Source: Clostridia bacterium (GTDB taxonomy: Bacteria > Bacillota > Clostridia > Oscillospirales > QAMX01). From it: a DNA stretch of 40,545 nt. The stretch spans positions 1 to 40,545 of the forward strand of contig JAFXIT010000005.1 in NCBI GenBank assembly GCA_017532825.1, in the 5' to 3' direction. The notes under the pieces were generated by a model. That model had not been told where the DNA came from. It worked only from the letters and a program-made list of their open reading frames with translations, and did not search any database. A program made the position numbers and the translations under genes. The number at the start of each line of letters is the position of its first letter. Within the stretch, counting starts at the first letter, position 1. Positions 1 through 40,545 of the stretch are shown piece by piece.

Positions 1-822
1 GAAGGCTCCGCCGCCGTGGTGTCCAAGCCCGCCGTAGGTGTCGCAGATGAGCTTACGTCCGGTAAGACCGCTGTCGCCGTCGGGGCCGCCGGTGACGAAA
101 CGTCCGGTGGGGTTGATGTAATACTTTGTCTCGGCGGTGATGAGCTCGGAGGGTATGATCTTGTCGATTATCTCCTCACGCACAGCCTCTCTGAGGGTGT
201 CGATGGAGACGTCGGGGGTGTGCTGGGTGGAGAGGACGACTGCAGGGCAGAATATCGGCTTCATCTCGTCGTCGTAGGCGATGGTGACCTGGGCCTTTCC
301 GTCGGGCCACAGGAAGGGGAGAGTGCCGTCCTTTCTGACCTTGGCAAGCCTCTTGGTGAGCTTGTGGGCAAGAGAAAGGGTCATGGGCATATACTCGGGG
401 GTGTCGCTGCAGGCGTAGCCGAAAACGGTGCCCTGGTCACCTGCACCGATAAGATCGTAGTCGGTCTTGTTGCCCGACTTGTATTCAAGAGAGCTGTCAA
501 CACCCATGGCAATGTCGGCCGACTGTCCCTTAATGGATGTCACGACTGCACATGTCTTGTAGTCAAAGCCCATGGCAGAGTCGGTATATCCGATATTTTT
601 TACGGTGTTGCGGACAACACTCTGGATGTCTACGTTTGCATTGGTGGAGATCTCGCCGGTGACGAATACCATACCCGTAGTGGCAACGCTCTCGCAGGCT
701 ACGCGTGCCATGCGATCTTTGGCAAGTATAGCGTCAAGCACGCCGTCGGATACGGCGTCGCAAAGCTTATCGGGATGTCCCTCGGTCACCGATTCGGATG
801 TCGAAATTTTCTTAAAAAGCAT
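1..822 (-). CDS. metK: S-adenosylmethionine synthetase (partial, C-terminus off the window)
   Basis: This enzyme makes S-adenosylmethionine from methionine and ATP in the cytoplasm. Translating the minus strand from the ATG at 822-820 gives a protein starting [20 protein letters not shown], the hallmark N-terminus with the ATP-contacting GHPDK segment. Further on it has GAGDQG and, near the window edge, the glycine-rich TYGG..HGGGAF segment. 274 codons are present; the family is usually about 390-400 residues, so roughly the last third is beyond position 1. An AAGGGA ribosome-binding site lies about 10 bases before the ATG, and a near-consensus promoter (866-894) drives it. It is transcribed away from a radical SAM gene, which itself consumes SAM. 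Confidence 0.97.
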
Positions 823-865
823 TTATATCTGTCCCTTCGGATGATTTGCATTCTATATCCATACT

Positions 866-894
866 ATTGTAATGTATTTTGTCGCCAAAGTCAA
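866..894 (-). promoter_or_regulatory. metK promoter
   Basis: On the minus strand a -35 box TTGACT (894-889) and a -10 box TACAAT (871-866) are separated by exactly 17 bases, about 45 bases before the metK ATG. It is divergent from the promoter of the radical SAM gene. No SAM riboswitch fold is apparent; the leader is too short for an S-box. Confidence 0.75.
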
Positions 895-927
895 TAGGCT
901 GTCGACAAAAGAGTTACAAACAAATGT

Positions 928-956
928 TTGACAAACGCTTGTTCGTGTGGTATAAT
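928..956 (+). promoter_or_regulatory. Consensus promoter of the radical SAM operon
   Basis: A perfect -35 (TTGACA, 928-933) and a perfect -10 (TATAAT, 951-956) are separated by 17 bases, and the -10 is extended by TGG (948-950). This is as close to the sigma-A consensus as any promoter in the window, which suggests strong expression. A GGAGG ribosome-binding site follows at 963-967. Confidence 0.85.
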
Positions 957-974
957 TCCTGCGGAGGCGAAGAT

Positions 975-2237
975 ATGGAACTTTCGGATAAGCTGGCAAT
1001 ACTTGGGGAGGCGGCAAGGTACGACGCCTCCTGCTCCTCGTCGGGAAGCGGACGGCAGGGCAGGCGAGGCGGGATAGGAAATGCACACATGGCGGGTATA
1101 TGCCACTCCTGGGCGGAGGATGGCAGGTGCATATCGCTTTTGAAGATACTTATGAGCAACGCCTGCATATATAACTGTGCCTATTGCGCCAACCGCTGCA
1201 CCGCCAATACTCCGAGGGCGACCTTCACGCCCGAGGAGATCGCCGATATTACCGTTGCGTTTTACAAGAGAAATTACATAGAAGGACTGTTTTTAAGCTC
1301 GGGGGTGATAAAGGGGCCGGATTATACCATGGAGCTTATGTATAAGTCCCTGCTTATCTTGCGTACCGAGCGGGGCTTTTGCGGATATATCCACGTCAAG
1401 GTGATACCCGGTACCTCACCCGAGATCGTAAACAGGATAGGGATGCTTGCCGACAGAGTAAGCGTCAACGTCGAGCTTCCCGCAGCAGAGAGGCTCGCCC
1501 TGCTTGCTCCGCAAAAAAACAGAGAGAACATAATAGCACCCATGGAGGAGATACGCTCCCTTAAACTGCAAAACGCCGAGGAGCGCAAGCAGTTCAAAAC
1601 GGCACCGATATTTGCCCCTGCAGGACAGTCGACCCAGATGATAGTGGGCGCAACACCCGATTCGGATGCAAAAATACTGCGGCTGTCCTCTGCTCTTTAT
1701 AAGAGGTACTCGATGAAGCGGGTATATTTTTCTGCATACGTACCCGTCGGCAGTCATCCTACCCTTCCTCCGCCCGAGACCAAGGCGCCCTTGTTGCGAG
1801 AGCACCGTCTGTACCAGGCCGACTGGCTGATGCGGTTTTACGGCTTTGATGCCGAGGAGCTGGTGGAGGCAAACGACAACCTCGAAAGCGACCTCGACCC
1901 CAAATGCTCCTGGGCTTTGAGGCATATGGATATGTTTCCCGTGGAGATAAATACCGCCGACTACAGCGAGCTTTTGAGGGTGCCGGGGATAGGTGTAGTA
2001 TCGGCAAAGCGCATCGTTGCCGCCAGACGCATCCGCAGTCTTGAACACAGCGACCTTAAAAAGCTCGGAATAGTGATGAAGCGTGCATCGGCGTTTATAA
2101 CCTGCAAGGGCAGGTTTGAATCGAGACTTTCCTTCGGAAGCAGTCTGCTTCGGGCCTTCCTTTCGGAGGCAGGGCCATACGACGGACAGATGTCTCTGCC
2201 CGAGTTTGCATCGGTGCCTATGATAACGGAGGGATAG
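975..2237 (+). CDS. Putative DNA modification/repair radical SAM protein (TIGR03916-like, rSAM_link_UDG)
   Basis: The 420-residue protein has a radical SAM cluster motif C-x3-C-x2-C (C64, C68, C71), which binds a 4Fe-4S cluster and cleaves SAM. Family-typical flanking cysteines occur in YDASCSSSGS and GICHSW..GRC. A helix-hairpin-helix segment near the C-terminus (INTADYSELLRVPGIGVVSA) is a DNA-binding motif. The order rSAM barrel then HhH, together with the DUF4130 partner immediately downstream, matches the rSAM_link_UDG family. Its biochemical activity is not established to my knowledge; the repair role is inferred from genomic association with uracil-DNA glycosylase domains. The start at 975 was chosen because GGAGG lies 7 bases upstream; the frame opens earlier (879) but inside the promoter. 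Confidence 0.88.
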   Translation: MELSDKLAILGEAARYDASCSSSGSGRQGRRGGIGNAHMAGICHSWAEDGRCISLLKILMSNACIYNCAYCANRCTANTPRATFTPEEIADITVAFYKRNYIEGLFLSSGVIKGPDYTMELMYKSLLILRTERGFCGYIHVKVIPGTSPEIVNRIGMLADRVSVNVELPAAERLALLAPQKNRENIIAPMEEIRSLKLQNAEERKQFKTAPIFAPAGQSTQMIVGATPDSDAKILRLSSALYKRYSMKRVYFSAYVPVGSHPTLPPPETKAPLLREHRLYQADWLMRFYGFDAEELVEANDNLESDLDPKCSWALRHMDMFPVEINTADYSELLRVPGIGVVSAKRIVAARRIRSLEHSDLKKLGIVMKRASAFITCKGRFESRLSFGSSLLRAFLSEAGPYDGQMSLPEFASVPMITEG

Positions 2238-2238
2238 T

Positions 2239-2976
2239 ATGGTATATGTTCACGAGGATAGCTTTGAGGGCTTTTTAAGCGCCGTATTTACCGTGTTTGA
2301 GGATAAAAAGACCGCCGACTTTACCCTTCGTACGACAGAGGGCGTCGGTCTCGGATTTGATGAGGAAAGGACGGTCATATCCGATACCGAACACGCCGAC
2401 AGGGTAATAAACCGCTTGAGATCGCTTGGGATATACAGACGAGTATATACCGCCTATCTCTACGGCGGGGTAGAGGACAGCATCCTGCTTTATATAAAGC
2501 GTGCGCTCTCTCTTGGCGGCCGACCCGACCAACAGCGCTACGACGATGCGGTAAAGACCGTGCTTACCGCATCCGAACGGGTGGGGAGCGAGGCCCACCG
2601 ATTCTTGGAGTTTATAAGGTTTGAGTCTCTGCGTGAGCCAAACGGCGGCGGGGAAATAATGGTAGCTGACATAGAGCCGCAATACGATATACTGCATATC
2701 ATATCAAACCACTTCGTCAAGCGATTCCCGTCCCAACCACTGCTTATACGTGATATGCGAAGGGGGAAGGCCCTTGTGTGGGACTGTGAGAACTGGCATA
2801 TATCCACACTTCCCGAGCTTTTAAGGCCGAACATTACTTCAGAGGGAGAGTTTGAGGATATGTGGAGGAGGTACTTCCAATGCGTCGCAATACCATGGAG
2901 AAGGAACAGAAAGCTCCAGCAACAGTTCGTACCTCTGCGTTTTCGGAGCAATATGACCGAGTTTAAAACCCAATAA
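2239..2976 (+). CDS. TIGR03915-like putative DNA repair protein (DUF4130)
   Basis: The 245-residue protein starts MVYVHEDSFEGFLSAVFTVF and contains conserved stretches typical of the DUF4130 family, for example HRFLEFIRFE and HIISNHFVKRFPSQPLLIRDMRRGKAL. In some genomes this module is fused to a uracil-DNA glycosylase domain. Here the protein ends after the DUF4130 part and there is no UDG domain. It begins one base after the stop of the radical SAM gene, with GGAGGGA overlapping the end of that gene, so the two are translationally linked. They are likely partners on a DNA substrate, but the reaction is unknown. Confidence 0.85.
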   Translation: MVYVHEDSFEGFLSAVFTVFEDKKTADFTLRTTEGVGLGFDEERTVISDTEHADRVINRLRSLGIYRRVYTAYLYGGVEDSILLYIKRALSLGGRPDQQRYDDAVKTVLTASERVGSEAHRFLEFIRFESLREPNGGGEIMVADIEPQYDILHIISNHFVKRFPSQPLLIRDMRRGKALVWDCENWHISTLPELLRPNITSEGEFEDMWRRYFQCVAIPWRRNRKLQQQFVPLRFRSNMTEFKTQ

Positions 2977-2979
2977 CTA

Positions 2980-3008
2980 TTGCAAAAAGACCTCCGCAGT
3001 GATATAAT
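2980..3008 (+). promoter_or_regulatory. dnaD promoter
   Basis: A -35 box TTGCAA (2980-2985) and a -10 box TATAAT (3003-3008) are separated by 17 bases, with an extended -10 (TGA, 3000-3002). They lie just after the DUF4130 gene, so the replication genes have their own promoter and are not only read through from the radical SAM operon. Confidence 0.75.
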
Positions 3009-3040
3009 TCTTTATAATGTGACAGTAAGGAGGCGGTAGT

Positions 3041-3961
3041 GTGAAGATAATGGGTATTGGAAACAAGCGTGATATAGTCATACCCTGCGATACGGCTGCC
3101 GCCTTGATATCCCTTTCGGACGGCAACGCCGTTAGGCTGTTTCTTTTTGCCGCGACCGAGGGCGGTGAGCACGATAAGCTCTCTGCCATGCAGACCCTTG
3201 GACTTTCGGAGGGGGAATACCGTTTAGCCCTAGCTGCGCTTGAGAAAGCGGGGCTTGCAGAGATATCCGAGCCCGAGCAAAAGACCGATTTTTCTGCGGC
3301 ACTTTCCGCCGCCGAGCGGGCTGTGGGCAGAATGCTCAGAAGAAACGAGACCGAGTCCCTGCTTGCGGTGCTGGAATCCTCGGGTATGTCGCCCGGGGCG
3401 TTTGCGGTGCTTTTGAGGTTTGTCCTTTCAAGACGTGAGACGTTCGGCATAGGCGGACGCAGTCTTACCGTGGCGCAGATATGCAAAAATACGGCTGCGT
3501 GGGTATCCGAGGGGATATACACCCAGGCAGACGCCGACAGATATATTGCCGCAAGGAAGAACCTCGACCGTGAGGTGATCTCGGTTCGTAATACTCTCGG
3601 TATAAATATCACCGGCGCATACGAGCTGGCGGTCGTCAGCGGATGGGTGGAGGACGGCTTCAATACCGAGTCGATCTCGATCGCAGCCGACATCGCATCC
3701 AAAAACGGACATCCCTCCGATATCGCATACATAAGTAAGGTCATACGCAAATGGAAGGACAACGGGGTGGCTGATCCCGCATCCATAAGAAATTATCAGG
3801 CAGGTCTTGAACGTAGCCGAGCGCAGAGAGAAACGGCCATGGCAAGGCGTAACGGCGGGAAAAAGAGCAACGGTGTTCCCACGCTCAGTGCGGCAGAGCT
3901 TGCAAGCATAGCCGAGACGGCGGATTATCTGAAAAACGGCGGTGATAACAGTGGGATATGA
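3041..3961 (+). CDS. DnaD domain primosomal protein
   Basis: This 306-residue protein belongs to the DnaD/DnaB family that helps remodel DNA and load the replicative helicase in low-GC Gram-positives. The N-terminal part looks like a winged-helix region (LSDGNAVRLFLFAA...). The C-terminal DnaD domain carries the typical Y-x3-I-x3-W signature (YISKVIRKWKDNGV, about residues 229-242). The start is GTG at 3041, set by AAGGAGG at 3027-3033 with 7-base spacing; the in-frame ATG at 3050 is too far from it. Its stop overlaps the start of the dnaC-like gene, so the two are cotranslated. Confidence 0.88.
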   Translation: MKIMGIGNKRDIVIPCDTAAALISLSDGNAVRLFLFAATEGGEHDKLSAMQTLGLSEGEYRLALAALEKAGLAEISEPEQKTDFSAALSAAERAVGRMLRRNETESLLAVLESSGMSPGAFAVLLRFVLSRRETFGIGGRSLTVAQICKNTAAWVSEGIYTQADADRYIAARKNLDREVISVRNTLGINITGAYELAVVSGWVEDGFNTESISIAADIASKNGHPSDIAYISKVIRKWKDNGVADPASIRNYQAGLERSRAQRETAMARRNGGKKSNGVPTLSAAELASIAETADYLKNGGDNSGI

Positions 3962-4943
3962 CGGTAAAATAATCAGAAGAGCCCTTAAAAAGCTCGAGGA
4001 TATCCGTTTTGAGAGGGAGCGCAGTCTGCGCCTTCTCAAGCAAAAGCTTTATGCCGAGATACCGAGACTTGAACAGATAGCCTCGGAGCTTCGGCTTTGC
4101 GGCGTTGCTATTGCCCAAAGTGTTATCTCCGCAGAGGACAGCCGTGCGGCGATTGCCGAAATAAAGGCAAGGTCAAACGCACTCAGAACAGAGCGTGCCG
4201 AGCTTCTTACAAGGGCGGGATATCCCGAGGACTGCCTTGAGGACAGGCCTGCCTGCGATAGTTGCGGAGACAGCGGCTATGTAGGCTCCGCCATGTGCGA
4301 ATGCCTAAAGGAGCTTTGCCGCGTCGAGCAGACCGAGGAGCTTTCGGATCTGTTCCGTATCGCACCGGGGCGCTTCCGTGATTTCGATCTGAGCCTTTAT
4401 TCCGATAAGCCCTACGGTGAATATCCGGCCTCTCCGCGTGACAATATAAAGCATAAGCTTACCTATTGCAAGAAGTATGCCGACAGCTTCGGACCCGACT
4501 CCGAGAGCATCTTTATAACCGGCGGATGCGGTCTTGGTAAGACATACCTTTCGGCCTGCATTGCAAGAACGGTAGTTGCGGCAGGCTATTCGGTGGTATA
4601 TCAGACAGCCTATGCCGTCAGCCGTCTTTTCGAGGAGGAACGCTTCTCCCACGACGAGGAGCTGGGGGACGAGATATCACGTCTTTACAACTGCGATCTT
4701 CTGATAATCGACGATCTGGGTACCGAGATGACGACCTCGTATACCGTGGCGGCCGTCTACGACCTTATCAACCGACGTCTGGTCGAGGGCAAAAAGACCG
4801 TCATAAATACCAATCTCACTACCGATGAGGTAGCCGTTCGTTATAACGCGCAGATAGCCTCAAGGATAAAGGACGAGTATAAAATACTCTTTATATACGG
4901 TGACAGCGTCCGTTCCGAGGCCGCTAAGAGGCGCAGAGGCTAA
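3951..4943 (+). CDS. dnaC: DnaC-like replicative helicase loader (AAA+ ATPase)
   Basis: The protein is about 330 residues long. An N-terminal helical region is followed by a four-cysteine motif (CDSCGDSGYV..AMCEC) typical of clostridial DnaC/DnaI-like loaders, then an AAA+ core with Walker A (GGCGLGKT), Walker B (LLIIDDLG) and sensor 1 (INTNLT). It should load the replicative helicase together with the DnaD protein encoded just upstream. The reading frame overlaps the end of dnaD. I chose GTG 3951, which has GGCGG 8 bases upstream; GTG 3942 in the same frame is possible and adds three residues. IstB-type transposition helpers share this fold, but no transposase is adjacent. Confidence 0.87.
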   Translation: MGYDGKIIRRALKKLEDIRFERERSLRLLKQKLYAEIPRLEQIASELRLCGVAIAQSVISAEDSRAAIAEIKARSNALRTERAELLTRAGYPEDCLEDRPACDSCGDSGYVGSAMCECLKELCRVEQTEELSDLFRIAPGRFRDFDLSLYSDKPYGEYPASPRDNIKHKLTYCKKYADSFGPDSESIFITGGCGLGKTYLSACIARTVVAAGYSVVYQTAYAVSRLFEEERFSHDEELGDEISRLYNCDLLIIDDLGTEMTTSYTVAAVYDLINRRLVEGKKTVINTNLTTDEVAVRYNAQIASRIKDEYKILFIYGDSVRSEAAKRRRG

Positions 4944-4981
4944 AAACTTTTGATTTTTTTAAAAAACATTGAAAAAAACTA

Positions 4982-5010
4982 TTGCATTTTACGGTGAAAT
5001 GTGGTATCAT
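4982..5010 (+). promoter_or_regulatory. rplS promoter
   Basis: A -35 box TTGCAT (4982-4987) and a -10 box TATCAT (5005-5010) are 17 bases apart, with TGG before the -10. The predicted start near 5017 gives a leader of about 95 bases before rplS. Confidence 0.7.
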
Positions 5011-5017
5011 TACTGAA

Positions 5018-5106
5018 GTTTGCGCGGGCTATAGCCATGCGTTAAAATAAGCATTCCTCTGCCCGATGTGATGAGGCATGAATGTTTCCAGAATTGAAAG
5101 GATGAA
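5018..5106 (+). ncRNA. Probable L19 ribosomal protein leader
   Basis: The leader between the rplS promoter and its ribosome-binding site can fold into two hairpins. The first is short, with arms GGC and GCC around TATA (about 5027-5036) flanked by CGC/GCG. The second pairs AGCATTC (5050-5056) with GAATGTT (5080-5086), extended by CTC/GAG. Autoregulatory leaders of this position and GCATTC/GAATG type are known for rplS in Firmicutes (L19_leader). The identification rests on position and on pairing done by eye. A covariance-model search was not possible. Confidence 0.55.
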
Positions 5107-5111
5107 GAAAG

Positions 5112-5453
5112 ATGGACCTGATTAAGGAACTGACTTCCTCGTATCTGCGCCAGGAGCCGCTTAAGTTTAATGTCGGTGATACCGTTCGCGTATACGTAAA
5201 GGTCAAGGAAGGCGCCAGAGAGCGTATTCAGATTTTTGAAGGAACCGTTATCGCAAAGAAGCACGGCGGTATAAGCGAGTCCTTCACCGTTCGCCGCGTA
5301 TCCTACGGTGTCGGCGTTGAGAGGGTTTTCCCCGTCAACTGCCCCAGCGTAACCAAGGTCGAAGTAATTCGTGCCGGTAAGGTCAGAAGAGCAAAGCTCT
5401 ACTATCTGCGTGATCGCGTCGGCAAGGCCGCCAAGGTCAAGGGCACTCTGTAA
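5112..5453 (+). CDS. rplS: 50S ribosomal protein L19
   Basis: This 113-residue ribosomal protein sits at the interface of the 30S and 50S subunits. The sequence is unmistakable: [54 protein letters not shown] and the C-terminal [20 protein letters not shown]. Length is normal for the family. A GAAAGGATGAAG Shine-Dalgarno region precedes the ATG. It is followed by an intrinsic terminator and then lepB, so part of the transcript probably ends here, as expected for a gene needed at much higher dose than its neighbours. Confidence 0.98.
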
Positions 5454-5462
5454 GAGAAACGC

Positions 5463-5495
5463 AAAGGAGGAGGGAGGAAGTCTCTCCTCCTTTTT
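5463..5495 (+). terminator. Intrinsic terminator after rplS
   Basis: A 10-base perfect stem (AAAGGAGGAG, 5463-5472, with CTCCTCCTTT, 5484-5493) closes an 11-base loop and runs into a T tract (5491-5495). It ends only 24 bases before the lepB ATG. No promoter fits between, so lepB and the following genes depend on readthrough or on a promoter inside rplS. Confidence 0.85.
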
Positions 5496-5519
5496 ACTTT
5501 TTGAAGGGGTGATTTGATA

Positions 5520-6074
5520 ATGCAGGAAAAACCTTCGGAGACTATGGTCGAAAAGAAGAAAAATTTTGTATTTGACTGGGTCGATGCGCTTGTCAACGCC
5601 CTCGTTTTCGTTATACTCATCTTTACCCTCGGCGTGCGTGTTACGGGTGTCGTCGGCGGCTCCATGGAGCCTACGCTGCACCAGGGTGACAAGCTTATCG
5701 TCAGCAATCTTTTTTATACCCCCAAGGCAGGGGATATAGTTATAGTTTCAAAAAAGACCTTCAGTGACGAGCCCATCGTCAAGCGCATAATTGCCACCGA
5801 GAATCAGACCGTTGATATAAATTTTGTCACGGGAGTGGTAAGCGTTGACGGTGTGCCGCTCGATGAGCCCTATATAAAGGCGCCCATTCACAGCCCGGGC
5901 GACGTCGTGTTTCCCGTAACCGTTCCCGAAGGGCAGGTGTTTCTACTCGGAGACAACCGTAACGGCTCGACCGACAGCCGAACAACGCAGGTCGGAATGG
6001 TAGATGAAAGGGAGATCCTGGGCAAGGTCATTTTAAGGATACTGCCCCTGAACGGATTTGGTGCGGTAAAATGA
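5520..6074 (+). CDS. lepB: Signal peptidase I
   Basis: This membrane-anchored serine protease removes signal peptides from exported proteins. The 184-residue protein has a positively charged N-terminus, one transmembrane segment (about residues 21-42), the catalytic Ser48 in GGSMEPTL, the catalytic Lys88 in VKRIIATENQ, and the conserved box D/E segment FLLGDNRNGSTDSR. It is the short, single-anchor type usual in Gram-positive bacteria. The ATG at 5520 was chosen because GGGGTGA lies 7 bases upstream; a TTG at 5514 would add two residues. Its stop overlaps the rbgA ATG. Confidence 0.96.
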   Translation: MQEKPSETMVEKKKNFVFDWVDALVNALVFVILIFTLGVRVTGVVGGSMEPTLHQGDKLIVSNLFYTPKAGDIVIVSKKTFSDEPIVKRIIATENQTVDINFVTGVVSVDGVPLDEPYIKAPIHSPGDVVFPVTVPEGQVFLLGDNRNGSTDSRTTQVGMVDEREILGKVILRILPLNGFGAVK

Positions 6075-6916
6075 ATATACAGTGGTATCCGGGTCATATG
6101 GCCAAGACCCGCAGAGAGCTTACCGAGAATATCTCCAAGGTAGATCTCGTTGCAGAGCTTATAGACGCACGTATCCCCGTAAGCAGCCGTAACCCCGTGC
6201 TTGCCGAGATCGCAGGTGGAAAACGCCGCATTGCGGTGCTCAACCGAGCCGATCTTGCCGATCCTTCGCAGACCGAGCGGTGGAAAAACGCACTTATAAA
6301 GGAGCTTGGCTACTGCATCGTCTGCGATTCAAAGAGCGGACGGGGCTGTAACGCCTTTCTTACCGAGGCTCGCAAGGCCCTTTCGGAAAAGATCGCAAGA
6401 CTCGAAGCAAAGGGTATGAGCTCCTCGCTTAAGGTGATGATCGTCGGCATACCAAACGTCGGCAAATCCTCCTTTATCAACCGTATATCGGGGAAAAAAG
6501 CCGCAAGGGCAGAGGACCGTCCGGGTGTGACCAGAGAAAAACAGTGGTACCGCCTTTCGAACGGTCTTGACCTGCTTGATACTCCGGGTATGCTCTGGCC
6601 AAAGCTCGGTGACGAGCAGACCGGTCTTGCTTTGGCATATACGGGGGCAGTAAAGGACGAGATACTTGATACCTGGGAGCTCTCACTTAACCTTATCTCC
6701 GCCCTTATGACTGCCGCACCCGGGGCGATCTCGGGTCGTTTTGGTGTAGAAGAAGCCCCTGCGGCCGATCCGCAGGAGGTTTTTGATGCTATTGCGGCCA
6801 AACGCGGTATGATACGCCGTGGCGGTGAGGTGGACCAGGAACGCACCTCTGCGGTGCTGCTTGACGAATTCAGAAGCGGAAAGCTGGGGCGTATAACACT
6901 TGAAAAATGCCTGTGA
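6071..6916 (+). CDS. rbgA: Ribosome biogenesis GTPase RbgA (YlqF)
   Basis: This GTPase acts late in 50S subunit maturation. The 281-residue protein begins with the family signature IQWYPGHMAKT. It has the circularly permuted GTPase order: G4-like NRADL first, then G1 (GIPNVGKSS), G2/G3 (GVTRE..., LLDTPGML), followed by the C-terminal helical domain. The ATG overlaps the lepB stop (ATGA), indicating translational coupling. The order rplS-lepB-rbgA-rnhB matches that of many Firmicutes. Confidence 0.97.
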   Translation: MNIQWYPGHMAKTRRELTENISKVDLVAELIDARIPVSSRNPVLAEIAGGKRRIAVLNRADLADPSQTERWKNALIKELGYCIVCDSKSGRGCNAFLTEARKALSEKIARLEAKGMSSSLKVMIVGIPNVGKSSFINRISGKKAARAEDRPGVTREKQWYRLSNGLDLLDTPGMLWPKLGDEQTGLALAYTGAVKDEILDTWELSLNLISALMTAAPGAISGRFGVEEAPAADPQEVFDAIAAKRGMIRRGGEVDQERTSAVLLDEFRSGKLGRITLEKCL

Positions 6917-6917
6917 T

Positions 6918-7517
6918 ATGTGGGCTATTGAAAATGCCTTTTTTGACCAAGGCTTTCGCATCGTAGGCGGGACCGATGAGGCGGGGAGAGGCCCGTTGGC
7001 GGGTCCGGTATATGCGGCGGCGGTCATTCTTCCCAGGGGCATTGAAATAGAAGGCCTTGACGATTCAAAGAAGCTTTCGGAAAAAAAGCGTGAAAAGCTT
7101 TATGACGAAATAATACAACGGGCAGAGGCTTGGGCAGTTGCGAGTGCGACCGTCGAGGAGATCGCCCAAATAGATATTTTAAATTCTGCCATGCTTGCTA
7201 TGCGGCGTGCGGTGGAATCGCTTGGGGTCATGCCGGAGATGCTGATCGTCGACGGCACGGTCTCCCGTGGCTTTCCCTGCAAGACGACCTGTGTCCCCGG
7301 CGGAGACGGCAGGTCGGCATCGGTTGCGGCTGCTTCGATACTTGCAAAGGTGAGCCGTGACAGGTATATGTATGAGCTTGCACAGAGGTATCCGCAGTAC
7401 GGTTTTGAAAAGCACAAGGGCTACGGCACGGCACAGCATACCGCCGCAATAAGGGAGTTTGGTCCCTGTCCCGAGCACAGAGAACTGTTTTTAAGAAAGA
7501 TTTTGCAAAAGGAGTAA
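6918..7517 (+). CDS. rnhB: Ribonuclease HII
   Basis: RNase HII cuts the RNA strand of RNA-DNA hybrids and single ribonucleotides in DNA. The 199-residue protein carries the DEAGRGPLAGPV motif with the first acidic pair, LIVDGTV with the next Asp, and SVAAASILAKVSRDRYM with the last catalytic Asp region, then HKGYGTAQH. The ATG at 6918 starts one base after the rbgA stop and gives MWAIEN, which matches the usual N-terminus. A TTG at 6900 is possible but would overlap rbgA by 17 bases. No strong ribosome-binding site is visible, so translation is probably coupled. Confidence 0.95.
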   Translation: MWAIENAFFDQGFRIVGGTDEAGRGPLAGPVYAAAVILPRGIEIEGLDDSKKLSEKKREKLYDEIIQRAEAWAVASATVEEIAQIDILNSAMLAMRRAVESLGVMPEMLIVDGTVSRGFPCKTTCVPGGDGRSASVAAASILAKVSRDRYMYELAQRYPQYGFEKHKGYGTAQHTAAIREFGPCPEHRELFLRKILQKE

Positions 7518-7523
7518 GGCTTT

Positions 7524-7889
7524 ATGGCGGTAAACGGTAACGGCGGCATCGGAGAATCTTATGCCGCAAGATATCTTATAGACAAGGGATATACCGTCCT
7601 TGCTTCTAACTACAGCTGCCGATTTGGAGAGATCGATATAATCGCATCAAAGGGCGGGATCGTAGCCTTCGTTGAGGTAAAAACAAGGGTTAGCGACAGC
7701 TTCGCCAAGGCGATGGAGAGCGTCAACGCAGAAAAATTAAGACGCATCGTCACCACGGCAGGGCTTTGGATATCGCAGAACAACCCCGGGCTTCAGCCGA
7801 GATTTGACGTTATAGAGGTCTATCTGGACAGACGCTCCGGCAAGCCTCCGAGAATAGAACACATTGAAAACGTATGGACGGGCAGATGA
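7524..7889 (+). CDS. YraN family protein (UPF0102, endonuclease-like fold)
   Basis: This small 121-residue protein has the restriction-endonuclease-like core of the UPF0102 family: GESYAARYLIDKGYTVL, then FGEIDIIASK and VAFVEVKTR, which form the D...E-x-K type nuclease motif (D in GEIDII, EVK). It follows rnhB directly, the order seen in many bacteria, and may act in DNA recombination or repair. The exact function is unproven. Its stop overlaps the start of the following peptidase gene by four bases. Confidence 0.93.
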   Translation: MAVNGNGGIGESYAARYLIDKGYTVLASNYSCRFGEIDIIASKGGIVAFVEVKTRVSDSFAKAMESVNAEKLRRIVTTAGLWISQNNPGLQPRFDVIEVYLDRRSGKPPRIEHIENVWTGR

Positions 7890-8743
7890 TCCCCTATTTT
7901 GATGCCCACTGCGACAGTCTGACGGCTGCGCTTGACAGCGGAGTTCCTCTTGATTCGGACACTCTTGCGGCAAGGCTTGATGCAGGGACGTTTTCGAAAC
8001 GTGAGCAGATATACGCCGTCTACGGCGACAGTAACCAAAAGGAGCTTTCGGGACTTCTTGAACGTGCCGCGGCTCTGTTTGTAAAAAGCGACAAAAGACC
8101 AAAGGGTTGCCTTGCCATAGAGGGTGCCGAGGTCATCGGCTGTGATCCAATGCGGCTTAAGTCTGCCTATGAAATGGGCGTCAGGGTCACGGGTATTACC
8201 TGGAACCATGCAAATGTTCTGTCAGGCTCCTGTATGGAGGATACCAGACGGGGGCTCTCCGAGGTCGGGGAGGAATACCTGGAACGGGCATTAGAGCTCG
8301 GCATGTTTATTGACATTTCCCATCTCTCCGATTCGGGAGCGGGAAGCGTAATATCACGTGCGAGCGGACGGGTGTTAGCGTCCCACTCCAATTCAAGGAC
8401 GGTCTGCGCTTCGCCCAGAAACCTAAGCGACTATCTATACCTTCGCCTTGTGGAGGCGGGAGGTATGTGCGGTATAAACCTCTATACGCCCTTCCTCAAA
8501 AGCAGGGGGCAGGCTACCGTGGCCGACGTTGTGGCGCATATACGCTACCTTGCGGGGCTTTCGGGAAGCGTTGCAAACCTCTGTTTGGGCTGTGATTTCG
8601 ACGGCTGCGATAGGCTTCCCAGAGGGATCGGCAGCGCCGCCGATCTTCCGTTGCTCTACGATGCGATGATTGAGTCGGGATTTTCAAAGCAACAGACCGA
8701 CGACATCTTTTATAACAATCTGTATAATTTTATGAGGAGATAA
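7886..8743 (+). CDS. Membrane dipeptidase family M19 metallopeptidase
   Basis: The 285-residue protein is a zinc-dependent dipeptidase of the renal dipeptidase family. It shows the metal-binding H-x-D in DAHCDSLT, AIEGAEVIG (bridging Glu), FIDISHLSD (His), ASHSNSRTV (His) and GCDFDGCDRLP (Asp). No signal peptide is seen, so it probably works in the cytoplasm on dipeptides. The ATG at 7886 overlaps the yraN stop (ATGA) and has GGACGGG upstream; the ATG at 7874 lacks a ribosome-binding site. Confidence 0.92.
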   Translation: MIPYFDAHCDSLTAALDSGVPLDSDTLAARLDAGTFSKREQIYAVYGDSNQKELSGLLERAAALFVKSDKRPKGCLAIEGAEVIGCDPMRLKSAYEMGVRVTGITWNHANVLSGSCMEDTRRGLSEVGEEYLERALELGMFIDISHLSDSGAGSVISRASGRVLASHSNSRTVCASPRNLSDYLYLRLVEAGGMCGINLYTPFLKSRGQATVADVVAHIRYLAGLSGSVANLCLGCDFDGCDRLPRGIGSAADLPLLYDAMIESGFSKQQTDDIFYNNLYNFMRR

Positions 8744-8747
8744 AGAA

Positions 8748-10235
8748 ATGCTCTACGTAAGTACACGCGGCGGATGTGAACCTGTGACTGCGTCAAAGGC
8801 CATTCTTGAGGGAATTGCCTCCGACGGAGGACTGTATACCCCCTCCGAGATACCGAAAATATCCGAGGAGCTTCTTAAAAAGCTCTGCAAGGCCGACTAT
8901 TGCGGACGTGCCGCCGAGATACTTTCCCTTTTCCTGACCGATTATACCCGTGAAGAGCTTGAGCGCAGCGTCAAAAGTGCATACGCCGACTTTGACCATC
9001 CCGAAAAAGCCCCGCTTGTCAAGCTGGACGAGGGCAAATACGTCCTTGAGCTTTTCCACGGTCCTACCTGTGCTTTTAAGGATATGGCGCTTCAGCTTTT
9101 GCCCTATCTTATGACCCTTGCCATCCGCAAAAACGGCGGCGACGACAGGATATGCATCCTCGTTGCCACCTCGGGCGATACCGGGAAGGCGGCCCTTGAG
9201 GGCTTTAAGGACGTAGAGGGTACCTCCATAATCGTATTTTATCCCCGTGACGGTGTCAGTGCGGTCCAACGCCGCCAGATGACCACCCAAAAGGGCGAAA
9301 ACGTCTTCGTATGCGCCGTCAAGGGCAACTTCGACGATGCCCAGACGGGTGTCAAGACCATATTCGGTGATGCTGATTTTGCATCCGAGCTTGCAGCGAA
9401 GGGTGTTCGCCTTTCCAGCGCAAACTCGATAAACTGGGGTAGACTCGTTCCCCAGATAGTCTACTACGTTTCCGCCTACTGCGACCTTGTGAATTCGGGT
9501 GAGGTAGAGATTGGGGAGACCGTCGACGTTTCCGTTCCGACGGGAAACTTCGGTGATATTCTTGCGGCCTTCTATGCTATGCGTATGGGCGTTCCGATCG
9601 GACGTCTTATTTGTGCCTCCAACAAAAATAACGTTCTGACCGACTTTATAAACACGGGCGTCTACGACAGTAACCGTCCCTTCTTCCTTACAAGCTCTCC
9701 CTCGATGGACATTCTTATATCCAGCAACGTCGAAAGACTTCTTTTCGAGCTCAGCGGCCACGACGGCGAGGGTACTGCAAGGTATATGAAGGCCCTAAAG
9801 TCGGAGGGCAAATACACCCTTGCTCCCGAACTGTTTGCCTCCATGAAGGAAATATTTGCCGCAGGCTGTGCAGATGACGATGAGGTCATAACCGAGATTA
9901 GGCACAATAAGCTCGAGCTTGGCTATCTGACCGATCCTCATACCGCCGTTGCTTCAAAGGTTGCCCGTGAGCTCTGCGGGGATCCCGTCTGCCTTATAGT
10001 GTCCACGGCAAGCCCCTATAAGTTCTGCGGAACGGTGCTCAAGGCGCTTACCAACGAGGATCAGCCCGACTCGGTGACCCTTTTTGAAAAGCTCGAGACA
10101 CTTACCGATACTGCCGCTCCCAAGCCGCTTAAGGACGTTGTAAATGCAAAGGAACGCTTTAACGGCGTTACCGAAAAGTCGGAGCTGAAGTCAGAGGTAA
10201 GACGCTTTATAGACTCGCAGACCGGGGGTCGGTAG
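8748..10235 (+). CDS. thrC: Threonine synthase
   Basis: This PLP enzyme converts O-phosphohomoserine to threonine. The 495-residue length matches the long bacterial/yeast type. It begins MLYVSTRGG and ILEGIASDGGLYTP, has the PLP lysine in FHGPTCAFKDMALQ (K111), the phosphate-binding VATSGDTGKAAL, and VSVPTGNFGDILAAFYAMRMG. A GAGGAGA ribosome-binding site overlaps the end of the M19 gene. No other threonine-pathway gene is in the window. The downstream phosphoesterase begins two bases after its stop. Confidence 0.97.
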   Translation: MLYVSTRGGCEPVTASKAILEGIASDGGLYTPSEIPKISEELLKKLCKADYCGRAAEILSLFLTDYTREELERSVKSAYADFDHPEKAPLVKLDEGKYVLELFHGPTCAFKDMALQLLPYLMTLAIRKNGGDDRICILVATSGDTGKAALEGFKDVEGTSIIVFYPRDGVSAVQRRQMTTQKGENVFVCAVKGNFDDAQTGVKTIFGDADFASELAAKGVRLSSANSINWGRLVPQIVYYVSAYCDLVNSGEVEIGETVDVSVPTGNFGDILAAFYAMRMGVPIGRLICASNKNNVLTDFINTGVYDSNRPFFLTSSPSMDILISSNVERLLFELSGHDGEGTARYMKALKSEGKYTLAPELFASMKEIFAAGCADDDEVITEIRHNKLELGYLTDPHTAVASKVARELCGDPVCLIVSTASPYKFCGTVLKALTNEDQPDSVTLFEKLETLTDTAAPKPLKDVVNAKERFNGVTEKSELKSEVRRFIDSQTGGR

Positions 10236-10237
10236 GG

Positions 10238-10924
10238 GTGTCGCTGTACGTAATTGGCGATCTTCATCTGTCGCTGTCGGTCGACAAGCCGATGGACGAA
10301 TTCGGCGGAGAGTGGAGAGGCTACGTTCAAAAGCTGGAGCAAAGCTGGTGTGAGACCGTTGCTTGCGAGGACACCGTCGTGGTGGCGGGGGACATCTCTT
10401 GGGGGATGGACCTTGCACAGGCTCAAAGGGATTTTGCCTTCATCGAAGCTCTGCCGGGGCGGAAGGTGATAATCAAGGGCAACCACGATTATTACTGGAC
10501 GACCGTAAGCGGAATGATGCGTTTTTTTGAAAATAACGGCTTTAAGACGATGTCATTTCTTCACAACAGCTTTCTTGAGTGCGAAGGAACAGCCGTCTGC
10601 GGCACCAAGGGCTGGGCCTTTGACGAGTCGGAGCAGGGGAAGCTCTTTAACCGGGAGCTGATGCGCCTTGAAGCCTCTCTCAAAGCCGCTGATGCGGCAG
10701 GGTATGCGGAAAAGACCGTCGTGATGCACTATCCGCCACTCAACGGTGAGAGGATCGCACCCAAGGCTGTCGAGCTTTTTGACCGCTACGGAGTAAAACG
10801 CTGCTTTTACGGACATCTTCACGGAAGATCACGCTTCAACGCCCTTACCGGGCAGATAGGAAACACGGAATATTGGCTAATTTCCGCCGATAATCTGTCC
10901 TTTAAACCCTTCAAAATTGTATGA
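10238..10924 (+). CDS. Calcineurin-like metallophosphoesterase
   Basis: The 228-residue protein has the full set of binuclear metallophosphoesterase motifs in order: GDLHLS (D8, H10), GDISWG, GNHDYYW, MHYPP and FYGHLHG. It is a stand-alone soluble enzyme resembling the small YkuE-like phosphohydrolases; the substrate cannot be told. The start is GTG at 10238, two bases after the thrC stop, suggesting cotranscription. No clear terminator follows. Confidence 0.9.
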   Translation: MSLYVIGDLHLSLSVDKPMDEFGGEWRGYVQKLEQSWCETVACEDTVVVAGDISWGMDLAQAQRDFAFIEALPGRKVIIKGNHDYYWTTVSGMMRFFENNGFKTMSFLHNSFLECEGTAVCGTKGWAFDESEQGKLFNRELMRLEASLKAADAAGYAEKTVVMHYPPLNGERIAPKAVELFDRYGVKRCFYGHLHGRSRFNALTGQIGNTEYWLISADNLSFKPFKIV

Positions 10925-10966
10925 AAATACAAATATCGTAAATTCGCAAAAATGTTAAAAAAAGGA

Positions 10967-10995
10967 TGGAAATTTTCTGCGGATTGTGATATAAT
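10967..10995 (+). promoter_or_regulatory. tig promoter (extended -10)
   Basis: A perfect -10 TATAAT (10990-10995) with an extended TGA (10987-10989) lies about 36 bases before the tig ATG. The -35 region 17 bases upstream is weak (TGGAAA, 10967-10972), so the promoter probably relies on the extended -10. Confidence 0.6.
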
Positions 10996-11030
10996 TATTC
11001 AGTTGAAAATTACACAGGAGGAATCCCAAA

Positions 11031-12326
11031 ATGATACTTAAGAATTCTGAAAAGACTGCTGCAAATACTTATAAGCTCGAGATAACCGTCGAGAAGCCCG
11101 AGTTTGACGCCGCCCTCGAAAAGGCCTACCGCAAGACCGCCGGCCGTTACAGAGTGCAGGGCTTCCGTGCAGGTAAGGCTCCCCGCAGAATAATCGAGCG
11201 TCTCTACGGTGAAAACGTCTTCTACGAAGAAGCTATCAATATTGCTTTCCCCGATGCCTACTCCAAGGCCGTTGAGGAAGCCGCCATTACCCCCGTTGAC
11301 CGTCCCGAGCTGGAGCTGAGCGACATCAATGCCGACGGCTTCACCTTCGTCGCAGTCGTCACCGTCAAGCCCGAGGTCACCCTCGGCCAGTACAAGGGCC
11401 TTGAGGCCGAGTACACCGCTCCCTCCGTCACCGATGAGGACGTTGATAAGGAGCTCGAAAGAAGGCGCAACCGTGCAGGCAGACTTGAGACTGCAGAGCG
11501 TCCCGCCCAGAACGGCGACACCGTAGTTATCGACTTCGAAGGCTTTGTCGACGACGTTGCATTTGAAGGTGGCAAGGGCGAAAACCACAACCTTAAGCTC
11601 GGTTCGGGCCAGTTCATTCCCGGATTTGAGGATCAGCTCGTTGGCAAGTCTGCAGGCGAGGACGTTGACGTCAACGTCACCTTCCCCGAAGAGTATCACG
11701 CCGAAGAGCTCGCCGGCAAGGCCGCTGTATTTAAGGTCAAGGTCCACGAGGTCAAGGAGAACATCCTTCCCGAGCTTGACGACGAGTTTGCAAAGGACGT
11801 CTCCGAGTTTGAGACCCTCGATGCCTTCAAGGCCGACCTCCGTGAAAAGCTCCTCAAGAGCAAGACCAAGGTCGCTGACGATGAGTTTGCCGGCCGCGTT
11901 ACCGATAAGCTTATAGAGAACATGGAAGCCGATATCCCCGATGTAATGATCGAGAATCAGCTTGACCACGTCTGCGAGGACTTTGAGTACAGACTCCGTG
12001 CCCAGGGTATGACCCTTGAAAACTACCTCAAGATCAGCGGCAGCGACATGGAAGCCTTCCGTGCCAACTTCAGAGACCAGGCCGAGCGTCAGGTCAAGAC
12101 CAGACTGGCCCTTGATGCCGTTATTAAGGCCGAGGAGCTCTCCGTCACCGACGAGGAGATCGAGAAGGAATATGCCGATATGGCCGAGAAGTACAACACT
12201 CCCGTTGAGGAGGTTAAGAAGTACATGAGCCCCGAGGCAGTTAAGGAAGATATGCTTACCGCCCGTGCCGCCGAGATCATCCAGTCCAGCGCAATAAAGA
12301 CCGAAGTCAAGGCCGACGAGGAATAA
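11031..12326 (+). CDS. tig: Trigger factor chaperone
   Basis: Trigger factor binds nascent chains at the ribosomal exit tunnel and has peptidyl-prolyl isomerase activity. The 431-residue protein has an N-terminal ribosome-binding domain with the signature GFRAGKAP (residues 44-51), an FKBP-type domain (about 150-245, DTVVIDFEGFVD...GSGQFIPGFEDQLVG), and the helical C-terminal arms. AGGAGG with 9-base spacing precedes the ATG. The order tig-clpP-clpX-lon that follows is a classic conserved proteostasis block. Confidence 0.98.
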   Translation: MILKNSEKTAANTYKLEITVEKPEFDAALEKAYRKTAGRYRVQGFRAGKAPRRIIERLYGENVFYEEAINIAFPDAYSKAVEEAAITPVDRPELELSDINADGFTFVAVVTVKPEVTLGQYKGLEAEYTAPSVTDEDVDKELERRRNRAGRLETAERPAQNGDTVVIDFEGFVDDVAFEGGKGENHNLKLGSGQFIPGFEDQLVGKSAGEDVDVNVTFPEEYHAEELAGKAAVFKVKVHEVKENILPELDDEFAKDVSEFETLDAFKADLREKLLKSKTKVADDEFAGRVTDKLIENMEADIPDVMIENQLDHVCEDFEYRLRAQGMTLENYLKISGSDMEAFRANFRDQAERQVKTRLALDAVIKAEELSVTDEEIEKEYADMAEKYNTPVEEVKKYMSPEAVKEDMLTARAAEIIQSSAIKTEVKADEE

Positions 12327-12391
12327 GTTCCTTACAAAACGTGTATAATCGAACGTAATGCCAAATTTATTTTGCGAAAGGAATCAGAAAT

Positions 12392-12976
12392 ATGAGTTTG
12401 GTACCCGTAGTTATAGAGCAGACCAACCGCGGAGAGCGTAGCTATGATATCTTCTCCAGACTGCTCAACGACCGTATCGTCTTTCTGCACGATGAAGTCA
12501 ACGATGTTACCGCTAGCCTTGTTGTAGCGCAGCTTCTCTACCTTGAAGCTCAGGACCCCGATAAGGACATTTCACTCTATATCAACAGCCCCGGCGGATC
12601 CATAACCGCAGGCATGGCGATATACGACACCATGCAGTATATAAAGGCCGACGTGTCTACCATCTGCGTAGGCATGGCGGCAAGCATGGGTGCATTCCTG
12701 CTTGCTGCAGGTGCCAAGGGTAAGAGATACGCTCTGCCCAACAGCGAAATAATGATCCACCAGCCCCTTGGCGGAGCCCAGGGTCAGGCAAGCGACATAA
12801 AGATCCACGCCGAGCACATCATACGCATTCGTGAAAGAATGAACAGCATGCTCAGCGATATGACCGGTCAGCCCATTGACGTTATCATGCGGGATACCGA
12901 AAGGGATAATTTTATGACCGCCGAGCAGGCTGCAGAGTACGGTCTGATCGATAAGGTGTTTGTAAAGCGTCCCTAA
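12392..12976 (+). CDS. clpP: ATP-dependent Clp protease proteolytic subunit
   Basis: This is the serine protease core that partners with ClpX. The 194-residue protein has the catalytic triad Ser98 (GMAASMGA), His123 (MIHQP) and Asp172, plus the conserved [21 protein letters not shown] region. A GAAAGGAATC ribosome-binding region precedes the ATG. A TATAAT at 12344-12349 in the 65-base gap after tig has no acceptable -35 at 17 bases, so expression may come mostly from tig. No CtsR-type heptad repeat was found upstream. Confidence 0.98.
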
Positions 12977-13011
12977 TTGCAATTACACGGTGAAGTGAAA
13001 GGGGTAAATTC

Positions 13012-14331
13012 ATGCCCAAAGACGACAAGACAGGCATGCCGTCCTGTTCATTTTGCGGCAAACCGCAAAGCCATGCCGGCAAGCTGTTTGCGGGTGAGAA
13101 TAATGCGTATATCTGCGAGGACTGTGTAGAGATATGCTGTAACCTGCTCTCCAACGAGAATGCAGAGATCGGCAGAGTCGAACCAAAACAGCAGCAGGTC
13201 GAGATAAGCGTCCACAACGTACCCACTCCGGCACGTATCAAGGAGGCACTCGACGAATACGTTATCGGTCAGGACGAAGCAAAAATAGCCCTGGCGGTTG
13301 CCACCTACAACCACTATAAAAGAGTTCTTTTCCATTCCGATTCGGACGTAGAGCTTCAAAAGAGCAACATCCTTCTGCTGGGTCCGACGGGTTGCGGAAA
13401 GACCTACCTTGCCCAGACTTTGGCAAAGCTGCTCGACGTTCCCTTTGCCATTGCCGACGCCACCACCCTTACCGAGGCAGGTTATGTCGGTGAGGACGTT
13501 GAGAATATCCTTTTAAGGCTTATTCAGGCGGCCGATTTCGACGTTGAAAAGGCAGAACACGGTATAATCTACGTCGACGAGATCGACAAGATATCCCGTA
13601 AGAGCGAGAATACCTCCATTACGCGTGACGTAAGCGGTGAGGGTGTTCAGCAGGCTCTGCTTAAGCTCCTTGAGGGTACGGTTGCAAACGTTCCTCCAAA
13701 CGGCGGACGTAAGCACCCCATGCAGGAGTGCATACAGATAGACACCAGCAACATTCTCTTTATCTGCGGCGGTGCTTTCGAGGGTATCGACAAGATAATC
13801 GAGAGCAGGCTCAACGATAAGAATATCGGATTCAGCGCCAAGGTGACCACTAAAAAAGAACGTGAGAGCTCGGGCATTTATAAGGCTATCGAATCTCACG
13901 ACCTTGTCAAGTTCGGCATTATCCCCGAGCTTGTCGGACGTATGCCGGTGGTCGTCGGTCTTGACGCCCTCGATGAGGAGGCGCTTGCCCGCATACTCAC
14001 CGAGCCCAAAAACGCTCTTGTCAAGCAGTATCAGCACCTCTTCAACATAGAAGGCGTTGAGCTTGTGTTTGAGCCGGAGGCGATCTATGCCATCGCCAAG
14101 CAGGCTGTCAGCCGCGGCATCGGTGCAAGAGGTCTCAGATCTATTATTGAAAAGATCATGATCGGCCTTATGTATGAGATACCGTCGGATGAGAGCATAA
14201 TAAGGGTTATCGTAACCGGCGAGTCGGTAGATAACGAGGAAGAACCGAAAATAGTGAGAATACCGGGTCAGCGTGCTATCCCCACATTCCTTTCGGCCGC
14301 GCCGATGTTTGAAAACAAGAAAGATGCTTAA
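13012..14331 (+). CDS. clpX: Clp protease ATP-binding subunit ClpX
   Basis: This hexameric unfoldase delivers substrates to ClpP. The 439-residue protein has an N-terminal zinc-binding domain (C12, C15, C35, C38), then an AAA+ core with Walker A ([15 protein letters not shown]), Walker B ([10 protein letters not shown]) and the family segment [12 protein letters not shown]. The C-terminal sensor-2 region ([12 protein letters not shown]) is present. AAAGGGG lies 8 bases before the ATG. The 35-base gap after clpP indicates cotranscription. Confidence 0.98.
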
Positions 14332-14339
14332 AGGCAATG

Positions 14340-14370
14340 AGGCGGAGTAATAACCTTACTCCGCCTTTTT
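14340..14370 (+). terminator. Intrinsic terminator between clpX and lon
   Basis: A perfect 11-base stem (AGGCGGAGTAA at 14340-14350, TTACTCCGCCT at 14356-14366) with a 5-base loop runs into TTTTT (14366-14370). It lies just 18 bases before the lon ATG, leaving only room for the lon ribosome-binding site. Transcription into lon therefore needs readthrough or a start inside clpX. Confidence 0.88.
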
Positions 14371-14388
14371 ACAAAGAGGTAACAGCTT

Positions 14389-16710
14389 ATGTTTAAATTT
14401 AAAGAACAAATACCGATGCCGCTTATCGCTCTGAGGGGCTTGACGGTGTTTCCCAATACACTTTTACACTTTGACGTCGGCAGAGACCGCTCCAAGAAGG
14501 CTCTGGAAGAGGCAATGAACCACGACCAGATCGTCTTTCTTGTTGCCCAAAAGGACGTCCGAAGCGATAATCCGCAGCCCGACGAGCTTTGCAAGACGGG
14601 TACTATCTCCCGTGTCAAGCAGATACTTAAGCTCCCCGGCGGCGGAATACGCGTAATGGTAGAAGGAATCGCCAGAGGCAGGGCAAGAGCCTACCTCCGT
14701 TTCGATCCGTTTTGTGAGGCGATGGTCTCCGAGATCGAGTCGGATACCGGAGATACCGAAAAAGCCGCTCCCATCGTCAGATACGTAAAGGAGCTCTACG
14801 GCGAGTACGTTCAGTTAAGCCCACATACAGATCCCGAGAATATGCTTGAGGTCATTGCCAATACAGCCCCCGATTTTCTTGCCGATTATATTGCACAGAA
14901 TACGGGTCTTCAGTACTTCGACAAGCAAAAGGTGCTTGACGAGCTTTCGCCCTATAAGCGCATAGAGCTCGTTGCGGCACTGCTTGCAAGGGAGATACAG
15001 ATACTCAAGGCCGAGATCGATATACAAAATAAGGTCAAGGAGCAGCTTGATAAAAACCAGAAGGACTACGTCCTCAGGGAACAGCTTCGTGCGATAAAGA
15101 CCGAGCTTGGCGAACAGGAAGATGCCTCCGATGAGGCAAGAGAGTATACAGAACGTATAAAAGCGCTCAACATAGACCCCGATTCCGAGGAAAAACTCCT
15201 CAAAGAGGCGTCAAGACTGTCCAAATTGGGCCAGTTTTCCGCAGAGCAGGGACTGATACGGACCTACCTTGATACCGTCCTTGAGCTTCCCTGGAACAAG
15301 AAGACCAAGGAAAAGCTTGACGTTGCCAAGGTCCAGCGCAGCCTTGAGAAGGATCATTTCGGTATGGAAAAGGTCAAGGAGCGTATAGTCGAATTCGTTG
15401 CGGTCAAGGCTCTCGCTCCCGATATGAAAAAGCAGATAATCTGCCTTGTCGGCCCTCCCGGAGTAGGGAAGACCTCGGTCGGTATGTCGATCGCCAAGGC
15501 TACGGGCAGAAAGCTTGCACGTATCTCCCTTGGCGGAGTCCGTGACGAGGCCGATATAAGGGGACACCGCAAGACCTATATCGGAGCAATGCCTGGGCGT
15601 ATTATGACGGGTGTGGCAAATGCGGGAAGCTGTAATCCCGTACTGCTTCTTGACGAGATAGATAAGCTTGGCTCCGACTATAAGGGAGACCCGTCCTCTG
15701 CGCTTCTTGAGGTGCTTGATTCCGAGCAGAACCATTCCTTCCGTGACCACTATATAGAGATACCATTCGACCTTTCGGACGTCTTGTTTATAACCACGGC
15801 CAATACCACCGAGACCATCCCCAGACCTCTGCTTGACCGTATGGAGGTAATCGAGCTTCCGAGCTATACCGACGAGGAAAAGCTCAACATTGCAAAGAAG
15901 TATCTCATTCCCAAGCAGACCAAGGCCCACGGTCTCGATAAGAATACCTTCCGTATGACCGATGGGGCAATACGTGCCTGCATCCGCGGATACACGAGGG
16001 AATCGGGAGTGCGCACCCTTGACCGTGAGATCGCCGCCTGCTGCCGTAAGATAGCAAGACGTATCGCCCAAAACCAGGAAGTTCCATCCAAGATCGACCC
16101 CGAGGTGCTCAAGGAGCTGCTCGGGCCGAAGAAGTTCAAGCCCGACCGCATTTCCAAGAACAGCCTGGTAGGCGTTGTAAACGGTCTTGCCTGGACAGCC
16201 GTCGGCGGAGAGCTGCTTGAGGCAGAGGTAAACGTCCTTGAGGGTAGCGGAAAGCTTGAGCTTACGGGCAACCTCGGTGACATTATGAAGGAGTCTGCCA
16301 AGACTGCGATAAGCTATATCCGAAGCCGTGCCGAAGCTTTGGGAGTAGATACGGAGTTCTATAAGAATAAGGACATCCACGTCCATTTCCCCGAGGGTGC
16401 CATTCCAAAGGACGGCCCGTCGGCGGGTATTACCATTGCAACGGCCATCGTTTCTGCACTTACGGGACGTCCCGTGCGTCAGGACGTTGCCATGACGGGT
16501 GAGATAACCCTTCGGGGAAGGGTACTTCCCATCGGCGGTCTCCGTGAAAAGACGATGGCGGCCTACCGTTCGGGTATCAAGCAGGTAATAATTCCTGCCG
16601 ACAACGCCCCCGATATCGAAGAGATCGACCCGACCGTGCGTGAGGGTATAGTCTTCCATCCCGTTTCAGAGCTTGCAAAGGTCCTTGAGATCGCTTTTGA
16701 TAAGGAGTGA
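14389..16710 (+). CDS. lon: ATP-dependent protease La (Lon)
   Basis: This soluble AAA+ serine protease degrades misfolded and regulatory proteins. The 773-residue protein has the N-terminal LAN domain ([23 protein letters not shown]), a central coiled region, an AAA+ module with Walker A ([15 protein letters not shown]) and Walker B ([11 protein letters not shown]), and a C-terminal protease domain with the catalytic Ser in PKDGPSAG and Lys in [10 protein letters not shown]. Length and architecture are those of bacterial LonA. It is immediately followed by ysxC, as in Bacillus. Confidence 0.98.
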
Positions 16711-16715
16711 GCCCC

Positions 16716-17297
16716 ATGAATTTTGCAAAAGCTGAATTTATAAAGTCGGCCGCAAACCGTGCAGGGCTTTCGGATGGCAGTGAGAGGGAGCTTATATTTG
16801 CGGGACGGTCTAACGTCGGAAAATCATCCCTTATAAATATGCTTCTTGGCAGAAACGACTTTGCCCGCACGGGGAAGACCCCGGGGAAGACGGTCTGTGT
16901 AAACTACTTTTCGGTCGACGGCATATCCTTTGTGGACCTGCCGGGATACGGTTACGCAAAGACGGGATTTGACGAGCGAAACCATTGGGCGCAGCTCATC
17001 GAAGCTTTTTTCCGTATCAAGACCCATCCGAGGCTCGGGATACTCATCGCAGATATCCGCCGAGAGCCGACCGACCTCGACAGAACGATGGCAGGCTACT
17101 TTGAGGGCATGGGAGTGCCCTACATAGTGGCGGCAAACAAATGCGACAAGCTCAACAAGACCGAGCTTAAACAGCAGACCGAGCTTTACCTCAAGGAGTA
17201 TGAGGGACGGGCTGAAAAGATAATAATCTGTTCTGCATATAACGGAACGGGTAAGGATGAACTCAGAGCAGAAATTGAGGCATTTGCTCAAAAATAG
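16716..17297 (+). CDS. ysxC: Ribosome biogenesis GTP-binding protein YsxC/EngB
   Basis: This essential GTPase assists 50S subunit assembly. The 193-residue protein has G1 (GRSNVGKSS), G2-region PGKTVCVNYF, G3 (FVDLPGYGYAKT), and G4 (VAANKCDKLNK). The ATG at 16716 was chosen because AAGGAGTGA, overlapping the lon stop, sits 5-6 bases upstream; the GTG at 16707 lies inside this Shine-Dalgarno. It is coupled to lon. Confidence 0.96.
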   Translation: MNFAKAEFIKSAANRAGLSDGSERELIFAGRSNVGKSSLINMLLGRNDFARTGKTPGKTVCVNYFSVDGISFVDLPGYGYAKTGFDERNHWAQLIEAFFRIKTHPRLGILIADIRREPTDLDRTMAGYFEGMGVPYIVAANKCDKLNKTELKQQTELYLKEYEGRAEKIIICSAYNGTGKDELRAEIEAFAQK

Positions 17298-17308
17298 GAG
17301 GACGTATT

Positions 17309-18064
17309 ATGAAGCTTGTAAAGATGCTTGTCAATGACGAGCCCCGTTGGGGAATTTTGAAGGACGGCAAGGTCGACCTTCTCAAAAAGGCTCCCTACGA
17401 GGAGATAGTAGAAAGCGGCGAGCGGGTCGATTATGACGAGACCAAGCTCCTTGCCCCCTGCGACCCCACCAAGATAGTCGCAATCGGTAAGAACTACTAC
17501 GACCATGCCCTTGAGGTCAACGAGCCCATTCCCGACAATCCGACTATATTTATCAAGCCCTCTACCTGCCTTAACGTCCACCTGGGCGAGGTGGAATATG
17601 CCCCTCTTTCAAAGCGTGTGGACTACGAGGGAGAGCTTGCCTTCGTAGTAAAAAAGACCGCAAAAAAGGTCTCTGCGGCCAATGCGGCTGAATACATACT
17701 GGGATATACCTGCCTTAACGACGTTACCGCACGTGACATCCAAAAGAGCGATGCACAGTGGGCCAGGGGCAAGGGCTACGACGGCTTTGCGCCGGTAGGA
17801 CCCATCCTTACCGACGAGGTAGATCCGTCTGCCGGTATAGAAATTTCCACCTATCTCAACGGCGAGCTCAAACAGCACAGTAACACCGATAAGCTTATGT
17901 GGAACATTCCATATCTGCTTGAGTTTATTACAGAATGTATGACCCTTCTGCCCGGCGACGTGGTCACCACGGGTACACCTGCAGGGATCGGACCCATGGA
18001 GCGGGGCGACAGGGTAGAGGTACGTATTGAAGGAATCGGAAGCCTTATAAACGTTATAAAGTAA
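17309..18064 (+). CDS. Fumarylacetoacetate hydrolase (FAH) family protein
   Basis: The 251-residue protein has the FAH fold: an IVAIGKNYYDHALE entry motif, a metal-binding E-x-E (VDYEGELAFV), GYTCLNDVTARDIQ, GYDGFAPVGP, and the C-terminal GDVVTTGTPAGIGPMERGD. The family cleaves or isomerises 2,4-dioxo acids. Members act in aromatic catabolism but also in non-phosphorylative L-fucose/L-rhamnose routes, hydrolysing diketo-deoxy sugar acids. The latter fits the downstream hydroxyacid dehydrogenase and rhamnosidase, but that is inference from neighbours. GGAGG precedes the ATG, 11 bases after ysxC. Confidence 0.9.
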   Translation: MKLVKMLVNDEPRWGILKDGKVDLLKKAPYEEIVESGERVDYDETKLLAPCDPTKIVAIGKNYYDHALEVNEPIPDNPTIFIKPSTCLNVHLGEVEYAPLSKRVDYEGELAFVVKKTAKKVSAANAAEYILGYTCLNDVTARDIQKSDAQWARGKGYDGFAPVGPILTDEVDPSAGIEISTYLNGELKQHSNTDKLMWNIPYLLEFITECMTLLPGDVVTTGTPAGIGPMERGDRVEVRIEGIGSLINVIK

Positions 18065-18089
18065 ACTTGCCGACGTCGAGGTGTGACAA

Positions 18090-18965
18090 ATGAAAATTGC
18101 ATTTATCGGTACCGGAATAATGGGAGCGTCGATGGTGCGCAACCTTATAAAAAACGGCCACGAGCTTTCGGTATATAACCGTACCTACGCCAAGGCTGCC
18201 GCACTTGCCGCCGACGGCGCAAGGGTCTGCGGAAGCATTCCCGAATGCGTAAGTGATGCGCAAGCGGTGATAACCATAGTGGGATTTCCCGCAGACGTGA
18301 GAGAGGTGTATTTTTCCGACTACGGAATAATTGCCAACGCAAAGGCGGGTGCGTTTATAGTCGATATGACCACTACCGAGCCTGCTCTCGCATGCGAGAT
18401 ATACCAAAAGGGCAGAGCCGCAGGCCTCCGTCCGCTTGATGCACCCGTAACGGGCGGTGACAGCGGAGCAAAGGCAGGTACTCTTACCGTCATCGTCGGC
18501 GGTGACAAAGAGGACTTTGATGCAATGAATGATGTTTTCTCCGCAATGGGGACGAACATCGTCTACGCAGGACCTGCAGGATGCGGTCAGCACGTCAAAA
18601 TGTGCAACCAGATAGTCATAGCAGGTACTATTGCCGCTATATGCGAGGGCTTTACCTATGCCGATGCAAAGGGGATCTCTGCCCGGACCATGCTTGCGGC
18701 AATAAGCAAGGGTGCGGCGGGCAGTAAACAGCTTGACGGCGCAGGGGTGAAGATGTCGGTAGAGGACTATGCTCCGGGCTTCTTTATAAAGCACTTCATA
18801 AAGGATATGACCATTGCCCGCAACGAGGCCGAAGGCTCGGGAGTTGAGCTTCCCGTGCTTGAAAAGGTACTTGAAATGTACAAGACCCTGCAGGAAGAGG
18901 GCTACGAGGACCTTGGCACGCAGGCGCTGATAAAGTACTACAGAAAAGAGCGTAAGGATATATGA
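18090..18965 (+). CDS. NAD(P)-dependent beta-hydroxyacid dehydrogenase (3-hydroxyisobutyrate dehydrogenase/tartronate semialdehyde reductase type)
   Basis: The 291-residue protein has an N-terminal Rossmann motif (FIGTGIMGASMV), the substrate-binding PVTGGDSGAKAGTLTVIVGG, and the catalytic lysine region GCGQHVKMCNQ. The sequence does not allow a choice between 3-hydroxyisobutyrate, 2-hydroxy-3-oxopropionate and related substrates. It lies 25 bases after the FAH gene and its stop overlaps the ATG of the rhamnosidase gene (ATGA), so the three form one operon and may process a sugar-derived acid. Confidence 0.92.
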   Translation: MKIAFIGTGIMGASMVRNLIKNGHELSVYNRTYAKAAALAADGARVCGSIPECVSDAQAVITIVGFPADVREVYFSDYGIIANAKAGAFIVDMTTTEPALACEIYQKGRAAGLRPLDAPVTGGDSGAKAGTLTVIVGGDKEDFDAMNDVFSAMGTNIVYAGPAGCGQHVKMCNQIVIAGTIAAICEGFTYADAKGISARTMLAAISKGAAGSKQLDGAGVKMSVEDYAPGFFIKHFIKDMTIARNEAEGSGVELPVLEKVLEMYKTLQEEGYEDLGTQALIKYYRKERKDI

Positions 18966-20635
18966 ATATCATTGACTCTATAAGATATTCAAAGACCGAT
19001 CCCCGTTGTATACGTTACCTGTTCCCAAAGGCCGTAAGCCTGACGCAGGGAAACGTATCCGACCCCGAGAACCTTCTTAAGGAGCTTCCTTTGCAGATCG
19101 GTCTTTCGGAGAGCGTGCTGTGCGAACTTAAAAACGACGGAGGGGAAAACGCAGCTGTCGTTCTTGACTACGGCGTGGAGCTATGCGGCGGACTTAGATT
19201 GCTGACGGGTTTTATAACGGGAGAGAAATATCCCCTTGTAAGGCTTACCTTCGGAGAATCTCTGTCGGAAGCAATGAGCTCCGTAGGTGAGAAAAACGCC
19301 ACAAACGAGCACAGTATACGTGATTTCACCGTTCCGCTGTCCTTTTTGAGCGATATGCAGTTTGGCAACACGGGCTTCCGTTTTGTAAAGATAGAGCTTC
19401 TTACCTAAAACTGCACCCTTCGCATAAAGAGTGCGGTGGCGGCGTTCGTGTTTCGTGACGTCAAGCAGCTTGGAAGCTTTGAATGCAGCGACAGTCTTGT
19501 CAACCGCATATACGATACGGCGGTGTATACCTGCCTGCTGAATATGCAAAACCTCCTTTGGGACGGTATAAAGAGGGACCGACTGGTATGGATAGGCGAT
19601 ATGCATCCCGAAATGCTGACTATACGTTCTGTATTCGGTGCTGATCCCATCATCCCCGAAAGTATGGATTTTGTAATGGATCAGACCCCGCTTCCCGGTT
19701 GGATGAACGGTATGCCTTCCTACTCGATGTGGTGGACGGTACTGTTGTGGGATTGGTACGTCTATACGGGTGATAAGGAGTTTCTCTGCGCAAGAAAGGA
19801 CTATGCCCTTGCGCTTATACGCCGGCTTGCAGCCATGGTTGCCCCCGACGGAAGCGATAATCTCCCGAGCTACTTCCTTGATTGGCCTACAAACAATACT
19901 CCTGCGGCTGTATGCGGCTCGAGAGCCCTTCTTCGTATGGCGCTGAAGGCTGGTGCGGAGCTTGCGACCTTCTTTGGAGATCTTGAACTTGTACGAAGCT
20001 GTTCTGCCTCCAGAAGAGCCCTCAACAACAGAACGGACGATCACTGCGGATATTCCCAGGCGGCGGCGTTTATGGCCCTTTCGGGTGCGTCCGATCCCGT
20101 GGAGATAAACCGTGAGGTCCTTTCTCCCAAGGGCGGTCACGGAATGTCGACCTTTATGGCATACTACATACTCAAGGCTATGTCTCTTGCGGGCAATACC
20201 GTCGGTGCGGTAAAGGCCCTAAAGCAGTACTACGGCGGTATGCTTGATATGGGCGCGACTACCTTCTGGGAGGACTTTGATCTGAAGTGGATGGAAAACG
20301 CCTGCCCGATAGACAGACTGCCTAAAAACGGCGAGAGCGACGTACACGGCGACAACGGCGCCTTCTGCTACCTAGGCTTCCGTCACAGCCTCTGCCACGG
20401 CTGGTCATCGGGGGTTGCGCCCTTCCTTACCGAGCGGGTGCTTGGTGTTGACATTCTGACACCCGGATGCAAGAGCATCTGCCTGCGTCCCGACCTTGGC
20501 GGACTTGAGTGGGCAAGGGGAAGCTTCCCGACACCGATGGGGATCCTCGAGGTCGAATGCGAAAAGGGAAGCGACGGCAGGGTGCTTACCAAGCTGAACG
20601 CACCCGACGGCGTTAACGTAGAGAGATTCAACTAA
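18962..20635 (+). pseudogene. Alpha-L-rhamnosidase (GH78-like) interrupted by one in-frame TAA
   Basis: One reading frame runs from the ATG at 18962 to the stop at 20633-20635, broken only by a TAA at 19406-19408. The first part (148 residues) is the beta-sandwich region ending FRFVKIELLT. The frame continues NCTLRIKSAVAAFVFRDVKQ, then the GH78 alpha/alpha barrel: LLWDGIKRDRLVWIGDMHPE with the conserved acidic residues, MPSYSMWW, and GATTFWEDFDL with the likely general base. The continuation has no in-frame ATG early and no ribosome-binding site near GTG 19436, so independent translation is unlikely. It has no signal peptide. It could be a recent pseudogene, a sequencing error or a recoded gene. 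The substrate is probably rhamnose-containing glycans. Confidence 0.85.
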
Positions 20636-20651
20636 AACAAAATAATAGCCG

Positions 20652-20687
20652 AAAACACCTCATAGATTTAATCTGTGAGGTGTTTTT
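20652..20687 (+). terminator. Intrinsic terminator abutting the spmA start codon
   Basis: An 11-base stem (AAAACACCTCA at 20652-20662 pairing with TGAGGTGTTTT at 20676-20686) with a 13-base loop ends in TTTTT. The spmA ATG begins at 20688, directly after the T tract. The only candidate spmA Shine-Dalgarno (GAGGTG, 20677-20682) is part of the 3' arm of the stem. Confidence 0.85.
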
Positions 20688-21263
20688 ATGCTTTCTGTTA
20701 TATGGGTCATAATGGTAGCCTGTGCGGTGTTTTGCGGTGCTGCGGGCGGCAGGCTCGGAGAGGTCAGCTCTGCGGCATTGAGTGGGGCTACACAGGCCGT
20801 TGAGCTTTGCTTTTCGATGCTTGGGCCGATCTGCCTTTGGTCGGGACTTATGGAGCTTATGAAGGAGTGCGGTGCGGTCAGTCTGGTAAAGACGGTGCTT
20901 TCTCCGCTGCTCAAGCCGCTGTTTAGACGGTGTTCTGTGCAGACTCGTGAGAAAATAAGCATGAATGTTGCAGCAAACGTCCTGGGCCTTGGAAATGCCG
21001 CGACCCCCTACGGTATGGCGGCGGCAGAGGATCTTGGCAAGGAATGCAAAAACGGCAGAGCTACAAATGAGCTTTGCCGTCTGACCGTTATAAATACCGC
21101 TTCCGTTCAGCTTATACCCGCAACCGTTGCGGCTGTAAGGGCGGCAGGAGGGAGTGCGGCTCCCTTTGATATTCTGCCGGGTGTCTGGATATCGTCCTTA
21201 GCCGCACTTGCCGTAGGACTTGGCGTGGCATTTGTTTTTGAAAGGGTGGGGAAGCATGTTTGA
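20688..21263 (+). CDS. spmA: Spore maturation protein A
   Basis: SpmA is an integral membrane protein needed with SpmB for proper spore core dehydration. The 191-residue protein is strongly hydrophobic. It shows the family motifs ATQAVELCFSMLGPICLWSGLMEL, AANVLGLGNAATPYGMAAAEDL and TVINTASVQLIPATVAAVRA of the nucleoside-recognition/gate fold. It supports a spore-forming host. It overlaps spmB by 8 bases. Its Shine-Dalgarno lies inside a terminator hairpin (20652-20687), so a transcript that includes the upstream arm would hide it. No sigma-A promoter is seen. Confidence 0.94.
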   Translation: MLSVIWVIMVACAVFCGAAGGRLGEVSSAALSGATQAVELCFSMLGPICLWSGLMELMKECGAVSLVKTVLSPLLKPLFRRCSVQTREKISMNVAANVLGLGNAATPYGMAAAEDLGKECKNGRATNELCRLTVINTASVQLIPATVAAVRAAGGSAAPFDILPGVWISSLAALAVGLGVAFVFERVGKHV

Positions 21264-21768
21264 CGCCGTCATACCCATGCTGCTGCTTCTTTCGGGTATA
21301 GCTGCATTAATTCGCGGAAGGGATAGCTTTGCAAGCCTTGCACGTGGAGCGGGAGAGGGGATGAGGACGGTTGCAAAGCTCTTTCCGATACTCTGCGCCC
21401 TTCTTTGTGCGGTAAGTATGCTCAGAGCATCGGGGCTCCTTGACAGCCTTGCATCGGCAGTTTCTCCGATACTAAAGCGGATAGGCGTTCCGCCCGAGCT
21501 TACACCGATCATACTCCTGCGCCCGTTTTCGGGTAGCGGAGCTCTTGCCGCGGGAAGCGATCTGATGCTTACCTACGGTCCCGACAGCGACATCGGACGG
21601 ATAGTTGCAATAATGCTTGGGTCAAGCGAGACGACCCTGTATACCGCGGCAATATACATGGGTGCGGCGGGCGTAAATAGGTCACGTTATGCCCTTGTGG
21701 CTGCCTTTGCCGCCGAACTTACTGCGTTTGCAATGGCAGTCGTTTCGGTAAAGGTATTAGGCCTTTGA
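21256..21768 (+). CDS. spmB: Spore maturation protein B
   Basis: The 170-residue membrane protein partners with SpmA. Typical segments are MFDAVIPMLLLLSGIAALIRG, GAGEGMRTVAKLFPILCALLCAVSMLRASGLLD and LLRPFSGSGALAAGSDLMLTYGPDSDIGR. The ATG at 21256 overlaps the 3' end of spmA, and GGTGGGGAAG lies just upstream; the frame opens earlier (21220) without a good start. The last 12 bases overlap, tail to tail, the Nudix gene on the other strand. Confidence 0.94.
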   Translation: MFDAVIPMLLLLSGIAALIRGRDSFASLARGAGEGMRTVAKLFPILCALLCAVSMLRASGLLDSLASAVSPILKRIGVPPELTPIILLRPFSGSGALAAGSDLMLTYGPDSDIGRIVAIMLGSSETTLYTAAIYMGAAGVNRSRYALVAAFAAELTAFAMAVVSVKVLGL

Positions 21769-22155
21769 AAATATATCCAAAAGCTCAAGAGTACCGTCGG
21801 CAAGTTTGGCGGAAGGAAGCTTATCCAACGGCATCCAAAAGACCTCGCCTTCGTCAGAGGAGCGGGGTGTACCGTCAAAGGTGTCTGCCTTGTAAAGAAG
21901 TGCTATGTAACGGCTTCCGTCCTCCATGGGCCAGTCCTTTATACCGCAGAGCTTTGGGTCTGAGACCGTAAGGCCGGTCTCTTCAAGCACCTCTCTGATA
22001 ACTGCCTGCGTAAAGTCCTCGCCGATGCCGACGTGACCGCCGGGGAGTGTCAACCCGGGCCAGTTGTGACTTCGACGGTCCTGAACAAGGACGTTGCCAC
22101 GACCGTCGCTTATCATGCAGATATTGGTAAGTATTACTCTTTCGGTCTTGTCCAT
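21757..22155 (-). CDS. Nudix hydrolase
   Basis: The 132-residue protein carries a complete Nudix box G-x5-E-x7-R-E-x2-E-E-x-G (G40, E46, R54, E55, E58, E59), hydrolysing a nucleoside diphosphate linked to another moiety. The closing segment, EGEVFWMPLDKLPSAKL, resembles 8-oxo-dGTP-type MutT proteins, but the substrate is unresolved. The ATG at 22155 has GAAAGAG upstream; a TTG at 22179 would overlap the GH39 stop. It is the last gene of the minus-strand glycosidase run. Confidence 0.92.
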   Translation of the reverse strand: MDKTERVILTNICMISDGRGNVLVQDRRSHNWPGLTLPGGHVGIGEDFTQAVIREVLEETGLTVSDPKLCGIKDWPMEDGSRYIALLYKADTFDGTPRSSDEGEVFWMPLDKLPSAKLADGTLELLDIFSKA

Positions 22156-22175
22156 AAAACACTCTTTCAGTAAAA

Positions 22176-23471
22176 TCAAGCCGCTGTAAAGACGGCAATA
22201 AAGCTGTCTTTCGGGAGTATATCGGGCAGTTCTGTCTCGGTATAGGTCTTTCCCTCACAGGTGATAAGACACCGCTTTACATCGCCGAAATCGTCGGGGG
22301 AGATGGCTTTATCCTCGCCCGACGTGTTGGAGATAACGATGCAGATGGTATCGTCCCTTTTTGCACCTACGGCGTAGACTCCGTTTTCATCGGTCTCAAC
22401 GGAGATCTGGTTGCCAAGGCTGTAAAGCTCGTTAAATGCCTTGAATGCATAATAGGTAGGAAAGGGCCTGCCGTCAAGAGGACTAAACAGCGAGGCGTAG
22501 ATCGAAACGCTGAAGGCGGCATCGTAGAACATTGCGCTGTCAAGCGGGGTGTTCTGGAATGCAAGCATCATAGCACAGGTAAGTGCGGCGTGACGGCAGG
22601 TACCTCTTGCGCCGATGTCGTAGTTCCACTCATTGCAGGTCGTTTCGGTATGGAAGTATCCGATCCGGTCAAGTCTCTTTCTGGCATAGGTAGCGTAGAT
22701 GATATTGTTCTCGATACTGTCATAGCTGTGCCAGGAGAAAAAGTCAAGCGGACAGCCGTTTTTCTTTATGTAATCGAGGAAACCGTCAAAGAAGGTTATA
22801 AAATAATCATATCTTGGGGAGGAGTTCGCTGCGGAAACGTAGGAATCCTTTACCGAATAGAAGCCGCAGCTTGCATATCCGCCGATCTTGAGATGGGGAA
22901 AACAGCTCTTGAGGTGCTTGGAAGTAACGCCGTAGAGCTCGTAATAGTCCTCCTTTGTACCTCTCCACATCTGGTTCTCATTCGGGTCTTCGTAGTTGTC
23001 GGGCTCGTTCCATATCTCCCAATACTTGATGTCGTAGTAGAAGCCGTTTGCCCAGCCTTGGGTGTAATGGCGAATAACGTGTTCACATACTACTGCCCAC
23101 TTAAAGGGATCAGACGGAGGGTCAAGTCGGTAGGATTTTATTAGGGCCTGGTTTTCTATGGTAACACCAAGCCTGAAAAAGGGCTCAGTACCGCACTCCA
23201 TGAGGGCGGTGATGAGAAGGTCGGTGTAAGTAAAGTCGTACGAGGCCTCGTCACGTGGATCGGCGTTGAAGTCACGAAAGAGGTTGGGGATGTCTACCCA
23301 TCTGAATCCGCCGTAATAGCCTTGAACGTCGTGGAGACGGGAAAAGGGTATGCCTGCCTCCTTGAGATATTTAAACATCGAAAAGTCGACACCGACAAAC
23401 GGCGGCTGGCCGACTCCGTGCATCGGCTTTATTTTGCCGACCGTCTTTTCCGAATCAATACGTACCTTCAC
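22176..23471 (-). CDS. GH39-like glycoside hydrolase (beta-xylosidase type)
   Basis: The 431-residue protein has a clan-A TIM barrel. The acid/base Glu156 sits in KYWEIWNEPDNYED, and the nucleophile is in FHTETTCNEWNYD (E276 or E281). FSWHSYD precedes it, and a small C-terminal beta domain follows. GH39 members act on beta-xylosides, iduronides or related sugars; which applies here is not clear. There is no signal peptide, implying action in the cytoplasm. The start is GTG at 23471 with GGGAGTG upstream. It follows the GH29 gene by 21 bases and is probably cotranscribed. Confidence 0.8.
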   Translation of the reverse strand: MKVRIDSEKTVGKIKPMHGVGQPPFVGVDFSMFKYLKEAGIPFSRLHDVQGYYGGFRWVDIPNLFRDFNADPRDEASYDFTYTDLLITALMECGTEPFFRLGVTIENQALIKSYRLDPPSDPFKWAVVCEHVIRHYTQGWANGFYYDIKYWEIWNEPDNYEDPNENQMWRGTKEDYYELYGVTSKHLKSCFPHLKIGGYASCGFYSVKDSYVSAANSSPRYDYFITFFDGFLDYIKKNGCPLDFFSWHSYDSIENNIIYATYARKRLDRIGYFHTETTCNEWNYDIGARGTCRHAALTCAMMLAFQNTPLDSAMFYDAAFSVSIYASLFSPLDGRPFPTYYAFKAFNELYSLGNQISVETDENGVYAVGAKRDDTICIVISNTSGEDKAISPDDFGDVKRCLITCEGKTYTETELPDILPKDSFIAVFTAA

Positions 23472-23492
23472 CTAAAACACTCCCTTCCGGGC

Positions 23493-24527
23493 TTACTTTA
23501 CGTCGTTGTCCCAGATACTTCCGGCTTCACGGAGAATGTCGCAGGATACGGCAGGAATACGGCCTAAATAGTCGGGACCGACGTTTAGCAGGTAGTTTGC
23601 CCCTCTGTCACGGCAAAGCTTGCGAAGCCTTACCACCTCTTGGGGGGATTTCCAGTTGGTGTCGGATACCTTGTAGCCCCAGGTATCGTTGAGGGTGGCA
23701 GGGGTCTCAAACAACCGGATATCCTGACCCTCCTTGGGCATCTCGTTATCTCCTGCGGACGTGTAATCACCGTATCCGTTGCCGATACGTGAGTTTACAA
23801 GACAGCCGGGCTGGTAGGTCTTGACCATACGGTAGAGTTCGTCGGTCTGAGCGGGGCTGATGGTTTTTGGGGTATCGAACCAAATAAGACAGAGGTCGCC
23901 GTAGTTTGTAAGTATCTCCTTGACCTGGGGCTTGATCTTTTCCTCAAAGCAACGGGAGTAGTCCTTTGCTTCCTTGTCGGGGAAGTCCCAGTTGTTGGTC
24001 CACCAGGCATATCCGCCCGACCAGGTCTTACCGGCAAGATAGCCGCCGCCGTCGGGGTGATTCCAGTCGAGGTCCTGGGAATAATAAAGACCGAGCTTGA
24101 TGCCGTGCTTATAGCAGGCCTCCGCAAGCTCTCCGACGACGTCACGTCCAAAGGGTGTGGCGTCTACGATGTTGTACTTTGACACCTTGGAGTGGAACAT
24201 GGCAAAACCGTCGTGATGCTTGGAGGTAAAAACCATATACTTCATGCCTGCATCCTTTGCGGTCTTTACCCATTCCTCTGCATTAAAGCAGATGGGGTTG
24301 AAGGCGGCGGCAAGCCTTGAATACTCGGCGTTGGGGATGCGGAAATACTGCTGGATCCACTCACCGATGTATTTCTGCTTCATACGCTCGCCCTTCCATT
24401 CGCCTGCAGGCAGGGCGTAGAGCCCCCAGTGTATCATCATACCGTATCCTGCATTGCGAAACCATTCCTTTGCGGCGTCAAGCTTTGCTTGATCGTTTGC
24501 AGACAGAGTAAAATCGTTCTTTAACAT
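23493..24527 (-). CDS. Alpha-L-fucosidase (GH29)
   Basis: This retaining enzyme releases alpha-linked L-fucose. The 344-residue protein begins with the GH29 barrel: GYGMMIHWGLYALPAGEW, then YMVFTSKHHDGFAMF (HHD at 104-106), LGLYYSQDLDWNHPDGGG, and the nucleophile Asp218 in LCLIWFDTP. It lacks the long C-terminal beta domain of larger family members and has no signal peptide, so it is probably intracellular. AAAGGAG precedes the ATG. It sits between the GH28-like and GH39-like genes in the same orientation. Confidence 0.93.
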   Translation of the reverse strand: MLKNDFTLSANDQAKLDAAKEWFRNAGYGMMIHWGLYALPAGEWKGERMKQKYIGEWIQQYFRIPNAEYSRLAAAFNPICFNAEEWVKTAKDAGMKYMVFTSKHHDGFAMFHSKVSKYNIVDATPFGRDVVGELAEACYKHGIKLGLYYSQDLDWNHPDGGGYLAGKTWSGGYAWWTNNWDFPDKEAKDYSRCFEEKIKPQVKEILTNYGDLCLIWFDTPKTISPAQTDELYRMVKTYQPGCLVNSRIGNGYGDYTSAGDNEMPKEGQDIRLFETPATLNDTWGYKVSDTNWKSPQEVVRLRKLCRDRGANYLLNVGPDYLGRIPAVSCDILREAGSIWDNDVK

Positions 24528-24542
24528 AGCAATATTCTCCTT

Positions 24543-26051
24543 TTAGATAAGGTTTAAATTCTTTGTAAATTCGTTTGCTTTTGTCTGACGGTTAAAAAAT
24601 TCAGACGAAATGGGCTCTCCGTTCCAGTAAATTCTGGTGAAGGTAATATCCTCGCAGGAGCTGTTTGGATTATTGCCGTGAAATACGAAGGCGGGCTTCT
24701 GAACCGAGTAGAGCCGCAGATCCTCCACAAGTACGTCGTGAATATAACCAAGCTCTTCTTCGGTCTTGATCATAGAATACTCAAAATGCTTGCTGACGGA
24801 AAAGTGTGAAAGCACGCTTGCATGATCGGCATCGTATCGGTCTTCGTATATGTCGGAATCGGAGGTCTGGATACGTGATTTCAGTATGTAATCGTCGTAT
24901 TCAACGAGGGTGTTTGCAAAGGTGATGCCATGTATCTTTGCGTTGTCAACGAGGGTGATTGCAAGCACGATGTCGCAGGTGTGGATGAGCTTGTTGTTTT
25001 CAAAGCGGACGTTGGTTATCTCGTTTGAATATGTTTCGGTGCCGACCTGCAGGTTTTTGCCCCAATCGTTCCATACCACACAGTTGCTGATGAGGATGTC
25101 ACGGCAGGTAAAGAGTAGGTCCTCCTGCTTTTCGTTGCAAAGGTAACGGTCGTACTCGAAATTTGCAAAGCCGCGTACGCAGATACTGTCGTCATAGGTG
25201 CGGATAAAGCTGTTTGAAAGCCCTCCGCGGACACAGTTTGCAAAATGTATGCCGTCGGAGTTGAACCTCCAGCATCCGATAACCTTGATATCGTTTATGA
25301 ATATGTCCTCGCAGGACATCGAGTTGATGTTGTAGATAAGAGCGTCACGGATGGTAATTCCGTCGACCTTGACTCCTTTACAGCAGAGGAAGTTCACCGC
25401 ATACTCTCTGGTGGCGTTTGATACTGCGGCATTGTTGTTTTCGACATTTGCCTCAAAAAGGATCTTTTCCTTGCACCTGCTGTGGTCAAGAATGCCTCGG
25501 CCGAGTATCTTTATATCGTTGACGTGGGTAGCATATACCGTTGCATATACTACCGCACCCTCGTCGATAAAGAGTGTCTGTCCGCTTTTTAGGTGCAGAT
25601 CTCCCACGTCGTGCTCACCGGGACCGTAGTAGAGAACGTTCGGGGCGGCCTTGTCAACGCCATAGTCGGATACGGGATCTATAAACACGTGCAGGGCGTG
25701 CCTGCGGCCGTAGGGCTCGACGGTGAACTGCGCCGCTCCGGTTACTTTTACGGTGATAACACCGTTCGCATCAAAGCTCGCGTCTGCCTCAAGCTCGCGC
25801 GGGCGTATGCGTACAGGGAAGGCGGGTACCTTCGGGATTATTTTGAGCTCGACCTCCTCGTCGGATTCCATAGAAAGAAAGTTGACAAGCTCCGTCTGCT
25901 CGATCTGCCGTTGATGTCCGGGCCAACGGCGGTTGAAAGGGTAGGCAGATACACGTGCGACGTTCAGCTCTGCCTTTTCTCCGTTTACGTAGACCTCGTA
26001 GTCGCTGCACTCAAGCTCGGTCTTGGTAACGGGATATACCTTGTAGCTCAT
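24543..26051 (-). CDS. GH28-like pectate-lyase-fold glycoside hydrolase
   Basis: The 502-residue protein has an N-terminal beta-sandwich region (about 1-130) and a right-handed parallel beta-helix rich in repeated I/V-x-D/N-x-I turns. Polygalacturonase-type catalytic positions are seen as RFNSDGIHF (first Asp) and TYDDSICVRG (Asp pair). The usual G-H-G is replaced by WGKNLQVGTE and the R-I-K is doubtful, so galacturonidase activity is uncertain. Related beta-helix families (GH49, GH110) cannot be excluded. There is no signal peptide. AAAGGAGACGG precedes the ATG. Neighbours suggest a role on a pectin-like or rhamnose/fucose-containing glycan. Confidence 0.72.
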   Translation of the reverse strand: MSYKVYPVTKTELECSDYEVYVNGEKAELNVARVSAYPFNRRWPGHQRQIEQTELVNFLSMESDEEVELKIIPKVPAFPVRIRPRELEADASFDANGVITVKVTGAAQFTVEPYGRRHALHVFIDPVSDYGVDKAAPNVLYYGPGEHDVGDLHLKSGQTLFIDEGAVVYATVYATHVNDIKILGRGILDHSRCKEKILFEANVENNNAAVSNATREYAVNFLCCKGVKVDGITIRDALIYNINSMSCEDIFINDIKVIGCWRFNSDGIHFANCVRGGLSNSFIRTYDDSICVRGFANFEYDRYLCNEKQEDLLFTCRDILISNCVVWNDWGKNLQVGTETYSNEITNVRFENNKLIHTCDIVLAITLVDNAKIHGITFANTLVEYDDYILKSRIQTSDSDIYEDRYDADHASVLSHFSVSKHFEYSMIKTEEELGYIHDVLVEDLRLYSVQKPAFVFHGNNPNSSCEDITFTRIYWNGEPISSEFFNRQTKANEFTKNLNLI

Positions 26052-26065
26052 TTGTTCCGTCTCCT

Positions 26066-26626
26066 TTATTTTTGCCCGTAGAGAAAACAGCCTTCTTCGT
26101 GTGAATAAATAATGCCGATCGCCTGCAGATAGGAATATGTGATGACCGACCCGACAAACTTCATTCCTCTTTTTTGCAGGTCCGCAGATATTCTGTCCGA
26201 TAGGCCGTTTTTCACCAAGCCCACCTCGTAAAGGGTGCGCCCCTCGGTAAACGAGGTCAAATAGCTGTAAAACGAGCCGTGCTTTTTGACTATTTCCTTA
26301 AATATCCGTGCGTTTGAAATACTTGCGGCGATCTTGCGCCTATTTCTGACAATACCTGTGTTTCCCATCAGACGTGCTATATCGTCCTCACCGTAGGCTG
26401 ACACCTTGTCAATGTCAAAGTTGTCGTAGGCCTCTCTGAACGCATTGCGTTTGTTCAGAATGCACTCCCATGACAATCCCGCCTGAAAGGATTCAAGGAC
26501 CAGCATCTCAAAGAGATACCGATCGTCAACGCTCGGCACACACCATTCGCTGTCATGGTATTGAACGTATGCCGCATTGCGTTCGTTGCACCATCCGCAC
26601 CGCTGCATAGGGTGTTCTTTATGCAT
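26066..26626 (-). CDS. tag: DNA-3-methyladenine glycosylase I
   Basis: This base-excision enzyme removes 3-methyladenine from DNA. The 186-residue protein has the family N-terminus QRCGWCNERNAAYVQYHDSEW with its zinc-binding Cys and His residues, FEMLVLESFQAGLSWECILNKR, the GNTGIVRNRRKI segment, and FVGSVITYSYLQAIGI. It is placed between a cytidine deaminase and a glycosidase, an unusual spot for a repair gene. The start at 26626 is weakly supported; the ATG at 26608 (MQRCGW) is an alternative. The upstream cdd frame overlaps its first 172 bases, apparently because of a frameshift there. Confidence 0.93.
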   Translation of the reverse strand: MHKEHPMQRCGWCNERNAAYVQYHDSEWCVPSVDDRYLFEMLVLESFQAGLSWECILNKRNAFREAYDNFDIDKVSAYGEDDIARLMGNTGIVRNRRKIAASISNARIFKEIVKKHGSFYSYLTSFTEGRTLYEVGLVKNGLSDRISADLQKRGMKFVGSVITYSYLQAIGIIYSHEEGCFLYGQK

Positions 26627-27042
26627 AGTTTCTTAGCAGACCACGGGCTCCCAGGCAAAGGGAGAAGGTCGCGGGCTTTGACCTTGATAAGCTGTCCGTT
26701 TTCGTCGTTGACGATGACCTTTACGTCGGGACAGTACTCATAGAGCATCTGTCTGCAGTTGCCGCAGGGAGGAATAACGCAATTAAGCGCCTTATCGTGA
26801 ACTGCAACGATCGTGTCAAATTCACGCTCTCCGCTTGATATTGCGATACCCACGGTGATATATTCGGCGCAGGAGCCGTGAATGCCGTCGCAGTTTACAC
26901 CCTTGTAGATGTTGCCGTTTCTGCAAAGAAGCGCACATCCTACTGTGTGGTTGTATATACCGTCATCGAAATTGTCTTTAAGGACACGCAATCCGATCTC
27001 TATGAGCTCACGGTCCTTCTCTGTAACGGGTAATCTTTCCAT
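26455..27042 (-). CDS. cdd: Cytidine deaminase, probably frameshifted near its 3' end
   Basis: Zinc-dependent deaminase of the tetrameric CDA type: the CAE motif (C58, E60) and PPCGNC (C93, C96) bind zinc and catalyse. The open frame gives 195 residues, about 55 more than usual, and the extra part overlaps tag in another frame. Family similarity ends at VKARDLLPLP (about 130). If one base were restored near 26650-26656, the protein would end PWEPVVC with a TAA at 26633-26635, 6 bases before the tag ATG, giving a normal 136 residues. The tail is therefore probably not native. AAGGTG precedes the ATG at 27042. Substrate could be cytidine or a related aminopyrimidine nucleoside. Confidence 0.85.
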   Translation of the reverse strand: MERLPVTEKDRELIEIGLRVLKDNFDDGIYNHTVGCALLCRNGNIYKGVNCDGIHGSCAEYITVGIAISSGEREFDTIVAVHDKALNCVIPPCGNCRQMLYEYCPDVKVIVNDENGQLIKVKARDLLPLPGSPWSAKKLCIKNTLCSGADGATNAMRHTFNTMTANGVCRALTIGISLRCWSLNPFRRDCHGSAF

Positions 27043-27086
27043 AGTAACACCTTGCTAAAAAATATTGACGTAAAGTACGGTATGGC

Positions 27087-29228
27087 CTATTTCAGCAGAA
27101 TGAATTTGCCTTCACCGGCGGATATTTTCACCGTTACTGAAACAGAAGTGTCGTTGACAGCCTTCTCAATGGGTTGGATGTCGCCGCTGCGGCAGTCTGC
27201 TATACAGACGGTTTCGTATAAACCGTAAAAGGAGACAGTTCCCACGAAATCATCGTCTGCCATGTTGGCAATGAAAACTATCTTCTCGTCGTTCTCGGTA
27301 ACCCTTACGTGAGAAAGTATCAAGGGATTGAAGCCTTCGATAAACACCTGGCGGCTTTTTGCGGGAAGATTTTTATCGAGGACCGCACCGAATGCGTCGA
27401 TCTCATCTGCGAGATAAACGTTTTCTCCGTTTTTGCACATCCGTCGGAGGTCCTCTGCGTAAATGCTTTCCTTGCCGGACTCACGGGATAACTGCGGGAG
27501 CTCCTTGCAGCAAAATACGGGAATACCGCACCTTGCCATTTCTATGATCTTCTCTGTCGCACCGTCTTCGAGTACCCTTGCACAGGGGAGCACGACAGCC
27601 TCGTACTCTCGGTCACGGTAGGTGAGCCTGCCGTCGGTAATGACTGCATTTATGAGGATATCTGCATCTACGTAGTCAAAGTCTATCTGGCGCTGGAGCA
27701 TACCCCAGGAGGTCTTTTCAAAGGAATTCTGTACAGACATCATCCTCTCGGAGAGATCGAGCGTCCTTGCGGTGGTATTGGGTTGGTAGGCATCCCACAT
27801 CGCCGCTTCTGGATAGACTATCGCGACCCTGCTGTCGCGTCTGCCCTGACGGAGCAGATAGCCTATACGGGCTGTATACTCGTTAAGTCTGCGCTTGTCT
27901 TCCTCCGAGAAACCGTTCCATGTATAGTAACTAGTAAAGTTGTTGATACCCATGGCGTGATGCCAGTTTACCGAGTGGTAGTAGTATTCGATGGGGGCGG
28001 CCTCACCACGTTCTCTGACGCAGTGGTCTGAAAACTCGGTAAATGACTCGCGTTCACCGTTGATGTCGGCAAAGGATGCCACAAAGCGCGCAATGGGTAT
28101 GCGGTTTTCACCGAGCAGGTTTTCGCCCATAAGGTGTCTGGGATCTGTTTCAAGCTGGTCGATACCCGGCCAGTCCATCCGCTTCATGCTGCGGAAGAAT
28201 GAACCGTAGTTGTAGATGTGGGTCTGGAGGCGCTCCTCGTCAAGCATGTGTCCCGAGGATTTGAGTCCGTTTTCATGGCACCAGTCCTGAATAGTACCGA
28301 AAAATCCGTCTGCAACCGAGTCTGCGATGTACTCCCAGAAGTCACAGCGGCGCTTTGTCTGGTCATTGCCGAGCCTGAGCACGACCGCCACGCAGGCAAG
28401 GTAGAACTCATAACCGTAACGCTCCTTGAATTCGCGGGGGTACTTTTCATGCCAAGGGAGGATGGGAAAAACGGCCGAGCGGATGTTCCATGAGATGAGC
28501 GAGGGTTCATCGGTAAAGGTAGCAAGAATGCTCTTGCCGAATTCATCTCCGAGTATATTTTTGTAGCGCTCGTGGGTGACTTCGATAAACGCCTTGGTCG
28601 CATCAACGTCGGAAAGACTTATGTAGTTTCTCGGTTCGCTGTAGCTCTCTGTTGCGTGTGTACCGTCAAAAAGACGGCGCTTGCTCATCATAAAGAGGTA
28701 GAATGAGCCTGCCGGTACCTGAACGTAGAGGACGTTGTTTTCGTTGAGATAGTGAGTCACGTCGATAGGATCGCCGCCGTTGGTAGGTATGAGAAGAGCC
28801 TTCCAAAGTTCATCGCCGGGCACGTCGGCACGGTAGGTGCTTGGCCCTGACACCACACGCCAATAATCGTAGCAGTAAAGCCCCTTGGCAATATATTTGG
28901 GGTATTTCTCGGTTATATATCCGCCTGCGGTGCCGGACGGATAGCCGTTTTCATCGTATATCCATGTGTGCATCCCACGCTCGCCAAAGCCGCGGAAACC
29001 GTTCTCGGTGCGCTTCCACATGTCCTCATCGTCGGGAAAGCCAACCCTTGAGCTGTCGGTGGGCGAGACCATATTGTAGGCTGTGTTGCCTACGACCCCG
29101 GCAAATCCGCAACGGTCGAAGTAGTCGTAGTCCGGCTTGCCGGCGATAGCTCCGTGAATGATGGGAAATATCGCATAGCGTCTGTCGGGATCTTTAAAGC
29201 TTTTTGCAAAATGTTCAAAATTTTTCAT
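27087..29228 (-). CDS. GH106-like glycoside hydrolase (putative alpha-L-rhamnosidase)
   Basis: The 713-residue protein resembles the large TIM-barrel glycosidases of the GH106/alpha-L-rhamnosidase group. It has MHTWIYDENGYPSGTAGG near the N-terminus, LATFTDEPSLISW, GHMLDEERLQTH, and a later Rossmann-like region with RVAIVYPEAAMWD and VVLPCARVLEDG. It is shorter than the 900-1100 residues of many GH106 members because the C-terminal beta domains are reduced. It lacks a signal peptide. GGAAGGGCG precedes the ATG. It is first of the glycosidases in this minus-strand run. The family call rests on motif memory, and the substrate is inferred from the neighbouring rhamnosidase and fucosidase genes. 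Confidence 0.7.
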   Translation of the reverse strand: MKNFEHFAKSFKDPDRRYAIFPIIHGAIAGKPDYDYFDRCGFAGVVGNTAYNMVSPTDSSRVGFPDDEDMWKRTENGFRGFGERGMHTWIYDENGYPSGTAGGYITEKYPKYIAKGLYCYDYWRVVSGPSTYRADVPGDELWKALLIPTNGGDPIDVTHYLNENNVLYVQVPAGSFYLFMMSKRRLFDGTHATESYSEPRNYISLSDVDATKAFIEVTHERYKNILGDEFGKSILATFTDEPSLISWNIRSAVFPILPWHEKYPREFKERYGYEFYLACVAVVLRLGNDQTKRRCDFWEYIADSVADGFFGTIQDWCHENGLKSSGHMLDEERLQTHIYNYGSFFRSMKRMDWPGIDQLETDPRHLMGENLLGENRIPIARFVASFADINGERESFTEFSDHCVRERGEAAPIEYYYHSVNWHHAMGINNFTSYYTWNGFSEEDKRRLNEYTARIGYLLRQGRRDSRVAIVYPEAAMWDAYQPNTTARTLDLSERMMSVQNSFEKTSWGMLQRQIDFDYVDADILINAVITDGRLTYRDREYEAVVLPCARVLEDGATEKIIEMARCGIPVFCCKELPQLSRESGKESIYAEDLRRMCKNGENVYLADEIDAFGAVLDKNLPAKSRQVFIEGFNPLILSHVRVTENDEKIVFIANMADDDFVGTVSFYGLYETVCIADCRSGDIQPIEKAVNDTSVSVTVKISAGEGKFILLK

Positions 29229-29288
29229 AAGATCGCCCTTCCTTTCGGAATTTACCCATTACAGCTGAAAAATGAAGGGAACGATGAC

Positions 29289-30629
29289 CTATTCCCGACC
29301 CAAAAGCACGACAGTTTCGACGTGCCGTGTTCTCGGAAAGAGGTCAAAGGCCTTGAGTTTTTGCAGGGCGTAACCCGAATCCGACAAAAGCGCAAGGTCA
29401 CGGGCAAGCGTTGCGGGGTCGCAGGAGACATAGATAATATTCCTGCAGCCAAGCTCGGGAATATACTTTATCAGCTCCGGTCCAAGACCCTTTCGGGGTG
29501 GGTCTACAACGAGTATATCGGGATGAATACCTGCGTCGGTCAGTACCGAGCGGGCATTTTCGGCGTCCGAACAGAAAAACGATGCGTTTTTAATGCCGTT
29601 GAGAAGGGCGTTTTCCTTTGCGTTTTCAATGGCGGCGGGAACGATCTCAATACCTGCGACCGCCCTAAAGCGGCTTGCAAGACAGAGGGTTATACTGCCG
29701 ACACCGCAGAAAAGGTCCAAAGCTACGTCGTTTTCGCTTGAACACTCATCGGCGTACTCAAGCACCTGAGAATAAAGTCTTTCGCAGGCGGAGTGGTTTA
29801 CCTGATAAAAAGACAGAGGGGAAAGTCTCAACCTTACTCCGCAGAGCTCGTCCTCAAGATAGGGAGTACCGTAAAGGGTGATGCAGCGCTCTCCGAGGAG
29901 CTTGTTTCCGTTCGACGGATTGACGTTTAGAAGTATAGATACTGCCTTGGGAAGTCTTTGGCGTATAAAGCTTACAAATTCGTCCGACGGAAAGCCGGAT
30001 GCCGAGCGTACAACGGGCATGACCATCAAACGTCCGTCGGTTGCGGCACGGGAAAATACCGAGCGTATTATTCCTTTGCCGCTGACCTCATCGTAGGCAG
30101 GGATACCGTGAGCTTTGGCAAACTCAAAGACTGCCAAAGCCGCCTCGTATCCGCCCTCGGCGCAGGACAGACAGCCGTCGCTTCGGACGATTTTGTGGCT
30201 TCCCTCACGGTAAAATCCAAAGCCGCTGTCGGAGACGGGGAAGACGGCCTTGTTTCGTGAGCGGTTTATAACGGGAGAGGGTACGAGCTCAAACTCGGGC
30301 GGCGTTATCCGACCTATCCTGGTTATGGCAGTTTCAACCGTATCCTTTTTGAAGCGGCATTCCGCATCGTATGAAATGTGGCGGAAGTCACATCCGCCGC
30401 AGGCGGGGAATGCAGGGCAATCGGAAGAAATACGGTCGGATGAAGGATGGATAAGCCGCTCTATTTTTGCAAATGCGGTATTTTTCAGCACCTTCAGTAT
30501 CCGTATTTCACACTCGTCGCCGACTGCGCCGCCGTTTACAAAGACGACCATGCCGTCAACACGGGCAACGCCGCGTGCAGCATGGTCATAGCCTGTTATA
30601 TTAACTTTAAAAATATCGTTTTTCTTCAT
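29289..30629 (-). CDS. rlmD: 23S rRNA (uracil-5-)-methyltransferase, RumA/RlmD type
   Basis: This enzyme methylates a uridine in 23S rRNA using SAM. The 446-residue protein has an N-terminal TRAM domain (FKVNITGYDHAARGVARVDG), an iron-sulfur cluster site (CPAFPACGGCDFRH), SAM motif DLFCGVGSITLCLA, IVVDPPRKGLG, and the catalytic CysVSCDP region (IYVSCDPATLARDL). Firmicute paralogues include RlmCD, so the modified position is uncertain. The ATG lies 1 base before the stop of the upstream lipoprotein gene, so they are cotranscribed. Confidence 0.93.
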   Translation of the reverse strand: MKKNDIFKVNITGYDHAARGVARVDGMVVFVNGGAVGDECEIRILKVLKNTAFAKIERLIHPSSDRISSDCPAFPACGGCDFRHISYDAECRFKKDTVETAITRIGRITPPEFELVPSPVINRSRNKAVFPVSDSGFGFYREGSHKIVRSDGCLSCAEGGYEAALAVFEFAKAHGIPAYDEVSGKGIIRSVFSRAATDGRLMVMPVVRSASGFPSDEFVSFIRQRLPKAVSILLNVNPSNGNKLLGERCITLYGTPYLEDELCGVRLRLSPLSFYQVNHSACERLYSQVLEYADECSSENDVALDLFCGVGSITLCLASRFRAVAGIEIVPAAIENAKENALLNGIKNASFFCSDAENARSVLTDAGIHPDILVVDPPRKGLGPELIKYIPELGCRNIIYVSCDPATLARDLALLSDSGYALQKLKAFDLFPRTRHVETVVLLGRE

Positions 30630-30630
30630 A

Positions 30631-31611
30631 TCAGTAAAGCGGATTGACGTCCAGAATGGAGCCTATGTCATCGTAGGATATGGTAAAGGTAATAATACCC
30701 TCGCTGTAGGTAGCGATCTCATAGGGGTTATACAGCACCGAAAGACCTTCCTCGCTGAAGTACCAACGGTCAAGCGGGATGGACAGAGGACTGTATGCTT
30801 CGTTTGTGATGTAGAGGGAGTACTGTTCAATAAAATCCTTATACTGGGAGTAATATTTTTCCGAATCAATGTCTATTTCGGCATAAATACGGTCATATAT
30901 TTCGGAGAGATATTTCGATGCCGTGACGTTAAATACCGCTGCCGGGGTAAAGAGACTGCCGTCGGAGAGGTCGAAATTAAGGGCAAAGCTGTAGGAATAA
31001 TCGTGAATACCTCCGTCAAAGACCGAAGCGGTTATTACAACGGAAAGTGTCGTGTGGGAATTGGCCTTGATAACGTAATCGACGTTGAGGGTATGCGGAA
31101 GGGTACTGGCTCCGCTTCCGTGGGCATCCATGGCCGTGTTGTAAAGGGCGGAATCGGCAAGTGCGGTGTAGCCGCTTAGCAGGTCGGAAAATGTCTTGTT
31201 TATGTTGTCTATTATAGGGCTGGAGGTCGGATTATCGAAATAGGGAAGGTTTATCGTGCAGGCAAGGACGACAGATGCACCTGCAGTTTTGCTGTATATG
31301 TGCGCCTCGGGGGCGGTGTCTTTCAACGGGAATATATCGGCGGTGGAAACAAAGGGCGGCTGTGTTGCCGACGTGGACGAGGTTTCCGACTGTGAACTGC
31401 TTGTCGCAGTCGTGTTGATAACAGCGGATGTGGTTTCGGCGGTAGTGGAGGTCGTCTGTGCGGTCGTTTGTGCCGTGGCGGTCGTCTGAACAGCCGTTGA
31501 TTCCTCGGGCTTGCCGCCTTTTCCGCAGGCTGAGAGCGATATTATCAGCAGAGATATGATAAATATATATTTGAAACGAATTTTTGAGCAGGGACGGGAG
31601 GAATGTAACAT
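30631..31611 (-). CDS. DUF3298/RsiV-like domain lipoprotein
   Basis: The 326-residue protein has a lipoprotein signal peptide (hydrophobic residues 13-27, lipobox LSAC with Cys29). A low-complexity Thr/Ser-rich linker (about 38-85) follows, then an extracellular alpha/beta domain. The domain resembles the DUF4163 + DUF3298 pair of RsiV: LACTINLPYFDN..., VITASVFDGGIHDYSYSFALNFDLSDGSLFTPAAVF, and WYFSEEGLSVLYNPYEIATYSEGIITFTISY. It should sit on the outer face of the membrane; lysozyme binding as in RsiV is unproven. There is no cytoplasmic anti-sigma region and no sigma factor gene nearby. AAAGGTGAT precedes the ATG at 31611 and a consensus promoter drives it. Confidence 0.8.
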   Translation of the reverse strand: MLHSSRPCSKIRFKYIFIISLLIISLSACGKGGKPEESTAVQTTATAQTTAQTTSTTAETTSAVINTTATSSSQSETSSTSATQPPFVSTADIFPLKDTAPEAHIYSKTAGASVVLACTINLPYFDNPTSSPIIDNINKTFSDLLSGYTALADSALYNTAMDAHGSGASTLPHTLNVDYVIKANSHTTLSVVITASVFDGGIHDYSYSFALNFDLSDGSLFTPAAVFNVTASKYLSEIYDRIYAEIDIDSEKYYSQYKDFIEQYSLYITNEAYSPLSIPLDRWYFSEEGLSVLYNPYEIATYSEGIITFTISYDDIGSILDVNPLY

Positions 31612-31644
31612 AGATGATCACCTTTCACGTTACGCAGTAGAAAC

Positions 31645-31673
31645 ATTATAGCAAAAACCGAAAAGAAATTCAA
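31645..31673 (-). promoter_or_regulatory. Promoter of the lipoprotein-rlmD run
   Basis: On the minus strand TTGAAT (31673-31668) and TATAAT (31650-31645) are 17 bases apart, with TGC extending the -10. It diverges from the promoter of the lipid kinase gene, whose -35 begins 27 bases away. Confidence 0.78.
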
Positions 31674-31699
31674 TTATAAATTTGTGCTAAATAAAAATA

Positions 31700-31728
31700 T
31701 TGTAATAATGTGCGGATAGTGGTATAAT
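31700..31728 (+). promoter_or_regulatory. Promoter of the diacylglycerol kinase family gene
   Basis: TTGTAA (31700-31705) and TATAAT (31723-31728) with a 17-base spacer and extended TGG, 38 bases before the ATG at 31767. Confidence 0.75.
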
Positions 31729-31766
31729 AAAATGCGTTATATACTGAATGCTCGGAGATGTAGTAG

Positions 31767-32675
31767 ATGGCAAAAAAACTGCTTTTTATAGTTAATCCGT
31801 ATTCTGGCAAGGGACGTCTGTCCTCCAAGATACTGGGGATAGTGGATATGTTTACAAAAAACGGCTATGACGTTACCCTCTATCCCACCCAAAAACGGGG
31901 AGATGCTACCGAGGTAGCCGTTCGTCTTGCCGAAGGTTTCGACCGTGTGGTATGTGCCGGCGGAGACGGGACACTCAATGAGGTCGTCAACGGATATATG
32001 AACAAAGGCGTACCGATGCCGCCGTTGGGTTATATTCCCTGCGGAACCACCAACGATTTCTCCAAAACGCTCAAGATACCCCGTGATGCGGAAGCTGCGG
32101 CCGAGATCGCCGTTACGGGTGAGCCGTTTCCCTGCGACGTGGGACGCTTCAACGATTCGCATTTTATCTACAGTGCGGTGTTCGGAGCCTTCAGTGACGT
32201 GCCCTACATAACGCCCCAAAGCACTAAAAGCCTTCTTGGGCATGCTGCCTACGTTTTAAAGGGGATAGAACGTCTTTCCAGCCTTAAGCGCTATACCCTT
32301 GAGATAGAGCGTGAAGGTGAAACGATAAGCGGAGATTTTATCCTTGGCATGGTTACGAATTCCGAGTCGGTCGCAGGCTTTAAAAAGCTTGCAGGGCTGG
32401 ACGTTTCTCTCGACGACGGCCTTTTTGAGGTGCTTTTAATAAAAATGCCAAACTCCCTGCAGGATCTTTACGGTATAGCAAATGCGCTTCTGGCACATAA
32501 GATGGATTCCTCGGGTATATATTCCTTCCGTGCCGCATCCCTTAAAATACGCTCCGAGGAGCCGCTTTCATGGACGCTTGACGGAGAATTCGGCGGTGAA
32601 CACCGTCAAATGCAGATAGATACCGTTCCGGGAGCTGTAAGGTACGTGGTAAAGGATCACCTGGAAGGCAGATAA
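31767..32675 (+). CDS. Diacylglycerol kinase family lipid kinase (YegS/BmrU/DgkB type)
   Basis: The 302-residue protein phosphorylates a lipid such as diacylglycerol. It has the N-terminal IVNPYSGKGR motif, the catalytic GGDGTLNEVVNGY loop, GYIPCGTTNDFSKTL, and the C-terminal beta-sandwich ending DGEFGGEHRQMQI. Typical length for the DAGK_cat family. The bacterial version recycles diacylglycerol from lipoteichoic acid synthesis, or acts on other lipids; the exact substrate is not visible. Its last 19 bases overlap, tail to tail, the substrate-binding protein gene. Confidence 0.93.
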   Translation: MAKKLLFIVNPYSGKGRLSSKILGIVDMFTKNGYDVTLYPTQKRGDATEVAVRLAEGFDRVVCAGGDGTLNEVVNGYMNKGVPMPPLGYIPCGTTNDFSKTLKIPRDAEAAAEIAVTGEPFPCDVGRFNDSHFIYSAVFGAFSDVPYITPQSTKSLLGHAAYVLKGIERLSSLKRYTLEIEREGETISGDFILGMVTNSESVAGFKKLAGLDVSLDDGLFEVLLIKMPNSLQDLYGIANALLAHKMDSSGIYSFRAASLKIRSEEPLSWTLDGEFGGEHRQMQIDTVPGAVRYVVKDHLEGR

Positions 32676-33457
32676 ACTATATACTGATTGCAGGTGTAAT
32701 AGGGGTCTGTAAAGCCTATTGATGCATCGTGACTGTCGGGCTTGCTGAACGCTGATATTACGATATCGACAGTTCCTGCGGCCAATGACGGCAACAGGCC
32801 GTCTCGGTCCAGGTTGATTATTTCGAGGGTATATCCGCCCTTGCGTGCGATATATTTTGCTATCTCGATATCCATTCCGCAGACTCTTCCGCTGTTGTCT
32901 ACGTATTCAAACGGGGGGAAGTCGGCGCTTGTGCCGAGGACTACGGTACCGTTTTTGCCCGTTACGTCGTCTGTGACGCCGTTCTCCTGCATATCAGCGG
33001 GAAGCCCTACAAACCTATCGGCTATCTCATCGAGAGTTCCCTTGTTTTTAAGCTCGGTTAGGGCCACGAGGACAAGTCCGTACAGATCGGTGTCCTGCGT
33101 TCTGAGCGCAACGACGAAGTCGGACGTTCCGAAAACGGGTGATGCCGTGTAGGCGAGATCCATATTGGAAAGAGTGATGCTCTTTGCAAGACGGTAATCC
33201 GTCATAATATAGTCGATATCTCCGTTTGTAAGGGCGGATACCATTTCCTCCTGGGTGTTAAAGACGAACACCGCAGAGCCGTTGATGTCGGATGCATATA
33301 CCGTTGCGGCGCTGCCGGAAAGCACTCCGATGCGCCCCTGCGACAGATCGTCCGGGGTTATTTTCGTGGCTTTCTGGGTGTCTGAGGAACAACCGCTCAA
33401 AAGAAGAAATACCGATATTATGAGTATTACGGTGAGGCTGACAGCACTTTTTTTCAT
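32657..33457 (-). CDS. Substrate-binding lipoprotein with circularly permuted SBP_bac_3 fold
   Basis: The 266-residue protein has a lipoprotein signal (LSGC, Cys23). The order of its parts is reversed from the usual family 3 solute-binding protein. Residues 38-150 match the second lobe and C-terminal helix (LSQGRIGVLSGSAATVY, ALTNGDIDYIMTDYRLAKS, LTELKNKGTLDEIADRFVG). A linker (151-168) follows, and residues 169-264 match the first lobe (VLGTSADFPPFEYVDNSGR, GMDIEIAKYIA, GLLPSLAAGTVDIVISAFSK, FTDPYYTCNQYIV) and stop at the hinge. The usual carboxylate-binding Arg after the PE/D motif appears to be missing (PDSHD). No permease or ATPase gene is adjacent. AAGGATG precedes the ATG. It may be a sensor or orphan binding protein. 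Confidence 0.82.
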   Translation of the reverse strand: MKKSAVSLTVILIISVFLLLSGCSSDTQKATKITPDDLSQGRIGVLSGSAATVYASDINGSAVFVFNTQEEMVSALTNGDIDYIMTDYRLAKSITLSNMDLAYTASPVFGTSDFVVALRTQDTDLYGLVLVALTELKNKGTLDEIADRFVGLPADMQENGVTDDVTGKNGTVVLGTSADFPPFEYVDNSGRVCGMDIEIAKYIARKGGYTLEIINLDRDGLLPSLAAGTVDIVISAFSKPDSHDASIGFTDPYYTCNQYIVYLPSR

Positions 33458-33487
33458 TTAAAACCATCCTTTGTTCGTGACGTCTAT

Positions 33488-33516
33488 ATCATATAATAAA
33501 ACGCTGAAAAATGCAA
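33488..33516 (-). promoter_or_regulatory. Promoter of the permuted binding protein
   Basis: On the minus strand TTGCAT (33516-33511) and TATGAT (33493-33488) are separated by 17 bases, about 31 bases from the ATG. Divergent to the epimerase promoter, with 12 bases between the two -35 boxes. Confidence 0.68.
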
Positions 33517-33528
33517 ATGTTTTTTGGA

Positions 33529-33557
33529 TTGACATTGTTTTGGCGCTGTGGTAAAAT
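33529..33557 (+). promoter_or_regulatory. Promoter of the epimerase-AraC-sulfatase run
   Basis: TTGACA (33529-33534) and TAAAAT (33552-33557) with a 17-base spacer and extended TGG, 33 bases before the ATG at 33591. The close divergent arrangement could allow shared control by the AraC regulator encoded downstream, but no clear operator repeat was found. Confidence 0.75.
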
Positions 33558-33590
33558 GCTTGACAAAGATACGCGGGGGGAGAGGGAAGT

Positions 33591-34427
33591 ATGAAGATCG
33601 GAGTTGTTTCCAGGAGTTTTTCAGCCGAGAAGACAAGCGCAGAGATCGCTGCCGAAATGGCCCTTAAGGGCTTTGACAGCACCGAGGTGTGCTTTAACTC
33701 CCTTGGAGCAAAATTCTGGTGCTACAACGGAAGAACGGATCTTTCCGGTCTTACCGACGAGCTTGCGGCATCCGTCATTTCCGACTACCGTAGGGCCGGA
33801 ATAGATACGGTATCCCTGGGAGTCTTTTCAAACCTGATGGAGCCCGATGCGAATGAGCTCGAGGCTGTGTTTGCTCGTTATGAAAGGTTTATGCGTATTG
33901 CTGCCGACAACGGCGTGCCTGCAGTATCTACGGAGACCGGTTTTGTTCCCGGTAAGCGCGGAATAAATACGGATACCTATCAATCCGATCACGACTATTT
34001 TCTCAAAAACATGAGGCGCCTTTGCAACATGGCCGAGGGCTATGGGGTAAAGATCGCCTATGAGCCCTGTGTCCTGGACGTTTTGCCGAGTGCAAAGCGA
34101 GTACGGGATTTTATAAACGAGGTGGGCTCGGACAGTCTCGGAATACTCCTCGACCCCGCAAACCTCATAGCAAACTCCGACGAAGAGGATATGTTTAAAT
34201 ACCTTGCACCCTACGTTGTTTACTTTCACGGTAAGGACAGAAAGGTAAATGACACCTACGGGCGTCTGGTCGGGGACGGAGATATTGACTGGGTGAAGTT
34301 TTTGAGCCTCTACCACCGTCATTGCGAGGGAAAGCCGTTTATACTTGAATACGTAAACGATGATAACTGCGCTGAAATAAGACAGCGTGTTCTTGACTAT
34401 GACAGGAAGGCAACGGGAAATGCTTGA
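33591..34427 (+). CDS. Sugar phosphate isomerase/epimerase family protein
   Basis: The 278-residue protein is a xylose-isomerase-like TIM barrel (AP_endonuc_2 family). Visible core elements are MKIGVVSRSF at strand 1, GVPAVSTETGF, YGVKIAYEPCVLDVLPS (metal Glu), LGILLDPANLIAN (metal Asp), VVYFHGKDRK (metal His), and ILEYVND (last Glu). Substrates in this family range from keto-sugars to inositols. GAGAGGGAAG precedes the ATG. It overlaps the AraC gene by 8 bases, consistent with joint control. Confidence 0.88.
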   Translation: MKIGVVSRSFSAEKTSAEIAAEMALKGFDSTEVCFNSLGAKFWCYNGRTDLSGLTDELAASVISDYRRAGIDTVSLGVFSNLMEPDANELEAVFARYERFMRIAADNGVPAVSTETGFVPGKRGINTDTYQSDHDYFLKNMRRLCNMAEGYGVKIAYEPCVLDVLPSAKRVRDFINEVGSDSLGILLDPANLIANSDEEDMFKYLAPYVVYFHGKDRKVNDTYGRLVGDGDIDWVKFLSLYHRHCEGKPFILEYVNDDNCAEIRQRVLDYDRKATGNA

Positions 34428-35283
34428 TAGAAAACTGACTGCCAATAAGGTCGGCCTTGGTCCCGAACGCCCCATAAGACTCATAGATACCGAGCATCTT
34501 GGTCGGGTCGAATACCATAGCCACGATTTCTGTGAGCTGGTATACGTCAAGGAAGGGTATACGGTCCACTACTACGGCGGATACGCAACCGTCCTCACAG
34601 AGGGCGACCTTTTTGCCGTAAGTCCGGGGGTTATGCATGCATATACGGGCCTGCACTACACCAAGGTCTATAACTGTGTATTTTTGCCCGAGTTTCTCGG
34701 TGACAGTATAAAGCCGCTTTCGGAACTTACGGGGGTAAGCGGACTGTTCGGAACGACCGACGACGTGGGATGGATAAGGATGCACCTTGATACCAGGGAC
34801 CGTATGAAGGTCATTTCCATAATGGACAAGATAGCCGCCGAGGAGAATGAAGCCCTGCCGGGGCATATCGAGATGCAACGTGGGCTCCTTGTTCAGCTGC
34901 TTGTTCTGCTTTCAAGAATCTATATATCCCAACAGGGAGAAGAAACCACCGAGCATTCGCACATGAACTACGTTATAAAGGCTCTTTCGTACATAGAGGA
35001 AAACTATCGGGAGAATATCGATCTGTCGACTATGGCCGAGCGTGTCGGAATATCTCCGGATTACCTCTCAAGGCAGTTTAAAAAAGCCGTTGGTGTGTCG
35101 CCTGTGGTATTTTTGCGGGGATGCCGCTTTGCGCGGGCGATGGAGCTTATTCGTACCGAGCCGGAAAAAAGCATGGAGGAGATATCTTCCGAGATAGGGT
35201 ATAAGTATCTCAGCCATTTTTCAAGAGAATTCAGAGTCTTTACGGGGATGACACCCAGCGAATTTAAGAAAACGGTGATTTGA
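34420..35283 (+). CDS. AraC family transcriptional regulator
   Basis: The 287-residue protein has an N-terminal cupin sensor domain (VEYHSHDFCELVYVKEGYTVHYYGG, with YATVLTEGDLFAVSPGVMHAY) and a C-terminal double helix-turn-helix (NIDLSTMAERVGISPDYLSRQFKKAVGVSPV, then EISSEIGYKYLSHFSREFRVFTGMTPSEFK). Such proteins usually bind a sugar and activate adjacent catabolic genes. The start at 34420 has GGAAGG about 10 bases upstream and overlaps the epimerase stop by 8 bases. It likely controls the epimerase-sulfatase genes and perhaps the divergent binding-protein gene. Confidence 0.93.
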   Translation: MLDRKLTANKVGLGPERPIRLIDTEHLGRVEYHSHDFCELVYVKEGYTVHYYGGYATVLTEGDLFAVSPGVMHAYTGLHYTKVYNCVFLPEFLGDSIKPLSELTGVSGLFGTTDDVGWIRMHLDTRDRMKVISIMDKIAAEENEALPGHIEMQRGLLVQLLVLLSRIYISQQGEETTEHSHMNYVIKALSYIEENYRENIDLSTMAERVGISPDYLSRQFKKAVGVSPVVFLRGCRFARAMELIRTEPEKSMEEISSEIGYKYLSHFSREFRVFTGMTPSEFKKTVI

Positions 35284-35287
35284 GTCA

Positions 35288-36649
35288 ATGCAGAAAAATT
35301 TTTTGTTTATCGTTGCCGATCAGTTCAGAGCCGACGCCTTGGGTGCGGCAGGAAAATACAAAATATCTACCCCTAACCTTGACCGTCTGGCCGCAGAGGG
35401 CGTGAGATTTACACAGGCATATACTCCCTTGCCGGTGTGCGCACCTGCAAGACAGGCTATGTTTACCGGTAAAAACCCCGACAGCACGGGTGCATTCTGG
35501 AACTACGGCTTTTTCAGCGCTTCCTCTCTTTGCCCGGGAGATTACTGGAGCGGGGAGCTGTCCGATGCAGGATACGATACCGTTTTTGTCGGAAAATGGA
35601 ACGTTTCGCAGAATTATAAGCCGACCGATCTTGGATATAATGAGTATATATCCAACGATGAATATAATAGGATGAAAAAAGAAAAATATCCCGAGGTCAC
35701 CCGCCCCGATTGGTTCGGAGCGACAAGCCCCATACCTCTGGAGGATTCCAAGACGCATTGGCTTGCATCGAGGGTATGCGAAAAGATAGAGCGCTTTGCC
35801 CATAGCGGTCGTCCATGGCATATCCACCTTGCCTACACCGAGCCGCATCTTCCAAACGAGCCGTCCGAGCCCTTTGCCTCTATGTACGATCCCGATGAGA
35901 TCCTTCCCTGGGACGGTGTGGGAGACAGCCTGGAGGGTAAGCCCTATATTCAGCGTCAGCAACTCAGAAGCTGGGGTATAGAAAGTCTTACCTGGGATGA
36001 CTGGAAGGCGTCTGTTGCACGGTATTATGCGATGGTAAGCCAGATCGACGACAGCATCGGAATAATACTAAAAGCTCTTGAGCGGACAGGGCAGTTAGAA
36101 AATACCGTGATAGTTTTTACCGCCGACCACGGAGATATGTGCGGAAGCCGAGGGATGCTGGATAAGCACTACGTGCTCTACGACGACGTGGTACGGATAC
36201 CCTTTATCGTCCGCGGAGCGGGGCAGGGAGTATGCGACGATATGATATCGCTTATCGACCTTGCGCCGAGCGTCGAGGATCTTTTCGGGCTTGAGGTACA
36301 TACCGATTATCACGGAAGGTCCTTCCGTCCGCTTCTTGACGGAGAGCCGCCTGCGGGTTGGAGAAAAGAGGTGCTCTCGTCCTCCAACGGTCAGCAGTTC
36401 GGCTTTTATAACCAAAGGATGCTTCGGGATAAGGAGTACAAATATATCTGGAATCTTACCGATATAGACGAGCTTTATGACCTTAAAAACGATCCTGCAG
36501 AGAAGATAAATCTTGCGCAAAGCCCCGAATACTCCGAGATACTGAATGGTATGCGGAGAAGACTTTATGTCCTTTTGAAGCAGCAGGATGATCCGTTTGT
36601 CGGGTCGGGATGGCTTGACAGACAGCTTTTAGAGGGCAGGCAGGAATAA
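35288..36649 (+). CDS. Sulfatase (Cys-type, S1 family)
   Basis: This arylsulfatase-like enzyme would remove sulfate from a glycan or other ester. The 453-residue protein has D11 in FIVADQFRADALG, the sulfatase signature C-x-P-x-R (CAPAR, Cys51), and FTADHGDMCGSRGMLDKH near residue 280. The active Cys must be converted to formylglycine, in anaerobes usually by a radical SAM maturase (anSME). No anSME-like gene is in this window; the radical SAM gene at 975 is a different family. There is no signal peptide, so it appears cytoplasmic. It starts 4 bases after the AraC stop and the ribosome-binding site is weak, suggesting coupling. Confidence 0.92.
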   Translation: MQKNFLFIVADQFRADALGAAGKYKISTPNLDRLAAEGVRFTQAYTPLPVCAPARQAMFTGKNPDSTGAFWNYGFFSASSLCPGDYWSGELSDAGYDTVFVGKWNVSQNYKPTDLGYNEYISNDEYNRMKKEKYPEVTRPDWFGATSPIPLEDSKTHWLASRVCEKIERFAHSGRPWHIHLAYTEPHLPNEPSEPFASMYDPDEILPWDGVGDSLEGKPYIQRQQLRSWGIESLTWDDWKASVARYYAMVSQIDDSIGIILKALERTGQLENTVIVFTADHGDMCGSRGMLDKHYVLYDDVVRIPFIVRGAGQGVCDDMISLIDLAPSVEDLFGLEVHTDYHGRSFRPLLDGEPPAGWRKEVLSSSNGQQFGFYNQRMLRDKEYKYIWNLTDIDELYDLKNDPAEKINLAQSPEYSEILNGMRRRLYVLLKQQDDPFVGSGWLDRQLLEGRQE

Positions 36650-36676
36650 TTAAGGCGTTTACGGAAAGGAGCCCAT

Positions 36677-37831
36677 ATGTCATCATTTAAGGCAGCGTTT
36701 ACCGAATATCTGAAAAAAATCGATATAGTTATGCTGCTGTTGGCGTTAGTGACGTCCGGATACGGGTTGCTGCTGATAAGCAGTGCGGCAAGATCCTCCG
36801 GAAACACAAGGCTCGTTATCGTCCAGAGTGCGGCAATTTTTCTGGGCATAATAGCATATTTCTTTATAACGCTGTTCGATATCGAGGTGCTGTCACAGCT
36901 TTGGAAGTGGGCGCTGTTTTTAAATCTGGGACTGCTTATATTGCCGCTCTTTTTCGGTACGGGTATGAGCACAACGGGTAATAACAGCTGGATAAGATTT
37001 GATCTTTTCGGAACCGAGACGGGGTTTCAGCCCGCAGAATTCGGTAAGCTGATATTTATATTCACCCTTGCAAGGCATATACGTATATTGGGTGAAGACC
37101 TCAATAAGTTCAAAGGACTTATTCCGTTTGTCCTTCACGGCGCACTCGTGACTGTCTTCGTTTATGCGTTTTCCAAGGACGACGGTATGGCGCTTTCCTA
37201 TATCTTCATTTTCTTTATAATGGCGTTTGCCGCAGGACTCTACCTTAGATACTGCCTGCTTGGTCTTGCCGTGGTCGGTGCGTCGGTGCCGATACTTTGG
37301 AATTTCGTTATGGCGCAGTACCAAAAGGACCGTTTTATCGTTCTTTTTGACGCTGCGTACAAGCTTGACGGCGTGGGATACCACCAGTTTCAAAGCAAAA
37401 GGGCTATTGCAAGCGGCGGCTTTTGGGGCGACGGACTGTATCAAGGCAGTATAACACAGTACGGACACCTGCCTGCAAAGCAGACCGACTTTATCTTTAC
37501 GGTGGCCTGCGAGGAGCTTGGATTTTTCGGAGGCCTGTTTATAGTGCTTCTTATATCTGCAATTATTGCAAAATGCGTAGTCGCCGCCATTTCCATGCGT
37601 GAAGACCGCTTCAGTATGCTCGTATGCGTGGGAATTGCCGCAATGCTGGCATTTCAGACCTTTATAAACATCGGAATGAACCTGGGTATAGCTCCGGTCG
37701 TCGGACTTACCCTGCCGTTTGTAAGCTACGGCGGTACGTCTGTCCTTACGATGTTCATGGCCATCGGTATAGTCTCTTCACTCAAGAGTCACTATATAAA
37801 ACGCTCCTTTACAAGAAATATTTACGGTTGA
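36677..37831 (+). CDS. RodA/FtsW/SpoVE family peptidoglycan polymerase
   Basis: The 384-residue polytopic membrane protein of the SEDS family polymerises lipid II with a partner PBP. It has about ten hydrophobic segments, the motif TGNNSWIRFDLFG, the conserved FQPAEFGKLIFIF, and the C-terminal HLPAKQTDFIFTVACEELGFFGG plus GLTLPFVSYGGTSVL. It resembles RodA more than FtsW, but the subtype is not certain. AAAGGAG precedes the ATG. Its placement between a sulfatase and an isomerase is unusual, since no PBP, MreB or cell-division gene is nearby. Confidence 0.92.
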   Translation: MSSFKAAFTEYLKKIDIVMLLLALVTSGYGLLLISSAARSSGNTRLVIVQSAAIFLGIIAYFFITLFDIEVLSQLWKWALFLNLGLLILPLFFGTGMSTTGNNSWIRFDLFGTETGFQPAEFGKLIFIFTLARHIRILGEDLNKFKGLIPFVLHGALVTVFVYAFSKDDGMALSYIFIFFIMAFAAGLYLRYCLLGLAVVGASVPILWNFVMAQYQKDRFIVLFDAAYKLDGVGYHQFQSKRAIASGGFWGDGLYQGSITQYGHLPAKQTDFIFTVACEELGFFGGLFIVLLISAIIAKCVVAAISMREDRFSMLVCVGIAAMLAFQTFINIGMNLGIAPVVGLTLPFVSYGGTSVLTMFMAIGIVSSLKSHYIKRSFTRNIYG

Positions 37832-37845
37832 ACGGAGGAAAAATT

Positions 37846-38640
37846 ATGAAACTGGGAATTATCAGCGGATGGAACGACGCGGGCCTTGCCAAGGTTGCAG
37901 AGTACGGAATTAAGTATGCCGAATTTTGCATTAACTCCCCAAAAGAGGGAAGTGCGGTCTATGAAAACGTCGGAAACATCAAGGAGAGCTGCAAAAAGTA
38001 CGGCGTAAACGTTGCGGCGATGGGACGTTGGGGGGTAACGCGCTTACTGCCCGACGGCAGCTTCAATCCCGAAGAACTTGAACAGGATAAGCTTTTGGTA
38101 AATGCCGCCGCAGAGCTTGGCTGCCCTGTGTTCAACATGGGCGTTAACCCTGTACAGGGCATGAGCTTTGAAGAAAATGCTGCGATCGCGATTGAGTACA
38201 TAAAGGAAGTCAAGGCTGTTGCAGACGAGAAGGGCGTAAAGGTAGCTCTTTACAACTGCGAGTGGGGAAACATATTCTTTAACAAGCGCGGTTGGGACAT
38301 TGCCCTGCCTGCCGTTCCCGGTCTTGGCATAAAGTACGATACCTCGCACTGCATCAATCGTAACGGCGACACCCTCAAGGAGATGCTTGAATACGGAAAG
38401 TATATCTACCATTTCCACGTCAAGGGTACCCTTAGGATAGACGGAAATCATGTGGACGATCCTCCTGCGGGTCTTGACCTGACTCCCTGGGGCGCAGTAA
38501 TGGATCTGCTCTACATCCATGATTACGAGGGCGTTTTGAGCATTGAGCCGCACTCCCACGTCTGGTCCAAGGGCAAGCGTGCCGATTGGGGCGTAATGTT
38601 CACCAAGAATTACATTTCCAGGTTCATCCTCGAGGACTGA
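37846..38640 (+). CDS. Sugar phosphate isomerase/epimerase family protein (second copy)
   Basis: The 264-residue protein is a second xylose-isomerase-like TIM barrel, distant from the one at 33591. It starts MKLGIISGWNDAGLAKVAEYG. Metal-site segments are VKVALYNCEWGNIF (Glu), GIKYDTSHCINRNG (Asp, His), IYHFHVKGTLRI (His) and VLSIEPHSHVW (Glu). The start at 37846 has GGAGGA 8 bases upstream; the frame is open further upstream, inside the rodA-like gene, but that is shadow sequence. It is the last gene of the run beginning at 33591. Confidence 0.9.
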   Translation: MKLGIISGWNDAGLAKVAEYGIKYAEFCINSPKEGSAVYENVGNIKESCKKYGVNVAAMGRWGVTRLLPDGSFNPEELEQDKLLVNAAAELGCPVFNMGVNPVQGMSFEENAAIAIEYIKEVKAVADEKGVKVALYNCEWGNIFFNKRGWDIALPAVPGLGIKYDTSHCINRNGDTLKEMLEYGKYIYHFHVKGTLRIDGNHVDDPPAGLDLTPWGAVMDLLYIHDYEGVLSIEPHSHVWSKGKRADWGVMFTKNYISRFILED

Positions 38641-38684
38641 GAAACGAAGCCCCAAAAATTTTCTAAAATTTTTCTCAAGAGGGC

Positions 38685-38713
38685 TTGCTATTTCCGTTTC
38701 ATTGTGTTATAAT
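38685..38713 (+). promoter_or_regulatory. Promoter of the tRNA-Arg gene
   Basis: TTGCTA (38685-38690) and TATAAT (38708-38713), 17 bases apart, with TGT extending the -10. The predicted start (about 38720) coincides with the first base of a hairpin at 38721-38742. Confidence 0.8.
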
Positions 38714-38720
38714 ACCATAC

Positions 38721-38742
38721 GTTGTCGGGCTGACCCGACAAC
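38721..38742 (+). repeat. Perfect 9-base inverted repeat in the tRNA-Arg leader
   Basis: GTTGTCGGG (38721-38729) and CCCGACAAC (38734-38742) pair perfectly around a CTGA loop. It lies between the -10 box and the tRNA, ending 6 bases before the mature 5' end. No T tract follows, so it is not a terminator. Confidence 0.85.
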
Positions 38743-38748
38743 GTGTAT

Positions 38749-38825
38749 GCGCCAGTAGCTCAGCTGGATAGAGTGTTTGGCTACGAACCAAAAGGTCGGG
38801 GGTTCGAATCCCTTCTGGCGTACCA
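38749..38825 (+). tRNA. tRNA-Arg (anticodon ACG)
   Basis: A complete cloverleaf is readable. The acceptor stem GCGCCAG pairs with CTGGCGT (first pair G-U), then the D arm (GCTC...GAGT), the anticodon stem TTTGG/CCAAA with loop CTACGAA (anticodon ACG), and the T arm GGGGG-TTCGAAT-CCCTT. The discriminator is A and CCA is encoded at 38823-38825. Adenosine-34 would need deamination to inosine (by TadA) to read the CGN box. Confidence 0.97.
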
Positions 38826-38828
38826 AAA

Positions 38829-38879
38829 AAGCACCATTGATTTCAAACCGATTCGGTTGAATGTCAATGGTGCTTCTTT
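38829..38879 (+). terminator. Intrinsic terminator after tRNA-Arg
   Basis: A 12-base outer stem (AAGCACCATTGA, 38829-38840, with TCAATGGTGCTT, 38864-38875) holds an inner pairing of TTCAA/CCG with CGG/TTGAA around ATT, followed by CTTT. The T tract is short but the stem is long and begins 4 bases after the tRNA CCA. Confidence 0.8.
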
Positions 38880-38917
38880 GTGAGTATAGCTATCTCGATA
38901 TATAAAGGAAGATCAAA

Positions 38918-40069
38918 ATGCAGCACACCGCAACCGATGTAAAGGGCTCTTTGCATCACGTTCATTCCAATATTGTTGCCTTCATAAAAAAGAATACCGT
39001 AATGTGTATTGCACTTGTCGCTGCAGCCGTTACGTCGGTGATCGTTCCCATTGACAGGGAGTACGCAGGATACTTCGACCTTAAAACGCTTACCTGCCTT
39101 TTTTGTGTTCTTGCCGTTGTTTGCGCACTTAAGAAGGTGAATTTCTTTTATATGCTCGCTGATAGGGTAGTGAGGGTGTTTAAGACTGCTAAAATAAGCG
39201 TCTTGGCACTTGTATACATAACCTTTATCGGCTCAATGCTGATAGCAAACGATATGGCGCTTCTTACTTTTTTGCCGCTTGGTTATATCGTTTTGACAAC
39301 GACCGGCAAGCAAAAATATATGGCGTTCACCTTTATAATGCAGAATATTGCCGCAAACCTCGGCGGTATGCTGACCCCTTTCGGAAATCCCCAAAATCTT
39401 TATCTTTACTCAAAGTATAATATCCCCAATCTCGAATTCATGACGATAATGGCACCTCCGTTTTTGCTGGCAGTCATGTTGATAACGCTGTGCTGTCTGA
39501 TAGGCGTCAAGGCAGAGCCGTTGAACCTTAGGTCCGAAAAGAAAACGATAGACGTAAAGAAAACGGTACTTTATCTGGCATTGTTTGCCCTTTCCATTGC
39601 GATCGTGTTCAGAGGAATACCCTATTGGATAGGTCTGTTGGTGATACCTCCCGTTCTTTTGATGACCGATAGAGATGCTTTGAAGTCGGTGGACTACGGT
39701 CTGCTGTTTACCTTCGTGTTTTTCTTTATTTTTGCCGGAAACGTGGCACGTATCGACTCGGTAAGAGAATTTTTCTCGGCACTTCTTGAGAAAAATCCCC
39801 TTATTGTAAGCGTTATATCCTGCCAGTTTATAAGCAATGTACCTTCGGCGATACTTCTTTCGCAGTTTACAGAAAACTATGCTCCGTTGCTTGTGGGGGT
39901 CAATATCGGTGGGGTAGGCACCCTGATATCCTCTCTTGCAAGTCTTATAACCTTCAGAGAGTATACAAAAAATAACCCCGGTAAGACCAAAGGTTATATT
40001 TTGATGTTTTCACTTTTCAATTTTGGCTTTTTGGCTGTGCTGACGGCGTTTTCGCTTGTGTTGATGTGA
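38918..40069 (+). CDS. SLC13/ArsB-like anion permease (citrate transporter-type)
   Basis: The 383-residue polytopic membrane protein of the ion-transporter superfamily has about ten hydrophobic segments in two halves. Visible re-entrant loop motifs are IANDMALLTFLPLGY, NLGGMLTPFGNPQNLYLYSKY in the first half, and ISNVPSAILLSQF plus VNIGGVGTLISSLASLITF in the second. Such proteins move organic anions, arsenite or other small anions; the substrate is not clear. AAAGGAAG precedes the ATG at 38918. The last 53 bases overlap the endonuclease III gene on the other strand. Confidence 0.88.
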   Translation: MQHTATDVKGSLHHVHSNIVAFIKKNTVMCIALVAAAVTSVIVPIDREYAGYFDLKTLTCLFCVLAVVCALKKVNFFYMLADRVVRVFKTAKISVLALVYITFIGSMLIANDMALLTFLPLGYIVLTTTGKQKYMAFTFIMQNIAANLGGMLTPFGNPQNLYLYSKYNIPNLEFMTIMAPPFLLAVMLITLCCLIGVKAEPLNLRSEKKTIDVKKTVLYLALFALSIAIVFRGIPYWIGLLVIPPVLLMTDRDALKSVDYGLLFTFVFFFIFAGNVARIDSVREFFSALLEKNPLIVSVISCQFISNVPSAILLSQFTENYAPLLVGVNIGGVGTLISSLASLITFREYTKNNPGKTKGYILMFSLFNFGFLAVLTAFSLVLM

Positions 40070-40545
40070 GCTGATCCTCCGTACCTACACGCCTGCATAA
40101 GGGGTAGAGGGTGCATTCACCGCATCTTGGGGAACGGGCAGAGCAGACGGCACGGCCGTGGTCGACAAGACGGTGGCAAAACGAGCTTTGCTTTGCGGGC
40201 GGAACGATGTCCGAAAGGGCAAGCTCCACCTTGTAGGGATCCTTGGTAGCACAAAGCCCAAGCCTGTTTGCAAGACGGATGCAGTGTGTGTCTGTGACTA
40301 TGCCGGGCTTGTTAAAAACGTCTCCGAGGATAAGGTTTGCGATCTTTCTGCCGATACCGGGAAGCGAGAGCAGCTCGTCCATGGTCTGCGGTACCTCGCC
40401 GCCGAATTTGTCAATCAGTATGCCTGCGCAGCTTTTGATGTCCCTGGCCTTTACTCGGTACAAGCCCGTAGGTCTGACGATAGCTTCAAGCTCCTCGATG
40501 TCACACGCCGCAATATCTTTAAGAGTGGGAAATCTACCGTAGAGC
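40017..40545 (-). CDS. nth: Endonuclease III (partial, N-terminus off the window)
   Basis: This DNA glycosylase/AP lyase removes oxidised pyrimidines. The partial minus-strand frame runs into the window end as LYGRFPTLKDIAACDIEELE. It then has the helix-hairpin-helix LPGIGRKIANLILGDVF with the catalytic Lys, the catalytic Asp in VTDTHCIRLANRLGL, and a C-x6-C-x2-C-x5-C iron-sulfur cluster site (VCSARSPRCGECTLYPLC). About 175 residues are visible; roughly 35-40 are missing at the N-terminus. A Thr/Gln/Ser-rich tail of about 25 residues follows the cluster and overlaps the permease gene. Confidence 0.94.
   Translation of the reverse strand, partial: LYGRFPTLKDIAACDIEELEAIVRPTGLYRVKARDIKSCAGILIDKFGGEVPQTMDELLSLPGIGRKIANLILGDVFNKPGIVTDTHCIRLANRLGLCATKDPYKVELALSDIVPPAKQSSFCHRLVDHGRAVCSARSPRCGECTLYPLCRRVGTEDQLTSTQAKTPSAQPKSQN

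Follow-up and report, generated by a model that had tools for sequence, protein, structure and literature searches.

The stretch of DNA analysed here (the window, 40,545 nucleotides from a Clostridia bacterium) carries at 32657-33457 an intact open reading frame of 266 amino acids, which we call P0001 and which encodes a permuted lipoprotein of the SBP_bac_3 type (Pfam PF00497, E 1.1e-27). The gene and all the features of it described below lie on the reverse strand. Direct reading of the sequence places a Shine-Dalgarno-like site, AAAGGATGG, at 33464-33472, 6 nt 5' of the ATG, and a signal peptide at residues 1-22 (33392-33457), with the lipobox LLSG/C and then Cys23. The 3' end of the gene shares 19 bp with a diacylglycerol-kinase-like gene (31767-32675) that converges on it, and upstream of it a divergent TIM-barrel gene starts at 33591. 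The flanks are occupied by other genes or by intergenic DNA, with neither space nor sequence for a leftover lobe on either side. The remaining neighbours are an AraC regulator and a sulfatase, and none of the adjoining genes was identified as coding for a receptor, a signalling kinase or a chemotaxis protein; in the one relative whose surroundings were inspected, no shared gene neighbourhood was seen. Behind the TIM-barrel gene, which is isomerase-like, the AraC-type regulator (34387-35283) is directly followed by the sulfatase/sulfoglucosamine hydrolase-like gene (35288-36649), and the three genes are possibly a cluster for the utilisation of sugar sulfates.

P0001 scores 96.8 bits against the Pfam SBP_bac_3 model (curated cut-off, 26.4), in two stretches, of which the better covers residues 173-262. 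When searched with phmmer against the PDB, residues 168-262 aligned with residues 8-102 (lobe 1) of Thermotoga maritima ArgBP and residues 34-149 with its residues 112-226 (lobe 2 and C-terminal helices), the two stretches being in exchanged order. Segment HMMs for lobe 1 (N), for lobe 2 (M) and for the second hinge strand with the last helices (C), derived from 21 canonical proteins drawn from many phyla, matched P0001 in the order M (37-102), C (122-146) and N (172-258); the score for lobe 1 was 100.6 bits, and those for lobe 2 (17.5 bits) and for C (6.5 bits) were both weak. Scanned by rotation against a canonical full-length profile, the protein as it stands reached 123 bits over 101 positions and, when rotated, 173 bits over 228 positions, with an optimum at residue 153, within the linker; a canonical protein used as a control scored best unrotated. 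The scan rules out a linear, full-length alignment to SBP_bac_3. In phmmer, segment HMMs and rotation, then, the chain order differs from the family order of lobe 1, lobe 2 and C-terminal helices, and we regard it as practically certain that the lobe order of P0001 is permuted.

Read from the N-terminus, the mature protein begins with lobe 2 (residues 34-105, 33143-33358), normally second, as located by the lobe-2 HMM and the second ArgBP stretch. Next come the second hinge strand and the C-terminal helices (residues 110-149, 33011-33130), supported by the C HMM and by helices 101-116 and 119-127 of the model described below, and then a linker from the old C-terminus to the old N-terminus (residues 150-169, 32951-33010), defined by the gap between the C and N segments. 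Lobe 1 (residues 170-256, 32690-32950), normally first, is here last, on the evidence of its HMM and of ArgBP domain 1, and the chain stops at the hinge with the first hinge strand and the C-terminus (residues 257-266, 32660-32689; strand 232-240 of the model). The initial annotation, which had described an amino-acid-type binding lipoprotein with reversed lobes, cut at the hinge and with its old ends joined by a short linker, is borne out on each of these points, the cut being at hinge 1, the linker about 20 residues long and the rotated sequence clearly better aligned to the profile than the linear one. Across 84 permuted ORFs the gap between C and N has a median of 23 residues (range 17-30).

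Given a 46-row alignment of permuted relatives, AlphaFold2 predicted for Cys23-Arg266 one compact model (mean pLDDT 92.0, pTM 0.85) and not two separate incomplete folds, as the proposed permutation implies. The model and its matches to type II binding proteins predict a two-lobed type II fold, and very probably P0001 is a single permuted fold. Foldseek ranked the tandem SBD1-SBD2 chain of GlnPQ first and OpuAC next, and a second structural aligner put OpuAC clearly on top (Z 13.4, rmsd 4.1, 203 of 265 residues in chain order). Ordinary SBP_bac_3 structures gave Z values of about 10 over about 165 residues in chain order, with about 9% identity, alignments that we read as lobes probably matched crosswise by virtue of pseudo-symmetry; lobe 1 alone compared with ArgBP domain 1 gave 39% identity and an rmsd of 2.4 Å. 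The predicted chain would thus have the topology of OpuAC and carry the sequence of SBP_bac_3. Among the solved structures listed there was no single permuted SBP_bac_3 unit, and the matches were two swapped stretches, except for the tandem GlnPQ structure 6h30. The structural matches listed contained no type I (cluster B) protein such as TpMglB-2, an absence that excludes nothing.

Both lobes of P0001 are clearly homologous to SBP_bac_3 proteins (PF00497; LAOBP, HisJ, GlnH, TmArgBP), with up to 48% identity to canonical proteins in lobe 1 and a common predicted type II two-lobed fold. Unlike canonical members, P0001 has rotated lobes, a replaced Phe52/Arg77 pair and no permease in cis. Its model shares a rotated chain topology with the Bacillus subtilis glycine/proline betaine-binding protein OpuAC (2b4l, 2b4m, 3chg, 5nxx), but the two are only 13% identical and the permutation of OpuAC is apparently a separate one, in another cluster. 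Assignment of P0001 to the OpuAC family by sequence was rejected, as PF04069 gave 15 bits, under its cut-off of 21.2, over residues 198-238 only. Circular permutation is described among glycine betaine-binding proteins, OpuAC being one of them (PMC2395249), and TpMglB-2/Tp0684 of Treponema pallidum ('cluster Bc'), a naturally permuted ABC binding protein tethered to the membrane, has kept its ligand binding (PMC4990184). TpMglB-2, however, has a type I/cluster B glucose-binding fold and another cut site, and no homology to it was detected; the sequence homology of P0001 points to SBP_bac_3 and not to the cluster B sugar-binding fold.

The order M-C-N (lobe 2 first) was verified in 84 distinct ORFs from public genomes, a count that includes P0001, the second permuted protein of the same genome (L002) and a few permease fusions. 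Cultured carriers include Blautia schinkii DSM 10518, Acetitomaculum ruminis DSM 5522, Anaeromassilibacillus An172 and Ruminobacter amylophilus DSM 1361, and the proteins occur as free lipoproteins, as permease fusions and as tandem arrays, (MCN)2-4. P0001 is not singular: it is one of a large group of permuted proteins, and the majority of these resemble normal importer components. The arrays in which lobe 2 comes first and lobe 1 last (L015, L016, L039, L054, L067, L069 and L174) are mostly fused directly to a permease. Permuted proteins were also seen in Succinivibrionaceae, including the cultured R. amylophilus, and in Fibrobacter (L079, 5965-7491; L104, 2888-4438; L068; L087), which suggests transfer among rumen bacteria; the Fibrobacter copies had no permease within the flank examined. 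Others (L055, L056, L060, L078 and L086) come from metagenome-assembled genomes labelled as methanogens, Spirochaetaceae, Prevotellaceae or Alphaproteobacteria, where binning contamination is the likely explanation, the other being transfer.

Two further cut sites were found. In 25 distinct proteins the order is C-N-M, with the cut at the second hinge, and for nearly all of them a PAAT permease is encoded in the same locus; this order, seen at L020, L028, L034, L142-L145, L147, L150-L164 and L175, is common in Clostridia. In three others the cut lies inside lobe 2, giving the second half of M, then C, N and the first half of M, with positions 26-67 of the lobe-2 HMM matched first and 1-22 last; the genes (L178, 1393-2199; L180, 654-1550; L182, 1396-2214) have a permease and an ATPase adjacent. 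The SBP_bac_3 family thus occurs in four cyclic orders, the canonical one included. Different cut sites imply separate rearrangements, whatever the tree shows. We give nearly even weight to a broader reading, in which the family was permuted at least three separate times (at hinge 1, at hinge 2 and inside lobe 2), all hinge rotations coexist as working importers in gut Bacillota, and a subset of the hinge-1 permutants, including P0001, was released from transport and had its pocket rebuilt, giving rise to orphan receptors.

Our searches for homologues with the same order and for tandem-domain relatives recovered both kinds. The tandems occur in both phases, NMC-NMC and MCN-MCN, and are often fused to a permease, and the lineages that carry MCN and MCN-MCN genes also have NMC-NMC permease fusions. 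Since a tandem that loses its outer N and its outer MC leaves exactly MCN, an origin from a tandem duplicate whose outer halves were lost, as the initial annotation proposed, is a plausible and reasonable one. The tandem GlnPQ structure was the only listed PDB chain to align with P0001 in a single unbroken stretch, residues 27-260 matching 96-326 across the border between SBD1 and SBD2. GlnPQ and other SBP-permease fusions are among the closest known systems, and this alignment shows how a tandem could yield MCN, although GlnPQ itself, unlike P0001, consists of two complete canonical domains in one permease-fused chain. A tree of the re-ordered columns requires several changes, and one common origin for the hinge-1 permutants as a whole is neither demonstrated by it nor rejected (AU p = 0.12); the tree is too weak to count events within one order, with 47 of its 123 inner branches unresolved and P0001 on a long branch. 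No close orthologue of P0001 was found, the best identity being 36%. Its lobe 1 is closer to canonical than to permuted proteins (mean identity 40% versus 32%), and its lobe 2 is closer to permuted than to canonical ones (31% versus 24%). Recombination of lobes from different sources is left open by these identities, for which unequal rates are the simpler reading.

The ligand pocket of P0001 departs from that of its relatives at the positions that, in established LAOBP numbering, stack on the ligand (F52) and bind its carboxylate (R77). The residue at the F52 position, Phe in 119 of 120 aligned relatives, is Arg218 (32804-32806), and that at the R77 position, Arg in 119 of 120, is His243 (32729-32731), so the carboxylate-binding arginine that had been suspected lost is indeed replaced. 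Leu46 (33320-33322) stands at LAOBP position 117, where 118 of 120 relatives have Gln, and Ala50 (33308-33310) at T121, where 86% have Thr; Asp87 (33197-33199; D161, the position that binds the amino group) and Ser238 (S72) are kept. As LAOBP itself has Leu at 117, the change to Leu46 alone signals altered specificity and not loss. Of the 12 positions that are at least 97% identical in about 120 relatives P0001 keeps nine, and the three that it changes (Arg218, His243 and Leu46) are all in the pocket. We consider it likely that its ligand specificity has changed.

The Phe/Arg pair is kept in the permuted importer relatives of P0001. Among hinge-1 permutants that have the pair, a permease is adjacent or fused in 70 of 74, compared with none of the four that lack it (P0001, L011, L022 and L035); the Fisher p value of 5e-5 is uncorrected for relatedness, the four cases are not independent of it, and flank lengths differ, being about 1.4 kb for some. 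The initial annotation had pointed out that no ABC permease is adjacent to P0001, and we found neither a PAAT permease nor its ATPase anywhere in the window. A search of the genome found only two SBP_bac_3 proteins, P0001 and L002, both of them permuted, and one PAAT permease, on contig 25. L002 (267 aa, 28% identical to P0001) is encoded 72 bp before this permease, which is followed by the ATPase. Completeness of the genome is 91%, so that another permease may have gone undetected.

Our best explanation, which we hold to be probably correct as a whole, is that P0001 is a permuted SBP_bac_3-derived lipoprotein, a paralogue without an operon, with a rebuilt pocket and a partner in trans. In this view a lipid anchor holds P0001 outside the cytoplasm as a Venus-flytrap binding protein that descends from SBP_bac_3 and is circularly permuted at hinge 1, its chain running through lobe 2, the second hinge strand, the C-terminal helices, the linker, lobe 1 and the first hinge strand. 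It is predicted to fold into the ordinary two-lobed shape, anchored via lobe 2, and to be able to close in the manner of other type II binding proteins. Its ancestor, to judge from the relatives and their operons, would have been a permuted importer protein working with an amino-acid ABC permease, of which P0001 would be a duplicated paralogue that departed from its operon and whose pocket was rebuilt (Phe to Arg218, Arg to His243, Gln to Leu46 and Thr to Ala50). Because the pocket was rebuilt while other near-invariant positions were kept, P0001 has most likely retained the ability to close around a small molecule, but one other than an ordinary alpha-amino acid bound through the usual arginine. 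It may then present the bound ligand, or itself in the closed state, to a partner whose gene lies elsewhere, which could be the only PAAT permease detected in the genome, acting in trans, or a membrane receptor.

These two partners correspond to two different roles, which we consider about equally likely. Sharing of one permease by several binding proteins is an established arrangement, and the presence in this genome of a single detected PAAT permease and two permuted SBP_bac_3 proteins would suit an accessory importer component, a second binding protein of different selectivity feeding the contig-25 permease in trans. We hold this role tentatively, since P0001 is so distant from the cognate binding protein L002 and lacks the Phe/Arg pair that nearly all permease-linked relatives keep. 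The same remodelled pocket, together with the absence of a permease in cis, is what P0001 has in common with three other permuted proteins, and would suit instead, as the initial annotation suggested, an orphan sensor or signalling lipoprotein whose closed flytrap docks on a membrane receptor and not on a permease. Binding proteins are reported to stimulate transmembrane receptors besides transporters (PMC9602780). A sensor is possible, short of probable, given that none of the genes next to P0001 was recognised as one for a receptor, a kinase or chemotaxis and that no conserved neighbourhood emerged from the one relative inspected.

The long branch, the weak lobe-2 and C-helix scores and the lack of a close orthologue could also be those of a decaying paralogue, a drifting copy of a permuted importer protein whose operon was lost. 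We think this unlikely, as the ORF is intact and has both a lipobox and a ribosome site, near-invariant structural residues have been conserved, the changes land on pocket positions and the fold is predicted with high confidence. That P0001 is no permutation at all but an assembly chimera or a frame-broken tandem gene is extremely improbable. Relatives do have tandem SBP genes, one of them frame-broken: in L063 (4723-6514), a tandem permuted SBP-permease gene, the frame changes after the first C segment, by true pseudogenization or by sequencing error. Nevertheless, the flanks of P0001 hold no leftover lobe, and an assembly artefact or broken tandem gene is ruled out by the recurrence of the same order in about 80 verified genes, cultured strains included. 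The Shine-Dalgarno-like site and these other proteins argue that the order is due neither to chance nor to assembly error.

Few bacterial proteins are as common as amino-acid binding proteins, which are favourite scaffolds for biosensors, and to our knowledge their lobe order has been treated as fixed. No account of permuted SBP_bac_3 proteins turned up in the open-licence literature searched. The lobe-swapped SBP_bac_3 protein is thus a widespread variant, previously undescribed as far as could be searched, natural permutation being already known in other binding-protein clusters. Family assignment that is blind to order has probably hidden such proteins under ordinary names. Four cyclic orders of one sequence family beside the same permease family offer a natural experiment, in which the effects of topology, of the tethering point and of hinge continuity on ligand closure and handover can be compared. 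The permuted proteins are also ready-made scaffolds with their termini at the hinge, as sensor builders wish, and the orphans with rebuilt pockets are candidates for binding unknown ligands in gut bacteria.
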